DNA of 64,000 nt from Natronoarchaeum mannanilyticum (lineage in GTDB: Archaea > Halobacteriota > Halobacteria > Halobacteriales > Natronoarchaeaceae): contig NZ_BAAADV010000007.1 of assembly GCF_039522665.1 (NCBI RefSeq), forward strand, positions 1 to 64,000. The letters are read 5' to 3'. A model generated the notes under the pieces. That model did not search any database. It saw only the letters and a program-made list of their open reading frames with translations, and had not been told where the DNA came from. Position numbers and translations under genes: made by a program. Position 1 is the stretch's first letter, and each line of letters begins with the position of its first letter. Positions 1 to 64,000 of this stretch are shown here, piece after piece.

Positions 1-76
1 GCGGGCGATTTCTGGCATGGACACCTAGAAATCACACCGCCTCCTTCTTCAGAGCTTATCTGAACACCGCCGTCGC

Positions 77-337
77 TTACTCCTCGGTACTTTCGTCGCG
101 CTGCTCGGGTTTCCATCCGAGTTCGATCTCGACGGATTCGTTTTTCCCGCGCAGTAGCGACGAGCGCTCCACCACGTCGATCTGGTAGTTGATCGAGTCG
201 GGCGGCGACAGGTTGACGGTCTTGTTGCCGACCCGGACGTTCGTCTCGCTGGACTCGAACGCGTCCGCGAGTTCCCGCAGCTGGTCCGCGATCTGATCCC
301 GCGTCACGGTGTCGGTGTACGACGTTCGATCGGCCAT
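77..337 (-). CDS. amphi-Trp domain protein
   Basis: Small 86-residue acidic protein that I recognise as the haloarchaeal amphi-Trp domain type; its biochemical role is unknown. The conserved beginning is MADRTSYTDTVTRDQIADQL, followed by a helical segment and a beta-rich half ending in the ELGWKP tail typical of the group. The reading frame stays open 27 codons further upstream, but those codons look non-coding in composition and precede the conserved start, so the ATG at 337 is preferred. It stands alone, facing left, with a long spacer to the next gene. Family recognition is fairly secure; function is not inferred. Confidence 0.8.
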   Translation of the reverse strand: MADRTSYTDTVTRDQIADQLRELADAFESSETNVRVGNKTVNLSPPDSINYQIDVVERSSLLRGKNESVEIELGWKPEQRDESTEE

Positions 338-739
338 GGTCACAACGAGCGTCCGTGCGTCTGATTGTAATTCGCGGGCTAGGTTGCCAAACGCGAGGCT
401 ACCGTCACTCGTCCGCATCGACTGGAGGCCGTTGCAGAACCGAAGGCGGAACGAAAATGGCTGGTCGATCCCGGCGCAGGGTTCCGCCCCACATCAGCGG
501 GTTGCGCGGACGTCCTCTCTCCTGACCGTCTCCGGTCGATCCCCGAATCCCCCGATTCGGACGGACGCGTCCGGCGTCCGGTCTGACAGAGCGCACTGTT
601 CCCCTTTGTAATAGAGCGTCTACGTCTCGGTAAGGGGCCCTTTCTCGGCGGAGAGCGGTCCCCGCTCAATCTCGTGACAGTTCATTCCGCTCATACAATG
701 TAGGTTGTTTTATAAGTATGGCCGAAGATGCTCCGACCG
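338..739. other. intergenic spacer, about 400 bases
   Basis: Spacer between the leftward amphi-Trp gene and the rightward ABC ATPase gene. Short open frames exist on both strands but have no recognisable protein and overlap one another, so I treat them as chance. The only clear signal is the TATA element near 708-718 that serves the ABC gene. No RNA gene, repeat or mobile element was seen. Confidence 0.6.
708..718 (+). promoter_or_regulatory. TATA box of the ABC exporter operon
   Basis: TTTTATAAGTA lies with its centre about 27 bases before the ATG at 740, the spacing expected for a leaderless haloarchaeal transcript. This favours 740 over the in-frame ATG at 728 as the start of the ATPase gene. 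Confidence 0.65.
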
Positions 740-1690
740 ATGAGTCCCTCCGCAATCGAAACCCAAAACCTGACGCGGCAGTTCGACGACGTGCTCGCCG
801 TGGACAGCCTCGATCTCACCGTCCGCTCGGGTGAGATCTACGGCTTCCTCGGTCCCAACGGGGCCGGGAAGTCGACGACGATCAACATGCTGCTCGATTA
901 CATTCGCCCGACCGACGGGTCGGCGACGGTGCTCGGCCTGGACGCCCAGACCGACATCAAGGAGATCCACCAGCGCGTCGGCGTCCTCCCGGACGACGTC
1001 GGGCTGTACGATCGCCTCACGGCGCGCAAGCACGTCGAGTTCGCGATCGACGTGAAAGAGACCGACGACGACCCCGACGCCCTCCTCGAACGGGTCGGCC
1101 TCGCCGACGCCGCGGATCGGAAGGCCGGCGGCTTCTCGAAGGGGATGGGTCAGCGGCTTCGCCTCGCGATGGCGCTGGTCGGCGATCCCGAGCTGCTGAT
1201 CCTCGACGAGCCGACCTCCGGGCTCGACCCCAACGGCGCGCGCGAGCTCCGCGAGATCGTCCGCGAGGAGAACGAGCGCGGCACCACCGTGTTCTTCTCC
1301 AGTCACATCCTCGGTCAGGTCGAGGCGGTCTGCGACCGCGTCGGCATCATGAACAACGGCCGGATGGTCGTCGAGGACACGATCGAGGGCCTCCGCGACG
1401 AGGTCGGTTCGGACACCCAGCTGACTGTTCAGGTCGGCGGGGATCCCGACGGCGTTGCCGGGCAACTGCGCGAGCTCGACGCCGTCACCAGCGTCTCCGT
1501 CGAGGGCTCGACGATCAGGGTCGGTCTCTCGGAGCGCGGGAGCAAGACGGCGGTGCTCTCGACCATCGAGGACGCCGGCCTCACGGTCGACGACTTCTCG
1601 ACTGAACAGGCGAGCCTCGACGATCTGTTCGCGAGCTACACGTCGAAGGGAGTCGACACCGGTCCCGAGACCGCGGAGGTGGACGCATGA
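740..1690 (+). CDS. ABC transporter ATP-binding protein
   Basis: ATPase subunit of an ABC-2 type exporter, 316 residues. Walker A GPNGAGKST is at residues 38-46, the signature region FSKGMGQ at about 132-138, Walker B LLILDEP at about 152-158, and an SSHIL H-loop follows. After the ATPase core there is a further domain of about 100 residues, as in NatA/CcmA-like subunits of two-component exporters. The TATA box at 708-718 supports the ATG at 740 rather than 728. The stop overlaps the start of the permease gene by four bases (ATGA), so the two are translationally coupled. The substrate cannot be told from sequence; drug, sodium or lipid export are all seen in this family. Confidence 0.93.
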   Translation: MSPSAIETQNLTRQFDDVLAVDSLDLTVRSGEIYGFLGPNGAGKSTTINMLLDYIRPTDGSATVLGLDAQTDIKEIHQRVGVLPDDVGLYDRLTARKHVEFAIDVKETDDDPDALLERVGLADAADRKAGGFSKGMGQRLRLAMALVGDPELLILDEPTSGLDPNGARELREIVREENERGTTVFFSSHILGQVEAVCDRVGIMNNGRMVVEDTIEGLRDEVGSDTQLTVQVGGDPDGVAGQLRELDAVTSVSVEGSTIRVGLSERGSKTAVLSTIEDAGLTVDDFSTEQASLDDLFASYTSKGVDTGPETAEVDA

Positions 1691-2547
1691 CCAAATCCAA
1701 CGTCTGGCTCGACGTCGCGAAGAAGGACTTCGCGGACGCCGCGCGCTCGAAGATGCTGTGGGCGCTGTCGGCGCTGATGATACTGTTCGTCGGCATCGCG
1801 GTGTACGCGGCCCACGCGATCAACGAGGATCCCGCGATCCAGGACGCGCTGTTCTTCATGTCGACGCCGATGCTGCTGTTGATCCCGATTCTCGGGTTGA
1901 TCGTCGGCTACATGTCGATCGTCGGGGAGCGAGAGAGCGGTAGCATCCGCGCCCTGCTCGCGCTTCCGATCGTCCGCTGGGAGGTCATCGTCGGAAAGTT
2001 CGTCGGCCGCGTCGGCGTCCTCTGGATTCCGATCGTCGCCGGATTCGCGATCGGCTCCGCCATTGCAACCGTCCTGTACGGCACGACGCCGGGCAGAGCG
2101 TACGCTGAGATGATGGTGTTCGCGCTCACGGTCGGCATCGTCTACGTCGCGATCGCGGTGAGCATCTCCGCGAGCACGAACTCCCGCGGCAAGGCGATGG
2201 CACTCGCTGTCGGCGCCTTCGCCCTGTTCGAGTACCTCTGGTCGGTGATCCCGATGGGCGTTTACTACGTTATCAACCGGGAGCTGCCGGCGTTCACTTC
2301 CGTGAGCGATTTCCCGAACTGGTTCCTCGTCCTGACGCGACTCGCTCCGTCGAACGCGATCGCGACGTTCCTCGCGAGCATCTTCGAGTTCGAGGGCGCG
2401 TTCGGGGGTACCGGCGTCAGCAACGACCAGCTCGCCGAGGTTCCGTTCTTCCTCCAAGAGTGGTTCAGCGGCATCGTCGTTCTGCTGTGGATCGCCGTCC
2501 CGCTGGCGATCGGCTACCTCCGGTTCCAGCGCGCGACGATCAGCTAG
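1687..2547 (+). CDS. ABC-2 type transporter permease
   Basis: Membrane partner of the preceding ATPase, 286 residues. About six hydrophobic segments are visible, starting with one near residues 20-40, and the short GERESGS motif after the second segment is typical of NosY/ABC-2 permeases. The start overlaps the ATPase stop (ATGA). The stop codon TAG at 2545-2547 interlocks with the stop codon of the convergent fructose-bisphosphatase gene, leaving no spacer for two separate terminators. The exported substrate is unknown. Confidence 0.9.
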   Translation: MTKSNVWLDVAKKDFADAARSKMLWALSALMILFVGIAVYAAHAINEDPAIQDALFFMSTPMLLLIPILGLIVGYMSIVGERESGSIRALLALPIVRWEVIVGKFVGRVGVLWIPIVAGFAIGSAIATVLYGTTPGRAYAEMMVFALTVGIVYVAIAVSISASTNSRGKAMALAVGAFALFEYLWSVIPMGVYYVINRELPAFTSVSDFPNWFLVLTRLAPSNAIATFLASIFEFEGAFGGTGVSNDQLAEVPFFLQEWFSGIVVLLWIAVPLAIGYLRFQRATIS

Positions 2548-3419
2548 AGATCGTCCGGTAGCTCCCGGATCAATTTCTCGTTGCCGACGTACAGCGGCGT
2601 CCGCTTGTGGAGTCGATCGGCCGGCACGTCCAGAATCGACCGGTCGCCGTCTGACGCCGCGCCGCCCGCCGCGCGGGCGATGTAGGCGATCGGGTTCGCC
2701 TCGAACTGGAGGCGGAGCTTGCCTTCCTCGCGCGACTGGAGCGTCGGATAGGCGAACACGCCGCCGTAGCGCAGCACCTGGTTGACGTCGCCGACGAGCG
2801 CGCCGCCGTAGCGCAGCTTCAGCTCCTCGCGGGCGTCGTCGGCGTACCGCTGGAACGCCGGCGGCCACTCGTCGTCGCCGCCGCCGAACCCGAACACGGT
2901 CGGATCGTCGGGCAACTCGAAGCCCTCGCGGAGCGGCCTGCGTTCGCCGTCGACGATCTCGTACTCCGCGACCGTTTCGCCGCGGGCCTGGATCATCGTG
3001 ATCGTCGGGCCGTAGACGACGTAGCCCGCGCCGATCATTTCCCGCCCCGCGGCGGGGAGTGCGGCGTCGTACACGCCGACGATCGTCCCCACGAGGTTGT
3101 TCGAGACGAGATTCGAGGAACCGTCCAGCGGGTCGACCGTGAGGCTCACGCCCGAGCCGCAGTCGATCGGGTCCTCGCGTTCCTCGCTGGCGTAGGCGCC
3201 GACGCCGTCGATCCCGCCGAGACGGTCGGCGAGCAACCGGTCGAACCACCGGTCGGCTTCGAGCTGCTGGTCGCCGCTGGGGTTCTCGCCGTCGGCCTCG
3301 CCGCGACGCCCGCAGATGGCGTCCCGGAGCTCCGGCGCGGCGTCGGCGACCGTCTCGAACACCTCGTCGACGATCCGGTCGTACCGGTCGGCGTCGGTCG
3401 GCGCGAGTTGCTCGCTCAC
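2544..3419 (-). CDS. fbp: fructose-1,6-bisphosphatase, class I
   Basis: Hydrolyses fructose 1,6-bisphosphate to fructose 6-phosphate, the committed step of gluconeogenesis. It is 291 residues with the metal and phosphate motif DPLDGSSN at residues 96-103 and the substrate-loop region around LRYGGAL and VLRYGGVFAYP, all typical of class I FBPases. The GTG start at 3417-3419 overlaps the aldolase stop by four bases (GTGA), so it is the second gene of a two-gene unit. Its frame remains open through the aldolase gene, but that stretch is arginine-rich and is a shadow. The last bases interlock with the convergent ABC permease stop. Confidence 0.95.
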   Translation of the reverse strand: MSEQLAPTDADRYDRIVDEVFETVADAAPELRDAICGRRGEADGENPSGDQQLEADRWFDRLLADRLGGIDGVGAYASEEREDPIDCGSGVSLTVDPLDGSSNLVSNNLVGTIVGVYDAALPAAGREMIGAGYVVYGPTITMIQARGETVAEYEIVDGERRPLREGFELPDDPTVFGFGGGDDEWPPAFQRYADDAREELKLRYGGALVGDVNQVLRYGGVFAYPTLQSREEGKLRLQFEANPIAYIARAAGGAASDGDRSILDVPADRLHKRTPLYVGNEKLIRELPDDL

Positions 3420-4213
3420 GACTCCACCTCCGAGAGCGCGTCTTCGGCGCTTTGCTCCTCGAAGATCACCTTCTCGAGCGCGTCGAGGATGCGCTCGGGG
3501 TTCTCGCGCTGCCAGACGTTTCGACCGACCGCGAGTCCGGCGCCGCCGGCGTCGATCACGGCCTCGACGCTCTCGAGGAACTGGTAGTCGTCGACCTTCG
3601 AGCCGCCGCTCATCACGACCTTGGTGTCGCCCGCGGCGTCGACGGCCCACTCCATGCCCTCCTTGCTGCCGGGATACTTCACCTTCGCCACGTCGGCGCC
3701 GAGTTCGAGTCCGATCCGCGAGGCGTAGGCGATCACCTCGTCTTTGGTGTCGTTCTTCAGGCCCTGGCCGCGAGCGTACGACCACATCACCACCGGCAGG
3801 TCGTGGTCGCGCGCGGACTCCTGGGCATCGCGGAACTCCTCGAACATCTCCGGTTCGCGGTTCGACCCCGGGTAGACGGTGTAGCCGACCGCGTCCGCGC
3901 CGATCTCGGCGGCGTACTCGACCGACCAGTTCTGGGGCGAGTACGGCTCGCCCATCCAGAGGTTGCTCGTCCCGTTGAGCTTCGCCAGCAGGTTCACGTC
4001 GTCCTCGTAGGAGGGGTAGTACGTCTCGGCGACGCCTTTCTGGACTGCCATCGCCGTCACCGCGTCGTGGGTCGCGGCCTCGAACACGGTCTCCGGGTCG
4101 AGCGTCTCGGGCACCGCCTCGAAGTCCGTCGGCCCGTGCTCCAGTCCGTGGTCCATCGCCAGAATCAGTACCTTCCCGTCGCGCGCGAGCGCCTCGTCGG
4201 TCAGCGGGTACAT
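3416..4213 (-). CDS. class I fructose-bisphosphate aldolase, archaeal type
   Basis: Interconverts fructose 1,6-bisphosphate and the two triose phosphates. The 265-residue protein belongs to the DeoC/FbaB (DhnA-like) barrel family: the N-terminal AMDHGLEHGP, the Schiff-base lysine region ADVAKVKYPGS, and the phosphate-binding GGSK and AGLAVGRNVWQ motifs are all visible. In this family the enzyme uses a lysine rather than zinc. It leads a two-gene gluconeogenic unit with fbp. A strong TATA element at 4235-4249 is 27-28 bases before the ATG at 4213, so the transcript is likely leaderless and well expressed. The related enzyme ADTH synthase (aroA') has a similar fold, but pairing with fbp favours aldolase. 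Confidence 0.92.
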   Translation of the reverse strand: MYPLTDEALARDGKVLILAMDHGLEHGPTDFEAVPETLDPETVFEAATHDAVTAMAVQKGVAETYYPSYEDDVNLLAKLNGTSNLWMGEPYSPQNWSVEYAAEIGADAVGYTVYPGSNREPEMFEEFRDAQESARDHDLPVVMWSYARGQGLKNDTKDEVIAYASRIGLELGADVAKVKYPGSKEGMEWAVDAAGDTKVVMSGGSKVDDYQFLESVEAVIDAGGAGLAVGRNVWQRENPERILDALEKVIFEEQSAEDALSEVES

Positions 4214-4234
4214 CTATTTCGAAATCCAATCACG

Positions 4235-4249
4235 TAGTATATATACGTA
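4235..4249 (-). promoter_or_regulatory. TATA box of the aldolase-fbp operon
   Basis: The reverse strand reads TACGTATATATACTA here, an unusually long alternating TATA tract whose centre is about 28 bases before the aldolase ATG at 4213. Confidence 0.7.
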
Positions 4250-4369
4250 ACGGTCAGTGGCGAAAATCGAATGAAGGATTTAGAAGCTTTTAGACGAGTT
4301 TTGGGGCATTTTCAGAATCCAATGGCCCTCAAGTTCGCGTTACTACGAACGTAGTTAATCGCTACGGGA

Positions 4370-5176
4370 CTACCCGTCGAGGTGGTTCGACGCGGCCTCG
4401 ACCCACTCCGCGACCGTCTCGGTCGGGAGGCCGAGCACCTTGCCGACGTGCTCGGGATCGGCGGTCGCGAGCCGCCGCGCGCTCGTCACGCTGGCGTCGA
4501 CCAGCGTCGCGGCGACGTCCTCGTCGAGTTCCGGAACCGCGGTGACGGGGTCGGCCCGCGCCTCGCGACGCCACGCTGTCTCGCGCGCCTCCGCGGAGCC
4601 ACTTCCGTCTGTTTCCGCGGCGTCGCCGACCTCGCTCGGCGACCAGTCCCCCTCGGTCAGCGGATCGTCGGCCGCCGCGCTCGCCGATGCGCTTGCGTCG
4701 CCCGAGCCGTCGGCGTCGGCACTCGCGGGTTGCCAGTCGCCGGCGGTCAGGATCGGACGATCGTCCTCATCGTCGTCTCGATCTGCAGTTTCGTCCCGCG
4801 CCGCGGCGTCGTCGCGCTCCCAGTCGTCGTCCGTTCGGGCCGGTTCGTCGTCGCCGCTCGACGCCGCATCGTCCTCCCGCCAGTCGCTGCTCGCGGCGAC
4901 CCACTCGCGCTCGTCGTCCTGCAGATGGCGGACGTTCTTCGAGCGCCGGTCGAGGTGGTGTTCCTCGCCGTCGAACGTCCAGGGCAGCGAGTGCCACCGC
5001 CGGATCTTCGTCGCGACGCCGGCGTTGATGCCGGCGTCGACGAGCATCTGGTAGGACACTCGCTTCTCGCGAACGTCGTCGACCGTCACCGACTCCGCCG
5101 CGAGCGTGGACGCCGTCGCCGGGCCGACGTACCGGAGCTCGATGAGCTCCTCGTCGGCGCTGTCGTTTCCTGTCAC
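4370..5176 (-). CDS. haloarchaeal protein with two helix-hairpin-helix-like ends
   Basis: A 268-residue very acidic protein of unknown function. The N-terminal 65 residues (IELRYVGPATASTLAAE onwards, with VDAGINAGVA) look like a helix-hairpin-helix type module similar to DUF7409. The middle, roughly residues 80-200, is low-complexity rich in Asp, Ser and Ala. The last 50 residues (AVPELDEDVAATLVDA ... KVLGLPTETVAEW) resemble a second hairpin module of the Rad51 N-terminal kind. Two in-frame GTG codons are possible starts (5185 and 5176); a weak TATA near 5196-5203 fits 5176 better. It lies head-to-head with the hydroxyacyl-CoA dehydrogenase gene. DNA binding is an inference only. Confidence 0.75.
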   Translation of the reverse strand: MTGNDSADEELIELRYVGPATASTLAAESVTVDDVREKRVSYQMLVDAGINAGVATKIRRWHSLPWTFDGEEHHLDRRSKNVRHLQDDEREWVAASSDWREDDAASSGDDEPARTDDDWERDDAAARDETADRDDDEDDRPILTAGDWQPASADADGSGDASASASAAADDPLTEGDWSPSEVGDAAETDGSGSAEARETAWRREARADPVTAVPELDEDVAATLVDASVTSARRLATADPEHVGKVLGLPTETVAEWVEAASNHLDG

Positions 5177-5325
5177 GGCCCTCACCGGGTTGTGCTAAGG
5201 TATCACCCCGGGTTCTTGAAACTTTCTTCCCTCGTTCGGGGGACGCGACGGCGTCTGACACCGGTTCGTTGCGTTACCGGTCGTCGGCAACAAATGTTTA
5301 TCGCGCTCGCGTCACACGTTCACGC

Positions 5326-6195
5326 ATGGTCCGGACACTCGACTCGGTCTCGCGCGTCGGCGTCGTCGGCGCGGGAACGATGGGCAGCGGCATCGCGCAG
5401 GTCGCGGCGACCGCGGGCTACGACGTGGTACTGCGAGACGTCGAGCAGGGGTACGTCGACGACGGGTTCGACTCGATCGACGACAGTCTCGGACGGCTGG
5501 TCGATCGCGGTGCGCTCGGCGAGAGCGACGCCGACGCGGCGCGCGAGCGCATCGAGGGAACGACCGATCTCGCGGACCTCGCGGACTGCGATCTCGTCGT
5601 CGAGGCCGTCGTCGAGGACATGGACGTCAAGCGGGACGTGTTCGACGAGCTGGAGGAGCGGGTCGACGGCGACGTGCTGCTCGGCACGAACACCAGCACG
5701 CTCTCGATCACCCGGATCGCCAACGCGACACGCAGCCCCGAGCGGGTCGTCGGCCTTCACTTCATGAATCCCGTCCCGGTGATGGACGGCGTCGAGGTGG
5801 TCGTCGGCGAGAAGACGACCGACGACGCCGTCGACCTGGCCCACGCGTTCGCCGAGGACCTGGGCAAGGAGACATGGGAAGCCGACGACAAGCCCGGCTT
5901 CGTCACCAACCGCATCCTGATGCCGTGGCTCAACGAGGGGATCCGCGCGTTCGACGAGGGCGTCGCGACGAAGGCCGACATCGACCGCGGGATGAAACTC
6001 GGCACGAACGTCCCGATGGGGCCCCTGGAGCTGGCCGACCACATAGGCCTCGACGTCGTGCTCCACGCCTCCGAGACGCTCCACGAGGAGCTGGGCGACC
6101 GGTACAAACCCGCCTACCTCCTCCGTCGCAAGGTCGACGCCGGCGATCTCGGGAAGAAGAGCGGTGAGGGGTTTTACGTCTACGACGACGGTTGA
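5326..6195 (+). CDS. 3-hydroxyacyl-CoA dehydrogenase family protein
   Basis: NAD-dependent oxidation of a 3-hydroxyacyl-CoA to the 3-ketoacyl-CoA in fatty acid or hydroxybutyrate metabolism. The 289-residue protein has the Rossmann motif GVVGAGTMGSGIAQ at residues 12-25, the NTSTLSI segment, the catalytic His in GLHFMNPVPVM, and the C-terminal dimerisation domain with GPLELADHIGLD. The length matches stand-alone 3-hydroxybutyryl-CoA dehydrogenases rather than the multifunctional FadB type. A TTTAT element near 5297-5301 is about 27 bases before the ATG at 5326, so the upstream in-frame codons are not used. No other beta-oxidation genes lie beside it. Confidence 0.92.
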   Translation: MVRTLDSVSRVGVVGAGTMGSGIAQVAATAGYDVVLRDVEQGYVDDGFDSIDDSLGRLVDRGALGESDADAARERIEGTTDLADLADCDLVVEAVVEDMDVKRDVFDELEERVDGDVLLGTNTSTLSITRIANATRSPERVVGLHFMNPVPVMDGVEVVVGEKTTDDAVDLAHAFAEDLGKETWEADDKPGFVTNRILMPWLNEGIRAFDEGVATKADIDRGMKLGTNVPMGPLELADHIGLDVVLHASETLHEELGDRYKPAYLLRRKVDAGDLGKKSGEGFYVYDDG

Positions 6196-6228
6196 TTTCG
6201 CGGTTACTGCGGACACCGCTGTCCCAGG

Positions 6229-6239
6229 TATATAAAAAG
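6229..6239 (+). promoter_or_regulatory. TATA element upstream of cydAB
   Basis: A TATATAAAAAG tract lies about 90 bases before the cydA ATG. If used, the transcript would carry a leader of roughly 60 bases, unlike the leaderless pattern of most neighbours. A second, weaker ATTTAAC element near 6275-6281 could give a shorter leader. Confidence 0.5.
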
Positions 6240-6306
6240 ACCCGCCATTCTCGGGGTCGTAGAATCGCGTTCAGATTTAACCCTCTATTGGTCCCTCCCG
6301 GTAACT

Positions 6307-6313
6307 AGGAGGA
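6307..6313 (+). promoter_or_regulatory. strong Shine-Dalgarno before cydA
   Basis: AGGAGGA ends eight bases before the ATG at 6322. A near-perfect ribosome site is unusual among the first genes of transcripts in this window and fixes the cydA start. Confidence 0.75.
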
Positions 6314-6321
6314 TTGTCCAT

Positions 6322-7779
6322 ATGGACCAAGCATCCCCAATCCTGTTTGCGAGGATACTCGAGGCGATACCGGCCGCCCCGCTCCTGTCGGCGGAGTTCG
6401 CGAGCCGGCTCCAGTTCGGCTGGACGATCAGCGTCCACATCCTGTTCGCCTCGCTGTCGATCGGACTGGCTCCGTTCATCGTGTACTTCACCTGGAAGGA
6501 CGTTCGGACTGACGATCCGCGGTACGCCCGCCTTCGGGAGTTCTGGGTGAAGCTGTTCGGCATCGGGTTCGTCATGGGGACGGTCACCGGCATTCCGATG
6601 AGCTTCCAGTTCGGCACGAACTTCCCCGTCTTCGCCGAGGCGGCGGGCGAGATGATCGGCGGGCCGCTTGCGTTCGAGGCCAAGATGGCCTTCTTCCTCG
6701 AAGCCGTATTCCTCGGCGTCCTGCTGTTCGGCCGCGAGCGCGTCTCGGATCGCACGTACATCCTCTCGTCGGTGCTGACCGGCGTCGGCGCGTGGCTCTC
6801 GGGCTTCTGGATCCTCGTCGTCAACGCCTGGATGCAGACGCCACGGGGCTTCGAGCTCGTCGAGCGCAACGGCATGCAGATCGCCCAGTTGACCGATCCG
6901 GTGGCCGCCTTCTTCACGCCGCGGATGCCCTGGATGTACGTCCACATGATCAACGCCTCGGTCATCTCGGTCACGCTGCTGGTGGCCGGCGTCTCGGCGT
7001 ACTTCGTCTGGCGGAAACGCAACTCGGAGGCGTGGAACACCGCGCTGCGGGCCGCCGTCGTCCTCCTGGTAATCACCGCGCCGCTGCAGGCGGTCCACGG
7101 CGACGCCTACGGCCGGCACGTCGCCGACACGCAGGAACAGAAGTTCGCCGCGATGGAGGCCCACTACGACACGGGGCAGGCTGATCTTCATCTCATTGCC
7201 ATCCCCAAAAGCGCCGACTCGCTGACCGACCCGCGAGCCGACAACCTCTGGACGATCAGCCTCCCGGCGATGGGCTCGTTCCTCGCGAGCGGCGGCGACT
7301 TCTCCGAGGAGGTGGTCGGCTTACACGAGTACGACGACAACCCGCCCGTCGCGCTGGTGTTCTGGTCGTTCCGCTTCATGGTCGGGCTCGGCTTCCTGTT
7401 CATCGGGCTCGCACTCTGGGGCGGCAACCTCCTTCGCAAGGGCCGGTTACGCGAGAGCGACCGGTACTTGCGGTCGATGATCCTTGCGACGCCGCTCGGC
7501 TTCGCGGCGCTCCTGACCGGCTGGTACGTCACCGAGATCGGAAGACAACCGTGGGTGATCCAGGGCGTCCTCAAGACTAACGACGCCGTCTCGACGACGC
7601 TCACGGGGGCCGAGGCGACCGCGACGCTCGTTGCGTTCGTGGCGCTCTACGTCGTCTTGCTCGCCGCCTTCGGCTTCGCGTTCAAGTGGCTGATCGAGGG
7701 GGAACTCGTACGGATGGGCGTGCGAGAGGAATCGGACCCTGACCGACCGCAGCTCCCGCTGGTGAGCTCCGATGACTAG
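6322..7779 (+). CDS. cydA: cytochrome bd quinol oxidase subunit I
   Basis: Subunit I of a terminal quinol:O2 oxidoreductase in the membrane, 485 residues with about nine membrane segments. Visible family marks are the N-terminal His region (QFGWTISVHILF), the proton-path acids in the segment AKMAFFLEAVFLG, the heme b ligand region FWSFRFMVGLGF with its Met, and the hallmark GWYVTEIGRQPW. The first helix and short quinol loop resemble the cyanide-insensitive CioA type rather than E. coli CydA; this is a family inference. The start is fixed by a strong Shine-Dalgarno site. It overlaps cydB by eight bases. Bd oxidases usually serve low-oxygen respiration, which suits oxygen-poor brines. Confidence 0.95.
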   Translation: MDQASPILFARILEAIPAAPLLSAEFASRLQFGWTISVHILFASLSIGLAPFIVYFTWKDVRTDDPRYARLREFWVKLFGIGFVMGTVTGIPMSFQFGTNFPVFAEAAGEMIGGPLAFEAKMAFFLEAVFLGVLLFGRERVSDRTYILSSVLTGVGAWLSGFWILVVNAWMQTPRGFELVERNGMQIAQLTDPVAAFFTPRMPWMYVHMINASVISVTLLVAGVSAYFVWRKRNSEAWNTALRAAVVLLVITAPLQAVHGDAYGRHVADTQEQKFAAMEAHYDTGQADLHLIAIPKSADSLTDPRADNLWTISLPAMGSFLASGGDFSEEVVGLHEYDDNPPVALVFWSFRFMVGLGFLFIGLALWGGNLLRKGRLRESDRYLRSMILATPLGFAALLTGWYVTEIGRQPWVIQGVLKTNDAVSTTLTGAEATATLVAFVALYVVLLAAFGFAFKWLIEGELVRMGVREESDPDRPQLPLVSSDD

Positions 7780-8779
7780 CCCGTTGATGCTCTCGACCGA
7801 GCAGTACCTCGTCCCGTCGCTCCCGACGATCTGGTTCGGCGTCGTCCTGTTCACGCTCGCGATGTACGTCGCCCTCGACGGGTTCGACTTCGGAATCGGC
7901 ATGCTCTATGCCACCCGCGACGAGCACGACCGAGAGACCCTGCTCGCGGCGTTCGGACCGGTCTGGGACGCCAACGAGGTGTGGCTGGTCGCGTTCGGAA
8001 CCACCCTGCTCGCCGCGTTCCCGCCGATCTACTCGCGGCTGCTCAGCGAACACTACCTGCTCGCCATCGCCATCGTGATGGGCCTCGTGTTCCGGGGCGT
8101 CTCGCCAGAACTCAGGGAACAGCGAGATGACGACGATTGGCAGCGGATCTGCGACCGGCTGTTCGTCTTCGGCAGCACGATCACGCCGCTCCTGCTCGGG
8201 ACGCTCGTCGGGAGCTGGATCTTCGGGACGCCCGCGCTCAGTGCGCCGAGTCTTCTGACCGGGATCGGACTGGTCGCGCTGTCGCTCGCTAGCGGCGCGG
8301 CCTTCGTCGCCGCGAAGACGCGAGGCTCGCTTGCAGCCGATATGGTCCGGTATGGGACGGCGTCCACGCTCTCGTATCTCGGCGGCGTCGTCGTCCTCCT
8401 CACGGTCGTCCTCTGGACCGACCCCGTCGGCGTCCGGAGCCTGCTACTGACGCCGTCGGCGGTCGCCGTCGTGCTCGGGAGCGTCCTGCTGGGCGTCGGG
8501 GGGATCGTTCTCGCCCGAAGGGGGCGCCACCGGCTCTGGTTCGCCAGTACGGTCGGCCTCTCCGCCCTGCTCGTCGCTCTCGTCGCCCGGTTGCTGTATC
8601 CGACGATCTATCCGGCCAGCGGACTCACGATCGAGGGCGCGGTGGTGTCGCCGCTCGCGCTCAACCTCGTCACCGTGCTTGGCCTCCCGGTGCTGGTGCT
8701 CGTGCTGTGGTACTTCAAGTTCCTCTACGACGTCTTCGCCGGGCCGATCGACGAACAAGGGGCCGAGGGGGGCTACTAG
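7772..8779 (+). CDS. cydB: cytochrome bd quinol oxidase subunit II
   Basis: Membrane partner of CydA, 335 residues with about eight hydrophobic helices. The N-terminal WFGVVLFTLAMYVALDGFDFGIG and the following GPVWDANEVWL are the classic CydB signatures. Its ATG at 7772 overlaps the cydA stop at 7777-7779 in another frame, so the two are coupled. No cydCD-type assembly ABC genes follow, and no small CydX-like frame was recognised. Confidence 0.94.
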   Translation: MTSPLMLSTEQYLVPSLPTIWFGVVLFTLAMYVALDGFDFGIGMLYATRDEHDRETLLAAFGPVWDANEVWLVAFGTTLLAAFPPIYSRLLSEHYLLAIAIVMGLVFRGVSPELREQRDDDDWQRICDRLFVFGSTITPLLLGTLVGSWIFGTPALSAPSLLTGIGLVALSLASGAAFVAAKTRGSLAADMVRYGTASTLSYLGGVVVLLTVVLWTDPVGVRSLLLTPSAVAVVLGSVLLGVGGIVLARRGRHRLWFASTVGLSALLVALVARLLYPTIYPASGLTIEGAVVSPLALNLVTVLGLPVLVLVLWYFKFLYDVFAGPIDEQGAEGGY

Positions 8780-8891
8780 AGACCCCGACTCGTGTTCTTT
8801 GGCGGGGCTCACGCCGAGACGTTCGACCGTGCGTGCAACGAGCGGCCGGTCGTGGCCGGTGATTATCATCGTCCCGCTACGATACGGTAGT

Positions 8892-10211
8892 ATGGCCGTC
8901 GAGCGGTCGTCCGAGGATGGCTTCGTCGCGTTCTTCCGGAGTTACACCAAGACCTGGGTTCACGCGGTGTCGACCGCCGGCCTCACCGCGTTTGGACTGC
9001 TGACGTTCGTCAACCGGTGGTTCGTCGTGCTCGCTCTCGCCGCCTACGTCGTCCCGCCCGCGGCGCTGTATCTCGCACACGGCGCCGACGCCGCGGACGT
9101 CGTCGAGGGGCGTCGGGACTCGGAGCCGGACGGAAAGGAACTGGAGGCAGAGACCGATACGGTCGTCGACCGCAGCGAGTCGGGCGTCGCGGAGGGCGAG
9201 GAAGCGAAACCGAGCGCGGACGCCGGACGGAACTCGTCCGACGCCGCTGCGGACGCCGAACCGAACTCGTCCGATATCGCGGCGGGCGAAAGCGCGACGG
9301 CCGAGGACGACGAGGTGCGCGAGTGGACCGGGACGGACGCGCCGACCGACGAGGACCTCCACGACGTCGCGCTCACCGACCGCGGAGCGTGCGCCGTCGG
9401 CGACGGCGGCGTCGCCCTGTCCGGCGACGGGGACGGCTGGACCGTCCAGTTGTCGGACGGCCCGGCAGCCGACGGAAACGACCTCACCGGCGTCGACGCG
9501 ACCGCGGACGGCGCCGCGGTCTGGGTCGCGGGTGACAGCGGCGCGCTCGCCCGGATCGACGCCGAGACGTGGCGCCACACCGACTACACGGCGCCCGCCG
9601 ATATCACGGACAACTGGACCGGCGTCGCGGTCGGCGGGTCGGCGGGCGAGGAGACGATCCTGCTGGTCAACGGCTCCGGGCAAGTGCTCCGCGGCGAGTT
9701 CGACGAGGACGGGCCCTCGTGGGGCGACCCGATCAAGCCCGGCAGCGGGTCGAGCATCAGCGCGGTTGACCTCGTCGACGCGTCGCTGGGCTACTGCTGC
9801 GACACGAACGACGGCGTCTTCGAGACGACCGACGGCGGCCGATCGTTCGAGCGCGTCGGCGTCGACGGCGCGAGCGGGACGCTGACCGACGTCGCCGGGG
9901 CCGACCGCGACGACTGCCTCGCGACGGCCGACGACGGCGTCGTCCACCGCTACGACGGCCGAGCCTGGACGCCCGATCGGCTCCACGACGACGAGCTTGC
10001 GGGGATCGCGCGCTGGGAAGATCGAATCGTCGCCTGCGGCGAGGACGCCGTTTTCGAGCGGTCGGGGACCGCCGACGACTGGGACCGTCACGAGTTCGAG
10101 GACGCGGCGCTGTACGGCGTCGCCGTCCGCGGGGAGCGCGCGATCGCGGTCGGCGAGGACGGGTCGGTCGTCGCGCGAGGCGCGATCGGACGGTCGACCG
10201 GCGGCCGGTGA
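8892..10211 (+). CDS. membrane-anchored propeller-like protein
   Basis: Unrecognised 439-residue haloarchaeal protein. Residues 20-60 form two hydrophobic helices (AGLTAFGLLTFVN ... VVLALAAYVVPPAALYL). Residues 70-145 are an acidic Asp/Glu/Ser/Ala linker with a short internal repeat around PNSSD. The remaining 290 residues are a series of about seven blades of the form DVALTDRGACAVGDGGVALSG, repeated with GVDATADGAAVWVAGDSGALARI and similar, resembling Ycf48 or BNR-type beta-propellers; FETTDGGRSFERV is a good BNR-like Asp-box match. The ATG at 8892 starts the clean N-terminal helix; upstream codons overlap cydB. The side of the membrane on which the propeller sits is not clear. Confidence 0.75.
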   Translation: MAVERSSEDGFVAFFRSYTKTWVHAVSTAGLTAFGLLTFVNRWFVVLALAAYVVPPAALYLAHGADAADVVEGRRDSEPDGKELEAETDTVVDRSESGVAEGEEAKPSADAGRNSSDAAADAEPNSSDIAAGESATAEDDEVREWTGTDAPTDEDLHDVALTDRGACAVGDGGVALSGDGDGWTVQLSDGPAADGNDLTGVDATADGAAVWVAGDSGALARIDAETWRHTDYTAPADITDNWTGVAVGGSAGEETILLVNGSGQVLRGEFDEDGPSWGDPIKPGSGSSISAVDLVDASLGYCCDTNDGVFETTDGGRSFERVGVDGASGTLTDVAGADRDDCLATADDGVVHRYDGRAWTPDRLHDDELAGIARWEDRIVACGEDAVFERSGTADDWDRHEFEDAALYGVAVRGERAIAVGEDGSVVARGAIGRSTGGR

Positions 10212-10250
10212 GTGCCCGACGCTTTTCACTCGGCGCGTGGAAGTTCCGGT

Positions 10251-10505
10251 ATGGTTCTCAAACGACTCCTCGGATCGAAGGCGAGCCGCTCGCTCACCGT
10301 CGTCTCGGCGCTCGCGCAGGCCGCGCGGGAGTTCCGGCGCGGCGACAGCAAGGCCGGCGCCGTGCTGGTCGGTCTCGGAGCGCTCGCGTATCGATCGACC
10401 GTGGCCAGCGTCCTCGCGCAGGGGTTCCTCTGGTGGTACAGGCGCCGCGGCGGCGCCGCCGAGAGCGCGGGCGCGTCGGAGGAGATAGAGTCCGTGTTGC
10501 CCTGA
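10251..10505 (+). CDS. small hydrophobic-basic protein
   Basis: An 84-residue protein of unknown function starting MVLKRLLGSKASRSL. It has a moderately hydrophobic middle (AGAVLVGLGALAYRSTVASVLAQGFLWW would be one or two membrane-associated helices), a basic patch YRRRGG and an acidic tail. The codon pattern is strongly GC3-biased like its neighbours, supporting it as real. The upstream in-frame codons back to 10212 overlap the promoter area and are rejected. It follows the propeller-like gene by about 40 bases and may share its transcript. Confidence 0.65.
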   Translation: MVLKRLLGSKASRSLTVVSALAQAAREFRRGDSKAGAVLVGLGALAYRSTVASVLAQGFLWWYRRRGGAAESAGASEEIESVLP

Positions 10506-10529
10506 CGCCGGCGACGACCGTAACTCCGC

Positions 10530-10979
10530 TCAGTCGCCGCCGTTCTCGCCCGCGAGCGCCTCGTCTCGGAGGCGTTGTGCGCGGTCCGTTTCGACGCGCA
10601 GGTCTGGAACCTCGACGGTGTTCCGATCCTCGTCGATGGCCACGTAGACGATGTAGGAGTCCGCGGTCGGTTCCGTCTCGCCGGTCGTCGGGTTCTCGCG
10701 GTACGTCTTCACCCGCACCCGGACGCTCGTCGTTCCGGCGGCGTAGACGTACGCCTCGATCAGCGCGGTGTCGCCGACTTGGATCGGCCGCTCGAAGTCG
10801 ACCTGGCTCATCCGCGCGGTGACGCAGGTTTCGCCCGCGAAGCGCATCGCCGACATCGCGCCGACCTCGTCCATCCACTTCATCACGTTGCCCCCGTGGG
10901 CCGTATCGAGCATGTTGGCGTGGTTGGGCTGGACCATCGCCCGGTTCTCGATGTACGTCTCCGTCAGCCTCGTCGTCAT
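10530..10979 (-). CDS. acyl-CoA thioesterase, hotdog fold
   Basis: Hydrolyses acyl-CoA thioesters. The 149-residue protein has the hotdog signature of the YciA/BACH group: PNHANMLDTAHGGNVMKWMDEV, with the catalytic Asn/Asp region, and the strand TCVTARMSQVDFERPIQVGD. The ATG at 10979 gives the conserved start MTTRLTETYIENR; the reading frame continues 83 codons upstream only as the shadow of the opposite-strand region. It converges on the small gene that ends at 10505 and is divergent from the TraB gene. The acyl chain preferred cannot be told from sequence. Confidence 0.88.
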   Translation of the reverse strand: MTTRLTETYIENRAMVQPNHANMLDTAHGGNVMKWMDEVGAMSAMRFAGETCVTARMSQVDFERPIQVGDTALIEAYVYAAGTTSVRVRVKTYRENPTTGETEPTADSYIVYVAIDEDRNTVEVPDLRVETDRAQRLRDEALAGENGGD

Positions 10980-11154
10980 GTGGCTCCGTTCCGTGCGGGG
11001 ACGAAAGACTGCACCGGATCGCCGCGACGGTGACCATCGAATCGCCGCGACGGTGCCGTCCGGGGCCCCGCCGAACCGCCGCTCGAAGCCGCGGACGGGC
11101 CGGCGTCTCGGCGTTCGACAAGCGTAAAACCCCGCCGACTGTACGACGCCGTAG

Positions 11155-12930
11155 ATGACAGAGCCTGCGGAGCCGGACGCCGCGTCGCCGGACGCCGACG
11201 CGCCCGGCAGCGTGACCGTGGTCGGCACCGCCCACGTGTCGGCCGAAAGCGCCGAGCGGGTCGAAGAGGAGATCCGCGAGCGCCGGCCCGACGTCGTCGC
11301 GGTCGAACTCGACGAGGGCCGCTACCGCCAGATGAAAGGCGAGGCGCCCGACGACATCGAGGCCAAGGACCTGCTGGGCGGCAACACCGTATTTCAGTTT
11401 CTCGCCTACTGGATGCTGTCGTACGTCCAGACCCAGATGGGCGACCGCTTCGACATCGAGCCCGGCGCCGACATGAAGGCCGCCATCGAGACGGCCGAGG
11501 AGTTCGGGCTGGGCGTCGCGCTGGTCGACCGGGACATCCAGGTGACGATGCAGCGGTTCTGGACGAGACTCTCGCTCGGCGAGAAGTTCAAGCTGATCGG
11601 CGGGCTGGCGCTCGGGATCACCGACCCGCTGACGCTCGGCGTCGTCGGCGGCGCCGGCGTCGGGATGGTGCTGGGCGCCGTCTTCGGCCAGTTCCTCGCG
11701 CCGATGGTCGGGCTGGGCGGACTGCTCACGCTCGGCGTGACGAGCGGCATCGCCCTCCAGATCCTCGGCGGCCTCGTCGGCGGCGCCGCGGTCGGGCTGG
11801 GCGTCGGCCTGTTCGCGCTGCCCTCGATCCGCCCGCCGGGCGGGCTCGCGGACACGTTCGACGCGTTCACGTTTCGACTGCTCGTGGGGATCGTCGGCGG
11901 CGCCGCCGTCGGCCTCGCGCTCGCGATCGCGAACCCGCTTCCCGCCGGGATTCTGGGAGCGGGGGCCTTCGAGAGCTTCGGCGAGACGGTGCTCCGGCTC
12001 CTCTCAGGCGCCGCGCTCGGCGGCCTCGTCGGCATCGCGATCGGCGCCGTCGTCGGGCTCGTGCTCTCGTCCAGCGTCGAGGACGTCGACGACGCCGCGG
12101 AGCTGGACGACGACTTCGACATCGAGGATCTGACCGACGGCGACGTCGTCACGGCGATGATGGAGGAGTTCCGCAAGTTCAGCCCGCGGGGAGCCGAGGC
12201 GCTGATCGACGAGCGCGACGCCTTCATCGCCCACAAGCTCCACGCGCTGCGCGCCCAGGGTCACGACGTCGTCGCGGTCGTCGGCGCCGGCCACCGCGCC
12301 GGCATCGAGCGCTACCTGGAGCATCCCGAGGAGCTGCCCGAGATCGAGTCGATCTCCGAGACGGCGTCGGGACGCCGTTTCTCGATCGGCAAGATCGTCG
12401 GCTACCTGTTCACGGTCGGCTTCGCGGCCTTCTTCTTCCTCCTGCTGATGGCCGGCGTCCAGGACACGTTCCTGCTGAAGCTGTTCGGCGCGTGGTTCCT
12501 GATCAACGGCGTCTTCGCGTTCGGGATGGCCCGGCTGGCCGGCGCGCGCTGGTCGAGCGCGGGCGTCGGCGGCGCGGTCGCCTGGCTCACCAGCATCAAC
12601 CCGCTGCTCGCGCCGGGCTGGTTCGCGGGCTACGTCGAACTGCGCCACCGGCCCGTGAACGTCGGCGACATCCAGACGCTCAACCAGATCCTCGACGACA
12701 CCGAGAGCCCGATCTCCGACCTGCTCGGGCGGATGTTCGACGTGCCCCTGTTCAGACTGATCATGATCGTCGCGATGACCAACATCGGCAGCATCGTCGC
12801 CAGCTTCCTGTTCGCGACCGTCGTCATCCCGGCCATGGCGCCGGAGATCGGCGGCGTCAGCGGTATCATGGCCGAACTGGTCGCCGGCGCGCGCAACAGC
12901 GCAGAACTGATCGCGGAGCTGGTGACCTGA
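11155..12930 (+). CDS. TraB/GumN-family membrane protein
   Basis: A 591-residue membrane protein of the TraB/PrgY/Tiki superfamily. The N-terminal domain carries the two GxxH motifs of the superfamily, GTAH at residues 24-27 and GAGH at about 377-380, which in Tiki-like members bind metal. A glycine-rich membrane region (about residues 150-300) is inserted between them, and a further membrane domain of about 190 residues follows from residue 400. PrgY was described as lowering pheromone activity in Enterococcus; the archaeal role is unknown. It is one base upstream of an M50 protease gene, suggesting joint work in membrane proteolysis (inference). Confidence 0.88.
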   Translation: MTEPAEPDAASPDADAPGSVTVVGTAHVSAESAERVEEEIRERRPDVVAVELDEGRYRQMKGEAPDDIEAKDLLGGNTVFQFLAYWMLSYVQTQMGDRFDIEPGADMKAAIETAEEFGLGVALVDRDIQVTMQRFWTRLSLGEKFKLIGGLALGITDPLTLGVVGGAGVGMVLGAVFGQFLAPMVGLGGLLTLGVTSGIALQILGGLVGGAAVGLGVGLFALPSIRPPGGLADTFDAFTFRLLVGIVGGAAVGLALAIANPLPAGILGAGAFESFGETVLRLLSGAALGGLVGIAIGAVVGLVLSSSVEDVDDAAELDDDFDIEDLTDGDVVTAMMEEFRKFSPRGAEALIDERDAFIAHKLHALRAQGHDVVAVVGAGHRAGIERYLEHPEELPEIESISETASGRRFSIGKIVGYLFTVGFAAFFFLLLMAGVQDTFLLKLFGAWFLINGVFAFGMARLAGARWSSAGVGGAVAWLTSINPLLAPGWFAGYVELRHRPVNVGDIQTLNQILDDTESPISDLLGRMFDVPLFRLIMIVAMTNIGSIVASFLFATVVIPAMAPEIGGVSGIMAELVAGARNSAELIAELVT

Positions 12931-12931
12931 G

Positions 12932-13573
12932 ATGGCGGGCGCACGACGATCCGGACGGCGCGGCGGCCAGTCGCTGTCCTTTAGCAACCGCGAACTTCGG
13001 GATCTGGCGGTCGCGTGGACCGTGCTCTCGGCGGCGTTCGCGGTGTTCCTGACCGGGCCGTCGGCGATCGGGACCGACGGCTTCGTCACCGTCGTCGTCC
13101 TCTGTATCGTGACGGTCGGCGTCGGTTTCATGCTCCACGAACTCGCCCACAAGGTCGTCGCGGTCCGGTTCGGCCAGCTCGCGGAGTTCCGCGCCGACTA
13201 CAGCATGCTATTCCTGGCGCTGATGGGCGCGTTCATCGGGTTCATCTTCGCCGCGCCGGGTGCGGTGCACCACCGCGGCCGGATCACGCCCCGCGAGAAC
13301 GGGCTGATCGCCGTCGCCGGGCCGGTGACGAACTTGCTACTGGCGGCGATTTTCCTCCCATTCGCGTTCGCCCCGGTCGAGTTCCTGGCGAGCGTCGGCG
13401 CCTTCGGCGTGTTCATCAACGTGTTCCTCGCCGCGTTCAACATGATCCCGTTCGGCCCGCTCGACGGGAAAACGGTGATCGCGTGGAGCAAACTGGCGTT
13501 CGCCGCCGTGTTCGGCGTCTCGGCGGTCGCGGCGTACTTCGCGTTCACCCGCCTCGGCTGGCTGCCGGTCTAA
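12932..13573 (+). CDS. M50 family intramembrane metalloprotease
   Basis: Site-2-protease-like zinc peptidase, 213 residues with about five or six membrane helices. The zinc motif HELAH is at residues 69-73 in a membrane segment, and the third ligand region NMIPFGPLDGKTV lies near residue 170, as in the family. PDZ and CBS domains found in some S2P proteins are absent, so this is a minimal enzyme. The ATG lies one base after the TraB stop, so the two genes are almost certainly co-transcribed. The substrate is unknown; S2P enzymes usually release membrane-tethered regulators. Confidence 0.92.
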   Translation: MAGARRSGRRGGQSLSFSNRELRDLAVAWTVLSAAFAVFLTGPSAIGTDGFVTVVVLCIVTVGVGFMLHELAHKVVAVRFGQLAEFRADYSMLFLALMGAFIGFIFAAPGAVHHRGRITPRENGLIAVAGPVTNLLLAAIFLPFAFAPVEFLASVGAFGVFINVFLAAFNMIPFGPLDGKTVIAWSKLAFAAVFGVSAVAAYFAFTRLGWLPV

Positions 13574-13614
13574 GGCGGGGCGCGTCGGCGTCCGGCCGAA
13601 ATCGCGCGCGAGGA

Positions 13615-14370
13615 TCAGTAGTTCTTGAACAGCAGCGCGCGCACGTCGTCTTTCGTGTTGGCGGTCTCGGTCGAGCCGTCGGGGAGATCGACTTCGTAGC
13701 GCGCGTCGCCCGACCCCTCGCGCCACTTGTCGTCGTGGGTGTCGAGTAACTGCATCATCGCGTTCAGCCGGTCGCCGCCCCCCGGCGTCGGCGCCGCGGC
13801 GGGTTCGGCGTCCTCGTCGGTATCTTCCTCGGCGGCGTCGTCAGCCTCGGCGTCGTCCTCGCCGGTTTCAGCGTCTGATTCGCCGTCGTCCGTCTCGTCG
13901 GCTTCGGCGTCGTCATCCCCGGCCTCGGCGTCGTCCTCGCCGGTTTCAGCGTCTGATTCGCCGTCGTCCGTCTCGTCGGCTTCGCCGTCGTCCGTCTCGT
14001 CGGCTTCGGCGTCGTCGTCATCCCCGGCTTCGGCGTCGTCGTCATCCCCGGCTTCGGCGTCGTCGTCATCCCCGGCCTCGGCGTCGTCCGCGTCGTCACT
14101 GTTGCCGTCTTCGCCGGTCGGTTCCGCTTCGGCGTCGGCGTCCTCCTCGTCGGCCGCTGCGGCGTCGGCGGCGTCATCGACCGTCTCGTCGTCGGCCGTC
14201 GCTGACCCGACCGCCTCCTCCTCGGCCGTCAGCTCTTCTTCTCTGCTGTCGATCAGGAACTGGAGCGCGTCAGTCAGTCGGACGTGTCCGTAGACGACGT
14301 CCTCCTCCAGCTCCGCGCGCAGATCCTCGAGATACTCGCGTTGATCGTCCGTGATTTCGATCTCCGGCAT
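13615..14370 (-). CDS. acidic-repeat haloarchaeal protein
   Basis: A 251-residue protein of unknown function with three parts. The first 55 residues (ITDDQREYLEDLRAEL ... DALQFLIDSREEE) form a coiled or ribbon-like helical module that resembles a short DNA-binding or dimerisation domain. Residues 60-195 are an almost pure Asp/Glu/Ala/Gly linker built of repeats such as DDAEAGDDD (three tandem copies) and a 20-odd residue block around ADETDDGESDAETGED present twice. The last 50 residues (LNAMMQLLDTHDDKWREGSG ... DDVRALLFKNY) are a compact conserved end. The DNA behind the linker is itself repetitive, so its length probably varies among strains. Confidence 0.75.
   Translation of the reverse strand: MPEIEITDDQREYLEDLRAELEEDVVYGHVRLTDALQFLIDSREEELTAEEEAVGSATADDETVDDAADAAAADEEDADAEAEPTGEDGNSDDADDAEAGDDDDAEAGDDDDAEAGDDDDAEADETDDGEADETDDGESDAETGEDDAEAGDDDAEADETDDGESDAETGEDDAEADDAAEEDTDEDAEPAAAPTPGGGDRLNAMMQLLDTHDDKWREGSGDARYEVDLPDGSTETANTKDDVRALLFKNY
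13846..14092. repeat. coding tandem repeats of acidic linker
   Basis: Inside the preceding gene a roughly 30-base unit (reading GATGACGACGACGCCGAAGC on the coding strand) occurs three times near 14020-14092, and a longer block containing TCGGCGTCGTCCTCGCCGGT recurs at about 13846-13900 and 13922-13980. The copies are nearly identical at the DNA level, as expected for recent slippage or unequal exchange. Confidence 0.7.
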
Positions 14371-14455
14371 GCACGTCTCTCCGGAGCGGACCTATAAATA
14401 ATCTTGCGGGAGTTCGTCCGGTACGCCTCGTGCGCGAAAAGCGACGGTCGCGCGT

Positions 14456-14707
14456 TCAGATGTGGCCGTTCGCTTCGAGCTCCTCGAGGACGTCGTCGAC
14501 GAACGCGTCGGGCGAGTCGTACGGGAAGTCGCCGCCCGAGAGCTTGGTGTTGAGCTCCATCGCGGTCATCGAGAAGTCGCCCGACTCGAACTTGGTGCCC
14601 GGGCCGTTCGGCAGCGCGGGGACCAGGTCCATCGGGCTGGAGATCGGGTAGTCAGCGCCCTCGAAGGCGTCGATCATCTGCTCTCGGAGTTCTGCTTTGT
14701 CCGCCAT
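14456..14707 (-). CDS. MTH865-like family protein
   Basis: An 83-residue protein matching the MTH865 family known from methanogens and haloarchaea, with the conserved stretches DYPISSPMDLVPALPNGPGT and FSMTAMELNTKL. The family fold is EF-hand-like helical; no biochemical role is established. It lies alone between the acidic-repeat gene and the AI-2E-family gene, in opposite orientation to the latter. The start ATG at 14707 is the only reasonable one. Confidence 0.85.
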   Translation of the reverse strand: MADKAELREQMIDAFEGADYPISSPMDLVPALPNGPGTKFESGDFSMTAMELNTKLSGGDFPYDSPDAFVDDVLEELEANGHI

Positions 14708-14818
14708 GTGAGAACAGTCGTACCGCGATAAATATTAAACTTTGGTGTAGTTGGACTGTCGGCGGGCCGCGCCCGCGCGAAGCGGGCCTTTATGCTACCG
14801 CCGGAACAACCGGGCGCC

Positions 14819-15976
14819 ATGAAACGTCAGCAGGCCTTCCTGCTCGGCTGCATCGCGGTGGCGGCAGCCGTCTCGCTCGCGGTCGTCCTGCCGTTCATCG
14901 AGTACGTGCTCGGTGCGGTCGTTCTCGCGTACCTCCTGATGCCGCTGCACGGGCGGCTGTCCGACCGGGTCGGCGGCCGGGTCTCGGCGGTCCTGTTGAT
15001 CCTGTCGTCGGTCGTCGCCGTGGTCGTCCCGCTGGCGTTCGTCGCGCTGCGGCTCTACCGCGACATGCGGGAACTGGCCAGGGGGAACATCGATCTCCAG
15101 ATCGCCGCCGTCGAGGCGACGCTCGCAGAGGAGTTCGGGATCGACGTCGACGTCGCACCGATGCTCCGGACGGCGGGCCAGGACGGGCTGGACCTGCTGA
15201 CCGGCAGCGTCGGCGACGTGTTCGCCACCGCGATGCACACCGGGATGGGCTTCGGGCTGCTCTTTTTCCTCGTCTACTACACGCTCCGGGACGGTCCCGC
15301 GCTGGTCGAGTGGACCAAGGAGCACTCGCCGCTGTCGCGGGAAATCTCCGACGAGCTCTACGGCCAGATCGAGCAGACGACCTGGGGCGTCGTGATCGGG
15401 CACATCGCCGTCGCCGTGATGCAGGGACTGATCGGCGGGCTCGGGCTCTGGCTGGCCGGCATCCCGAAGGTGTTTTTCTGGACGTTCGTGATGATCATCC
15501 TCGGATTGCTGCCGCTGGTCGGCGCCTTCGCGGTCTGGGGCGCGGCGTCGGCCTACCTCGTCGCGGTCGGCGACACGGCGAACGGGCTGCTGCTGGCGGC
15601 CTACGGCCTGCTGGTGGTCAGTTCGGTCGATAACTTCGTCCGGCCGATCGTGATCGATCGGCGCGCGAATCTCAACCCGGGACTGATCCTGCTGGGCGTG
15701 TTCGGCGGCATCTACGTCCTCGGGTTCATCGGGCTGTTCGTCGGCCCGGTCGTCCTGGGCGTCCTCATCGCCACGGTCAAGACGTACGTCGAGGGCTACG
15801 AGAAGGTGATCGAGCCGGTTCCGGACGCCGAAGTCGCGGCGTCGGCAGCGAGCGACGATCCGGGGCCGCTGGACGCCGAAGCCGGGGCGCTCGACGACCC
15901 ATCAGGTCCGATCGACGACGCCGAGGATCGGTCCGAGACCGACGGGCTGGCGGACGGCGCCGACCCGGTCGAGTGA
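14819..15976 (+). CDS. AI-2E family transporter
   Basis: A 385-residue membrane protein of the AI-2E/PerM permease family, with about eight hydrophobic segments, the characteristic helix pair at the start (LPFIEYVLGAVVLAYLLMPL), the LLFFLVYYTLRDG segment, and the conserved PxxG/DNFVRPIVI region. Members export autoinducer-2 in bacteria, and others act as sodium/proton antiporters, so the name does not prove signalling. The C-terminal 60 residues are an acidic tail. A CTTTAT element near 14788-14793 is about 27 bases before the ATG at 14819, which supports this start over 14792. Confidence 0.9.
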   Translation: MKRQQAFLLGCIAVAAAVSLAVVLPFIEYVLGAVVLAYLLMPLHGRLSDRVGGRVSAVLLILSSVVAVVVPLAFVALRLYRDMRELARGNIDLQIAAVEATLAEEFGIDVDVAPMLRTAGQDGLDLLTGSVGDVFATAMHTGMGFGLLFFLVYYTLRDGPALVEWTKEHSPLSREISDELYGQIEQTTWGVVIGHIAVAVMQGLIGGLGLWLAGIPKVFFWTFVMIILGLLPLVGAFAVWGAASAYLVAVGDTANGLLLAAYGLLVVSSVDNFVRPIVIDRRANLNPGLILLGVFGGIYVLGFIGLFVGPVVLGVLIATVKTYVEGYEKVIEPVPDAEVAASAASDDPGPLDAEAGALDDPSGPIDDAEDRSETDGLADGADPVE

Positions 15977-16009
15977 CGACCAGTTCGTATTGCCCGCGCC
16001 GGTACGGCG

Positions 16010-18148
16010 TCAGGCCTCGGGCGCGAGGTCCTCGGCCCACTCCAGAGCTTCCTCGACGTCGTGGACCGGCGGCGAGCAGGTAAAGGAGCGACAGGCGTAC
16101 AGCGTCGGTCGGTCGTCGACGTGCTCGCGGTCGGCCCAGATCGGCGGGGCGTCCGCGAGGTCGAGCCGTTCGAGCCACTCGTCGAGCTCGTCGTCGGTCG
16201 CCGGTCGGGGTGCCATCAGCCGGTCGGGGAGATACGACCCGGCGAGCCGCTCGCGCCACTCCTCGGGGAACTGCTCGCCGGCGGCCGTCAGCTCCAGCGA
16301 CCCGGTTTCGAGCCGGTCGGCGCAGAGCACGAGCGACGTGTACTCCATCGGGCCCGACGTCGCGCGCTGGCCGTGAGTCTCGACGACGGTCTCGGCGATC
16401 TCGCCGAACCGGTCGTGGCCGACGAAGTGATCGAGCGAGAGCAGCGCGTCGACGGCCACGCCGAGGCTCGACGGCGTCGACTGGTCGCGCAGTTCCTGCG
16501 GGCGCGTCACGAGCGACTCGCCGCTCGCGGGCGTGTAGTATATCGTCCCCTCGTCGGCGTCCCAGAACTCTCGCTCGATCGCCCGCGCCAGGTCGAGCGC
16601 GAACGCGAGGTGGTCGACCTCGCCGGTGGTCTGGTAGAGGTCGAACGCGCCCCGCGCGAGGAACGCGTAGTCCTCCAGGTAGCCCTCGACTTTGACGTCG
16701 CCGTCCTTAAATCGGCGCGAAAGCCGCTCTTCGTCGGCGTCCCACAGCTTCTCGCGGACGAACGCCAGCGCGTCCTCGGCCACCGACGACCACCGCTCGT
16801 CGAGCACGAACCCGCCCTCCGCGAGCGCCGAGATCATGAGCCCGTTCCACCCCGCCAGAACCTTCTCGTCGCGGCGCGGGCGGACGCGCTTCTCGCGAGC
16901 CTCGTAGAGCTGCTCGCGGGCGCGCTCCAGCCGGTCGCGGACCTCGCTCTCCGCGAGGTCGTGTTCCTCGGCCAGCGAGTCGACGCTCTGGGAGAGGGTG
17001 AGGATCGTCCGTCGCCCCTCGAAGTTGCCCGAGTCGGTGACGCCGAACCGGTCGATCGCCAGCTCTGCGAGCTCGTCGTCGAGCGCCTCGCGCACCTCGT
17101 CGGGCGTCCAGACGTAGAACTTCCCCTCCTCGCCCTCGCTCTGGGCGTCGAGCGTGCTGTAGAACCCGCCGTGATCGCGCCCGCCGACGCCGTCGGGGTG
17201 CGTGAGCTCGTTCCTGACGAACTCGAACGTTTCCTCGGCGACGCGGGCGTAGCGCTCCTCGCCGGTGGCCTGGTAGCCCGCGAGGTACGCCCGCGGGAGC
17301 TCGGCGTTGTCGTACAGCATCTTCTCGAAGTGCGGCGTGATCCACTCGCGGTCGGTCGCGTACCGGTGGAACCCGCCGCCGACGTGGTCGTACATCCCCC
17401 GATCGGCCATCGCGTCGAGCGTCTCGCGGGCGACCTCTCGGTAGGCGTCCTCGCCGGTCCGGTCGTAGGCGCTCAGGAGCAGGTGGATCCGAGAGGGATG
17501 GGGGAACTTCGGGCCGTCCGAGCCGAACCCGCCGTGCTCGCGGTCGGCCGCTCTGACGGCGGTGTCGGCCGCGTCCGTCAGGACGCCCTCCTCGGGCCGT
17601 TCGCCGGGCTGGTCGGGCGTGTCCTCCAGCTGGCCCTTCGCGGCCTGGGTCCACTGCTCGGCGCGATTCTCCATCTCGTCGCGGTCCTCGCTCTCCCAGG
17701 AGTTCGCGATGTTGTCCAGCAAGTTGCCGAAACCCGGCATCCCGCGTTTCTCCTCTTTCGGGAAGTAGGTGCCAATGTAGAACGGCTTCCCCTCGGGCGT
17801 GAGCCACGCCGAGAGCGGCCACCCGCCCCGCCCGCTGACGAGCTGGCAGACGGTCTGGTACACCGAGTCCAGGTCCGGGCGCTCCTCGCGGTCGACCTTG
17901 ATCGGGACGAAGTTCTCGTTGAGCGTCTCGGCGACCGACTCGTCCTCGAAGCTCTCCTCCTCCATGACGTGACACCAGTGGCACGCCGAGTAACCGACCG
18001 ACAGGAAGATCGGGACGTCGCGCTCGCGGGCGGCCTCGAGAGCCTGTTCGTCCCAGGGCTGCCAGTTGACCGGGTTGTCGGCGTGCTGCCGGAGGTACGG
18101 GCTCTCCTCCTCGTCGAGCCGGTTGCGATCGGTGGGGGCGTCACTCAT
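16010..18148 (-). CDS. DUF255 thioredoxin-domain protein (YyaL/SPATA20 family)
   Basis: A 712-residue cytoplasmic protein. Residues 1-165 are the DUF255 thioredoxin fold (NRLDEEESPYLRQHADNPVNW) with the redox-like motif CHWC at residues 56-59. The remaining 550 residues are an alpha/alpha six-barrel related to N-acylglucosamine 2-epimerases and glucanases, with GGWPLSAWLTPEGKPF, GGFHRYATDREW and FEKMLYDNA as family marks. The family occurs in all domains of life and its substrate is not known with confidence. It converges on the AI-2E gene and follows thyA-folA on the same strand across a 200-base spacer with hairpins. Confidence 0.92.
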   Translation of the reverse strand: MSDAPTDRNRLDEEESPYLRQHADNPVNWQPWDEQALEAARERDVPIFLSVGYSACHWCHVMEEESFEDESVAETLNENFVPIKVDREERPDLDSVYQTVCQLVSGRGGWPLSAWLTPEGKPFYIGTYFPKEEKRGMPGFGNLLDNIANSWESEDRDEMENRAEQWTQAAKGQLEDTPDQPGERPEEGVLTDAADTAVRAADREHGGFGSDGPKFPHPSRIHLLLSAYDRTGEDAYREVARETLDAMADRGMYDHVGGGFHRYATDREWITPHFEKMLYDNAELPRAYLAGYQATGEERYARVAEETFEFVRNELTHPDGVGGRDHGGFYSTLDAQSEGEEGKFYVWTPDEVREALDDELAELAIDRFGVTDSGNFEGRRTILTLSQSVDSLAEEHDLAESEVRDRLERAREQLYEAREKRVRPRRDEKVLAGWNGLMISALAEGGFVLDERWSSVAEDALAFVREKLWDADEERLSRRFKDGDVKVEGYLEDYAFLARGAFDLYQTTGEVDHLAFALDLARAIEREFWDADEGTIYYTPASGESLVTRPQELRDQSTPSSLGVAVDALLSLDHFVGHDRFGEIAETVVETHGQRATSGPMEYTSLVLCADRLETGSLELTAAGEQFPEEWRERLAGSYLPDRLMAPRPATDDELDEWLERLDLADAPPIWADREHVDDRPTLYACRSFTCSPPVHDVEEALEWAEDLAPEA

Positions 18149-18248
18149 GGCTCGACGTACGGCCGTTGGCCGTAAAAGACCGTCCTCATCGGAAGAACGC
18201 GGTCCGCGGGACGCCGCCTTCTCCGCGGCGTCCGGGCGTCCTGCAGCG

Positions 18249-18327
18249 GCCCCGTACGGGGCTGCTACCGCAGCGGCGTCTCGACGCCGATGCGGAGACG
18301 TTGCATTCGCCGCGGCGTCGAGACGCC
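18249..18327. repeat. GC-rich hairpins between folA and the DUF255 gene
   Basis: A perfect 14-base palindrome GCCCCGTACGGGGC spans 18249-18262. Just beyond it, GGCGTCTCGACGCC at 18275-18288 is repeated as its exact reverse complement at 18314-18327, and each arm is itself nearly palindromic. They sit downstream of the folA stop (18349) and upstream of the DUF255 start (18148), so termination of the thyA-folA transcript is the simplest reading. Confidence 0.6.
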
Positions 18328-18348
18328 ACCGCCGCGGCGATCCACCGC

Positions 18349-18876
18349 TCAGTCGACGAACTCCGCAGTGACGTCGCCGTCGCGTGCGTACTCGACGAAC
18401 GCGAAGCCCTCGCGCTCGTCGCGAGCGAGTTCTGCCCAGATCTCGCGATCCCAGTCCGGGAAGTACGTGTCGCCGTCGTAGCGGTCGTGGACTTCAGTCA
18501 GCAGCAGTCGATCGGCGTCGGGCAGGAACTGTTCGTACACCGTCGCGCCGCCGATCACGAAGGTGCGGCCGTCCTCGCCGGCCTCGCCGTCAACCTGCTC
18601 CTCCGCCGCGGCGATCGCGGCGCCCGGCCCGTCGACGACGAGCACGTCCTCGGGCGCGTCGACGCCGCTCCGGCTGAGCACGACGTTCGTCCGGTCGGGC
18701 AGCGGGCCGCCGAGGTCGGCGGCGATGCTCTCGTAGGTCACCCGGCCCATGATCACCGGATGGCCCGTCGTCGCGCGCTTGAAGTGGGCCAGATCCTCCG
18801 GGATGTGCCAGGGCATCTCGCCGTCGACGCCGATGACGCCGTTCTCCGCGACCGCCGCGATGACGACCAGCTCCAT
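18349..18876 (-). CDS. folA: dihydrofolate reductase
   Basis: Reduces dihydrofolate to tetrahydrofolate with NADPH, regenerating the cofactor oxidised by thymidylate synthase. The 175-residue protein shows the standard order: VVIAAVAENGVIGVDGEMPWHIPEDLAHFK, the GHPVIMGRVTYESI nucleotide loop, DRTNVVLSR and the FVIGGATVYEQFL motif. The usual catalytic acid is Glu or Asp in the PEDLAHFK helix, present here. The ATG abuts the thyA stop without a gap (TAGATG), so the pair is one operon. A few extra acidic residues follow the GGATVY strand, as expected for a halophilic version. Confidence 0.95.
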   Translation of the reverse strand: MELVVIAAVAENGVIGVDGEMPWHIPEDLAHFKRATTGHPVIMGRVTYESIAADLGGPLPDRTNVVLSRSGVDAPEDVLVVDGPGAAIAAAEEQVDGEAGEDGRTFVIGGATVYEQFLPDADRLLLTEVHDRYDGDTYFPDWDREIWAELARDEREGFAFVEYARDGDVTAEFVD

Positions 18877-19866
18877 CTACTCGGCCACCTTGAACGAGAT
18901 GCCGGGGTGGGCGTCGTAGTCCCGTAGTTCGACGTCCTCGTACGCGAGCTCGTCCAGCGGCTTGTCGGCCACGCGGATCTCCGGGCGGTCGAGCGGCTCG
19001 CGGGCGAGCTGTTCGAGCAGGCCCGGCACGTGGTCGTACCCCTCGCCCTCGGGCGTCTGGGTTTCGAGCCAGGACTTCACGTCGCGGTACTCCTCGTCAG
19101 ACTCGACGCCGGCGAGGCGCTCCTGCAGCGCAGAGAGATTCTCCTCGTACCACGCTCCACGGTCGCCCTTGCCGCAGTAGACGTGCGAGTCGACGACGGT
19201 GTGGGCGAACTTGCCGACCTCGAAGTCGGTGCGCTGGGCGATCGCGGTCGCCAGCAGCGAGTACGCCGCGACGTTGAACGGAACCCCGAGCGCGATGTCG
19301 CCCGAGCGCTGCGTGAGGTGGACGTTCAGGCGGTCGCCCTGCACGTTGAACACGAAGGAGTAGTGGCACGGCGGTAGCGTCGAGACGGCGGCGTTCGCGG
19401 GGTGCCACGCGTTAACGACGATCCGGCGCGATCGGGGGTTCTCCCGCAACTGGTCGAGCGCGTACTGAATCTGGTCGAACGTCCGTTCGTCCTCGTTGAC
19501 CCAGCGGTGGTCCTCGTCGGGCCACGTCTCGCCGTCGAGCCCATCCTCGGGATAGGGGAATCGCCGCCAGAAGCGGCCGTAGGCGGTGTCGAGGCGCCCC
19601 TCGTCGTCGGCCCACGCGTCCCAGATGCCGGTCTCCTCGCGGAGCGAGCGGATGTGCTCCTCGCCCGAGAGGTACCAGAGGAACTCGTGGATCAGCGAGT
19701 TCCACCGGTAGCCGTCCATCTGCTTGGTCGTCAGGAGCGGAAAGCCCTCCTGCAGGTCGACCTCGTAGTGGCGGCTGAACGCCGAGACGGTGTCGACGCC
19801 CGTCCGGTTGGGCTTGTACGCGCCCTCCGAGAGGACGGAGTCGACGAGATCCAGATACTCCTGCAT
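18877..19866 (-). CDS. thyA: thymidylate synthase, ThyA type
   Basis: Converts dUMP to dTMP using methylene-tetrahydrofolate, which is oxidised to dihydrofolate and recycled by the adjacent folA product. The 329-residue protein has the phosphate-binding Arg of NRTGVDT, LLTTKQMDGYRWNSLIHEFLWYL, the catalytic Cys in LPPCHYSF (about residue 167), the substrate-binding QRSGDIALGVPFN and the HVYCG loop. It is longer than E. coli ThyA because of insertions between residues 80-130 and near 250-290. The stop is followed immediately by the folA ATG. Many haloarchaea use flavin-dependent ThyX instead, so ThyA-FolA is informative for folate physiology. Confidence 0.96.
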   Translation of the reverse strand: MQEYLDLVDSVLSEGAYKPNRTGVDTVSAFSRHYEVDLQEGFPLLTTKQMDGYRWNSLIHEFLWYLSGEEHIRSLREETGIWDAWADDEGRLDTAYGRFWRRFPYPEDGLDGETWPDEDHRWVNEDERTFDQIQYALDQLRENPRSRRIVVNAWHPANAAVSTLPPCHYSFVFNVQGDRLNVHLTQRSGDIALGVPFNVAAYSLLATAIAQRTDFEVGKFAHTVVDSHVYCGKGDRGAWYEENLSALQERLAGVESDEEYRDVKSWLETQTPEGEGYDHVPGLLEQLAREPLDRPEIRVADKPLDELAYEDVELRDYDAHPGISFKVAE

Positions 19867-19974
19867 GAGCGACTAGGTGCCGGCGGAGTATGAAGGGCGT
19901 TCCGGTCCGCGCCGATCGCGGGACACCGCGCCGCGTCGAGGCGCGGGAATGACGCCGTAGCGGCCGATCAGACG

Positions 19975-21489
19975 TCAGGCCGTCGGCGGGCGCTCGCGTT
20001 CGAACCGCTCTTTCAGCGCCACGGTGACGCCGTTGGTCCAGCCGAACCCGTCCTGCAAGGGGTACTCGCCGCCGCCGGCGCGTAGCGAGGTGTCCTGTAC
20101 GTTGTACTTCTCGACGAGTTTCCCGGTCCGCTCGAACACGTCGTCGACCAGCCGGATCCACCGGGTCGCGATCTCGCGAGCGAGGTCGTCGTGGCCGTAC
20201 CGCTCCAGCCCGATCACGGCGAGCCAGTGGAGCGGCGCCCAACCGTTCGGCGCGTCCCACTGCTGGCCGGTCTCGGTCAGCGTCGTCACGAGCCCGCCCT
20301 CGCGGAGGAACTTCGATTCGAGCGCGTCGGCGACCGCGGCGGCCTGCTCGTCGTCGGCGAGGCCGAAAAAGAGCGGCGAGACGGCGGCGAGCGTCCACTC
20401 GTCCGAACGCTGCCGGCCTTGAACGTCGTAATCGAAGTAGAACCCCGCGTCAGCGTCCCAGCAGTACTCCTCGATCGTCTCGGCCCTGTCCTCGGCGGCG
20501 CGCGCGTAGCGCTCCGCGGCGTCGGCGTCGCCCGCGGCGTCCGACCACCGCGCGAGCGACCGCTCGACGCCGTACAGCGTCGCGTTCAGATCGACGGGAA
20601 CGAGTTCGGTGGTGCGGATCGACGCCAGGTCGTCGCCGCGACACCACCGGCCGCTGAAGTCCCAGCCGGACTCGCAGGCGGCCCGCAGATTTCGGTAGAG
20701 ATCGGCGGCGTCCCGCTCGGACGCCCGCTCGGCGAGCGCGACGTCCTCCCGGTAGGACTCGGGGCGCGGCGTCGCCGCGTCGTCCCAGTAGCGGTTGAGC
20801 GTTCCCTCAGGGAGGTTCACGACGCGTCGGGACGACGCCGGAGCGTCGGTCAGCGACTCGCGCCCGTCCATCCAGAACTCGTACTCCCGTTCGAGCTGCG
20901 GCAGGTAGGGTTCGACGGCGTCGAAGCCCCGCTCGCGTTCGAGTACCTCCAGTAGTGAGATGAACATCGGCGGCTGGGAGCGCGTGCGGTAGTACTCGCG
21001 GTTGGCGTTCGGAACACGTCCGTACTCCGAGAGCAACCACGCGAAGTTCTCGACGAGATTCTCGATGCGATCGACCTCGTCGCAGGCGGCCAGCCCTTCG
21101 GCGGTAAAGTAACTGTCCCAGTAGTACAGTTCGCGGAACCGGCCGCCGGGCGTGACGTACGGCTCGGGAACGCGGATCAGCGACCCGCGATCGGCGGCGA
21201 TCGAGGCGGGTTCGACGACCAGGAGCGGCCAGAGCTGTCGGACGTGTTCCTCGACCGTGTCGGCGTTCGTCGGGACGCCGGACGCCGCGGTCTGTGGAAG
21301 CCTGAAGTGCTCCTCGACGAACGAGCGGAGGTCGAACTCGGGGGCGCCGCGCCGCGACTCGAACCGGCGGCGGATTTCGTCGGGATCCGTCCGGGGAACG
21401 CTGTCGACGAACGTCTTCGAGTCCTCGAACACGCCGCCGCGTTGCACCGCCTCGAAGAGGGCGCCGTCGAGGTGAGCGGGTACATCCAT
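19975..21489 (-). CDS. trehalase, glycoside hydrolase family 37
   Basis: Predicted to hydrolyse trehalose to two glucose molecules. The 504-residue protein carries both classical GH37 signatures: PGGRFRELYYWDSY at residues 114-127 and QWDAPNGWAP near residue 400. The catalytic acid region ESGWDFSGRW is also present around 265-274. There is no signal peptide, so it acts in the cytoplasm. No trehalose synthesis or uptake genes lie beside it; neighbours are thyA (same strand) and purD (divergent). In haloarchaea trehalose is an osmolyte in some species, so the enzyme may recycle it after dilution stress (inference). Confidence 0.92.
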   Translation of the reverse strand: MDVPAHLDGALFEAVQRGGVFEDSKTFVDSVPRTDPDEIRRRFESRRGAPEFDLRSFVEEHFRLPQTAASGVPTNADTVEEHVRQLWPLLVVEPASIAADRGSLIRVPEPYVTPGGRFRELYYWDSYFTAEGLAACDEVDRIENLVENFAWLLSEYGRVPNANREYYRTRSQPPMFISLLEVLERERGFDAVEPYLPQLEREYEFWMDGRESLTDAPASSRRVVNLPEGTLNRYWDDAATPRPESYREDVALAERASERDAADLYRNLRAACESGWDFSGRWCRGDDLASIRTTELVPVDLNATLYGVERSLARWSDAAGDADAAERYARAAEDRAETIEEYCWDADAGFYFDYDVQGRQRSDEWTLAAVSPLFFGLADDEQAAAVADALESKFLREGGLVTTLTETGQQWDAPNGWAPLHWLAVIGLERYGHDDLAREIATRWIRLVDDVFERTGKLVEKYNVQDTSLRAGGGEYPLQDGFGWTNGVTVALKERFERERPPTA

Positions 21490-21664
21490 CGTTCGGTATA
21501 GTTGCGGGATGGTAGTTCATACTTTCGGCTGGTTACCAACACCTGTTGTAAACGCTTGCCTCTGCTCGATGGCGGCGGCGACCGCGGTTCGAACCGCACG
21601 ATCGTGTGCACTCCTCGCCGGTGAAACAGCAACCTTTACACTACCGTGCGCACCGATTTCGGGT

Positions 21665-22954
21665 ATGACAGAGACCGTACTGCTGGTCGGCGGCGGCGGC
21701 CGAGAGCACGCGATCGCGCGCGCACTGGCCGAGTCCGATGCGACCCTGTACGCCTGTGCGGGCAACAGGAATCCCGGCATCGCAGAGATCGCCGCGAGCG
21801 TCGAGACCCTCGACACGACCGATCCCGAGGCGGTCGTCGAGTACGCCGAGTCGGTCGACGCCACGCTCGCCGTTGTCGGCCCGGAGGCGCCGCTGGCCGC
21901 GGGCGTCGCGGACGCGCTCGACGACGCCGGCGTCTACGCCTTTGGTCCCAGACAGGAGGAAGCCCGCATCGAGACGGACAAGTCGTTTCAGCGGGAGTTC
22001 ATGGCCGAGCACGACGTCTCGGGCTGTCCCGACTTCGAGGTGTTCGAGGACGCCGAGGCCGCCTGCGAGTTCATCGACGAGTACGACGGCGACCTCGCGA
22101 TCAAGCCCGCCGGACTGACCGGGGGTAAGGGCGTCAAGGTAATCGGCGACCAGGTCACCGCCGAGGAGGGCAAGGAGTACATCCGGGAGTCGGGGTACGA
22201 CCGGATCGTCCTGGAGGAGCGACTCGTCGGCGAGGAGTTCACGGTCCAGGGGTTCGTCGCGAACGGCGAACTGCGGATCACGCCGGCCGTCCAGGACCAC
22301 AAGCGCGCCTACGAGGGCGACGAGGGCCCCAACACCGGCGGCATGGGCAGTTACAGCGACGCGTCGTTCCAGCTGCCCTTCATGGACGAGGGCGACTCCG
22401 CCGAGGCCCTGGCGATCATGCGCGAGGTCGTCGACGCGCTCGAGGGGTACAAGGGCGTCCTCTACGGGCAGTTTATGCTCACCGCCGACGGCATCAAGGT
22501 CGTCGAATTCAACGCTCGCTTCGGCGATCCCGAGGCGATGAACACGCTGCCGGTCCTGGAGACGGACTTCCTCGACGTGCTGGTCGCGGCCCGCGAGGGC
22601 GAGACCCTCCCCGAACTCGACTTCGCCGACCAGGCGACGGTCTGCAAGTACGCCGTTCCGGACGGCTACCCGACAGATCCCGACGCCGGAGCGAAAGTCA
22701 CCATCGATGAGGAGAACGCGGGCGACGCGATCCTCTACTACGCCAGCGTGGACGCGCGCGACGACGGCATCTACACGACCACCTCGCGGTCCTACGCCGT
22801 CGTCGGCGTGGCCGACTCGATCGCGGCGGCCGAGGAGATCGCCGAGGGTGCGCTCGAACGCGCGGGCACCGAGGGACTGCGCGTCCGTCACGACATCGGT
22901 ACGGCCGAGCTGGTCCAACGGCGGATCGACCACGTCGACCGGCTCCGGGACTGA
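21665..22954 (+). CDS. purD: phosphoribosylamine-glycine ligase
   Basis: ATP-grasp enzyme of purine synthesis that joins phosphoribosylamine and glycine to give GAR. The 429-residue protein begins TVLLVGGGGREHAIARALA, with VGPEAPLAAG, the ATP-binding IKPAGLTGGKGVKV and the metal-binding VVEFNARFGDPEAM typical of PurD. A CTTTACA element near 21634-21640 is about 27 bases before the ATG at 21665; upstream in-frame codons back to 21509 are not coding in character. No other pur genes are adjacent. Confidence 0.96.
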   Translation: MTETVLLVGGGGREHAIARALAESDATLYACAGNRNPGIAEIAASVETLDTTDPEAVVEYAESVDATLAVVGPEAPLAAGVADALDDAGVYAFGPRQEEARIETDKSFQREFMAEHDVSGCPDFEVFEDAEAACEFIDEYDGDLAIKPAGLTGGKGVKVIGDQVTAEEGKEYIRESGYDRIVLEERLVGEEFTVQGFVANGELRITPAVQDHKRAYEGDEGPNTGGMGSYSDASFQLPFMDEGDSAEALAIMREVVDALEGYKGVLYGQFMLTADGIKVVEFNARFGDPEAMNTLPVLETDFLDVLVAAREGETLPELDFADQATVCKYAVPDGYPTDPDAGAKVTIDEENAGDAILYYASVDARDDGIYTTTSRSYAVVGVADSIAAAEEIAEGALERAGTEGLRVRHDIGTAELVQRRIDHVDRLRD

Positions 22955-23066
22955 CGCGTCACAGTGGTAGGCGACGCATACTTGCATCTTCGTTCCGTTA
23001 ACCGGTTTCTTACTTTTCTATTACTGATTCCATAACTAAGTGACTCCCCGCGGAATAGAGGGGTAG

Positions 23067-24323
23067 ATGAGCAAACCGACGACGTCGGACAGCGGTTCGG
23101 AGCCGACCGCTTCGTCCGAGCAGGCGACGCGGGGGCGCGCCGGGCACTCGACACGGACCACGGGCCGGAGCGACGCGACCGCAAGCGACGGGTACGTGGT
23201 TCGACCGTACCGGCCGTCGGATCGCGAGCAGTTCCTCGAACTGTACGAGACCGTCTTCGGGAAATCCCGGACAGCGGAGTGGTTCTCGTGGCGGTACGGC
23301 GGCCCCTACGCCGACCGGCCCCGGATGTTCGTCGCCGAGCGAAACGGCGAGCTCGTGGGTGCCGAGCCGTTCATCTCGTTTTCGATGCGGGCCGGCGACG
23401 GGACGACGTTGGCGATCCAGCCCGCCGACGCGATGGTCCATCCGGACCACCGGCGGAACGGCCTTCTCACCCGGATGACCGAGCAGGCCCTCGAATACTT
23501 CGGAGGCCGAGAGCCGTCGTTCGTGTTCAACTTCCCCAACGAGGCGGCCAAGGGGGCCTACCTCAAGCTCGGATGGGTCGAGGTCGGCACCGTCGCGACG
23601 GCCTACCGCGTCCACAACCCGTCGACGTTCTTCGAGGCGTTCGGCGGCCGCGGCGACGGCGTCGCGGGCTCGGCCGCCGATGCCGTCGTGGACTCGGCGG
23701 CCGACGCCGGCGCGAGCGCGTTCAACCGCCTCCGCGATGCGGTGGCAGCGACCGACCCGGAGGACGCCGCGTCGTCGATCGGCGTTCGGCGTCACGACGG
23801 CGTCCCGGCCGATCGGCTCGCGTCGCTGTACGAGTCGGCGATCCCGGATCGCATCCACACGCCTCGTACCGAGGCGTTCCTCGACTGGCGCTACGCGAAC
23901 CCGAACTGGGACGTCCGCACGTACACCGCCGAGCGCGACGGCGACCCCGATGCGGCGATCGTGACTGTCGTCGAGCGGAGCGGAGACATGACCTGTCTCA
24001 AGCTGCTCGACGCGTTCCCGCTGGTCGGGCAGAACGACCGATCGGACGCGTTCGACGCGCTCGTCGCGGCGGCGGTGCGCGACCACGCCGACGCCGACGT
24101 CGTGGCCGCCGCCGAGGATACGCTTCCGTCGTCGGCGCTTGACGCCCACGGGTTCTACCGGGACGACCGCCGGCCACTGTCGCTGTTCAGCTCGCTGACC
24201 ACGGTGGTCGCGCGGCCGCTGGAACTCCGCGACCCGTCGTCGTGGACCGTCGGCGACCGCCACCTTCCGGAGCGACGGGACTGGCGGCTGCCGTTCGCCG
24301 AGCAGGACTGCTCGTCGATGTAG
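23067..24323 (+). CDS. GNAT-family N-acetyltransferase
   Basis: A 418-residue acyltransferase. The first 40 residues are a Ser/Thr-rich disordered leader. The GNAT core follows: YVVRPYRPSDREQFLELYETVFG, then ADAMVHPDHRRNGLLTRMTEQAL, which holds the acetyl-CoA pyrophosphate loop (RRNGLL). A second, poorly conserved half contains FLDWRYANPN, an element also seen near residue 70 as WFSWRYGGPY, suggesting an internally duplicated GNAT as in Eis or FemAB-like proteins. It precedes a hexapeptide acyltransferase gene, a combination often met in surface-polysaccharide loci (inference). The target is unknown. Confidence 0.85.
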   Translation: MSKPTTSDSGSEPTASSEQATRGRAGHSTRTTGRSDATASDGYVVRPYRPSDREQFLELYETVFGKSRTAEWFSWRYGGPYADRPRMFVAERNGELVGAEPFISFSMRAGDGTTLAIQPADAMVHPDHRRNGLLTRMTEQALEYFGGREPSFVFNFPNEAAKGAYLKLGWVEVGTVATAYRVHNPSTFFEAFGGRGDGVAGSAADAVVDSAADAGASAFNRLRDAVAATDPEDAASSIGVRRHDGVPADRLASLYESAIPDRIHTPRTEAFLDWRYANPNWDVRTYTAERDGDPDAAIVTVVERSGDMTCLKLLDAFPLVGQNDRSDAFDALVAAAVRDHADADVVAAAEDTLPSSALDAHGFYRDDRRPLSLFSSLTTVVARPLELRDPSSWTVGDRHLPERRDWRLPFAEQDCSSM

Positions 24324-24466
24324 CCGATTCCTCGATGTAGCCGCCGACAGTTCCGCGACGCTCGCTGGTCGGCGTCGTGACGGTCGGCACCCGGAGCGCG
24401 GAATGGCGCGCTCACTACCGCCCTGCGCCGACCCGTTTAAGTATCGAGTTCCCGAACGATCCGGTA

Positions 24467-25009
24467 GTGAGCGACGAACCGCGACACGACCGGCTCGCGC
24501 GCCACGGGACGGCCGGCCCGCTGAACTCGCTGCGCCACTGGCCCGACGCGCGTCACCCGCTCCGGGTGATGCTCAACTACCTCGTGATCGTCGTCTGCCG
24601 CATCTCACCGAGCCTGCGGCTCAAGAGCTGGCTGCTCCGGCGGATCGGCGTCACGGTCGGCGAGGGCGTCTCGTGGGGCCTGGAGTCGACGCCCGACGTG
24701 TTCTGGCCCGACCGGATCACCGTGGAGGACCACGCGATCGTCGGGTACGACGCGACGATTCTGTGCCACGAGTTCCTCCAGGACGAGTACCGGCTGGGCG
24801 ACGTCGTCGTCGGCGAGCGCGCGATGATCGGCGCCGGCGCCGTTGTCCTGCCGGGCGTCGAGATCGGCGCCGGCGCGCAGGTCGCCGCCAACTCGCTGGT
24901 CGCCGAGGACGTCCCGCCCGGCCAGACGGTCGCCGGGGTGCCGGCGCGACCGATCTCGGAAGATCGCGATTCGGCGTCCGGTGGCGGCGATGCTTCGGCG
25001 GGGGACTGA
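24467..25009 (+). CDS. hexapeptide-repeat acyltransferase
   Basis: A 180-residue left-handed beta-helix acyltransferase of the LpxA/WcaF/maltose acetyltransferase group. The hexapeptide repeats run from GVSWGLESTPDVFWPDRITVEDHAIVGY through VVVGERAMIGAGAVVLPGVEIGAGAQVAANSLV, ending with the DVPPGQTVAGVPARPI motif that closes such enzymes. A single hydrophobic helix (LNYLVIVVCRISPSL) precedes the repeats. The GTG at 24467 is 27-28 bases after a TTTAAGTA element at 24436-24443, so the upstream ATG at 24377 is rejected. It ends just before the replication origin. Confidence 0.88.
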   Translation: MSDEPRHDRLARHGTAGPLNSLRHWPDARHPLRVMLNYLVIVVCRISPSLRLKSWLLRRIGVTVGEGVSWGLESTPDVFWPDRITVEDHAIVGYDATILCHEFLQDEYRLGDVVVGERAMIGAGAVVLPGVEIGAGAQVAANSLVAEDVPPGQTVAGVPARPISEDRDSASGGGDASAGD

Positions 25010-25041
25010 TTCGACGCGCGCCGCAACGTCTGCGTGGCCGG

Positions 25042-25069
25042 GACGCCCACCCGTCGTTTCCGCTGTTCT
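25042..25069 (-). repeat. ORB-like box 1
   Basis: On the reverse strand the 20-base core is CAGCGGAAACGACGGGTGGG (25046-25065), close to the archaeal origin recognition box core CAGTGGAAAC followed by a G-string. The flanks AGAA before and CGTC after are shared with other copies. Confidence 0.85.
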
Positions 25070-25100
25070 GGCGGAAGCCAGGCCGGGGAGGGGTCGGGGA

Positions 25101-25126
25101 GACCCACCCGTCGTTTCCGCTGTCCT
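25101..25126 (-). repeat. ORB-like box 2
   Basis: Same orientation as box 1 with an identical 20-base core at 25103-25122. The spacing to box 1 is 57 bases, about five to six helical turns. Confidence 0.85.
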
Positions 25127-25144
25127 CGTCGGCCGTCGGTCGGC

Positions 25145-25189
25145 GCTCCCGCTACGGGCTCGCGGACTGACTTAAGCGCTAGCGGGAGC
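25145..25189. repeat. inverted repeat inside the origin
   Basis: GCTCCCGCT at 25145-25153 pairs with AGCGGGAGC at 25181-25189, separated by 27 bases. It lies between the left ORBs and the AT-rich segment. Confidence 0.55.
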
Positions 25190-25252
25190 CGCCGGGCGTC
25201 GTTCCGTTCCGCCGTATGCGTCTCCTTCGTTGCGGATCTTTGCTCTACGCCG

Positions 25253-25320
25253 CAGAAAATTGCCACTACCGTAACGTACTTGTTATGATTATAGAAGTAG
25301 AATGAGAGATCGTAGTACAG
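25253..25320. other. AT-rich candidate unwinding element
   Basis: This segment, including GAAAATTGCC, GTTATGATTATAGAAG and neighbouring runs, is strikingly AT-rich against the roughly 65-70 percent GC surroundings. It sits between oppositely oriented ORB boxes, the position of the duplex-unwinding element in studied haloarchaeal origins. Confidence 0.65.
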
Positions 25321-25380
25321 CGGGAATAGCACGGTAGGCTCCTCCACGGTTCGTTCATCGAACCCAGCCGGGTATCCTCC

Positions 25381-25409
25381 GAGAACATCGGAAACGACGG
25401 GTGGAAGTC
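25381..25409 (+). repeat. ORB-like box 3
   Basis: Forward-strand core CATCGGAAACGACGGGTGGA (25386-25405), differing from boxes 1 and 2 by two bases and oppositely oriented. It directly precedes a CATATAAAAG promoter-like element at 25411-25420, so Orc1 binding here could repress orc1 (inference). Confidence 0.8.
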
Positions 25410-25450
25410 ACATATAAAAGACTCGGAACAGCGGAAACAGCGGAACGGAG

Positions 25451-25460
25451 GTTTTATACC
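25451..25460 (+). promoter_or_regulatory. TATA box of orc1/cdc6
   Basis: GTTTTATACC lies with its centre about 28 bases before the GTG start at 25483. Just upstream, 25425-25448 holds two overlapping ORB half-cores (CAGCGGAA repeated), which may overlap the transcription-factor B site. Confidence 0.7.
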
Positions 25461-25482
25461 GTGATCGCGCATTCGATCGGAC

Positions 25483-26709
25483 GTGTCGCGGAAGTCGCCT
25501 TTCAACACGGCTCAGAACATATTCACCGACCGCGACGTCTTCGACGTCGAGGGGTTCCAGCCCAAAGAGCTCATCGAACGGGACGAGCAGATCAACGAGT
25601 ACGCCTCGGCGCTCGAACCGGTTCTCAACGGCTGGCGGCCCAACAACATATTCATCTACGGCAAGACGGGGACCGGGAAGACCGCCACTACGCGGTACAT
25701 GCTCGACTGGCTTCGGCGGGACATCGAGGATCACAACGAGGCCGGCGACGACGAGATCGACCTTTCGATCGTCTATCTGAACTGCGAGGCGCTGACGTCG
25801 TCCTACCAGGTCGCCGTCGAACTCCTGAACGAACTGCGCGACGAACACGAACAGGTCGCCACGCGCGGACACGCGCCCAGCGACATCTACAACTGGCTGT
25901 TCGAGGAACTGGACGAGATCGGCGGCGTCGTCCTGACGGTGCTCGACGAGGTCGACAACGTCGGCGACGACGACACGATCCTCTACAAGCTTTCCCGGCC
26001 CGAGATCGAGAACGCGACTCTCGGGGTCGTCGGGATCAGCAACGACTTCTCGTTTCGAGACGATCTCTCCGCGAAAGTCAAAGATTCGCTGTGCGAGAAG
26101 GAGATTCTCTTTCCGGCCTACGGGTCCGAGGAGCTGCGGGAGATCCTGTTCCAGCGCGCCGAGAAGGGACTCCACGCCGACGCGTACGACACGGCGCCCG
26201 TCGCCCTGTCGGCTGCCTACGCCGCACAGGACAAGGGCAGCGCCCGCCAGGCGATCGACATCCTGCGCGAAGCCGGCGACATCGCCCGCCGCGAGGACGC
26301 AGACGAGATCACCGAGGAGCACGTCGAGGAGGCCAAGGGCGTCGTCGAACGCGGGCGCGTCTCCGAGATGATTCAGGGGCTGTCCCCGCACGGCCAGTAC
26401 GCCCTCCACGCGCTGGCGATCGCCGAACGGCGCGACGAGACGCCGATCCGGACCAAGGATCTCTACGAGTTCTACGGCTCGATCTGCAATCAGCACGCGA
26501 CCGATCCGCTCTCGGCTCGAGCGCTGCGGGACCACATGTCCGAGATCGACCTGATCGGGCTGGCGACGGTCGACAAGAAAAACGCCGGTCGCGCCGGCGG
26601 GAAGTACAAGCAGTACGATCTCGACGTCAAGGTCGACCGCGTCGTCGAGGCGTTCGCCGAAACCGACGCCGTCGAAGTCGACGAAACGTCCTACCAGTCG
26701 ACGCTCTGA
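25483..26709 (+). CDS. orc1: Orc1/Cdc6 replication initiator
   Basis: AAA+ initiator that binds origin recognition boxes and loads the MCM helicase. The 408-residue protein starts NTAQNIFTDRDVFDVEGFQP, with Walker A YGKTGTGKTA at about residues 59-68, Walker B VLTVLDEVDN near 150, sensor regions LGVVGISNDFSF and KGSARQAIDILREAG, and a C-terminal winged helix (GLSPHGQYALHALAIAE ... TKDLYEFYGSIC). The start is GTG, fixed by a TATA box at the right distance. ORB-like boxes flank the gene on both sides. Haloarchaea carry many orc paralogues; the adjacent origin implies this one is an active initiator. Confidence 0.96.
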   Translation: MSRKSPFNTAQNIFTDRDVFDVEGFQPKELIERDEQINEYASALEPVLNGWRPNNIFIYGKTGTGKTATTRYMLDWLRRDIEDHNEAGDDEIDLSIVYLNCEALTSSYQVAVELLNELRDEHEQVATRGHAPSDIYNWLFEELDEIGGVVLTVLDEVDNVGDDDTILYKLSRPEIENATLGVVGISNDFSFRDDLSAKVKDSLCEKEILFPAYGSEELREILFQRAEKGLHADAYDTAPVALSAAYAAQDKGSARQAIDILREAGDIARREDADEITEEHVEEAKGVVERGRVSEMIQGLSPHGQYALHALAIAERRDETPIRTKDLYEFYGSICNQHATDPLSARALRDHMSEIDLIGLATVDKKNAGRAGGKYKQYDLDVKVDRVVEAFAETDAVEVDETSYQSTL

Positions 26710-26730
26710 GAGTCGTCCGGTCCGTTCGCC

Positions 26731-26759
26731 GAGAACAGCGGAAATGACGGGTGGGAGTC
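26731..26759 (+). repeat. ORB-like box 4, downstream of orc1
   Basis: Core CAGCGGAAATGACGGGTGGG at 26736-26755 differs from boxes 1 and 2 by one base and sits 26 bases after the orc1 stop codon, in the same orientation as box 3. It also lies just beyond the convergent sucD stop. Confidence 0.8.
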
Positions 26760-26796
26760 CCCACCGGTCCGGCCTGAAACTGCGCGTCGGTGCGGC

Positions 26797-27666
26797 CTAC
26801 AGCAGGTCTTCGATCGCTTCCGCGACTTCCTCGGGCGTGTCGCCGACCTCGACGCCGGCGTCGTTGAGCGCCGAGATCTTCGACTCGGCGGTGCCGGTGC
26901 CGCTGCCGGAGACGATGGCGCCCGCGTGGCCCATGCGCTTGCCCGGCGGCGCCGTGCGGCCGGCGATGAAGCCGACGACCGGCGTGTCCATGTTTTCGGC
27001 GATGTAGCGGGCGGCCTTCTCCTCGTCCTCGCCGCCGATCTCGCCGCACATCGCGATCGCGTGGGTGTCGGGGTCGTTCTCGAACTCCTCCAAGGCGTCG
27101 ACGAACGTCGTCCCGATGATCGGGTCGCCGCCGATGCCGATCGCGGTCGACTGGCCCAGCCCGCGGTCGGTGAGGTTGTCGACGACCTGGTAGGTCAGGG
27201 TGCCCGACCGGGAGACCAGGCCGACGTTGCCCGACGAGAAGATGTTGCCGGGCAGGATGCCGAGCTTGGCCTCGCCGGGTGTGATGATCCCGGGGCAGTT
27301 CGGGCCGATCAGCTTGGTGTCGACCTCCGAGAGGCGCTTGTTGACCCGGGCCATGTCCTGGGTCGGGACGCCCTCGGTGATCGCGACCGCGAGATCGAGC
27401 GGCGAGTCCAGCGACTCCATGATGGCGTCGCCCGCGAACGCCGGCGGGACGAAGATCACGGAGGCGTCGGCGTCGGTCTCCCGTGCGGCCTCGTCGACGG
27501 TGTCGAACACCGGGACGCCGGCGACCTCCTGGCCGCCCCGTCCGGGCACTGCGCCGCCGACGACGTTGGTGCCGTACTCGATCATCTGTTCGGCGTGGAA
27601 CTTCCCTTCCCCGCCGGTGATACCCTGCACGATGACTCTGGTGTCGTCGTCTACGAGAACGGACAT
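26797..27666 (-). CDS. sucD: succinate-CoA ligase, alpha subunit
   Basis: Subunit of the TCA-cycle enzyme that makes ATP (or GTP) from succinyl-CoA. The 289-residue protein has the CoA-binding Rossmann domain ([14 protein letters not shown] and [11 protein letters not shown]) and the phosphohistidine loop with [16 protein letters not shown] near residue 245. The start ATG overlaps the sucC stop by one base (TAATG). It converges on orc1, with ORB box 4 between them. Confidence 0.97.
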
Positions 27667-28814
27667 TATGCCTCGACCTCCTTTGCGTGCTCGACGGCAC
27701 GCTGTACCGCGTCTTCCAGCGTCTGTTCGACCGTCACGAGGTCCTCGTTGAGGATCTCCATGCCTTCCTCCCAGTTGGTGCCCGCCAGGCGGACCGTCAC
27801 GGGCTTGGGGATCTCGTCGAACTGCTCTAAGGCCTCGTTGATCCCCTTGGCGACCTCGTCGCCGCGGGTGATCCCGCCGAAGATGTTGAACACGACCGAG
27901 TCGACGTTGTCGTCGGAGAACACCATGTCCAGCGCGTTGGCGATCCGCTCGGCCTTCGCGCCGCCCCCGACGTCCAGGAAGTTGGCGGGCTCGCCGCCGT
28001 AGTGATCCACGAGGTCCAACGTCGTCATCACGAGCCCGGCGCCGTTGCCGATGATGCCCACGTTGCCCGAGAGGCGGACGTAGTCGAAGCCGTACTCGTC
28101 GGCCTTCCGTTCGAGCTCGTCGCCGCTCGCGGACTCCTCTTCCATCTCGGCGAGTTCGGGCTGGCGGAAGAGTGCGTCCTCGTCGATGTTCATCACGGCG
28201 TCGGCCGCGATCACGTCGCCGTCGCTGGTGACCATCAGCGGGTTGATCTCGGCCTCGCTGGCGTCGCGGTCGTCCCAGAGCTGGTAGAGCGTCTGCAGGA
28301 TCGAGGCGGCGTCGATGGCGACCTCGCGGTCGACGCCGGCCTCGAAGACGGCGCGCCGGGCCTCGTAGGGCTCCATGCCGAACGCGGGGTCGACGTGCTC
28401 GCGGACGATCGCGTCGGGGTCCTCCTCGGCGACCTCCTCGATGTCGACGCCGCCCTTCGTCGAGACCATCGCGACGGGCTCGCCCTCGCCGCGGTCCATC
28501 GTGACGCCGACGTACAGTTCGTTGACGAAGTCGACCGCTTCCTCGACCAGCACGCGGTCGACGTGGATCCCCTTGAGGTCCATCCCGAGGATCGACTCGG
28601 CGGCCTCCTCGGCTTCCTCGGCGCTCTCGGCGAGCTTGATCCCGCCGGCTTTCCCGCGGCCGCCCACCTGCACCTGCGCCTTGACGGCGACGGGGTAGCC
28701 GATCTCCTCGGCGGCGTCCAGGACTTCGTCGACGCTCTCGGCCAGCTGCGATGCCGGCGTCGGAATTCCGGCGTCGGCGAAGACCTGCTTCGCCTGATAC
28801 TCGTGTAGCTTCAT
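27666..28814 (-). CDS. sucC: succinate-CoA ligase (ADP-forming), beta subunit
   Basis: ATP-grasp beta subunit, 382 residues. It begins [20 protein letters not shown], with the nucleotide-binding [15 protein letters not shown], the metal-binding AEINPLMV and the phosphate-site [21 protein letters not shown] element on the reverse strand near 28840-28848 is about 27 bases before the ATG at 28814, so sucC leads the sucCD operon with a leaderless start. Confidence 0.97.
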
Positions 28815-28934
28815 GCAGTTGTACGGGCGTTCCGGTTCGCTTAAAGCCCGGCGATTTCGGCTCTTGCTACCGGCTGCCGTGGGTCGTCGCCCCTTGGACC
28901 AGTCGTTTTACGCGACGGCGCCGTAGATCCCGCT

Positions 28935-29180
28935 ATGTCCGATCTCCGGGACGCCGTCGCCGCCGCCGTTCGACGCCGAAGGGCGATCGCGGTGGACCTG
29001 CTGGTGGTGCTGGGGCTGGTCGGCGGGCTGTGGTGGCTGTTCGACGCGCGGAACTTCGACAACTGGCTCTACTACGTCGTGCTGTTCGGCGCCGTCGTGG
29101 TGTACGCGACGCTCGTCCCGTTCGGCGCGATCGGCGCCGACGCCGAGGACGACGCCGCAGCTGACGTCACCGAGAAATGA
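28935..29180 (+). CDS. small two-helix membrane protein
   Basis: An 81-residue protein of unknown function. After a short basic N-terminus with RRRR, two membrane helices are evident (VDLLVVLGLVGGLWWLF and LYYVVLFGAVVVYATLVPFG), followed by an acidic tail. The positive-inside pattern would put both ends in the cytoplasm. It sits head-to-head with sucC and converges on the next gene. Confidence 0.75.
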   Translation: MSDLRDAVAAAVRRRRAIAVDLLVVLGLVGGLWWLFDARNFDNWLYYVVLFGAVVVYATLVPFGAIGADAEDDAAADVTEK

Positions 29181-29195
29181 CCTCCGAGAACGGCG

Positions 29196-29573
29196 TCACT
29201 CCGCGTCGGCGAGCAGATCGTGGATGCTCTCCGCGGCGTCGGTAAAGGAGTCGACCGTCAGCGCGTCGGCGGTGACGTAGACGCCCTGATCGCCGACGAT
29301 CACTCTGCCGATGTAGCCGTCCTCGAACGCCCGGATCGTGAACACGTACTCGCCCATGTCCGACCAGCCGTAGGTGCGCTGGGAGGCGAAGCCGCGCTGT
29401 TCGGCCTCGATGAACCCCGTCGCCTCCGTGTCGGCGTCGACATCCTCGCGGACGTAGTAGATGTCGTAGTCGTCTTCCGTGATGAACGTCACGTTGCGCA
29501 CCTCGTCGCCGATCGCCGCGCGGCAGGTCCTGACGATCTCCTCGGCAGTCTCGTCCGGTAGGGTCTCCGCCAT
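29196..29573 (-). CDS. DUF7522-like haloarchaeal protein
   Basis: A 125-residue acidic protein that I recognise as a common haloarchaeal small protein, resembling DUF7522. It has a helix (TAEEIVRTCRAAIGDEV), a central strand region with DYDIYYVREDV and a GYIGRVIVGDQGVYV strand pair, then a C-terminal helix. This alpha-beta layout recalls PAS-like or profilin-like folds, but no function is established. It converges on the small membrane gene. Confidence 0.7.
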   Translation of the reverse strand: MAETLPDETAEEIVRTCRAAIGDEVRNVTFITEDDYDIYYVREDVDADTEATGFIEAEQRGFASQRTYGWSDMGEYVFTIRAFEDGYIGRVIVGDQGVYVTADALTVDSFTDAAESIHDLLADAE

Positions 29574-29733
29574 ACGCGTGATTCGGCCGCCGCCTCAATC
29601 AAGGTCACGCCGAGGTGTTTGGGCCGGTCGTCCCCGTTACGGCCGCTTGCCACGACGCCCCGCGAAACTCGCCTTCGGATCCCGTCGCCCTCGCGTGGTA
29701 ACGCGTCCCGACCGAACGCATAAACGAAAGCCC

Positions 29734-29740
29734 TTTTATC
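29734..29740 (+). promoter_or_regulatory. TATA-like element of the tRNA gene
   Basis: A TTTTATC element lies about 43 bases before the mature tRNA 5' end, which leaves room for a short 5' leader removed by RNase P. Confidence 0.5.
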
Positions 29741-29779
29741 CACCCGTTGGTTAGGAGTGAGTGCAGCAAGACACCGCGA

Positions 29780-29864
<85 letters not shown>

Positions 29865-29871
29865 TCGCAAG

Positions 29872-29886
29872 GGCGGCTTCGCCGCC
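29872..29886 (+). terminator. hairpin after tRNA-Leu
   Basis: GGCGGC-TTC-GCCGCC forms a perfect stem starting eight bases after the tRNA. There is no long T-run, so it may be a processing or termination hairpin. Confidence 0.4.
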
Positions 29887-29988
29887 GACGATGCATACGG
29901 TGCACTCCCTTGGGACTGCACCCACGCACCATCCTTCCGAAGCTAACTCGAGAAGAGAGTTCTGTAGCTCGACCGCGGCATCAATCGG

Positions 29989-30201
29989 TTAGTCGGACTC
30001 TCTGGTGAGTCCCCAGACGGTGAGCGACGCCCCCAGGACGAAAACGACGGCGCCGACCACCCGCGAGAACGTGACGCCCGGAATCGGGCCGATCACCGGG
30101 CTGAGCGCGATGCCGAGCGCGCCGTAGACGGCGACCGTCGTCCCGAGGATCGTCAGCGCGTGCACGGCGGCGTAGGGGAGACCGGCCGATCCGACGGTCA
30201 T
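29989..30201 (-). CDS. small two-helix membrane protein
   Basis: A 70-residue hydrophobic protein of unknown function, starting MTVGSAGLPYAAVHAL. Two membrane helices are visible (LTILGTTVAVYGALGIALSPVIG and FSRVVGAVVFVLGASLTVWGL) with a proline-glycine turn between, and an acidic end. Longer in-frame upstream codons are arginine-rich shadows. It is divergent from the next gene. Confidence 0.7.
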   Translation of the reverse strand: MTVGSAGLPYAAVHALTILGTTVAVYGALGIALSPVIGPIPGVTFSRVVGAVVFVLGASLTVWGLTRESD

Positions 30202-30314
30202 CGTGCGCCGACGTTCGGCAGCGTGCGACAAAACCGTTCGCCCCCGCAGTTTCGTCTCGCCAATCTGGTTCGGAGCAGCAGTTTTTATCGTGGGTATCGT
30301 TATCGTCCCTGTAC

Positions 30315-30866
30315 ATGTACCCGATCGGGCACCTCGGCGTCGCGCTCGCGCTGTCGGCACCGTTCGTCGCCGTCCTTCGGCCGCGCGTCGCGACGCGCTT
30401 TACCGTCCTCGCGCTGCTCGCCGCGACGATCCCCGATCTCGACCTGTTCGTGCCCGGGGCGACCCACCACGGCGTCACGCACACGCTCGGCTTTGCCGTC
30501 GCCGTCGGGCTCGCCGGGCTGGGCGTGTTCGCCGCCGCGTCGACGTTAGCCTCGCCAAATACATTCGATTCGACCGCACCGGTGCCCCGAGTGGCGGTGT
30601 TCTACGCGGTCGCGCTCTCGCTGGGTGTTTTCGGGCACGTTGCGGCGGACGTGCTGATGTTGCTGCCCGCGTCCCAGCCCGTGAGCCCGCTGTGGCCGAT
30701 CAGCCACGCGCCCGTCCGGGTCGAGACGCTTCAGTACGGGAACACCGTCCGGAACCTCGGGACGTTCTGCCTCGGACTGGGAGCCCACGCCGTCGCCGTC
30801 GGTTGGTCCGCGAGAGGCGTCCGTGTTCGGGCGCTGGGCTCCCGCGGCATCGACGAGGAGGACTGA
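30315..30866 (+). CDS. YdjM-like (DUF457) membrane metal-dependent hydrolase
   Basis: A 183-residue membrane protein. The metal-ligand pattern of the LexA-regulated YdjM family is present: the N-terminal MYPIGHLGVAL with His6, then IPDLDLFVPGATHHGVTHT with Asp and His residues, and GHVAADVLMLL. Members are membrane hydrolases related to phospholipase C fold proteins, with no proven substrate in archaea. A TTTTTAT element near 30281-30287 is about 30 bases upstream. It converges on the methyltransferase gene. Confidence 0.85.
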   Translation: MYPIGHLGVALALSAPFVAVLRPRVATRFTVLALLAATIPDLDLFVPGATHHGVTHTLGFAVAVGLAGLGVFAAASTLASPNTFDSTAPVPRVAVFYAVALSLGVFGHVAADVLMLLPASQPVSPLWPISHAPVRVETLQYGNTVRNLGTFCLGLGAHAVAVGWSARGVRVRALGSRGIDEED

Positions 30867-30896
30867 CATGACGGCGACGCGACATCGAACTCGACG

Positions 30897-31589
30897 TCAC
30901 GGCGCGACGACGAGCATGTCGGAAACGCCTTCCTGGAACTCGTAGGAAACACCTCGAATCTCCGCGTCGTAGCCCTCGTCCCGTAGCGCAGCGATCACAT
31001 CATCGAGTTGGTCGTACGGCTCGGTATCCAGGCCCGCGAGCGGGAAGACCCGGAGCTCCTCGCTCGTCACCCGGCACAGCTCGCGCAGCGCGTCGAGGTG
31101 GAACTCGTAGTCGAGGCGGTCGCTGTACAGAAAGAGGAAGTTCGCCGAGAGCGTCAGCGAGAACGCGTCGTCCGCGAAGGGAAGATTCGGAAGCGTCGCG
31201 GGAACGTACCGATCGCCGTTCGCGGAGAAATCGCGAAGGAACCGCTCGTGGGCATCTTTCAGATATCCAACCCGGTTCTCGACCGTTCCGTAGTACTCCC
31301 AGTCGAACAGCTCCGGTTTCTCCCGGATCTGATCCGCGGTGGCGCGGAAATCGGATCGACACTCGCGAGCCAGGCCCTCCGGAGCGCGCTCGAACACCGG
31401 ATCGACGCCGACCGCCGACGCGCCGCGGTCCCGCGCCTCTGCGACGAACGAGGCCACGCCGGCCGGGCAGTCGAGGATCGCTCGCCCGTCGATGTCGCCA
31501 GGATCGAGGTCGAACATGTCGCGATACTCCTCGAACGTCCGGCCGATCACGGCGAACTCCCCGACCTCGAACGTGTCCGCGTTCGTCAT
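30897..31589 (-). CDS. SAM-dependent methyltransferase, class I fold
   Basis: A 230-residue protein with the Rossmann-type SAM site AILDCPAGVASFVAEARDRGASAVGVDP; the usual DxGxG is DCPAG here, as in a known haloarchaeal subgroup. NLPFADDAFSLTLSANFLFLYSDRL is motif IV, followed by ELCRVTSEELRVFPLA. The substrate is unknown. The TATA element at 31612-31620 fits the ATG at 31589 (MTNADTF), not the ATGs at 31598 or 31628. Confidence 0.85.
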   Translation of the reverse strand: MTNADTFEVGEFAVIGRTFEEYRDMFDLDPGDIDGRAILDCPAGVASFVAEARDRGASAVGVDPVFERAPEGLARECRSDFRATADQIREKPELFDWEYYGTVENRVGYLKDAHERFLRDFSANGDRYVPATLPNLPFADDAFSLTLSANFLFLYSDRLDYEFHLDALRELCRVTSEELRVFPLAGLDTEPYDQLDDVIAALRDEGYDAEIRGVSYEFQEGVSDMLVVAP

Positions 31590-31611
31590 GGGTGCCATTT
31601 TAATCCAACAT

Positions 31612-31620
31612 TGTATAAAT
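31612..31620 (-). promoter_or_regulatory. TATA box of the methyltransferase gene
   Basis: The reverse strand reads ATTTATACA, centred about 27 bases before the ATG at 31589. The surrounding 60 bases are AT-rich relative to the window. Confidence 0.65.
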
Positions 31621-31712
31621 ATGTTCATTAGTGTCTCATAGAAGGCACTAAAGAGCGACCGAATCGCTCGCTCGCGAAAGTCGTTTGACTCCCCGACGCC
31701 CTAGGACCGCCA

Positions 31713-33653
31713 GTGACAGACGACGAGGTTCCCGCTGCAGGCGACGAGAACGGTCCCGAAACGGACGAAGACGCCGCTGCTGGGGACGATCCAACTGTGG
31801 AGGACGACGCTTCCAGCGGCTTGGCGTCCGAAGGCGACGCCGCGGAGCCGACCGTCGCGCTCGACGAGTTCCACGACGCGCTGGAGGACGCCGGCCGGCC
31901 GGTCGTGACGGCGAGCGAGGTCGGCCGGACGCTCGACCGCGACCAGTCCGAAGCGGTCGGAGCGCTGGAAGGACTGGTCGATCGGGGCGACGTCCGGCGC
32001 GTCGACGTCGAGACTGACCCGGTGGTCTGGTACCCCACCGAGTGGGGCGAGATCGCGGATCGCGAGCGGGTCGTCCCGTTCCCGAAGCGCCGCGAGATCG
32101 TCGTCGACCAGCCCTCGCAGTTCACCCGCGCCCAGCTCTCGCAGTTCGCCCACCTCGCGGACGTCTCCGGGAACGAAGCGTACCGCTACGAGATCCGGAA
32201 GGAGGACGTCTGGCAGGCGCCGTACGACTCGTTCGATCGGCTCCTGAAGACCGTCCGCCAGGTGCTGCCCGAGCGCCTGGACGGGCTGGAGGAGTGGATC
32301 GAGGACCAGTGGGACCGGGCGCGCCAGTTTCGGCTGTTCACCCACGAGGACGGCTACACCGTGCTCGAAGCGCGGAGCGCCGAGCTGATGGGCAACGTCG
32401 CGCGCCAGAAGCTCGACGAGTCCCAGCTCAGGGCGCCGATCTCGGACACCGAGAGCTGGGTCGCCGAGGGCTCCGAGGCGGCGATCAAGCGCACGCTCTA
32501 CGAAGCCGGCTACCCGGTTCAGGACCAGCGCGACCTCGACGAGGGCGACCCGCTGGACGTCTCGCTGGACCTCGACCTGCGCGGCTATCAGTCCGACTGG
32601 GTGACCCGCTTCGTCGACTCCGGATCGGGCGTGCTGGTCGGCCCGCCGGGGAGCGGGAAGACCGTCGCGGCGATGGGGATCATGGCGGCGATCGGCGGCG
32701 AGACGCTGATCCTCGTCCCCACAAGAGAACTCGCGAGCCAGTGGCGCGACACGCTGCTGGCCCACACCGACCTCGATCCCGAAGATATCGGCGAGTACCA
32801 CGGCGGCGAGAAGAACGTCCGACCCGTGACCATCGCCACCTACCAGACCGCGGGGATGGACCGCCACCGCCAACTGTTCGACGAGCGCCGCTGGGGGCTG
32901 ATCGTCTACGACGAGGTCCACCACGTGCCCGCGGACGTCCACCGGCGCAGCGCGGACCTCCAGACGAGCGCCCGGCTCGGCCTCTCGGCGACGCCGATCC
33001 GCGAGGACGACCGCGAGAAGGAGATCTACACGCTGATCGGCCCGCCGATCGGCACCGACTGGGACGCGCTATTCGACGCCGGCTACGTCCAAGAACCCGA
33101 AGTCGAGATCCGGTACGTCCCGTGGGACCAGGAGACCTACCAGGACGAGTACGCCACGGCCGAGCGCCACGAGAAGCGCCAGCTCGCCGCGTCGAACCCC
33201 GCCAAAGTCGAAGAAGTCCGCGAGATCCTCGCCGACCATCCGGGATCGAAGGCGCTGATCTTCGCCGACTACATCGATCAGGGCGACGAGCTCGCCGAGG
33301 CCCTCACCGTGCCGTTCGTGAGCGGCGAGATGCCCCACGCGCGCCGGGAGCGACTGTTCAGCCAGTTTCGTCGGAACGAACGGGACGTCCTGCTCGTCTC
33401 CCGAGTGGGCGACGAGGGGATCGACCTGCCCGACGCCGATCTGGCGATCATGGCGTCGGGACTGGGCGGGTCGCGCCGGCAGGGCTCCCAGCGCGCCGGT
33501 CGGACCATGCGCCCCTCCGGAAAAGCGCGGGTGTTCGTGCTCGCGACGCGCGGGACGACCGAGGAGGAGTTCGCGCGCCGCCAGCTCCAGCACCTCCAGT
33601 CGAAGGGCGTTCGCGTCCGCGAGGTCGACAGCGAACTCGACGACGGCGCCTGA
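31713..33653 (+). CDS. rad25: XPB/Rad25-type DNA helicase
   Basis: Superfamily 2 helicase of the XPB (Rad25) group, tied to nucleotide excision repair and transcription in archaea. It has 646 residues. The first 50 are a disordered acidic leader, then a damage-recognition-like N-terminal domain, then motif I GPPGSGKT near residue 310, motif II DEVH near 400, motif III LSATP and motif VI QRAGRTMRPSG. The start is GTG (TDDEVPAAGDENG follows). The archaeal partner nuclease Bax1 is not adjacent here, which differs from crenarchaeal and some euryarchaeal layouts. The gene stands alone. Confidence 0.93.
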   Translation: MTDDEVPAAGDENGPETDEDAAAGDDPTVEDDASSGLASEGDAAEPTVALDEFHDALEDAGRPVVTASEVGRTLDRDQSEAVGALEGLVDRGDVRRVDVETDPVVWYPTEWGEIADRERVVPFPKRREIVVDQPSQFTRAQLSQFAHLADVSGNEAYRYEIRKEDVWQAPYDSFDRLLKTVRQVLPERLDGLEEWIEDQWDRARQFRLFTHEDGYTVLEARSAELMGNVARQKLDESQLRAPISDTESWVAEGSEAAIKRTLYEAGYPVQDQRDLDEGDPLDVSLDLDLRGYQSDWVTRFVDSGSGVLVGPPGSGKTVAAMGIMAAIGGETLILVPTRELASQWRDTLLAHTDLDPEDIGEYHGGEKNVRPVTIATYQTAGMDRHRQLFDERRWGLIVYDEVHHVPADVHRRSADLQTSARLGLSATPIREDDREKEIYTLIGPPIGTDWDALFDAGYVQEPEVEIRYVPWDQETYQDEYATAERHEKRQLAASNPAKVEEVREILADHPGSKALIFADYIDQGDELAEALTVPFVSGEMPHARRERLFSQFRRNERDVLLVSRVGDEGIDLPDADLAIMASGLGGSRRQGSQRAGRTMRPSGKARVFVLATRGTTEEEFARRQLQHLQSKGVRVREVDSELDDGA

Positions 33654-33712
33654 GAGCGATCGCTACGGCGTCGCCTATCGCGTATCTATCGCTCGTCGCC
33701 CGATGAGAATCG

Positions 33713-34105
33713 TTAGTTGGTGTAGTACTCCCGTCGTTCGTCGCTCCGCTGAACGTCCAGTCCCGGTTCGAGCGGGCTGATGTCGCCGGTCAGTTCCACC
33801 GTGCGCTCGTCGCCCTGCGAGCGCTCGATCAGGCCGGTGCTCTCTAACTTCGGTAGATGAACGTGGTGAAGCGAGAGCTGGACCTGCCGAAGCCGGTCCT
33901 CGTCGACGTCCGCGGGGTCGACGTCGTTCTCGCGGGCCGCGACCGCCGCGGCGAGTTCGTCGACGTGTACCTCGCGATCCCGGCGGCGCAGATAGGAGAG
34001 GACGTGGCGCCGCCGCTGACTCTCCAGGATCTCGAACACGCGATCCGGCGTCAACTCCGGACTTCTGGACCGCTCGCCTCGTATCCGCTGGTTTCCCCCA
34101 CTCAT
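33713..34105 (-). CDS. winged-helix regulator, DUF7344 type
   Basis: A 130-residue haloarchaeal protein with a winged-helix core: LTPDRVFEILESQRRRHVLSYL, the VHVDELAAAVAARE helix-turn-helix and LHHVHLPKLESTGLIERSQGDERTVELTG as recognition helix and wing. This matches the DUF7344 domain found widely in haloarchaea as a presumed transcription regulator. It converges on rad25 with a 60-base spacer and is followed on the same strand by a DUF420 gene reading in the same direction. Targets are unknown. Confidence 0.85.
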   Translation of the reverse strand: MSGGNQRIRGERSRSPELTPDRVFEILESQRRRHVLSYLRRRDREVHVDELAAAVAARENDVDPADVDEDRLRQVQLSLHHVHLPKLESTGLIERSQGDERTVELTGDISPLEPGLDVQRSDERREYYTN

Positions 34106-34216
34106 GGGTAGAAGAACGACGTAGCGGGGGTTACCTCCAGAGCTTCCATGTGAAAGCAGTTGATAACGGGGGGAGGATCCCCCGGCGCCGTCTGACAGTT
34201 CACTCGTAGCCGATCC

Positions 34217-34777
34217 CTAAAACAGCACGTGCAACAGCAGGTAGACGACGATTCCGAGCGCGAAGGAGATCAACCACAGCGAGGCGGCGATGCGCCCGAC
34301 CCGCGCGTGGTTCGTCGACGGCAACTCGCCGACCGGCCGCGTCAGCGCGAGCAACAGCGCGTAGTACACCGGCGGCAGCGACGCGATCGCGAGCAGGATG
34401 TGGATCGCGAGCACCGGATAGTAGACGAACCGCTCGACGACCCCCGGGCCGGCGAACGAGGACGGCCCGAGCAGCGAAACGCGGTAGAGGTACATCGCCA
34501 GGAACGCGACGAACAGGCCGAACGAAGTCAGCATGAGCGTCCGGTGTCGGTCCACGTCGCCGCGCCGGATCGCCCTGATCCCCGCCGCGATGGTACCGAT
34601 CGCGGCCAGGCTGACGACGGCGTTGAGCGTCGGGATGGCCTCGAGCACCGCGTCGGGCGCCGTCGGCAGCGCGTCCGTCGGTACGACCTGCAGCGCCGCC
34701 GCGAACACGACCGCCAGCGAGACGATCGACAGCACGCCCGTCAGCAGCGGCACGTGGTCCTCGACTCGTGTTTGCAT
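34217..34777 (-). CDS. DUF420 membrane protein
   Basis: A 186-residue membrane protein of the DUF420 family with five helices. Typical features are the DVDRHRTLMLTSFGLFVAFLAMYLYRV segment, containing the family HR motif after a short loop, IHILLAIASLPPVYYALLLAL and HARVGRIAASLWLISFALGIVVYLLL. The family is usually linked to heme-copper oxidase assembly (CtaM/YozB-like); here no oxidase genes adjoin, so the link is an inference from homology. Confidence 0.88.
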   Translation of the reverse strand: MQTRVEDHVPLLTGVLSIVSLAVVFAAALQVVPTDALPTAPDAVLEAIPTLNAVVSLAAIGTIAAGIRAIRRGDVDRHRTLMLTSFGLFVAFLAMYLYRVSLLGPSSFAGPGVVERFVYYPVLAIHILLAIASLPPVYYALLLALTRPVGELPSTNHARVGRIAASLWLISFALGIVVYLLLHVLF

Positions 34778-34871
34778 CGCTCGGCCGTTGGGACTGATGC
34801 CTCTTACCGGTTAGCAAAAACGTCGCGGCTGCCGCAACCGACCGACGGCGAATCGTCACAGTCCCGCCCGA

Positions 34872-35666
34872 TCAGAGGTACGACGCGTCCCAGCGCGAGG
34901 GCTTGCGCGCGTTGCCGCAGTCGCCGCACTCGATCCGCCCCATCGAGTCCATCGCGGTCGCCAGCGACTCGCAGTTCCCGCAGTAGTAGCCGTACTTGCG
35001 CTCGGCGTCGCGATCGGTGTAGGCGACGAAGAAGGGCGCTATCGATCCCTTGTCCGGGTCCGAGCGGTCGGCGTACACCGTCCGGCCGTCGTCGGTCGTC
35101 GCCTCGATCAGCCGATCGGCCGATTCCTCGGCAGCGGCTTCCTCCGCCCCGCCGGCCGGTACCGCGGCGGTCAGCCCCGGCTCGCTCTGCTCGACGTAGA
35201 CGTTCTCGACGTGGCGGCGGCCGTCGATCTCGATCTCTCGCTCGTCGACCGTCTCGAAGCCGTGGTGCCGGTAGAAGGAGTTGCCCTCGCTGTTATCCGA
35301 CAGCACCATCCCGCGGAGCACGTCGACGCCCCGCTCGCGGAGCGCGTCGCGCGTCTCGTCGAGCAGCGTCTTCGCGACGCCCTCGCCGCGGTGGTCGGGG
35401 TGGACGTGGAGCCAGTGGAGATCCCCCGTCTCGTCGTCGCCGACGACGACGGCGTCCGCGAAGGCTACTACGTCGCCCCCGCGCTCGCCGACGAGAAACT
35501 GCCGATCGTCGTCCTCGACAGCGTCCTCGATCGCGGCGTCGTCGTACCACTCCTCGACCGCGGCGTCGATCGTGTCCGGGCTCATCGAGTACGAGGCGTA
35601 CATCGACTCGCGGGCGACCGTTCTGATCTCCTCGCCGTCGTCCGGCTGCGCTTGACGCACGTCCAT
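34872..35666 (-). CDS. GNAT acetyltransferase fused to a zinc-ribbon domain
   Basis: A 264-residue fusion. Residues 1-155 are a GNAT domain (VRQAQPDDGEEIRTVARESM at the start, LHVHPDHRGEGVAKTLL as the acetyl-CoA loop, NSEGNSFYRHHGFE at the end). After a short Ala/Glu linker, the C-terminal 80 residues (DRSDPDKGSIAPFFVAYTD) match DUF5816 and end in a CGNCES ... CGDCG zinc ribbon. A TTTTAAC-like element near 35690-35697 supports the ATG at 35666 instead of 35681. The acetylated substrate is unknown; the ribbon could bring it to nucleic acid or protein targets (inference). Confidence 0.88.
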   Translation of the reverse strand: MDVRQAQPDDGEEIRTVARESMYASYSMSPDTIDAAVEEWYDDAAIEDAVEDDDRQFLVGERGGDVVAFADAVVVGDDETGDLHWLHVHPDHRGEGVAKTLLDETRDALRERGVDVLRGMVLSDNSEGNSFYRHHGFETVDEREIEIDGRRHVENVYVEQSEPGLTAAVPAGGAEEAAAEESADRLIEATTDDGRTVYADRSDPDKGSIAPFFVAYTDRDAERKYGYYCGNCESLATAMDSMGRIECGDCGNARKPSRWDASYL

Positions 35667-35803
35667 GGTACACCATAACACATAGTCGGGGTTAAAACTT
35701 CGTGCGCGAAAGGCGGGCGTTTGTATGTCGGCGCGAACGACGCCGCTCGTCTCGGTCAGGCGCCGTTCCGATCAAGCGCCGAGCCGTCCGGATGGCGAGT
35801 CGA

Positions 35804-37237
35804 TCAGGCCCCGAGGCGCTCGGTCCACCGATCGACCGCCCGGCGGTACGCGAGCTCGCCGACGGCCAGCATCAGGACGCCCGCGCCGGCCAGCGCGGCC
35901 AGCGCGGTCCCCGACAGCGGCGCCAGCACCAGCCCGACGATCAGCAGCGGCACCAGCGTCGCGGCGACGGCGGCGGTGAACACCGCGAACAGCACGGTGT
36001 CGAAGAGGAACTCGCCGGGATCGAAGCCGGCGAGATAGGTCGTGATGCCCAGCAGGTACTGGTGGAAGCCGACGAGCAGAACGAGCCCCGCGACGGCGTC
36101 GATCGGTCGCGCGTCGAACGCGACCGCGGCGATCGCGAAGTACGCCACCGCGGTCGGCAGCCCGACGAGCGCGGCGACGCGGCGCTTGGCTTCAAACAGC
36201 GCGTCGAGCGAGAGCGGGTACTGCAGGTACGACTCGGCGTCGTCGTACTGGGTGACCCAGTTGTACGTCGTGAACGCCGACAGGCCCAGCAGCGCGCCGA
36301 ACGTCGCGCCGGTCGAGGGCTCGACGCCGGTGATCCGGCCGGCGAGTTCGACCAGCCCGACGCAGACGCCGAAGATCACGCCGCCCGAGAACGGCACCTT
36401 CCAGAGGCCGCCCTCCGAGCGCGCGACGTCGAGGAACGTCTTGGTCGTCAACCCCGTCTCGTCGCCGAACCGGGCACGCCAGCGCTCGAACGCCGGGTCG
36501 ACCGAGCGCGTCGGCGTCGACGTCGAGGGGTCGAACGCGGCGAGCCCGATCGCGGCGGCTGCGCCGATGGAACCGATGGTTCCGGCGACCGCAGCAAGCG
36601 ATGGCGACGCGAACAGGGCGTACGGCGTCGCGCTCACCCAGTCGACGCCGGCGACGTGTGCGCCCCCGACGCCCGCCGCCAGCGCGCCCGCCACGAGCCA
36701 TCCCGCGACGCCGCGAGATGACAATCCCAGTAATGCGAGCGTAACGACGAGCCCGAGCACGAACGTCGCGGTCAGCGAGAGGTACAGCAGGGGCACCTGC
36801 GCGACGCCGAACTCGCCGCCGCTGCCGCCGACGGCGGGCAGAAACGCCAGGGCGACCGGCAGTACGAACAGCGCCGAGTAGTACAGCGCGTCCTTCGCGA
36901 GGAAGTGGACGAGCAGGCGCCGGCGCGAGACCGGCAGCGTCCGCGCCGAGAACACCAGCAGGTTCACCTCGCCGAGCAGGTTGTCCATGGCGTCGCGGCC
37001 GACCAGCCCGATCGTGCCGGTGTGGAGGCCGAAGGCGAACACCAGCGCGTGGAGGCCGGCGACGACCGCCGCGACAGAGGTTCCAGTTTCGGTCAGCGCG
37101 ACCACGGCGGCGCCGGCGATCAGCGCGACGAACAGGGGGAACGCGGCGAACCGGCGGCCGCCGAACAGCTCGGCGTGGAGCCGCCACTCCTCGCGGACCA
37201 TGCCGGCGAACAGCGTCCGGTCCAGCTTGCGGCTCAT
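35804..37237 (-). CDS. ABC-type exporter permease
   Basis: A 477-residue membrane protein with about 12 hydrophobic segments. It starts MSRKLDRTLFAGMVREEWRLHAE and overlaps the ATPase gene stop by four bases (ATGA). The double-length, two-half arrangement (with a soluble loop near residues 240-290 containing DPAFERWRARFGDETG) resembles the large ABC-2 permeases of haloarchaea. The frame is open further upstream only in arginine-rich shadow of the ATPase gene. The substrate is unknown. Confidence 0.85.
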   Translation of the reverse strand: MSRKLDRTLFAGMVREEWRLHAELFGGRRFAAFPLFVALIAGAAVVALTETGTSVAAVVAGLHALVFAFGLHTGTIGLVGRDAMDNLLGEVNLLVFSARTLPVSRRRLLVHFLAKDALYYSALFVLPVALAFLPAVGGSGGEFGVAQVPLLYLSLTATFVLGLVVTLALLGLSSRGVAGWLVAGALAAGVGGAHVAGVDWVSATPYALFASPSLAAVAGTIGSIGAAAAIGLAAFDPSTSTPTRSVDPAFERWRARFGDETGLTTKTFLDVARSEGGLWKVPFSGGVIFGVCVGLVELAGRITGVEPSTGATFGALLGLSAFTTYNWVTQYDDAESYLQYPLSLDALFEAKRRVAALVGLPTAVAYFAIAAVAFDARPIDAVAGLVLLVGFHQYLLGITTYLAGFDPGEFLFDTVLFAVFTAAVAATLVPLLIVGLVLAPLSGTALAALAGAGVLMLAVGELAYRRAVDRWTERLGA

Positions 37238-38016
37238 CGTCGGGCGGTCGGCGTCGACGAGCGTCCTTCGGCGTCTGACTCGTCGGAGCGACCGCCGTCG
37301 CCGCTCCGATCGACCTCGTCGACGAACGCGTCGAGCAGCGACTCGTCGGCGCCCATCTTCGCGGGTTCGCGCTCGGAAACGAGCTTGCCGTCCGCGACGA
37401 CGCCGACGCGCGTGCAGATCTCCTCGGCGACCTCGATGTGGTGCGTCGAGAGGAACAGGGCGTTGCCGTCCTCGCGGTATTCCTCGAAGAACTCCTTGAC
37501 GCGGGCCTGGACGATCGGGTCGAGGTTGGCGAGGGGCTCGTCGATGAACACCACGTCGGGATCGTGGAGGAACGCCTGCGAGATCATCACCTTCTGCTGT
37601 TGGCCGCGCGAGAGGTCCGTCGCCATCGCGTCGAGCTTGTCCCGAAAGGAGAGGCGCTCGGCCCACTCGTCGACGCGCGCGGCCAGCGTGTCGGGGTCGA
37701 TCTCGCGCACGCGCCCGACGAACTGGAAGTACTCGCGCGGGCTCTGGAAGCTCGGCGGCGATTCCTTTTCGGGGACGATGCCGACCTTCCGCCGGGTTTC
37801 GATCGGCTCCGTCGCCGGATCGGTTCCCAGCACCGAGAGCTCCCCGCTGTCGGGGGTCGCCTGACCGGTCAGTAACTGGATCGTCGTCGTCTTGCCCGCC
37901 CCGTTCGGCCCGAGCAGGCCGAACGTCTCGCCGCGCTCGACCGACAGCGACAGCCCGTCCAGCGCGAGGAAGTCGCCGTAGGACTTGCGCACGTCGGTCA
38001 TCCGGATGCAGCTCAT
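37234..38016 (-). CDS. ABC transporter ATP-binding protein
   Basis: ATPase partner of the preceding permease, 260 residues. Walker A GPNGAGKT is at residues 36-43, the Q-loop region IVPEKESPPSF near 85, signature LSRGQQQK near 135, Walker B VVFIDEPLANLD near 158-169 and the H-loop STHHIE. The C-terminal 40 residues are a disordered acidic tail. ATG at 38016 (MSCIRMTDVRKSYG) fits a TTATTA element near 38043-38048; the upstream ATG at 38055 is rejected. It is divergent from the MFS gene. Confidence 0.93.
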   Translation of the reverse strand: MSCIRMTDVRKSYGDFLALDGLSLSVERGETFGLLGPNGAGKTTTIQLLTGQATPDSGELSVLGTDPATEPIETRRKVGIVPEKESPPSFQSPREYFQFVGRVREIDPDTLAARVDEWAERLSFRDKLDAMATDLSRGQQQKVMISQAFLHDPDVVFIDEPLANLDPIVQARVKEFFEEYREDGNALFLSTHHIEVAEEICTRVGVVADGKLVSEREPAKMGADESLLDAFVDEVDRSGDGGRSDESDAEGRSSTPTARR

Positions 38017-38120
38017 TGTCTGCTCTACGTCTAGTCCGACCGGTAATAACACCACTGGCGCACGACCGAGCGGCCGCTTTCGAGCGGGTTAAGAGGCTGA
38101 CCGACTAGTCAGTTCGTACA

Positions 38121-39356
38121 GTGAGCGACAGCCGACGCGTCGTCGCGGCCGTGATCGCCTGCACCTTTTTCGTCGGCTTCGGCGGCGGCGTCGTCTTTCC
38201 GATCCTTCCGAACCTCGGCGCGGTGCTGGGCATCTCGCCGTTTCTCGTCGGCGTAATATTGAGCGCCAACCGGATCACCAGGCTCGTCGCGAACGCGCCC
38301 GCCGGCGCGCTCGTCGACCGCGCGGGAACCCGGACGCCGTTCGTCGTCGGGCTGTTCGTCGAGGGCGTCGCCACGCTGGGGTACGTCGTCGCCGTCACGG
38401 CGCCGTTCCCCGAGTTCTGGTTCCTCGTCTCGCGGGTCTGCTGGGGGGTCGGGAGCGCGCTCGTGTTCGCGACCGCGTACACGATCACCGCCGACGTCAG
38501 CGAGTCGGCCTCGCGAGGGACGAGCATGGGCACCGTCCGCGCGGGAATCACCTTCGGCTTCCCCGCGGGGCTGGTACTGGGCGGCGTGGTCAGCGAGCTC
38601 TACAGCGTCGCCGTGGCGTTCGCGCTCGCGGCCGCCTTCGCGCTGTTCGCGAGCGTGCTCGCCTACCGGATCGTCCCCGAAACCCACGCCGAGGCGGTCG
38701 AGGCCGCGAGCGCGAGCGGCTCCGTCAAGCCCTGGGAGATCGACCGGAGCCTCCCGGCGCTGACGGTCGGCCTGGTCAACTTCGGCGTCTTCTTCGCGTA
38801 CGTCGGCGCGCTGTTCTCGACGCTCGTGCTATTCCTGGAGTTCCGCGAGATCGGCCTGCTCGGGTTCGACGCGCAGGGTACCTCCGGCGCTCTCATGGCC
38901 GTGACCGTGCTCGCGGGCTCGGTGTCGATGCTCGCGGGCGGGAAGCTCAGCGACCTGTACGGCTACCGGGTGCCGATCGTCCTCGGTTCGTTACTCGTCT
39001 CGGGCGTCGGCTTCCTGCTGTTACCCCGTCCCGGCGGCGTCCCCGGCGTCGTCGCGGCGTGCGTGCTGATCGGCGCCGGACAGGGCGGCACGACGGGCCC
39101 GATGATGGCGCTGATCGCGGATCTGACGCCCGACGAACGCATGGGCCGGGCGATGGGGACGAACAACGTGCTCGGCGACGTCGGCGGCGCGCTGGGGCCG
39201 CTGGTCTCGCTGCCGCTGGTCGAGTCGATCGGCTTCGCGCCGGTGTACGCCGCCTGCGCGCTGATCCCGGTCGCCGCCGGCGTCGTCCTGATGGTCGGCG
39301 TCCGCGCCGAGACCGGCGAGGTCAACCCCTCGCTGGACGCGCAAACCGTGGACTGA
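38121..39356 (+). CDS. major facilitator superfamily transporter
   Basis: A 411-residue MFS permease with 12 hydrophobic helices. Family features are the N-terminal FFVGFGGGVVFPILPNLG, the loop 2-3 motif NAPAGALVDRAGTRTPF, and the second-half equivalent GGKLSDLYGYRVPIVLG. The overall look resembles drug-efflux type MFS proteins, but the substrate is not predictable. The start is GTG at 38121, placed about 27 bases after a GGTTAAGA element near 38087-38095. Confidence 0.9.
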   Translation: MSDSRRVVAAVIACTFFVGFGGGVVFPILPNLGAVLGISPFLVGVILSANRITRLVANAPAGALVDRAGTRTPFVVGLFVEGVATLGYVVAVTAPFPEFWFLVSRVCWGVGSALVFATAYTITADVSESASRGTSMGTVRAGITFGFPAGLVLGGVVSELYSVAVAFALAAAFALFASVLAYRIVPETHAEAVEAASASGSVKPWEIDRSLPALTVGLVNFGVFFAYVGALFSTLVLFLEFREIGLLGFDAQGTSGALMAVTVLAGSVSMLAGGKLSDLYGYRVPIVLGSLLVSGVGFLLLPRPGGVPGVVAACVLIGAGQGGTTGPMMALIADLTPDERMGRAMGTNNVLGDVGGALGPLVSLPLVESIGFAPVYAACALIPVAAGVVLMVGVRAETGEVNPSLDAQTVD

Positions 39357-39371
39357 CGCGGAACCGGGCGA

Positions 39372-39470
39372 TGCCGACGACGCCGCGGCTGCACGCCGCT
39401 GGCGGGGCTGCTGCCGACGACGCCGCGGCTGCACGCCGCTGGCGGGGCTGCTGCCGACGACGCCGCGGCT
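39372..39470. repeat. 40-base tandem repeat, 2.5 copies
   Basis: A 40-base unit beginning TGCCGACGACGCCGCGGCTG occurs perfectly at 39372-39411 and 39412-39451, with a 19-base partial third copy ending at the stop codon of the oxidoreductase gene (39470-39472). It fills the space between two convergent genes. Perfect identity points to recent duplication. Confidence 0.85.
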
Positions 39471-40561
39471 CAGTCCTCCGACACTCGCAGCGCGTGCTCG
39501 TCGCCCCGCTCGCTCGACTCGTAGATGGCGTCGAGCACGCGCTGGACCTGCAACCCCTCCTCGACCGAGTTCTGCATCGGCGGCTGGCCGGCGCGGACGG
39601 CGTCGAGGAACGTCTTGCTCTCGGCGCGCCAACCGGTCACCTCCGGGTGGGCGGTCTGCTCGCTGTCGATGTAGTGGTCGCCGCCGTCCAGTCCGGTGTC
39701 GAAGATCGTCAGCGAGTCCTCGCCCAGATCGAACCGGGCGCCCGAATCCGCGCCGCGGACGACGAACTCGTCGGTCGACTCGCGGTTGGTCGCCCAGGAT
39801 ACCTCCAGCGAGACGGTGGCGCCGTTCTCGCACTTGAGGAAGGCGCTGACCGAGTCGTCGACGTCGAACGTCTCGGAGCCGACGGTCCACTCGCTGCTCC
39901 AGTTGTCCGGGTCAGCATAGGTGTCGTCGGTGCCGAACTCCGAGCGCGTCTCGCCGACGACCTCGGTCACCTCCGGGAAGTCGAGCAGGTACAGCGCCAG
40001 ATCGACCGCGTGGACGCCCAGATCCAGCAGCGCGCCGCCGCCGGCGAGCTCCCGGTTGGTGAACCACGAGCCGAGCGCGGGGATGCCGCGTCGGCGCACG
40101 TAGTTGGCTTCGATGTGCCTGATATCGCCGAACTGCCCCTTGCGCTGGTAGGCCTTGAACATCGACGTCGCGCCCGAGAAGCGGTAGTGGAACCCGACCA
40201 TACAGAACCCCTCCGCGGCCTGGGCCGCCTCGGCGATCCGCTCGGCGCTGTCGAGCGTGTGGGCCAGCGGCTTCTCGACGAGTACGTCGAGTCCCGCATC
40301 CAGCGCGCCGACGGTCACCGGCTCGTGATACTTGTTCGGCGTCGTGACGACGACCGCGTCGAGGTCCTCGCGGTCGTACATCTCCTCGTGGCTCTCGTAC
40401 GTGCGAGCGTCGAAGTCGCGTTCGAAGCTCTCGCGCGTGTCCGCGGCGACGTCGACCCCCGCCCGGACCTCGTGGTCGAAGTCGCGGACGTTCTCGGCGT
40501 GGATGCGCCCCATCCCGCCGAGGCCGACGACGCCGACGCGCACGGCGTCACCGTCGCTCAT
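39470..40561 (-). CDS. Gfo/Idh/MocA family oxidoreductase
   Basis: NAD(P)-dependent sugar or inositol dehydrogenase type protein, 363 residues. The N-terminal Rossmann motif VGVVGLGGMGRIHAENV, the TTPNKYHEPV strand and the EKPLAHTLDSA motif (with the catalytic-site Lys) are standard. The C-terminal domain shows HYRFSGATSMFK and GVHAVDLALYLLDFPEVTEV with the conserved Asp/His pair DLGVHAVD. The precise substrate cannot be told. It converges on the MFS gene, whose product might carry the substrate (weak inference). Confidence 0.92.
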   Translation of the reverse strand: MSDGDAVRVGVVGLGGMGRIHAENVRDFDHEVRAGVDVAADTRESFERDFDARTYESHEEMYDREDLDAVVVTTPNKYHEPVTVGALDAGLDVLVEKPLAHTLDSAERIAEAAQAAEGFCMVGFHYRFSGATSMFKAYQRKGQFGDIRHIEANYVRRRGIPALGSWFTNRELAGGGALLDLGVHAVDLALYLLDFPEVTEVVGETRSEFGTDDTYADPDNWSSEWTVGSETFDVDDSVSAFLKCENGATVSLEVSWATNRESTDEFVVRGADSGARFDLGEDSLTIFDTGLDGGDHYIDSEQTAHPEVTGWRAESKTFLDAVRAGQPPMQNSVEEGLQVQRVLDAIYESSERGDEHALRVSED

Positions 40562-40743
40562 ACGAGATATTCGGCTGCAGGCGACAAAAACAGCGGGGGC
40601 GAGCGCTCACTCCGACCCGGCGTCGGCGTCGCGACGGCCTCGGGACCCACGGCGAGCTGTCACGACGAGCGGCGCCGACAACCCAGGCGACACCCGACGC
40701 GGACAACAAAGGGGTTAATCGCCCCCGCCCGCAATCGACGCCC

Positions 40744-41583
40744 ATGAGCGGAGATCAGGGCTGGTTCGCCGATATCGACCCCGGCGACGCCGACGCGGCC
40801 GCCGAGCGAGTCCGATCCGGCGAGGCCGAGTCGCCGACCGACTGGCCGGACCGGGCCGTCGAGGCGGGTTTCGCCGCCGACGCCGAGTCGTACTACGACG
40901 CGCTCCGAGCGGCCACGCGGGCCGCGGCGCGCGAGGAGGTCGCGGCGTCCGAGCGCGCCGACGACAAGCAGCTCGTCCACGCCGTCCGGTCGATGGACGA
41001 CTGCGAGCGCACCGCAAACGAGCTCGCCGAGCGCGTCGCCGAGTGGGCCGGCAGCCTGTACGACGACGCCGGAACGGGCGTCTCCTACGCCCGCGAGCTC
41101 GCCGACGCCGAGCCCGAGGATCCGACCGAACGCCAGCTCGTCTCGCTGGCCGAGCGGGTCGACGACCTCGCCGAGGAGCGCGACGCGCTTCGCGGGTTCG
41201 TCGAGCGCCAGGCATCGGACGTCGCCCCGAACCTGAGCGCGCTCGCCGGGCCGGTGCTGGCCGCCCGGCTGATCGCGCTGGCGGGCGACCTCGAATCGCT
41301 CGCCAAACAGCCCAGCGGCACCGTGCAGGTACTGGGCGCCGAGGACGCCCTGTTCGCCCATCTCCGGGGTCGGGGCCCCTCGCCCAAGCACGGCGTGATC
41401 TTCACCCACGAGTACGTTCGGGGCACCGAGCGCGACGAGCGCGGTTCGGCGGCGCGAGCGCTGGCCGGCAAGCTCTCGATCGCCGCGCGCGTCGACCACT
41501 ACTCCGGCGAGCGCAAGCCCAAACTCGACGCCGAACTCGACCGGCGGATCGAGCGCATCCGATCGCGGGGTGAGGACGCGTGA
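40744..41583 (+). CDS. nop5: Nop5/Nop56 family C/D box RNP protein
   Basis: Scaffold of the archaeal box C/D sRNP that holds fibrillarin and L7Ae on guide RNAs for 2'-O-methylation. The 279-residue protein has an N-terminal fibrillarin-binding domain, a coiled-coil (residues 90-150) and the Nop domain with APNLSALAGPVLAARLIALAGDLESLAK, LGAEDALFAHLRGRGPSPKHGVIF and LAGKLSIAARVDHYSGE. It lacks the Lys/Glu-rich eukaryotic tail. Its end overlaps the fibrillarin start by four bases (GTGA). Confidence 0.95.
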   Translation: MSGDQGWFADIDPGDADAAAERVRSGEAESPTDWPDRAVEAGFAADAESYYDALRAATRAAAREEVAASERADDKQLVHAVRSMDDCERTANELAERVAEWAGSLYDDAGTGVSYARELADAEPEDPTERQLVSLAERVDDLAEERDALRGFVERQASDVAPNLSALAGPVLAARLIALAGDLESLAKQPSGTVQVLGAEDALFAHLRGRGPSPKHGVIFTHEYVRGTERDERGSAARALAGKLSIAARVDHYSGERKPKLDAELDRRIERIRSRGEDA

Positions 41584-42209
41584 GCCTCCCCGACGGCGTC
41601 GTCCGGCGCGAGTTCGACGGCGAGGATCGGCTGGCGACGCGCGGGACGCCGGTGTACGGCGAGCCCACCGACGGCGAGTGGCGGCTCTGGGACGCCCGCC
41701 GCTCGAAGCTCGGCGCGATGCTGGAACTCGGCATGGACACCGGGCTCGCGGGCGGCGACAGCGTCCTGTATCTCGGCGCCGCCAGCGGGACGACCGTCAG
41801 CCACGTCGCCGACTTCGCCGGCCCGACCTACGCCGTCGAGTTCGCGAGCCGACCCGCTCGCGATCTGCTCGACGCCGCCGCCGACCGCGAGCGGCTGTTC
41901 CCGCTCGTCAAGGACGCCCGGAAGCCCGAGACGTACGCCCACGTCGTCGAGAGCGGCCTCGACGCCGTCGTCCAGGACGTCGCGACCAGCGGGCAGGCCC
42001 GCGTCTCGACGCTCAACCGGCGGTTCCTGGCCGAGGATGGCAGGCTCGTCGCGGCGTACAAAGCCCGCAGCGAGGACGTGACCGCCGATCCCGACGACGT
42101 GTTCGACGACGTGCTCGCCGAACTCGAAGCGGAGTTCGAGATCCTCGAGACCGAGCGGCTCGACCCGTTCCACGACGACCACCTCGGCGTCGTCGCGACG
42201 CCGAAGTAA
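41580..42209 (+). CDS. flpA: fibrillarin-like rRNA/tRNA 2'-O-methyltransferase
   Basis: SAM-dependent 2'-O-methyltransferase of the C/D box RNP, 209 residues. The start is GTG. Visible motifs are the WRLWDARRSKLGAML entry region, the SAM site VLYLGAASGTTVSHVADF, the acidic strand end AVEFASRP, and DAVVQDVATSGQ followed by AAYKARSED with the catalytic Lys. It is coupled to nop5 by overlapping stop and start codons. Confidence 0.96.
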   Translation: MSLPDGVVRREFDGEDRLATRGTPVYGEPTDGEWRLWDARRSKLGAMLELGMDTGLAGGDSVLYLGAASGTTVSHVADFAGPTYAVEFASRPARDLLDAAADRERLFPLVKDARKPETYAHVVESGLDAVVQDVATSGQARVSTLNRRFLAEDGRLVAAYKARSEDVTADPDDVFDDVLAELEAEFEILETERLDPFHDDHLGVVATPK

Positions 42210-42235
42210 CAATCGGCAGGAGGACGCGAAGCGTC

Positions 42236-43222
42236 CTATTTCGGCCAGCGCGGATCGATCGGCGCCTCGATCCGCTCGACGTCGTCCTCGGTCAGCGACA
42301 CGTCGAGCGCGGCGACGTTCTCCTCGAGGTGCTCGATCGTCCGGGGGCCGACGATCGGCGCGTCGACGACCTCCTTTTCGAGCAGCCACGCGAGGCTCAC
42401 TTGGGCCGGCGTGGCGTCGCGGTGGTCGGCGATCGCTTCGATCTCCTCGAGCACCTGCCAGTTCTCCTCGGTGAAGCGGTTCCGGGTGTGCTCGTCGGTG
42501 GCGGCCCGCCCCTCCTCCGGATCCGTGTCGCGGTCGTACTTGCCCGTCAGGAAGCCGCCCGCCAGCGGGCTCCACGGGATGACGCCGATCTCCTGATCCT
42601 CGCAGATCGGTAGCAGGTTCGCTTCCTCGTGGCGGTCGACGGCGTTGTACTCGGGCTGCATGCAGGTGAACCGCTCGTAGTTCTCGATATCGGCGCGGTA
42701 CAGCGCCTTCGAGAACTTCCAGCCCGGCATCGTGCTGGCGCCGACGTACCGGACCTTGCCCTCCTCTACCAGCGCGTCCAGCGCCGACAGCGTCTCCTCG
42801 ATCGGCGTGTCGTCGTCCCACCGGTGGATCTGGTAGAGGTCGACGTACTCCATATCCAGACGGTCGAGACTGGCCTCGATCTGGTCGCGGATGTGCTTTC
42901 GCGAGAGACCCTGCTTGTTCGGTCCCTCGCCCATCTCGCCGAACACTTTCGTCGCGACGACGAGCTCGTCGCGGTCGTACTCGGCGAGCGCGCGCCCGAG
43001 GATCTCCTCGCTTTCGCCGCGCGAGTAGACGTTGGCCGTGTCGAAGAAGTTGATCCCCAGCTCGATCGCCCGGTCGATGATCTCGCGGCTCTGGGCTTCG
43101 TCCCCGATCATCCACGGTTCGTCGCTGCCGAAGTTCATGCAGCCGAGGCAGAACTCCGATACTTCGAGTCCGGTCGAGCCGAGCCGCGTGTACTCCATCT
43201 CGTCGACGCCGAGTTTCGTCAT
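42236..43222 (-). CDS. aldo/keto reductase
   Basis: NAD(P)H-dependent reductase with a TIM barrel, 328 residues from the chosen ATG. The tetrad elements are present: Asp-Tyr in FFDTANVYSRGESE, Lys in VVATKVFG and His in LYQIHRWDDDTPIEETL. The C-terminal coenzyme loop GPRTIEHLEENVAAL is typical. Three in-frame ATGs compete (43237, 43222 and 43198); family alignment slightly favours 43198 (MEYTRLGSTGLEVSEF), and no TATA box decides it. Convergent to flpA. Confidence 0.92.
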   Translation of the reverse strand: MTKLGVDEMEYTRLGSTGLEVSEFCLGCMNFGSDEPWMIGDEAQSREIIDRAIELGINFFDTANVYSRGESEEILGRALAEYDRDELVVATKVFGEMGEGPNKQGLSRKHIRDQIEASLDRLDMEYVDLYQIHRWDDDTPIEETLSALDALVEEGKVRYVGASTMPGWKFSKALYRADIENYERFTCMQPEYNAVDRHEEANLLPICEDQEIGVIPWSPLAGGFLTGKYDRDTDPEEGRAATDEHTRNRFTEENWQVLEEIEAIADHRDATPAQVSLAWLLEKEVVDAPIVGPRTIEHLEENVAALDVSLTEDDVERIEAPIDPRWPK

Positions 43223-43328
43223 GGGCTGTGGTACCACGCCGCGACAAAAAGCGTCGGGGTAGCGGTAGCCGCGGGTCGTCCGCGCCCGTTCCGCCCGCTA
43301 CGGTCGCTCCAACCGTTCGCCCGCCCCG

Positions 43329-44393
43329 TCAGCGAACGGGCGCCGGCGGTTCGTCGCGGCCGATCCTGATCTCGTGGGCCTCGACGGCCTCGTAGGCCGC
43401 GACCTGCCCGCCGATATCGACGCGCCTGTCGCCGGTGTCGACGGTCAGGCCGGCGACCTCCTCGTTGGTCTCGAACGACACGTCGACGATCCGACCCTTG
43501 ACCAGGCGCGACTCGCCCGTCTCGACGTCGCGTCCCTCGATCGTCGCGTACATCTCGCCCTCGACCTCGAGCAGGTCCTTGACGCATCGACGGATCGACG
43601 CGTACCGCCGGGGGAACGGCCGATCGGCGCCGTCCTCCGCGAGCGTCTCCATCGCGGTCGTCCACAGCACCGTCCCGTAGAACCCGGAGATGAGAAAGCC
43701 CAGCGCCGAGCGGTTGAAGATCACGCCGTAGCGGTCCCGGTCGTTGTCCCGGATCGCGTCCTGGGTCGCGTAGATCGAGTGCTCGCCGTCCGCGACCGCG
43801 ATCACCGGCGTCGTGATGCCGCGGCGCGCCCGCGCGGCCGTGCAGACTTCGAGGTAGTCGAACTCGTCGGCGCTCGGCGCGTCGCGCGCCGGCGTCAACA
43901 ACAGGTCGATGCTGACGCCGTCGGCTCGCTGGGCGGCAAGTTCGTCCTCGTACCGCTCCAGCAGCTCCGGCGTCAGCGAGAGCGCGAGTTCGTACTCCGC
44001 GGACTCGATCACCTCCTCGACGTACCGGAGGATCGTCGACCGGGACTTCACGAGCGAGACGGCCTCGGTGTCCCGCGCCGGCGCGGTGTACCGGGCCTCC
44101 AGTTCGTCGATCATGTCCGTCAGCGACGTTCGCACGTCCGAGAACGCGTCGGCGGGATCGACGGCGATGATCTTCATCGGCCGCGACTCGCGGAGTTCCA
44201 CCAGCCCGCGGTCGCTGAGGCTTCGCACCGTGTCGTACACCCGCGGCTGCGGGATATCCGTTCGTTCGGCGATCTCGCTGGCGGTCAGCGTTCCGTGTTC
44301 CATCACCGCCAGGTACGCGTCGATCTCGTACTCGCCGAGGTCGAAGCGATCGCCGACGCGTTTCATCGTCACGCGCAGGTCGTCGGAGCTCAT
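43329..44393 (-). CDS. TrmB-family transcription regulator
   Basis: A 354-residue sugar-sensing type regulator. The N-terminal winged helix runs from [38 protein letters not shown] with the recognition helix PQPRVYDTV. The middle is a phospholipase D-like fold and the C-terminal part is the TrmB effector domain with [12 protein letters not shown] and VGGYE-like segments ([18 protein letters not shown]). A TATA-like AATAAAT element on the reverse strand near 44418-44426 fits the ATG at 44393. It lies just upstream of the aldo/keto reductase on the same strand. Its effector sugar is unknown. Confidence 0.92.
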
Positions 44394-44478
44394 ACACTAC
44401 CACCGGACCTCTCGCGGTAAATGATTTATTGAAAGCGGAGTAGCACTCGGTTGTCGAACGCCGTTGTCCCGCGACCCG

Positions 44479-46233
44479 TCACTCGGCGTCGTCGGACGCC
44501 GTCGCGGCGGGGATACGGACGATCACGGTCGTCCCCTCATCGCAGGCGATATCGACCGTTCCGCCGGCCTGCGAGACGATCCAGTCGGTCAGCCACAGGC
44601 CGAGACCGCCGGTGTGGTGGAGCGGGTCGATCTCCCGTTCGCCGGATAGCACGGCTCGCTCCTCGGATGGAACGCCCGGGCCGTCGTCGGAGACGCGGAG
44701 TTCGACGACGTCCGCGTTCGCTGCGGTGCGCCCGACCTCGCGGATCGGTTCGGTCGGCTCGCCGGTTCGTTCGGCCGCGCCCGTCGACGCCGCGTCGCGG
44801 TGCGACCAGTTCCACCGGAGGGCGTTCGACTGCACTGCGGTTTCGTCGCCGGCGCAACCGTCGACGCGCGCGACCGAGACGCGCACGTTCGGCGCGGGGC
44901 CGGCGTGGTCGACGGTGTTCGCGAGCAGTTCGTCGACCACCGTCGCGAGCTCGCCCCCGATCGACGCCCGCGCCGCCTCGGGCGCTTCGATCTCGACGGC
45001 GGCATCCGGATGATCCGTCCGGAACGCCGCCACCCGCTCTCTGACGACGTCCGCGACGTCGACCGGGGTTCCGACGCCCGTTCGATCGTCGGTGATCAGC
45101 GCCTCCGTCTTCCGGGCCCGACCGCTGAGGTGGAGCAGCTCCTCGGCGGCCGATCGGATCTCGGCGGCGTGGCCATCGTCCCGGTCGTCATCCGCGTCGA
45201 TCAGGTCAGCGCGCCCGACGATGACGTTGAGCGAGTTCCGCAGATTGTGCCGGAGCAGCCTGTTGAGGACGAGCAGCATCTGCTCGCGGCGCGCGAGCGT
45301 CTCGGTCAGCCGGTTGACGCTCGCGCCGATCTCCGACCACTCCGTGCTCCCCGTGAGTTCGACGCGACGATCGTACTCCCTGGCCTCGATGCGTCTGAAC
45401 TGATCGCGCAGCCGCTCGGCCTGTCTGATGTCCGATCGGTAGATCCAGAGGCCGAACAGCGCGACCGCCCCGAGCATCACGATGCCGGCGACGCCCTGTG
45501 CGACGGCGAGGCGTCGAACCTGCGCCGTGACGCTCGACTGGCGGCGGTCGACGGTGACTGTCCAGCCGGTGGTGTGGACGATCGCCCGGCCGTCGACCGT
45601 CGAGTCGATCGCCTCGTCGCCCGCGTACAGCGTCGTTCCGTCGTTCACGATCCGAACCTGCGTGTCCGGGTCACTCTGTCCCTCGATCGGATCGAACAGC
45701 GCGCTTCCCGAGAGATGGAACGCCCCGTTCAGCGTCCCCACGATCTCGCCGTCCGATCGGATCGGCGCGCTCACGACGACGATCCGGTTGCCCGTTCTGG
45801 CCGTGAACGGGTCACTGACGTACACTCTTCCGTCCAGCGCCGCCCGAACGTAGGGTCGATCGCTGAAGTCCTCGCCGACGGGAGCGCCCCCGGTCCCGTC
45901 CTCGTTCGCGAGCGCCGTCATCGTCCCGTTGGCCGCGACGACGGACACGCCCTCGAAGTCGGTCTGTGTCCTGATCGTCGCGATTCGCTCGTTACGCGTG
46001 GCGTCGTCCGCGTCGACGAGTTCGGGGTGATCGGCCGCGATCTCGATCGACTGTCGCTTCTCGACGAGCTGGCGGTCGATCGTCGACGCCGCCAGATCGG
46101 CCTGCTCCGTGGCGTCTTCGCTGGCCGAGGCCACGGCGGCGTCTCGCTGGGAGTCGAAGGTGACGACGAGCACTCCGGCGATCGTCAGCGCGACGAGCAC
46201 GAACGCCAACAGGAACTTTCGCCGGAGTTGCAT
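44479..46233 (-). CDS. membrane sensor histidine kinase with Cache-like sensor
   Basis: A 584-residue kinase. It has a membrane helix near residues 6-26 (FLLAFVLVALTIAGVLVV), an extracellular double-Cache-like sensor (residues 35-250, with GEDFSDRPYVRAAL and GRVYVSDPFTARTGNRIVV), a second helix around 262-285, a HAMP region, the HisKA H-box LLRHNLRNSLNVIVG and an ATPase core with VVDELLANTVDHAG (N box), VSDDGPGVP and GGLGLWLTDWIV. No response regulator gene is adjacent. The TATA at about 46264-46270 fits the ATG at 46233, not 46317. The ligand is unknown. Confidence 0.9.
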   Translation of the reverse strand: MQLRRKFLLAFVLVALTIAGVLVVTFDSQRDAAVASASEDATEQADLAASTIDRQLVEKRQSIEIAADHPELVDADDATRNERIATIRTQTDFEGVSVVAANGTMTALANEDGTGGAPVGEDFSDRPYVRAALDGRVYVSDPFTARTGNRIVVVSAPIRSDGEIVGTLNGAFHLSGSALFDPIEGQSDPDTQVRIVNDGTTLYAGDEAIDSTVDGRAIVHTTGWTVTVDRRQSSVTAQVRRLAVAQGVAGIVMLGAVALFGLWIYRSDIRQAERLRDQFRRIEAREYDRRVELTGSTEWSEIGASVNRLTETLARREQMLLVLNRLLRHNLRNSLNVIVGRADLIDADDDRDDGHAAEIRSAAEELLHLSGRARKTEALITDDRTGVGTPVDVADVVRERVAAFRTDHPDAAVEIEAPEAARASIGGELATVVDELLANTVDHAGPAPNVRVSVARVDGCAGDETAVQSNALRWNWSHRDAASTGAAERTGEPTEPIREVGRTAANADVVELRVSDDGPGVPSEERAVLSGEREIDPLHHTGGLGLWLTDWIVSQAGGTVDIACDEGTTVIVRIPAATASDDAE

Positions 46234-46493
46234 CCGTGGCTTGGTGTTTCGATTCTCGACAGGGATATAGTTTCGCGTCACCGGGGCTCTCGACCGCTCA
46301 GGCTTGTAGCCCGACATTCGGTGAAGCCGCGGATCGAGACGGGCTCGATGGGACTGCAGGCGACTAACCGGGGCTCACGGGGATGGTTAGGCCACCCGCC
46401 GAGTGTCGGTGACGCCTGCGTAACGCTAAAGAGTCGAACACGCCTTTGTTCGGACAAGAATGAGTACCGGATTCGTCTCTCTGAGGTGGTTCC

Positions 46494-47186
46494 GTGGGGG
46501 TTGAAATCAAGGAGTCGCGGGTCTCCGCCGAGGAGTTCGCGGACATGTCCGAGTTCGTCTACGAGTATCTCGCCGCCAGCGTCGAGAACGAGGACGAGGG
46601 CGGACGGATGCGCTGGTACCCCTGGCACTCCGCCGACTACCGGCACAACCACATCCTGAACGTCGTCGAGCTGGCCGAGGAGATCGCGCGCGCCGAGGGC
46701 GCCGACGTCGACGTCGCGCGGGTCGCCGCGCTGTTCCACGACGTCGCCAAGCTCGACGCCGATCAGGACGTCCACGCCGAGGAGGGCGCACGGGTCGCCC
46801 GACAGTACCTCGAGAACCGCGGGGAGTACCCCGAATCGTTCGTCGACGAGGTCTGTCGAGCCGTCCGCGACCACTCCTACCAGGGCGACCTGACCGACCT
46901 GCCCCTCGAAACGCGGTGCGTGATCGAGGCTGACCTGCTCGACAAGGTCGGCGCCAACGGCACGGCGCTGATGCTGCTGCGCATGGGGTACGAGGCCCGG
47001 ACGCACATGGACGCCGGCCAGATGGTCGAGCGCGTGCTCGAACGCGGGCGGGACGCCGCCGAGCGCGTCGAGACCGACGCCGCGGAGGGGATCGCCCACC
47101 GGCGGCTCAAGCGCGTCCGCTGGTTCCAGGAGTGGCTCGACGACGAGGTCGCCGCGATCGACGTCGACGACAGTCTCCCCGACTGA
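46494..47186 (+). CDS. HD-domain phosphohydrolase
   Basis: A 230-residue protein with the HD metal motif: YRHNHILNVVELAEEIA, then ALFHDVAKLDADQDVHAEEGARVA, and further HSYQGDLTD. This layout (H...HD...D) matches stand-alone HD hydrolases acting on nucleotides or phosphorylated small molecules. The GTG start at 46494 gives MGVEIKESRVSAEEFAD. It is divergent from the sensor kinase across 260 bases of non-coding sequence. Substrate unknown. Confidence 0.88.
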   Translation: MGVEIKESRVSAEEFADMSEFVYEYLAASVENEDEGGRMRWYPWHSADYRHNHILNVVELAEEIARAEGADVDVARVAALFHDVAKLDADQDVHAEEGARVARQYLENRGEYPESFVDEVCRAVRDHSYQGDLTDLPLETRCVIEADLLDKVGANGTALMLLRMGYEARTHMDAGQMVERVLERGRDAAERVETDAAEGIAHRRLKRVRWFQEWLDDEVAAIDVDDSLPD

Positions 47187-47301
47187 CGGGCTGTCGTACC
47201 GGAAGAAAAGCCTCTCGCGACGAGACCTCGCCCGTTAGCCGTCGCGGAAACAGCCGCGCGTTCCGTCTTTCGGCGCCGAGCGCGACCGGGTCGGTTCCCG
47301 C

Positions 47302-48540
47302 TCAGATCCCCTGGCCCATCAGGTGACTGCGGAGCACGTCGTCGGACTTCGAGCCCGCGCCGGTGTTGAGCACGACGACCGTGTCCGAGTCGTCGAACTC
47401 GCCGCGCCGCGAGAGCTCCCAGGCGCCGCTGACTGCCGCGGCGGCGCTGGCGCCGACTTCCAGCCCCTCGTTGGCGGCGACGGCGACCGCGCTGTCCAGG
47501 ATGTCGGGGTCCTCGGTCGCGACGGCGCCGCCGCCCGACTCCGCGACGGCGTCGAGCGCGAGCGAGCCGCCCGGCGGGTCGGGGATCTCGATGCCGCCGC
47601 AGATCGTGTCGGGGTACTCGACCGGCTCGACCTCGTCGCGACCCGCCTCCCAGGCGTCGACGATCGGCGCGCAGCCGGCCGCCTGCGCGGCGTAGATCGC
47701 CGGCGTCTCGTCGATCAGCCCGAGTCGCTCCAGTTCCGTCGCGGCCCGGTGGACGCCGACGGCCCCGACCCCGGCGCCGGTCGGCACGACGACGGCGTCG
47801 GGAAGCTCCCACGCCAGCTGTTCGACGATCTCGAACAGCGCCGTCTTCGCGCCCTCGTGGCGGTACGGCGTCGCGAACCAGCCCAGATCGTGCCACCCTT
47901 CCTCCTCGATCGACTCCGCAGCGGCCTCCAATGCGTCGCCGACTCGCCCGCCGACGACGGTCATCTCGCCGTCGTGGACGTTCACCATCGCCTTGTTCGT
48001 AAACGTCGCGCGCGAGGGGACGAACACCTCGGCGTCGAGGCCGGCGCGGGCGGCGTACGCCGCCGCGGACTGCCCGCCGTCCCCGGTCGACGCCAGCGCG
48101 ACCGTGTCGACGCCGCGCTCGCGGGCCGCCGTGACGGCAACGGACTGTCCTCGATCGGCCGTCGATCCGGTCGGGTTCCGTCCGTCGTCTTTGACGTACA
48201 GCTCGCCGACGCCGAGCTCGTCCGCGAGCGACGCGGCCTCGACCAGCGGCGTCCCGCCCTCGTCGATGCTCACCGCAGCCGACCGTTCGAACGGCAGCAG
48301 CTCGCGGTAGCGCCACTGGCTGCCGAACGGCCGGTCGGCGAGCGTCTCCCTGTCGAGGTCGATCGCGTCGTAGTCGTAGGTCGGCGCGAGCGCGCCGCCG
48401 CAGTCGGGACAGCGGCCGGCCGTCTCGTCCTCCTGACGAACTTGCGAGTCAGGGCTCGACGAGCTTCGCTCGTCGGCGGCGTCGAACCGCTCGCCGCACT
48501 CCTGACACTCCAGCCCGGCGAAGGCGTCGCTGGTTTGCAT
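47302..48540 (-). CDS. threonine-synthase-like protein lacking the PLP lysine
   Basis: A 412-residue fold-type II PLP-enzyme-like protein, clearly related to threonine synthase: an N-terminal zinc ribbon (LECQECGERF ... GRCPDCGGALA), the GGTPLVEA strand and a full two-domain core. The catalytic motif, normally PTGSFKDR with the PLP-binding Lys, reads PTGSTADR at residues 123-130, so the lysine is alanine (codon 48157-48159) and the Phe is Thr. The usual ASTGN loop is ASTGD (Asp154). No frameshift explains this; the flanking frame is intact. It is either a dead paralogue, a regulator or an enzyme without PLP. It converges on the HD gene. Confidence 0.85.
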   Translation of the reverse strand: MQTSDAFAGLECQECGERFDAADERSSSSPDSQVRQEDETAGRCPDCGGALAPTYDYDAIDLDRETLADRPFGSQWRYRELLPFERSAAVSIDEGGTPLVEAASLADELGVGELYVKDDGRNPTGSTADRGQSVAVTAARERGVDTVALASTGDGGQSAAAYAARAGLDAEVFVPSRATFTNKAMVNVHDGEMTVVGGRVGDALEAAAESIEEEGWHDLGWFATPYRHEGAKTALFEIVEQLAWELPDAVVVPTGAGVGAVGVHRAATELERLGLIDETPAIYAAQAAGCAPIVDAWEAGRDEVEPVEYPDTICGGIEIPDPPGGSLALDAVAESGGGAVATEDPDILDSAVAVAANEGLEVGASAAAAVSGAWELSRRGEFDDSDTVVVLNTGAGSKSDDVLRSHLMGQGI

Positions 48541-48801
48541 GCTCGTCGATTTCGGTGCCGGACCCTAAGCCCTGTTCATCCGTCGGAGTTCGCTCTCGGG
48601 ACGTTCCCGGCGCGTCGTCACCATCGCCGATTTGATATAGCGATCTCCAATTTATCCGTCGTCCCAGCACCGGCTCGTACCTCGCCAAAATCACACTGCG
48701 GAGCGGGACGGGCGGACCGGTTCGAGAGTTCGCGGCCGAAAGCCGTCCTGCGCGCAGCCGACACGCGTGAAGTTTTGACCCGGGAGTCCCAACGGAGCGG
48801 T

Positions 48802-50073
48802 ATGTCAACCGACCAGCGCGTGATCGTGGCCGGCGCGGGCCTCTCGGGGCTCGTCGCCGCCCGGCATCTCGCGGACGCCGGCGTCGACGTCGAGGTCGTC
48901 GAGCGCGAAGAGGAGGTGGGCGGTCGCGTGCGGACCACTCGGAAGGACGGCTTCGTGATGGATCGGGGCTTCCAGGTGCTGTTCACCGCCTACCCCGCCG
49001 CGCAGCGCGAACTCGACTACGACGCCCTGAACCTGCGGTACTACACGCCGGGCGCCTGCATCGCTCGCGACGGCGAGCGTTCGATCCTCTCCGATCCCCT
49101 GCGGGATCGCTCGGCGCTGCTGTCATCGGCGCTCAACACCGAAGTTTCGATGACGGATAAAGTTCGGACGCTGAAACTCAGCCGGGAGCTGGCCGGGAAG
49201 TCGCCGACGGCGATCTTCAGCGGTAGCGACCGATCTATCCGGGAGTACCTCCGCGATCGGGGCTTCTCCGAGCGGTTCGTCGAGAACTTCGCGGCGCCCT
49301 TTTACGGCGGCATCACGCTCGATCGATCGCTCTCATCGTCCAGCACGGTGTTCGAGTACACGTTCAAGATGCTCTCGGAGGGTCGGATCGCGGTTCCCGC
49401 AGACGGGATGGGCGCGATCCCCGAGCAGCTCGCCGAGCGCGCCCGCGAGGCCGGCGTGACCGTCATGACCGACACGGAGGTCGAGTCGGTCGACGCAGAC
49501 GACGCCGAAGCGGAGGTGTCCGTCGGCGGCGAGACCAGAACCGCCGACGCCGTCGTCGTCGCGACCGATCCGCCGACGGCTCGCGATCTGACCGGCGTCG
49601 AATCGATCCCGACCGACGGCGAGGGCTGCGTCACGCAGTACTACTCGATGCCTCGATCGGAGTCGCTCGACGCCGGCAAGCGCCTGATCCTCAACGCCGG
49701 CGGCGAGGACCCGAACCACGTCGTCGTCAACTCGGAGATCGCGCCCGAGCACGCGCCGGAGGATCGTCACCTCGCGAGCGCGACGTTCCTCGGCGATCGC
49801 GACGAGCAGCCCGCACGCTTCGACGACATGACGCGGCGCGCGCTGTCGTCGTGGTACCCGGAGCACTCGTTCGCGGACTTCGAGCTTCTGGGGACCGAAC
49901 GCGTCCCGTTCTCGCAGTTCGCCCAGCCGCCGGGCAGTCTCGACGATCTCCCGAGCGTCGACGCGCCCGCCGGGCGGTGTTACCTCGCCGGCGACTACAC
50001 CCGCTGGTCGTCGATCCAGGGCGCGATGGAGAGCGGTCGGGACGCCGCCCAGACCGCGCTGGCGGATCTCTGA
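48802..50073 (+). CDS. FAD-dependent amine-oxidase-fold oxidoreductase
   Basis: A 423-residue flavoprotein. The N-terminal dinucleotide motif VIVAGAGLSGLVAARHLADAG is followed by VVEREEEVGGRVRTTRKDGFVMDRGFQV, the signature of phytoene desaturase and protoporphyrinogen-oxidase-like FAD enzymes, and the C-terminal LAGDYTRWSSIQGAMESG closes the FAD site. Haloarchaea use relatives for carotenoid (bacterioruberin) desaturation, but the closer likeness here is to the general NAD(P)/FAD-dependent oxidoreductase group, so the substrate is left open. Start at the ATG 48802; a long upstream in-frame extension is antisense shadow. Confidence 0.88.
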   Translation: MSTDQRVIVAGAGLSGLVAARHLADAGVDVEVVEREEEVGGRVRTTRKDGFVMDRGFQVLFTAYPAAQRELDYDALNLRYYTPGACIARDGERSILSDPLRDRSALLSSALNTEVSMTDKVRTLKLSRELAGKSPTAIFSGSDRSIREYLRDRGFSERFVENFAAPFYGGITLDRSLSSSSTVFEYTFKMLSEGRIAVPADGMGAIPEQLAERAREAGVTVMTDTEVESVDADDAEAEVSVGGETRTADAVVVATDPPTARDLTGVESIPTDGEGCVTQYYSMPRSESLDAGKRLILNAGGEDPNHVVVNSEIAPEHAPEDRHLASATFLGDRDEQPARFDDMTRRALSSWYPEHSFADFELLGTERVPFSQFAQPPGSLDDLPSVDAPAGRCYLAGDYTRWSSIQGAMESGRDAAQTALADL

Positions 50074-50112
50074 TCGGCTCCGAGCGACCGGTGCGACGGC
50101 GCCGCGACCCGC

Positions 50113-50565
50113 TCACTCGCGTTCGAGCAGGTCCTCGTACTCGGACGACTGCGCTCTCGATCGGTCGTCCGTACGCGACCCGTCTCGGCTGTCGGTTGTC
50201 GCTTCGCCGTCCTCCTGCGAGAGCACTCGATCGAGTCGGCGTTCGAACTCGGCCTCGCCGATCTCCCCGGCGGCGTACCGCCGCTTGAGCGTCTCGACGG
50301 GGTCCTCGGGGCGTTCGGCCGGCTCGCCGTCGCCCGCGTCGGCGTCGGCGCCGACGAGCCAGTCCGCGATCTCCTCGCCGAATAGCAACAGCAGCGGCGT
50401 CAGGAGGAACCAGCCGACGATCGGGATGCTCGTGACCAACAGCCCCGCCAGCACCTCGGGGAGCACCGCGCCGCTCACCGCGACCAGCGACGTCAGCGGG
50501 AGCGTCACGACGGCGACGACCAGCCAGAGCTTCTCGGCCACGAACTCGTGGCTCACGTCGACCAT
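50113..50565 (-). CDS. SHOCT-domain membrane protein
   Basis: A 150-residue protein with two membrane helices (LWLVVAVVTLPLTSLVAVSG and LAGLLVTSIPIVGWFLLTPLLLLFG). An acidic linker leads to a SHOCT domain near residues 90-115 (DPVETLKRRYAAGEIGEAEFERRLD), the short oligomerisation element found at the C-terminus of many haloarchaeal membrane proteins. The tail is rich in Asp, Arg and Ser. Function unknown. It converges on the FAD oxidoreductase gene. Confidence 0.85.
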   Translation of the reverse strand: MVDVSHEFVAEKLWLVVAVVTLPLTSLVAVSGAVLPEVLAGLLVTSIPIVGWFLLTPLLLLFGEEIADWLVGADADAGDGEPAERPEDPVETLKRRYAAGEIGEAEFERRLDRVLSQEDGEATTDSRDGSRTDDRSRAQSSEYEDLLERE

Positions 50566-50633
50566 GAGAGGTACTCTCTCGCGGAGGCAGTAACTACTGA
50601 CGGTCGCGCGGCGGAAGCCGTCGCCGCCCGAGC

Positions 50634-51380
50634 CTACAGCATCGACCGCAACTCGTCGAGCGGCGGGAACCAGAACGTCTCCGCGGCGTCGTCGTCGCGG
50701 ACGATCGGCCGGAACGCGCTGGAGCGGTCGAGCAGCGGCGACTGGAACCCGTCGGACCGGGCGCGGTTCACGAGCGTCCCGGGAGCGAGTCGGTTGAACG
50801 CGGGCACGACCAGCACGTCGGCCCCGCCGCGGACGCCTTCGCCGAACAGGTAGCAGGGGTGGCGCTTGCCCTCGATCCTGATCGCCGGATGATCGTGGCC
50901 GCAGACGTACAGTTCGGCGTCCGCGCCGGGCTGCTCGTGGCCGTGGAGGACGACGGCGTCGATGCCGGACAGTCGGTACTCGTCCGCGACTGTCGCGGCG
51001 TCGGCGAGTTCACCGGCGACCTCGGTCGCCGCGGCGTCGCCCCCGATCACGCTGTCGAGCATCGTGTCGTGGTTCCCGGTCGTGACGACGAACTCGGCGC
51101 CGGCGTCCGCGACGAGCTCGGCGAGATCCGCGAACGTCGTCGCGACGCCGCGGGGAACCCGGTCGAAGGAGTGGAGCGCGTCGCCGGCGACGACGAACTC
51201 GCTCGGCTCGAACCTCGACAGGAGCGCCTCGATCCGGTCGAGCAGATCGTCGGACTCGCCCAGGGGTAGCTCGACGTTCGAGCTCCGGTCCCGGCCGACG
51301 TGCAGGTCAGCGCAGACGAGCGCGTCCGCTGCGGGCAGGTACAGCGATCGGTCGCGAAACGAGGCGTCGGGCGGCGCCAT
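50634..51380 (-). CDS. metallophosphoesterase, YfcE/MJ0037-like
   Basis: A 248-residue calcineurin-like phosphoesterase. The metal motifs appear in order: ALVCADLHVGRD (DxH), VVAGDALHSFD (GDxxD variant), TTGNHDTML (GNHD), VLHGHEQP and VCGHDHPAIRI (GHxH). Members are often annotated as DNA-repair or phosphodiesterase proteins next to large helicases; here the neighbour is artA, whose stop codon abuts this start (TGAATG), so co-transcription is nearly certain. The substrate is unknown. Confidence 0.9.
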   Translation of the reverse strand: MAPPDASFRDRSLYLPAADALVCADLHVGRDRSSNVELPLGESDDLLDRIEALLSRFEPSEFVVAGDALHSFDRVPRGVATTFADLAELVADAGAEFVVTTGNHDTMLDSVIGGDAAATEVAGELADAATVADEYRLSGIDAVVLHGHEQPGADAELYVCGHDHPAIRIEGKRHPCYLFGEGVRGGADVLVVPAFNRLAPGTLVNRARSDGFQSPLLDRSSAFRPIVRDDDAAETFWFPPLDELRSML

Positions 51381-52355
51381 TCAGTCGTCGCTCGGGTCCG
51401 CGGCGTCTTCGACGACCGCGGCGTCGTCGCTTCCGCCGGACGCCGCTGACGGGCCGAGCTCCGATTGGAGGTCGTACTCGGTGCCGGTCAGCACGAACAG
51501 GATCTCGTCGAGCACGGCGAACAGTTCGGGGAGCACGCGCACGATCAGCAGCGTGATGCCGACCAGCGCGACCACCGACAGCGTCTGCGAGATGAGGTGG
51601 TGGGAGACGTAAAAGGAGGTCACCATCTCCTCGCCCGCGAGCGTGTCGGTGATCGCGTGGAAGATCGGGTAGTCGAACCAGCCCAGCGGCGCCGCCAGGC
51701 CGACGAACACGTTCCGCCCGAGGTTCGCCACCCAGATGACGCTCACGGCGATCGCGAACGCCTTGGCCTTCCGGGCCAGCGGCGCCCGCACCGCCATGAT
51801 CGCGCCGCCGAAGATCGAGATGCTACCGATCCCGGTACACGAGAGGACGATGTACGTCGAGTACCCCTCGAACGCGAAGCGGCTCTGGTAGCCGTTCGCG
51901 CCGGTCTCGATCCCCGGCGAGTAGCCCAGCAGCTCCATCCCGAAGTGGGCCTGCCGGGCGACGGACTCGATGAGCACCGTCTTGACGACCGGGATCGTCA
52001 TCGCGGGGAGGTACAGCAGCCCCATCATCGCGACCGCCCGGGAGAGTATCAGCAGCGAGTCCCGGCCCGAATACAGCAGGTACGCCGCGTACAGCGACAG
52101 CGGGACTCCGATCAGGCTCAGCGCGCTCTCCAGGATGCTCTGTGCGTCGAAGTAGAAGTACGGCACCATCAGACCCCAGAAGATGCCGAACACGACCCAG
52201 GCGGCGACGCCGCTCGTTCTTGCGGCGCGCGTTCGACCGGTCAGTTCGAGCGCCGCGGTCGCGAGGAAGGCGGCGATGGCGGCCCAGACGAACAGGTTCC
52301 TGGTTCCCGTCGCCCAGATCGCCTCGGTCGCGAGCGGGGACGCAAGCGTCGTCAC
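51381..52355 (-). CDS. artA: archaeosortase A
   Basis: Membrane transpeptidase-like protease that processes PGF-CTERM proteins such as the S-layer glycoprotein and links them to lipid. The 324-residue protein has about seven to eight helices, with the catalytic Cys in LSCTGIGS at residue 173, the Arg of NLGRNVF at 214 and His in YVSHHLIS at 253. With a GTG start at 52355 these numbers agree with the Haloferax numbering I recall; a TTG codon at 52367 is the alternative. A CTTTATTT element on the reverse strand at about 52377-52385 is about 27 bases before that GTG. A soluble acidic tail ends the protein. The phosphoesterase follows directly. Confidence 0.93.
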   Translation of the reverse strand: MTTLASPLATEAIWATGTRNLFVWAAIAAFLATAALELTGRTRAARTSGVAAWVVFGIFWGLMVPYFYFDAQSILESALSLIGVPLSLYAAYLLYSGRDSLLILSRAVAMMGLLYLPAMTIPVVKTVLIESVARQAHFGMELLGYSPGIETGANGYQSRFAFEGYSTYIVLSCTGIGSISIFGGAIMAVRAPLARKAKAFAIAVSVIWVANLGRNVFVGLAAPLGWFDYPIFHAITDTLAGEEMVTSFYVSHHLISQTLSVVALVGITLLIVRVLPELFAVLDEILFVLTGTEYDLQSELGPSAASGGSDDAAVVEDAADPSDD

Positions 52356-52444
52356 GTGGGGATGCAAGCGCTATCGAAATAAAGAGCTATCGGCATCGTG
52401 TGCGCCTGCCGCCGGACCGATATTGCGCCGTTCCGTCTGCCCGC

Positions 52445-53041
52445 TCAGTCGGCGTGCTCCCGCGCGGTGTCGTAGGCCTCGCGGATGCGCCGGAACTCGT
52501 CCTCGTCGCCGCCCTGATCGGGGTGAACCTCCTTGACGCGCCGGCGGTAGGCGCGTCGTACTTCCTCGACGTCCGCGCTAGCAGGCAGTCCCAGCGCGGC
52601 GAACGCCGTCGCGACGCCGGCGTCCGCGTCCTCGTCGGTCGCGATTTCGGGCGTCTCGAAGGGGAGTCGCGAGCCGAGGTGGCCGCCCGGGAGTTCGTGT
52701 TCGACGAGCACCGGGTCGGTGTCGGTCGCCTCCAGGCGGAAAAAGACCCTCGCGTCGAACGTGACCGCGACGTCGCGCTCGGGGAGGTAGAACTCGACGC
52801 GTTGTCCCGCCACTGTCGTCTTTTCGACGTAGCGCTCGTCGATCGCTTCGAGGTAGTGTCGGATCTCCGCCAAGCGTCGCTCGGCGCCCTCGCGCTCGGG
52901 CGACCCGGCGGGATCGTCCTCCAGGCGCGGGAACGCGCGCTGTCCTGCGACGAACGCGAGCGCGACCAACAACGTCGACGCTCCGGCGAGCCCGAGCCCG
53001 AGCAGCAACCACTCCGGAAGCTCCGCGATCGCTCCCCACAC
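52445..53041 (-). CDS. membrane-anchored J-domain protein
   Basis: A 198-residue type III DnaJ-like protein with an inverted layout. A membrane helix is near the N-terminus (WLLLGLGLAGASTLLVALAFVAG), followed by a cytoplasmic middle domain containing VEFYLPERDVAVTFDARVFFRLE, and the J domain is at the C-terminus (AALGLPASADVEEVRRAYRRRVKEVHPDQGG) with its HPD motif. It could recruit DnaK to the membrane (inference). The start is uncertain: GTG 53041 is preferred because upstream codons to ATG 53095 have weak GC3 bias, but 53095 is possible. Confidence 0.85.
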   Translation of the reverse strand: MWGAIAELPEWLLLGLGLAGASTLLVALAFVAGQRAFPRLEDDPAGSPEREGAERRLAEIRHYLEAIDERYVEKTTVAGQRVEFYLPERDVAVTFDARVFFRLEATDTDPVLVEHELPGGHLGSRLPFETPEIATDEDADAGVATAFAALGLPASADVEEVRRAYRRRVKEVHPDQGGDEDEFRRIREAYDTAREHAD

Positions 53042-53145
53042 AACGCCTGCCGATTGGGGATCGAAGCTAATGAAGGCCCCGGGGGAACCCCGCATATGCT
53101 GGGCGAAACACTCAAACCCGCTCTCCACTGACTGACATTCAAACC

Positions 53146-54129
53146 GTGCGACGCCGAACCCTCCTCGGCGCTATTGCGGGTGCGACCGCAGCGACCGCCG
53201 GCTGCGCCCAGCTCTCCGAAACCGTCGACGAAGCCGCCGAAGGCACCAAGATAGAGAATTTCGGTGTCGACCACCCCTGGGGCGGCGAACCGATCGTCCT
53301 CGGCGTCGCGTACGACGAGGACGTCGACCGCCGGGAGAACTTCACCGAACTGATCGAGGCCTCGGCCGCGTTCTGGGAGGAACACGCCGAGCAGTACGCC
53401 GGCTACGACGTGGAGTACGCCCTCGACTTCGACGCCGCGGACCCGGACGTTCGCGTGACGCTCGTCGACGAGATCTCGACCTGCGAGCGGAGCGAAGACG
53501 GGTACATGGTCGTGGGCTGCGCGCCGCTGATCACCGGCGACGCGCCCGACACGGCGTCGGTCCAGATCAAGACCGGCTACTCCGACGATCTGACCCAGAC
53601 CACGATCACTCACGAGCTGGGGCACACGCTCGGTCTGGGTCACGACGACGATCCCCAAGAGATCATGTCGGACGACCCCGCCGATCGGATCCCGAACTAC
53701 GAGACGCGGCGGGCGATCCACGAGGCGTACCTCGCGGGGAGACGCTCGTTCAACGAGGGCGCCGAGCGCTGGCAGGCGGCCAACGACGCGATAGACGAGC
53801 GAAACTGGGCGACCGCGAGCGACGAGTTCACGAGCGCCGCCGACCAGTACGACGCCGCCGTCAGTTCGTTCGGGGAAGCGGCCTCCGAGTCGGACGACAT
53901 CGACGCAGACGGGGCGGTCGACATCTGTGCGGACGCCGAAGCGAAAGCCGCGCACTTCCGCAGCGCAGCCGAGGCGTGGAGCGAGGCCGCTGCAGCGCGC
54001 GACGACGGTGACTACGACCGGTACGAGGAGCGAAGTAAGGCGGCTCGCGAGCAGTTCGAGGCTGCGGACTCGCACTCGATCGGCGACGGCGAGAGCGATA
54101 CCCTGGCCGTCGAACTCGGGTTGCAGTGA
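53146..54129 (+). CDS. matrixin-like lipoprotein metalloprotease
   Basis: A 327-residue secreted protein. The N-terminus MRRRTLLGAIAGATAATAGCAQ has a twin-arginine style start and a lipobox with Cys20, so it should be exported and lipid-anchored. A metzincin-type zinc motif HELGHTLGLGHD occupies residues 156-167, followed by the Met-turn-like EIMSDD, as in matrixins. The last 130 residues are helical, Ala-rich, with several WQAANDAIDE-like repeats suggesting a coiled or TPR-like module. The start codon is GTG. It lies divergent from the J-domain gene. Substrate unknown. Confidence 0.85.
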   Translation: MRRRTLLGAIAGATAATAGCAQLSETVDEAAEGTKIENFGVDHPWGGEPIVLGVAYDEDVDRRENFTELIEASAAFWEEHAEQYAGYDVEYALDFDAADPDVRVTLVDEISTCERSEDGYMVVGCAPLITGDAPDTASVQIKTGYSDDLTQTTITHELGHTLGLGHDDDPQEIMSDDPADRIPNYETRRAIHEAYLAGRRSFNEGAERWQAANDAIDERNWATASDEFTSAADQYDAAVSSFGEAASESDDIDADGAVDICADAEAKAAHFRSAAEAWSEAAAARDDGDYDRYEERSKAAREQFEAADSHSIGDGESDTLAVELGLQ

Positions 54130-54148
54130 GCGATCAGGAGCGGCGTCA

Positions 54149-54208
54149 CGACGCCGCGTTGCCCGCCTCGACGCCGCGTTGCCCGCCTCGACGCCGCGCT
54201 GCTCGCCT
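54149..54208. repeat. 20-base tandem repeat, three copies
   Basis: CGACGCCGCGTTGCCCGCCT occurs at 54149-54168 and 54169-54188, with a third copy at 54189-54208 differing at two bases. It sits between the metalloprotease stop and the mvk start. Confidence 0.8.
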
Positions 54209-54289
54209 CGACGCTGCCGGCCGAGGATGCACCGCGGCCGTCGCCATCATTCCGCAACTACTGTTACGGATGCCCGCCGAGCGTAGCGC

Positions 54290-55324
54290 ATGACTACGTC
54301 GAGCGCTCCCGGCAAGGTGTACCTGTTCGGGGAGCACGCGGTCGTCTACGGCGAGCCGGCGGTGCCCTGCGCGATCGAGCGGCGGGCGCGGGTCACAGCC
54401 GAACGCCGCGACGACGAACTGCTGCGCGTCCACGCCGACGACCTCTCGCTGGACGGGTTCACGGTCGAGTACAGCGGTTCCTCGGAGTCGAAGCCCGACG
54501 TCGCCGTCTCCGAGTCGCTGATCGACGCCGCGATGGGCTACGTCGACGCCGCCGTCGAGCAGGCCCGCGAGGCCGTCGCCGAAGAACGCGGCGAGGACGT
54601 TTCCGAGGTCGGCTTCGACATCACGATCGAGAGCGACATCCCGCTGGGCGCCGGGCTCGGCTCCTCGGCGGCCGTCACGGTCGCCGGGATCGACGCCGCC
54701 ACGCGCGAACTGGGAGTCGAGCTGTCGCCCGAGACCGTCGCCGATCGGGCGTTTCAGGCCGAGTACGAGGTTCAGTCGGGCGAGGCGTCCCGCGCGGACA
54801 CGTTCTGCTCGGCGATGGGCGGGGCGGTCCGCGTCGAGGGCGACGACTGCCGGCGGATCGAGGCGCCGGACCTGCCGATCGTCGTCGGCTTCGACGGCGG
54901 CGCCGGGGACACCGGCGCGCTCGTCGCCGGCGTCCGACAGCTCCGCGAGGAGTACGACTTCGCCGCCGACACGATCGAGGCGATCGGCGACATCGTCCGC
55001 GAGGGCGAGCAGGCGCTGGCCGAGGGCGATATCGCGGAGCTGGGCCGGCTGATGGACTTCAACCACGGGCTGCTGGAGGCGCTGGGCGTCTCCTCGCGCT
55101 CGCTCGATCGGATGGTCTGGGCCGCCCGCGACGCCGGCGCCGAGGGCGCGAAGCTGACCGGCGCGGGCGGCGGCGGCTGCGTCGTCGCGCTCGACGAGAC
55201 CGACGAGACGAGTACCGCGCTCCGGTTCACGCCGGGCTGCGAAGAAGCGTTCCGCGCCGAACTCGACCGCGACGGCGTGCGCGTCGAGCAGCCTCCGAGC
55301 GACGACCGCATGGAGGGCGCCTGA
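54290..55324 (+). CDS. mvk: mevalonate kinase
   Basis: Phosphorylates mevalonate in the route to isoprenoid membrane lipids. The 344-residue GHMP kinase has SAPGKVYLFGEHAVVYGEPAV at the start, the phosphate loop PLGAGLGSSAAVTVA around residues 118-130, and the C-terminal KLTGAGGGGCVVAL. It is followed one base after its stop by ipk, fitting the archaeal variant of the mevalonate pathway in which isopentenyl phosphate is the intermediate. Confidence 0.96.
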   Translation: MTTSSAPGKVYLFGEHAVVYGEPAVPCAIERRARVTAERRDDELLRVHADDLSLDGFTVEYSGSSESKPDVAVSESLIDAAMGYVDAAVEQAREAVAEERGEDVSEVGFDITIESDIPLGAGLGSSAAVTVAGIDAATRELGVELSPETVADRAFQAEYEVQSGEASRADTFCSAMGGAVRVEGDDCRRIEAPDLPIVVGFDGGAGDTGALVAGVRQLREEYDFAADTIEAIGDIVREGEQALAEGDIAELGRLMDFNHGLLEALGVSSRSLDRMVWAARDAGAEGAKLTGAGGGGCVVALDETDETSTALRFTPGCEEAFRAELDRDGVRVEQPPSDDRMEGA

Positions 55325-55325
55325 A

Positions 55326-56135
55326 ATGACGACCGTCCTCAAGCTGGGCGGCAGCGTCGTCACCGAGAAGGACCGCGACGAGACGGTCGACGGCCCGGAG
55401 CTCGACCGGGCGGCGTCGGCCGTCGCGGCGGCTCGCTCGGGCGGAGGCGGCGACGGTAGCGGCGGGACCGGCGACGCCGTCGACGACCTCGTGATCGTCC
55501 ACGGCGGCGGCAGCTTCGGCCACCCGAACGCAGCGGGATGGGGCGTCACAACCGAGGAGGGAACCCGCGACGCCGACGGCGTGCTGGCGATCCACGGCGC
55601 GATGACGACGCTGAACAAGTTCGTCCTCCGGCGCCTGCGCGACGAGGGCGTCCCCGCGGTGCCGGTCCATCCCCTCTCTGCCGCGCACCGGGACGCCGAC
55701 GCCGACCTCACGCTGCCCACCGGACAGGTTCGGACGTTGCTCGACGAAGGGTTCGTGCCCGTGCTTCACGGCGACGTGATCGCGCACGCGGGCGAGGGCG
55801 TCACCGTGCTGAGCGGCGACGAGATCGTCGCGGAACTCGCCGGACAGCTGGACGCCGAGCGCGTCGGCGTCTGCTCGACGGTGCCGGGCGTGCTCGACGC
55901 GGATGACGAGGATAGCGTCGACGAGGCGTCCGTCATCGCCGAAATATCGTCCTTCGACGACGTCGCGGACGTGCTCGGCGGCAGCGACGCGACGGACGTC
56001 TCGGGCGGCATGGCCGGGAAAGTTCGCGAACTGCTCGCGCTCGACGTTCCGGCCTCGATCTTCGACCTCGACGCGCTCTCGGCGTTTCTCGCGGGCGAGC
56101 GCCCGGGGACGACGATTCGCGGCGACGAGAAGTAG
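55326..56135 (+). CDS. ipk: isopentenyl phosphate kinase
   Basis: Phosphorylates isopentenyl phosphate to isopentenyl diphosphate in the archaeal mevalonate route. The 269-residue amino-acid-kinase fold has LKLGGSVVTEKD, the catalytic-His region IVHGGGSFGHPNA, PVLHGDVIAHAGEG and DVSGGMAGKVREL, all matching the family. Directly follows mvk. A Gly-rich insertion (near residues 38-48) between the first strand and the HGGG loop is unusual but in a variable place. Confidence 0.95.
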   Translation: MTTVLKLGGSVVTEKDRDETVDGPELDRAASAVAAARSGGGGDGSGGTGDAVDDLVIVHGGGSFGHPNAAGWGVTTEEGTRDADGVLAIHGAMTTLNKFVLRRLRDEGVPAVPVHPLSAAHRDADADLTLPTGQVRTLLDEGFVPVLHGDVIAHAGEGVTVLSGDEIVAELAGQLDAERVGVCSTVPGVLDADDEDSVDEASVIAEISSFDDVADVLGGSDATDVSGGMAGKVRELLALDVPASIFDLDALSAFLAGERPGTTIRGDEK

Positions 56136-56150
56136 CGAGGCGACCGCCGT

Positions 56151-56783
56151 TCAGGGTTTGTCGCTCTCGTCGGGAATGTACGGTGAAAGAGCGTCCGGCG
56201 CGACGTCCGCGACTACCGGCGCGAGGTCGGGGAGTCGCCTGCGCACCGCGGCGTAGACGGCCGAAATCGCGAGCAAGACGAGGACGAACAGCTCGAAGCG
56301 GCCCTCCAGCAAGAACCACAGCGGGACGCCGATGCCCAGTCCGAGCACGAAGTCCTCGGGCGCGCCGTCGTACCGGATCCAGCGCCGCGGCGGGAGCCAG
56401 CGTCCCCGGTAGTGGTCGTACACGGCGCGCTCGGAGGTTCCCCTCCAGGGCCGCAGTTCCAGGCCGCCGCCGAGGGCGTCCATGCAGCAGTGGACCGCGG
56501 CGGCGACCACCGCGAGCGCGAGCGCGACCGTCGCCGGCGTCGTGACGATGGCTGCGAGGGCGACCGCGGGGATCGACAGGGCGGCGAAGTACACCGGGAA
56601 GTGGAGCGTCCGACGGTGGGCGGTGTACATGTCTGCGTCGGGGAACCCGCCGCCGAGGGCCCCGCCGACCAGCGCCGCCGTGCCGAGGTCGGGTGCGGCG
56701 ACGACGATCGGCGTCGCCAGCGCCAGCCCGATCAGCACGTGGGTGGTCAGCATCATATACCCGAGGAAGGGCGTCCGATCCAT
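56151..56783 (-). CDS. membrane-bound metal-dependent hydrolase
   Basis: A 210-residue membrane protein of the YdjM/DUF457-like type: GYMMLTTHVLIGLALATP at the start, then GGGFPDADMYTAHRRTLHFPVYFA with the acidic and His residues of the metal site, and AAVHCCMDALGGG. The TATA-like TTTAAAAAG on the reverse strand near 56826-56834 would put the transcript start about 20 bases before the ATG at 56783, so that start is preferred over 56846. It is convergent to ipk. Substrate unknown. Confidence 0.82.
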   Translation of the reverse strand: MDRTPFLGYMMLTTHVLIGLALATPIVVAAPDLGTAALVGGALGGGFPDADMYTAHRRTLHFPVYFAALSIPAVALAAIVTTPATVALALAVVAAAVHCCMDALGGGLELRPWRGTSERAVYDHYRGRWLPPRRWIRYDGAPEDFVLGLGIGVPLWFLLEGRFELFVLVLLAISAVYAAVRRRLPDLAPVVADVAPDALSPYIPDESDKP

Positions 56784-57016
56784 TAAGCGCGTCGTCCGCG
56801 TCGGCGTCCGGCTCGGATGCCACGCCTTTTTAAACCATGAGCGCATAGTGTCTCCCAACACGACCCGCGGGTAGTGGCGTGCGTCCTCGAGACGCGCGCT
56901 GCGGGCGGGTGCGCGGCCGACGTGCTGCAAGACGCCGGGGTCACGTTCCCGTTATTCGTGGGTGTTTCCGTGAGCGCATCGCCACCGCAACGTGGCTTTG
57001 AATGCTCGGATCAACT

Positions 57017-58369
57017 ATGGAAGTCGAAATAGCAACGATAGGCGGTTACGAGGAGGTCGGACGGCAGATGACGGCGGTACGAGCTGGCGAGGACGTCGTC
57101 ATCTTCGACATGGGTCTGAACCTCTCGAAGGTTCTGATCCACGACAACGTCGAGACCGAACGGATGCACAGCCTCGACCTGATCGACATGGGCGCCATCC
57201 CGGACGATCGGGTGATGAGCGACCTCGAGGGCGACGTGAAGGCCATCGTGCCGACGCACGGTCACCTCGACCACATCGGCGCCATCAGCAAGCTCGCCCA
57301 CCGGTACAACGCGCCGGTCGTGGCGTCGCCGTTCACGATCGAGCTGGTCAAACAGCAGATCGAGGGCGAGCAGAAGTTCGGCGTCGAGAACGACCTCGTG
57401 AAGATGGAAGCCGGCGAGAAGATGAGCATCGGCGACACCGGCAACGTCGAGCTCGAGTTCGTGAACGTCACGCACTCGATCATCGACGCGATCAATCCCG
57501 TCCTTCACACACCCGAGGGTGCTGTCGTCTACGGGCTGGACAAGCGCATGGACCACACGCCGGTCATCGGCGACCCGATCGACATGGAGCGGTTCCGCGA
57601 GATCGGCCGCGAGGGTGAGGGCGTGCTGTGTTACATCGAGGACTGCACGAACGCCAACAAGAAGGGCCGCACGCCCAGCGAGAACGTCGCCCGCGAGCAC
57701 CTGCGCGACGTGATGCACAGCATCGAGGACTACGACGGCGGCATCGTCGCGACGACGTTCTCCAGCCACATCGCGCGCGTCTCCAGCCTCGTCGAGTTCG
57801 CCAAGGACATCGGGCGCCAGCCCGTCCTGCTCGGCCGGTCGATGGAGAAGTACTCCGGCACCGCCGAGCGACTGAACTTCGTCGACTTCCCCGAGGATCT
57901 CGGGATGTTCGGCCACCGCAAGTCCGTCGATCGGACGTTCAAGCGGATCATGAACGAGGGCAAGGAGAACTACCTGCCGATCGTCACCGGCCACCAGGGC
58001 GAGCCCCGCGCGATGCTCACCCGAATGGGTCGCGGCGACACGCCGTACGAACTCGACGACGGCGACAAGGTCATCTTCTCGGCGCGAGTGATCCCGGAGC
58101 CGACCAACGAGGGGCAGCGCTACCAGTCCGAGAAACTGCTGGGCATGCAGGGCGCCCGCATCTACGACGACATCCACGTCTCGGGCCACCTCCGACAGGA
58201 GGGTCACTACGAGATGCTCGACGCGCTCCAGCCCCAGCACGTCATCCCCGCCCACCAGGACATGAAGGGCTACTCCAGCTACGTCGATCTCGCCGAGAGC
58301 GAGGGGTACAAGCTCGGGCGGGATCTCCACGTCACCCGGAACGGCAACATGATCCAGCTGGTCGAGTGA
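57017..58369 (+). CDS. rnj: archaeal ribonuclease J
   Basis: Metallo-beta-lactamase/beta-CASP RNase with 5'-3' exonuclease activity in RNA turnover, 450 residues. The zinc motif HGHLDH is at residues 81-86, the beta-CASP region contains [20 protein letters not shown] and [10 protein letters not shown], and [15 protein letters not shown] and the C-terminal [12 protein letters not shown] complete the family pattern. The ATG at 57017 gives [15 protein letters not shown]; an ATG five codons upstream is unlikely. It is followed one base later by the prenyl synthase gene. Confidence 0.95.
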
Positions 58370-58370
58370 T

Positions 58371-59420
58371 ATGACTGGATCCGAGGCGCGAGAGGAACGG
58401 GTGCTGGAGGCCGTCGGACAGCGGCGGGAACTCGTAAACGACGCCATCCCCGAGGAACTCCCGATCACCGACCCCGAGCGGCTCTACGAGGCCTCACGGT
58501 ACCTGCTGGACGCGGGCGGCAAGCGTCTCCGCCCCACCGTGCTGTTGTTGGTCGCGGAAGCGCTCGCCGACGTCGAACCGCTCTCAGCGGACTACCGGTC
58601 GTTCCCGTCGCTGAACGGCTCCGACGTCGACGTGATGGCGGCGGCGGTCAGCGTCGAGACCATCCAGTCGTTCACGCTGATCCACGACGACATCATGGAC
58701 GACGACGACCTTCGGCGGGGCGTCCCCGCGGTCCACCGAGAGTACGATCTCGAGACGGCGATCCTCGCCGGCGACACGCTCTACTCGAAGGCGTTCGAGA
58801 TCATGCTCGATACCGACGCCCAGGCCGACCGGACGGTCCGGGCTCTCGACGTGCTGGCGACGACCTGCACGAACATCTGCGAGGGCCAGGCGCTGGACGT
58901 CGAGTTCGAGACGAGCTCGGACGTGCTCACGGAGGACTACCTCGAGATGATCGAACAGAAGACCGCCGTCCTGTACGGAGCGTCGTCCAGCGTCCCGGCG
59001 CTGCTGCTTGGCGCCGACGACGAGACCGTCGAGCAGCTGTACGGGTACGGCATCGACGTGGGCCGCGCGTTCCAGATCCAGGACGACGTGCTGGATCTCA
59101 CCGTCCCCAGCGAGAAGCTGGGCAAACAACGCGGTAGCGACCTCGTCGAGGGCAAGCAGACGCTGCTGACGCTCCACGCCCGAGAGCAGGGCGTCGACGT
59201 CGACTCGCTGGTCGACGCCGAGAGCGTCGAGGCCGTCACCGAAGCCGAGATCGACGAGGCGGTCGCCGAGCTCGAGGCCGCGGGCAGCATCGACTACGCC
59301 CGCGACACGGCGGCGGAACTCGTCGAGTCCGGAAAGGAGCGGCTGGAAGTGCTCCCCGACAACGAAGCGAGACACCTGCTCGAACAGCTGGCCGACTACC
59401 TGATCGAGCGCGGCTACTGA
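58371..59420 (+). CDS. idsA: geranylgeranyl/farnesyl diphosphate synthase
   Basis: Trans-prenyltransferase that builds the C15/C20 chains for archaeal ether lipids. The 349-residue protein has both aspartate-rich motifs, DDIMDDDDLRRG near residues 105-115 and DDVLDLTV near 240, and the GGKRLRPTVLLL start region. The residues before the first motif that set chain length favour a C20 product, but this is an inference. It lies one base after rnj, in a lipid-gene setting with mvk and ipk nearby. Confidence 0.95.
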   Translation: MTGSEAREERVLEAVGQRRELVNDAIPEELPITDPERLYEASRYLLDAGGKRLRPTVLLLVAEALADVEPLSADYRSFPSLNGSDVDVMAAAVSVETIQSFTLIHDDIMDDDDLRRGVPAVHREYDLETAILAGDTLYSKAFEIMLDTDAQADRTVRALDVLATTCTNICEGQALDVEFETSSDVLTEDYLEMIEQKTAVLYGASSSVPALLLGADDETVEQLYGYGIDVGRAFQIQDDVLDLTVPSEKLGKQRGSDLVEGKQTLLTLHAREQGVDVDSLVDAESVEAVTEAEIDEAVAELEAAGSIDYARDTAAELVESGKERLEVLPDNEARHLLEQLADYLIERGY

Positions 59421-59427
59421 CGCCAGA

Positions 59428-59601
59428 TCACTTTTTGCTTCGCCGGCTCCCGGCGCGTAGCTCCGCCGAGTCGCAGTACGGGCAGTTGGGATCTTCGACC
59501 GAGGGCGCGTACGCAAACGCTCTCCCGCAGTCCGCACACTCGAAACGCCGACCGCCGTCGTGCCCGCCGACGGCATCGCGAAGCTGATCGAACAGCCCCA
59601 T
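59428..59601 (-). CDS. small zinc-ribbon protein
   Basis: A 57-residue protein with a four-Cys ribbon: RFECADCGRAFAYAP ... DPNCPYCDSAEL, preceded by MGLFDQLRDAVGG. Such mini zinc-finger proteins are common in haloarchaea and have been linked to stress or regulation, though this one is uncharacterised. A TATA-like TTAAGGAC region on the reverse strand near 59625-59632 fits the ATG at 59601 better than the longer in-frame start. It converges on idsA. Confidence 0.85.
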   Translation of the reverse strand: MGLFDQLRDAVGGHDGGRRFECADCGRAFAYAPSVEDPNCPYCDSAELRAGSRRSKK

Positions 59602-59959
59602 GTGCGAGTGACCGACAGGCTCGTCCTTAACTATTGCCAACAGTTAGCATACAATTCGAAAGGCCGCCACGATCGTGAGGCTGGAACACTCCTCAGTACC
59701 CATAATACCGCGTATTCAGGGGGTTTGCGGCCTATTTGCGACATCTCTCCGACCGGCAGACTCCCGACGATTCTATATATCATCATGGGATTTACGAGTC
59801 TCGCATCGCCCATGCAAGAAATGTAATATTTCCATCCATTTGTCGGGACGAATCCGAGATCGGCGCCGATAGCGCCTCTCCAGCGGACAACCGTCTGGCG
59901 AGGCAGTGCCGTGGCGTCCGCGGGAAGCGGATGCTGCGATTGATACAGCGGCGACTCGT
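59602..59959. other. AT-richer spacer left of the recombinase gene
   Basis: About 360 bases with lower GC than neighbours, including TATATATCATC-like stretches near 59775. Open frames here are short and mutually overlapping with no recognisable protein. No direct repeat long enough to be an attachment site was found. The strip may be a relic of past integration. Confidence 0.45.
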
Positions 59960-61012
59960 TCAGGACAGCAGCGCGTAGACGTTCGACTCGTAGGTTTCGC
60001 GGACCCTATCGCCCCAGTCGTGGGTGTACGTGTCGATGACGTCCTCGGCGACGTCGCCGCGCAGGTACTTGACGATCCCCCGATCCCCCGTCTCGCTCCG
60101 GAGGTGCGTGGTGAAGAAGTGCCGAAAGTAGTGGGGAGTGACGTTCTCGGCTGCGCCGCCGCCGGTTCGATACCACCCCTGATCCGCAGCGTGGTCGGTG
60201 ACGATCCGATGGACGGCGTCGATGGAGAGCCGCTGGCCCCAGCCGTCTCGCGTCCCGACGAACAACGGCTCGGCGTCCGACACGGCGTCGGGACGAACCG
60301 CAAGCCACCGGACCAACACCCGGGACAACTCGTCGTCGACCGGAATCACGGTGTCGCGCTTTCGCTTGTTGGATTCGGTCCGCCGCTCGCCGTTGACCTC
60401 GACGCCCTGTCGCGGTTCCGCGGAGACGTACAGCGAATCCGGTCGCCCGGAAACCGACGGTCTGATCGACTGTCTGGCCCCGCCCGGCTCGTCGGACAGG
60501 TACAGATCGCGAACGTCGAGATTACACAGCTCGCCGGCTCGCATACCGGTTTTCAACAACGTGACGATCACCGCACGATCCAGGGGATGGCGAATATCGG
60601 CGACGAACGACCGCATCTCCGCCACGGAGAGTTCCCTGCGCGCCGGGTCGGTGTCGATCGACTCGTCCATCTGCTCGACGACGATCGTCATCGGGTTCGA
60701 ATCGAACGCGTCGACCTGGGTCATGTACCCGTAGAATCGGTGGAGATACGACGCGTACGTCGCGATCGTGCTGTCGGCCAGCTCGCCGCGCTTCGCGTGG
60801 ATCCACTCCATACAGTCCCTGTGGGTCGCTTCGCGGACGGTCACGCCGCTCGACGACCGAGTCGTGCCGTCAGCAAGGAACGCCTCGAACTCCCGCAGAA
60901 CGCGCTCGTAGGCCTCCTGCGTCCGTTCGGTCTTTCCGTGATACCCCACGTCCTGGACGAAGTACGCGATCGGATCGTCAACGTCGCCGGCGCCGCTCCG
61001 TGCCTCGCTCAT
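59960..61012 (-). CDS. tyrosine recombinase / site-specific integrase
   Basis: A 350-residue protein with the SAM-like core-binding domain (residues 20-120) and a catalytic domain. Active-site parts visible are Arg in TLLKTGMRAGELCNL, a Lys-rich beta-hairpin (ESNKRKRDTVIP), HYFRHFFTTHL with the box II His and Arg, and the nucleophile region IDTYTHDWGDRV. The usual box II GH is GD here (LRGD), a change also common in haloarchaeal relatives as far as I recall. Its start overlaps the DUF5805 gene stop by four bases (ATGA), so they form one unit. Confidence 0.92.
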   Translation of the reverse strand: MSEARSGAGDVDDPIAYFVQDVGYHGKTERTQEAYERVLREFEAFLADGTTRSSSGVTVREATHRDCMEWIHAKRGELADSTIATYASYLHRFYGYMTQVDAFDSNPMTIVVEQMDESIDTDPARRELSVAEMRSFVADIRHPLDRAVIVTLLKTGMRAGELCNLDVRDLYLSDEPGGARQSIRPSVSGRPDSLYVSAEPRQGVEVNGERRTESNKRKRDTVIPVDDELSRVLVRWLAVRPDAVSDAEPLFVGTRDGWGQRLSIDAVHRIVTDHAADQGWYRTGGGAAENVTPHYFRHFFTTHLRSETGDRGIVKYLRGDVAEDVIDTYTHDWGDRVRETYESNVYALLS

Positions 61013-61557
61013 GACTGAACGGTGTACCCTCCTTCGCGACCGCTGTAGCGGATGGCGTTTTCGTCCTGGAGCTCCTGGACGGCCTCGTCGAGCTGGCGCT
61101 CGATGTCGTCGGTCACCGCCTCGACGAGCTCGTCCCACGAGAGCACGCCATCTCGATCGAGCACCTCGAGGACGCGGTCGGTCAGGTCGTCGCCACTGTT
61201 GTCCGATCCCGTCTGAGAGGACCCCGTTTCACCGCTCTCAACCCCTGGGGTAGCGCCTCCAGAACGGGGCTCCATTTCTCCCCGATCCTGTTCTTTGACT
61301 GATTCTTCCTGCTCTCTCGGTGCCGAGAACTCACCCGTTTCACCAGTCGCCTCCGGCGGGGAGAAGTCGCTGCGTCCGGCCTGGACCATCGTCCGGACGA
61401 ACTCGCTTTGACTCATCCCGAGCTCGTCGGCGTGGTCGGCCCACAGACGTTTTTGGTACGTCGGGACGTACGTCTTCACGGCCGTCCGGGACGTGTCCGC
61501 GTCTCGTTCGGTCGTCACGCGACGACCGATGAACGCTGTTACCTTCAATGTTTCCAT
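61009..61557 (-). CDS. DUF5805 protein with winged-helix-like C-terminus
   Basis: A 182-residue protein. The N-terminal half (AVKTYVPTYQKRLWADHADELGMSQSEFVRTMVQAGR) looks like a ribbon-helix-helix or Arc-like DNA-binding segment and matches DUF5805. The middle is a disordered Ser/Glu/Gly linker. The last 60 residues (DRVLEVLDRDGVLSWDELVEAVTDDIERQLDEAVQELQDENAIRYSGREGG) read as a winged helix. It is translationally coupled to the recombinase gene, so it may control or direct recombination (inference). A weak TATA lies near 61575-61583. Confidence 0.82.
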   Translation of the reverse strand: METLKVTAFIGRRVTTERDADTSRTAVKTYVPTYQKRLWADHADELGMSQSEFVRTMVQAGRSDFSPPEATGETGEFSAPREQEESVKEQDRGEMEPRSGGATPGVESGETGSSQTGSDNSGDDLTDRVLEVLDRDGVLSWDELVEAVTDDIERQLDEAVQELQDENAIRYSGREGGYTVQS

Positions 61558-62459
61558 TACTCAGGATAAAGTATCTTATTCTGTCTATTGGTGCCGCGTA
61601 GTTGGGGTTATTTTGACAAACTAGCCCCGTAAATCCCCAAAGTGGTGCTACATAACCAGATAAAATCTTGCTTGTTATTCACTATCGTTATCTGGCTATC
61701 TCCTCGAAACGTGATCGGCACCTCTTTTCGAGGTGGCCGTCGCACTACCTCGTACGCTGGATCGGGAGGAACGAGAACGTCGATTGATCGACGCTGCCGG
61801 GCTGTCTGATATATCTTAGAACATTGCGCTTCCTGTCCCGAGCCCCCGGTGGTGCTCTCACGACAACCAGTGCTCGTCGACGGGATATCAGCGTCGTAGC
61901 GTTGCGGATCAGTCTGACAAACTGGTCGCCCTCGGCGCACGGACAAGTGATTTCCGTCGGAAGCGGCGTGACGTGGGTGCGAGGAGATCCGCGCGTCGCT
62001 AGTGCGATTTCGGTCTCCCGTCGTCAGTTGCCCAACCGTTCGACCCGGGTCCGTGCAGCGTCTCGTTCCCCGTCGGCGTCAGCAGTTTACTGCTCTTCTT
62101 CGTACTTTCGAGCGTTCCGGACTCGGCGGGGTCCGAACCGAAGCAACGAAATCGGCGGCTACTGGCACCACGTCGCTGCCAGTGAGTAGTAAAACTCGTA
62201 GATTCCGGCCCGGGCCCGTTACTCGAAAGGCGGTGTTCAGTGCTTCCCTGTATCGTCCTTTGTCGGGCCTCAACTCTGGTTTTCCAAGAGTCAGCTACGT
62301 TTTCTTCTTATGTTATACGATAACATATGACACGATACGGCGCCGCGTATCCAACTTCTATATCGCATATCGCTATAGCTAACTGCGTTCCATCTCTGCA
62401 GATTCGCCAACCTCACGCGCGCGCGAAGACGAACCGACCCGCCGAGGCGTCCCGATCGG
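61558..62459. other. gene-poor AT-richer region of about 900 bases
   Basis: No convincing gene; the open frames present on both strands lack the GC3 bias of real genes here and resemble nothing I know. Two inverted repeats stand out: CCAGATAA (61656-61663) with TTATCTGG (61688-61695), and the palindrome ATGTTATACGATAACAT (62311-62327). A short direct repeat TGACAAACT occurs at about 61614 and 61916. The region may hold attachment sites, operators or an undetected small RNA. Confidence 0.5.
62311..62327. repeat. 17-base palindrome
   Basis: ATGTTAT-ACG-ATAACAT is a perfect inverted repeat with a three-base centre in a locally AT-rich patch about 130 bases beyond the end of the leftward DUF502 gene. 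Its size and shape suit a dimeric regulator, but no partner is known. Confidence 0.5.
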
Positions 62460-63059
62460 CTATTCGTCGTCCGAGGGCGAAAAGACGTTCCCCGGAACGT
62501 TGGTCTGCCCGTTTTTCTCTCCGAACCCCGCACTGAGAACGCGCGTCAGAGCGTCCTCCACGGACTCGTCGAGCTCGATGACGTCTTCCTCGTCGACTTC
62601 GACGACGATCCCGCTAGTCACGTTCGGGGACGTCGGAATGAATATCACGGGGTTCCCCTCGTCGGACTCGTGGCCCGTATCGAAGCCCGTCACCCGGAGG
62701 TCGCCCCACGGCTTGAGTTTGACGGGGCGTTTCAGCCCGTCGGTGTCCGCGACGACGGTTTCGATCGCCATCTTCGAGGCGTTGTACACGACCCGGATCC
62801 CTGGGACGCGGTTCATCAGGGCGTCCAGGCGCATCGCCAGCACCGTCCCCAGCGCGGTCCGCATCAGGTATCCGATGCCGAACACCCAGGTCACGAACAG
62901 GGCGATGCTGAGTACGACGCCGACCGCAGGCGGCTGAATTCCCTCGACCAGCGGGAGCGCCGCCAGCTTCGTGTAGAGCCATCGAAGGGCGAAGACGCTG
63001 ACGAGGATCGGCAGCAGGATGACGAGCCCGCTCCCCAGATTCCGTTTCAGCCAGTCCAT
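62460..63059 (-). CDS. DUF502 membrane protein
   Basis: A 199-residue protein of the DUF502 family. Two N-terminal helices (LGSGLVILLPILVSVFALRWLY and VGVVLSIALFVTWVFGIGYLM) precede a soluble domain with IPGIRVVYNASKMAIE-like sequence (RVPGIRVVYNASKMA) and VIFIPTSPNVTSG, both conserved. The family is ancient and found in bacteria and plants, where one member is a retrograde-trafficking-like protein; the archaeal role is unknown. The ATG at 63059 (MDWLKRNLG) is the family start. It follows the XRE-CBS gene by about 40 bases. Confidence 0.9.
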   Translation of the reverse strand: MDWLKRNLGSGLVILLPILVSVFALRWLYTKLAALPLVEGIQPPAVGVVLSIALFVTWVFGIGYLMRTALGTVLAMRLDALMNRVPGIRVVYNASKMAIETVVADTDGLKRPVKLKPWGDLRVTGFDTGHESDEGNPVIFIPTSPNVTSGIVVEVDEEDVIELDESVEDALTRVLSAGFGEKNGQTNVPGNVFSPSDDE

Positions 63060-63101
63060 AGCTACGTCTAATCGCACGACCACATTAGCGTTCTCGTCGA
63101 G

Positions 63102-63641
63102 TTACGAGAGGCGCCCCGCGACGTCGGCTTCGGTGATGATCCCGACCGTCTCGCCCCGATCGGTCACCATCACGGCCTTGTAGTGTTCGAGCAGGCTCGT
63201 GATTTCGTCGAGCGTCGTGTCCTCCGAGACCGTCGGGAAGCTCTCGCTCATGAACTCCCGGACAGGTTCGGCGCGGTCGTCCTCGTCGGCGTGGACCAGA
63301 TCGCTCTGGCTGATGCTGCCGACGGGGATACCGTCCTGGAGGACGGGGAGCTGGGAGTACGCCTCCTCCTCCATCCGGTGGACGGCGACGCTGAGATCGT
63401 CGTCCGGAGACACGCGGATCACGTCCTCGTGCATTAGGTCTTCCGCGCGCACGATCCCGGTTTCGGCTTCCGCCAGCGCGTTGACGATCCGCCGGAGCGT
63501 CGAGAGTCGCGGATCGACGTCGCCGCCCTCGATCCGGGCGATCAGCGGCTGGGAGACGTCGGCCCGCTCGGCGAGTTCGCTCTGGGTCAGCCCGAGTTCG
63601 TTCCGGCGCTCGCGCAGGTCGGCCGGCGTCGGCAGTTCCAT
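63102..63641 (-). CDS. XRE helix-turn-helix regulator with paired CBS domains
   Basis: A 179-residue regulator. Residues 5-60 are an XRE-type HTH (LRERRNELGLTQSELAERADVSQPLIARIEGG), and residues 65-179 are a tandem CBS pair (EDLMHEDVIRVSPDDDLSVAVHRMEEEAYSQLPVL and REFMSESFPTVSEDTTLDEITSLLEHYKAVMVTD). CBS pairs bind adenosine nucleotides, so it may be an energy-sensing regulator (inference). The promoter region 63661-63673 is strongly AT-rich. Probably co-transcribed with the DUF502 gene. Confidence 0.92.
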   Translation of the reverse strand: MELPTPADLRERRNELGLTQSELAERADVSQPLIARIEGGDVDPRLSTLRRIVNALAEAETGIVRAEDLMHEDVIRVSPDDDLSVAVHRMEEEAYSQLPVLQDGIPVGSISQSDLVHADEDDRAEPVREFMSESFPTVSEDTTLDEITSLLEHYKAVMVTDRGETVGIITEADVAGRLS

Positions 63642-63660
63642 ACCCGGAATTACTTTGGGT

Positions 63661-63673
63661 TATATTAAAAAGC
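63661..63673 (-). promoter_or_regulatory. TATA box of the XRE-CBS operon
   Basis: The reverse strand reads TTTTTAATATAAC, centred about 26 bases before the ATG at 63641. Confidence 0.65.
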
Positions 63674-63733
63674 TTGGGTCGCGGTAGCGGAACGCACGAA
63701 AGCGATCCCGCACTCGCTTCGGTCGTCGTGATG

Positions 63734-63754
63734 TCGCGGAACGGAGTTCCGCGA
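63734..63754 (-). terminator. hairpin after the UPF0212 gene
   Basis: TCGCGGAAC-GGA-GTTCCGCGA is a perfect nine-base stem with a three-base loop, 23 bases downstream of the leftward UPF0212 stop at 63777. Confidence 0.45.
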
Positions 63755-63776
63755 GCCCTGACTCGGCTTCGCCTCG

Positions 63777-64000
63777 TCAGGACGCCGATTCGAGTTCCTC
63801 GTCGTCCTCGTACTCGATCGTCTCGACGACCGACAGCGGGACGTCCCGCAGCGCGCCGCCGACTTCGCTCTTGGCGATGCGCTGGGCGTGTTCCTCGCTG
63901 TCGGCGTTGAACACCTTCATCTCCAGGACGAGTCCGACCAGCGCGGTGTCGGCCGCGACGAAGGCGGAGTCGAAGGGTTCTCCGCAGGCGGGACAGCCCG
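63777..64000 (-). CDS. UPF0212/DUF555 protein, partial (C-terminal end)
   Basis: The last 73-74 codons of a gene that runs off the right edge. The sequence has a zinc-like [21 protein letters not shown] and then [26 protein letters not shown], the hallmark of the archaeal UPF0212 (DUF555) family, usually about 115 residues. The stop TGA is at 63777-63779. The start is outside the window. Function unknown in the family. Confidence 0.88.

Follow-up and report, generated by a model that had tools for sequence, protein, structure and literature searches.

Repeated loss of the Schiff-base lysine in a haloarchaeal threonine-synthase-like protein probably retained for a PLP-independent role

The analysed window, a stretch of 64,000 nucleotides from Natronoarchaeum mannanilyticum (contig NZ_BAAADV010000007.1), carries an open reading frame with an ATG start whose product resembles threonine synthase (ThrC), flanked by one convergent and one divergent gene (Table 1). 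The original prediction had described this product as a threonine-synthase-like protein in which the Schiff-base lysine of the motif PTGSFKDR is replaced by alanine and the PLP-contacting asparagine of ASTGN by aspartate, and both replacements were confirmed in the sequence (codon GCC for the former, ASTGD for the latter, the residue concerned being the O3'-contacting asparagine). The remainder of the protein had been held to be intact and unframeshifted, which is correct for the reading frame and the zinc-ribbon cysteines, but not for the phosphate loop, where glycine occupies the altered position in 121 of 124 lysine-bearing orthologues and in only 3 of 109 lysine-less ones. Thr393 is retained, unlike the lysine, the asparagine and the loop glycine. 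The asparagine loop, the phosphate loop and the N1 contact are taken here to be PLP contacts on the basis of the ThrC alignment and knowledge of the family.

Table 1. Features of the ThrC-like gene and its neighbours (window coordinates).
Feature	Position	Strand	Basis or remark
ThrC-like gene, probable pseudoenzyme, 412 aa	47302..48540	-	Pfam PALP, NCBIfam PRK08197, AlphaFold model
Former Schiff-base motif NPTGSTADRG	48148..48177	-	Ala codon GCC at 48157-48159, Lys expected
Former asparagine loop STGDGGQ, Asn to Asp	48070..48090	-	SAGNAGQ in lysine-bearing orthologues
Former PLP-phosphate loop PTGAGVG	47764..47784	-	PTGGGVG in lysine-bearing orthologues
N-terminal zinc ribbon CxxC...CxxC, loop enlarged	48400..48507	-	Four cysteines present
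In-frame insertion of 48 bp, apparently a dispersed repeat	48423..48470	-	Alignment with L011 and L115
Segment FTNKAMVNVHDG, aa 180-191	47968..48003	-	Candidate retained-function site; predicted helix 180-188
C-terminal tail DVLRSHLMGQGI, conserved	47305..47340	-	Residue conservation among lysine-less proteins
Convergent HD-domain protein gene	46494..47186	+	Common haloarchaeal neighbourhood
Divergent flavin amine-oxidase family gene	48802..50073	+	Common haloarchaeal neighbourhood

The protein matches Pfam PALP (PF00291) at 216 bits and scores best against the NCBIfam model PRK08197, 'threonine synthase', whose cut-off of 303 bits is passed by the window protein (331.8 bits), by a second lysine-less orthologue and by lysine-bearing orthologues. 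Its AlphaFold2 model, built from an alignment of 57 sequences (pLDDT 94.6, pTM 0.93), has Arabidopsis threonine synthase as the nearest solved structure (Z 50.0, rmsd 2.2, 390 residues aligned), with comparable matches to the enzymes of Bacillus (Z 49.1, 330 residues aligned at rmsd 1.8) and Thermus (Z 48.4, 326 residues at rmsd 1.6). Profile and predicted fold place it in the PALP superfamily with a tryptophan-synthase-beta-like PLP fold, and the threonine-synthase fold is retained in the model without the lysine; fold alone does not reveal function. With ThrC (EC 4.2.3.1; TIGR00260; PDB 1V7C, 2ZSJ, 6NMX, 2C2B) it shares this fold (Z 43-50) and the motifs PTGS..DR and P-Y-R-x-E-G, and its N-terminal zinc ribbon resembles that of the haloarchaeal ThrC encoded in the same genome. 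Unlike ThrC, it lacks the Schiff-base lysine of PTGSFKDR and the full set of PLP contacts, with the asparagine changed to aspartate and the phosphate loop modified, and falls below the TIGR00260 thrC cut-off (153.6 vs 167.1).

The enlarged zinc-ribbon loop contains, between the two cysteine pairs, the 48-bp stretch listed in Table 1, which includes the palindrome CGACGAGCGAAGCTCGTCG and is absent from both nearest relatives compared (L011 and L115). Because 10 further stretches related to it occur elsewhere in the genome (E < 1e-3), a dispersed repeat seems to have been inserted into the coding sequence. The ribbon is lost in 14 lysine-less sequences; a group of lysine-less members of one family (L260, L261, L266, L269-L271, L273, L280 and L285) lacks ribbon cysteines, the four positions reading C-T-S-A.

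Of the 243 genomes searched within the order, 233 gave a match at E <= 1e-60, the match in a few families being a different ThrC-type paralogue. The family is a near-ubiquitous haloarchaeal threonine-synthase-like protein, of which the window gene is the positional orthologue. A few genomes of high completeness (G003, G058) lack a match at the search threshold, indicating that the gene is not indispensable in the strict sense. The combined orthologue set (n = 233) comprises 124 proteins with the lysine and 109 without; it was assembled by similarity-ranked search with divergent families added second, and the resulting 47% of lysine-less proteins is a sample figure rather than a census. The lysine is replaced mainly by alanine (26), threonine (26), leucine (19), valine (10), arginine (8), glycine (6) and aspartate (5), more rarely by phenylalanine (3), tyrosine (2), asparagine, glutamate, serine or glutamine, and the motif variants of relatives include STADR, SSTDR, SRTDR, SVADR, SVRDR, SIADR, TVADR, TIDDR, TFLDR and SLGDR, among others. 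STADR itself recurs in a genome of the same genus (L011), whose protein is 82% identical to that of the window in the genome search and 79% by BLAST, and in two genomes of a third genus of the family. A sequencing error or a single-strain change, either of which would have undone the original prediction, is ruled out by these same-genus and same-family genomes and by the 109 lysine-less orthologues.

Loss counts were derived from the gene tree, not from a species tree, and the trees were built with the pocket columns removed. Parsimony on the 233 orthologues plus outgroup, inferred with a quick method, requires 9 changes between lysine and non-lysine states, 8 of them forced by starred branches; a careful tree of 90 rows requires 10 changes (9-10 across bootstraps), and about 15 losses are obtained on the collapsed 233-orthologue tree when regain of the lysine is disallowed. 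The deepest part of the tree, which includes the window lineage, consists of long branches whose placement is not firm. Descent of all lysine-less proteins from one ancient paralogue, spread by duplication or transfer, would make the losses non-independent, and would be in keeping with the two large old lysine-less clades of the 233-orthologue tree and with the outgroup states, threonine at 152 and glycine at 325 (half), found in lysine-less proteins. This origin is very improbable, since a single lysine-less clade was rejected by the AU test (dlnL 634, p = 9e-71) and both states coexist within genera g2, g8, g9, g25 and g28, mostly at the same locus. The alignment check suggested by the original prediction therefore recovers conserved lysine-less lineages, but not the one clade envisaged.

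Losses of the lysine are accompanied by decay of the surrounding pocket. Nine independent pairs were scored over 179 columns conserved in lysine-bearing proteins; column 323 leaves with the lysine most often (7.5 of 9), followed by 152 and 127 (7), 256 (6.9), 234 (6), 258 and 324 (5.3) and then by 155, 325 and 154, while 105 of the 179 remain unmoved across the independent losses. The departing columns belong to the asparagine loop, the phosphate loop or the DPGAS segment or lie next to the lysine, and are presumably PLP contacts, an assignment based on the alignment to known threonine synthases and on family knowledge. Comparison of the sequences shows recurrent loss of the Schiff-base lysine and of further PLP contacts at one and the same locus, and purifying selection that continues to act on the reading frame and on most of the other conserved residues.

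The order of events may vary among lineages. Decay can precede loss of the lysine, as in L345 and L346, second copies from two genomes of one genus, which keep TVKDR although YPTGGGVG has become YPLDGTAG or YPLEGTEG; as these proteins have the lysine but no phosphate loop, the presence of the lysine alone is no proof of an active enzyme. Similarly, TSKDR is combined with an altered loop in three Natrinema-clade rows. Decay can also follow loss, as in L044, which reads NDR with the asparagine and the glycine at 256 intact. Lysine in a ruined pocket, lysine lost from a mostly intact pocket and full decay together provide natural replicates of the conversion of an enzyme into a pseudoenzyme.

This pattern bears on whether the lysine-less proteins might still be PLP enzymes, with the cofactor held non-covalently or through another lysine. 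Tryptophan synthase beta K87T, present among the structural matches (PDB 2TYS), retains active-site ligands, and two lysines are widely kept in lysine-less proteins (K117 in 103 of 109, K183 in 108 of 109). These kept lysines are, however, also present in lysine-bearing orthologues, as are all of the only four lysines of the window protein, and a relocated lysine can be dismissed because none was gained in the lysine-less set. Moreover, the asparagine, phosphate-loop glycine and threonine contacts decay with the lysine, N154, G256 and T/S393 being kept together in 121 of 124 lysine-bearing proteins vs 1 of 109 lysine-less ones, so that continued catalysis is distinctly doubtful.

Neighbouring genes, called by a composition heuristic, are largely common to lysine-less and lysine-bearing loci: the divergent amine-oxidase gene, a metallophosphoesterase, PAC2, aIF2-alpha, a DtxR-type repressor, LysE and HD. 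One family has an alternative neighbourhood with PcrB, Zincin_2 and SnoaL genes, which also accommodates both forms. An operon partner was considered as a functional clue and set aside, because the same neighbours accompany both forms and indicate no pathway. In family f5, where second copies were read, 14 genomes hold a lysine-less copy and a separate lysine-bearing one; at least one ancestral neighbour adjoins 12 of the 14 lysine-less copies and none of the lysine-bearing partners, for which the stretches were shorter (~1.5 kb per side).

Threonine synthesis is served elsewhere in these genomes by a separate true ThrC, a point that the original prediction had proposed to check: a TIGR00260 match of 277-301 bits occurs in 58 of 58 genomes tested, and all 42 lysine-less genomes among them exceed the cut-off. 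The ThrC of the window genome (L003) reads NPTGSFKDRG and scores 298 bits. The same genome encodes a third ThrC-like paralogue (L007) with PTGSFKDRG and a short zinc ribbon. A further lysine-bearing subfamily, non-syntenic and characterised by NPTNTFKDRG and a PES-I motif, is represented by L347, L348, L349 and L351, whose genomes also carry a lysine-bearing orthologue.

None of the 50 full lysine-less coding sequences contains an internal stop, and Nei-Gojobori dN/dS is 0.06-0.23 for close lysine-less pairs, compared with 0.02-0.15 for close lysine-bearing pairs. The lysine-less copies are thus, by these sequence comparisons, under strong purifying selection, slightly weaker than that on lysine-bearing ones, and a pseudogene is ruled out; lacking the catalytic residues of their family while remaining under selection, they are probable pseudoenzymes. 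An improbable alternative is that a redundant enzyme is under relaxed selection, its genes heading for loss, to which the genomes without a detected gene, the slightly raised dN/dS and the greater variability of lysine-less proteins would be congenial. Mean entropy is 1.44 in lysine-less vs 0.76 in lysine-bearing proteins, although the lysine-less set spans more divergent families, and this variability makes some relaxation likely. Purifying selection, with dN/dS of 0.06-0.23 holding across genus-level divergence and all 50 coding sequences free of stops, largely refutes relaxed selection as the whole explanation, and the 105 columns fixed through independent losses and the maintenance of a lysine-less copy in addition to a lysine-bearing one in 14 genomes also speak against it.

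Conservation is unevenly distributed along the lysine-less proteins. Residues 181-195 (TNKAMVNVH...) form the best-conserved block of the PALP domain (entropy 0.72 against the mean of 1.44), and the largest drop in conservation falls at 256-270, the phosphate-loop block; this combination points to a retained function away from the former cofactor site. In the C-terminal tail, R404, S405, L407, M408 and G411 are each conserved in at least 95% of lysine-less proteins.

Since the rest of the protein is kept despite repeated loss of the lysine, a second, cofactor-free job is the most likely explanation. We favour, with a probability only slightly better than even (roughly 0.55), a core protein of haloarchaea that is selected for a PLP-independent job and whose PLP activity is optional and has been lost many times, leaving a pseudoenzyme. 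The lysine-less proteins would not bind PLP productively, and the PLP-independent function would already have been present in the lysine-bearing ancestor; lysine-bearing orthologues at the same locus elsewhere suggest that the PLP-free role is probably older than the losses. The original prediction that PLP chemistry is lost and the protein kept for another role is upheld in this respect, with the correction that the losses are many and separate and that the whole pocket decays; the sensor, chaperone and decoy roles it named stay hypothetical. A more specific version, in which one fold has two jobs, the PLP-dependent one dropped independently in at least 8 lineages and the PLP-free one located outside the active site, as yet undescribed and maintained in almost all haloarchaea, is put forward tentatively, at somewhat less than an even chance. 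More speculatively, and by analogy with catalytically dead PLP-family paralogues that activate or stabilise a partner enzyme, the fold may serve as a non-catalytic subunit, partner or regulator whose working surfaces lie away from the former pocket; the segment at residues 177-199 and the C-terminal tail are the foremost candidates.

The main rival to this partner or regulator model is a ligand sensor, in which the apo pocket would bind an amino acid or a phosphorylated metabolite without PLP and domain closure would provide the readout. It would explain why substrate-side elements (N122-P123-T124, D129-R130, G153 and R227) are conserved in at least 95% of lysine-less proteins, and it agrees with the intact predicted fold. 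Pocket residues nevertheless vary by lineage, with A, T, L, V, R, D or G at position 128 and S, A, E, D, V and others at position 256, which argues against one conserved ligand and makes a sensor unlikely, albeit less so than the other alternatives weighed above.

PLP enzymes have known dead paralogues, which usually arise once, after duplication. SPTLC1/LCB1 of serine palmitoyltransferase, for instance, is a PLP-family subunit without the lysine that serves as a structural partner; it differs from the haloarchaeal protein in being of fold type I, in having a known partner and in deriving from a single ancient loss. Plant TSB-like is a dead fold-type-II PLP paralogue kept under selection that has an allosteric role and activates TSA; it is a duplicate that differs at two other residues and exists alongside an active TSB (PMC12727527), whereas in haloarchaea the lysine disappears, many times over, from the positional orthologue itself. 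Moonlighting of cyanobacterial ThrC concerns a second PLP reaction and not a PLP-free role (PMC12172450). A transposon screen in H. volcanii yielded one auxotroph in thrC3 (HVO_2969), rescued by Gly+Ser+Thr (PMC4300041). No report of the haloarchaeal ThrC-like family was found in the literature searched. Here, one mostly syntenic orthologue repeatedly loses its catalytic lysine across one archaeal class. Lysine-less proteins above the PRK08197 cut-off would receive the NCBI name threonine synthase, leading to misleading metabolic models, and haloarchaea amenable to genetics allow a direct test of which function is under selection.

The bacterial PRK08197 homologues fetched (Streptomyces, actinomycete and Chloroflexi) all keep the lysine. 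At two Streptomyces loci the thrC-like gene is immediately followed by a ThiS-type protein gene (L097:7221-7499, PF02597; L095:7264-7542), and the homologue of a Chloroflexi MAG (L093:3980-5815) is preceded by a nitrite/sulfite-reductase-like gene; neither gene type belongs to the families that recur around the haloarchaeal genes. This gene order suggests that the bacterial homologues carry out a reaction linked to a sulfur carrier and not simply threonine synthesis, and, by analogy with the ThiS-adjacent homologues, sulfur transfer is a possibility for the activity of the lysine-bearing haloarchaeal form.
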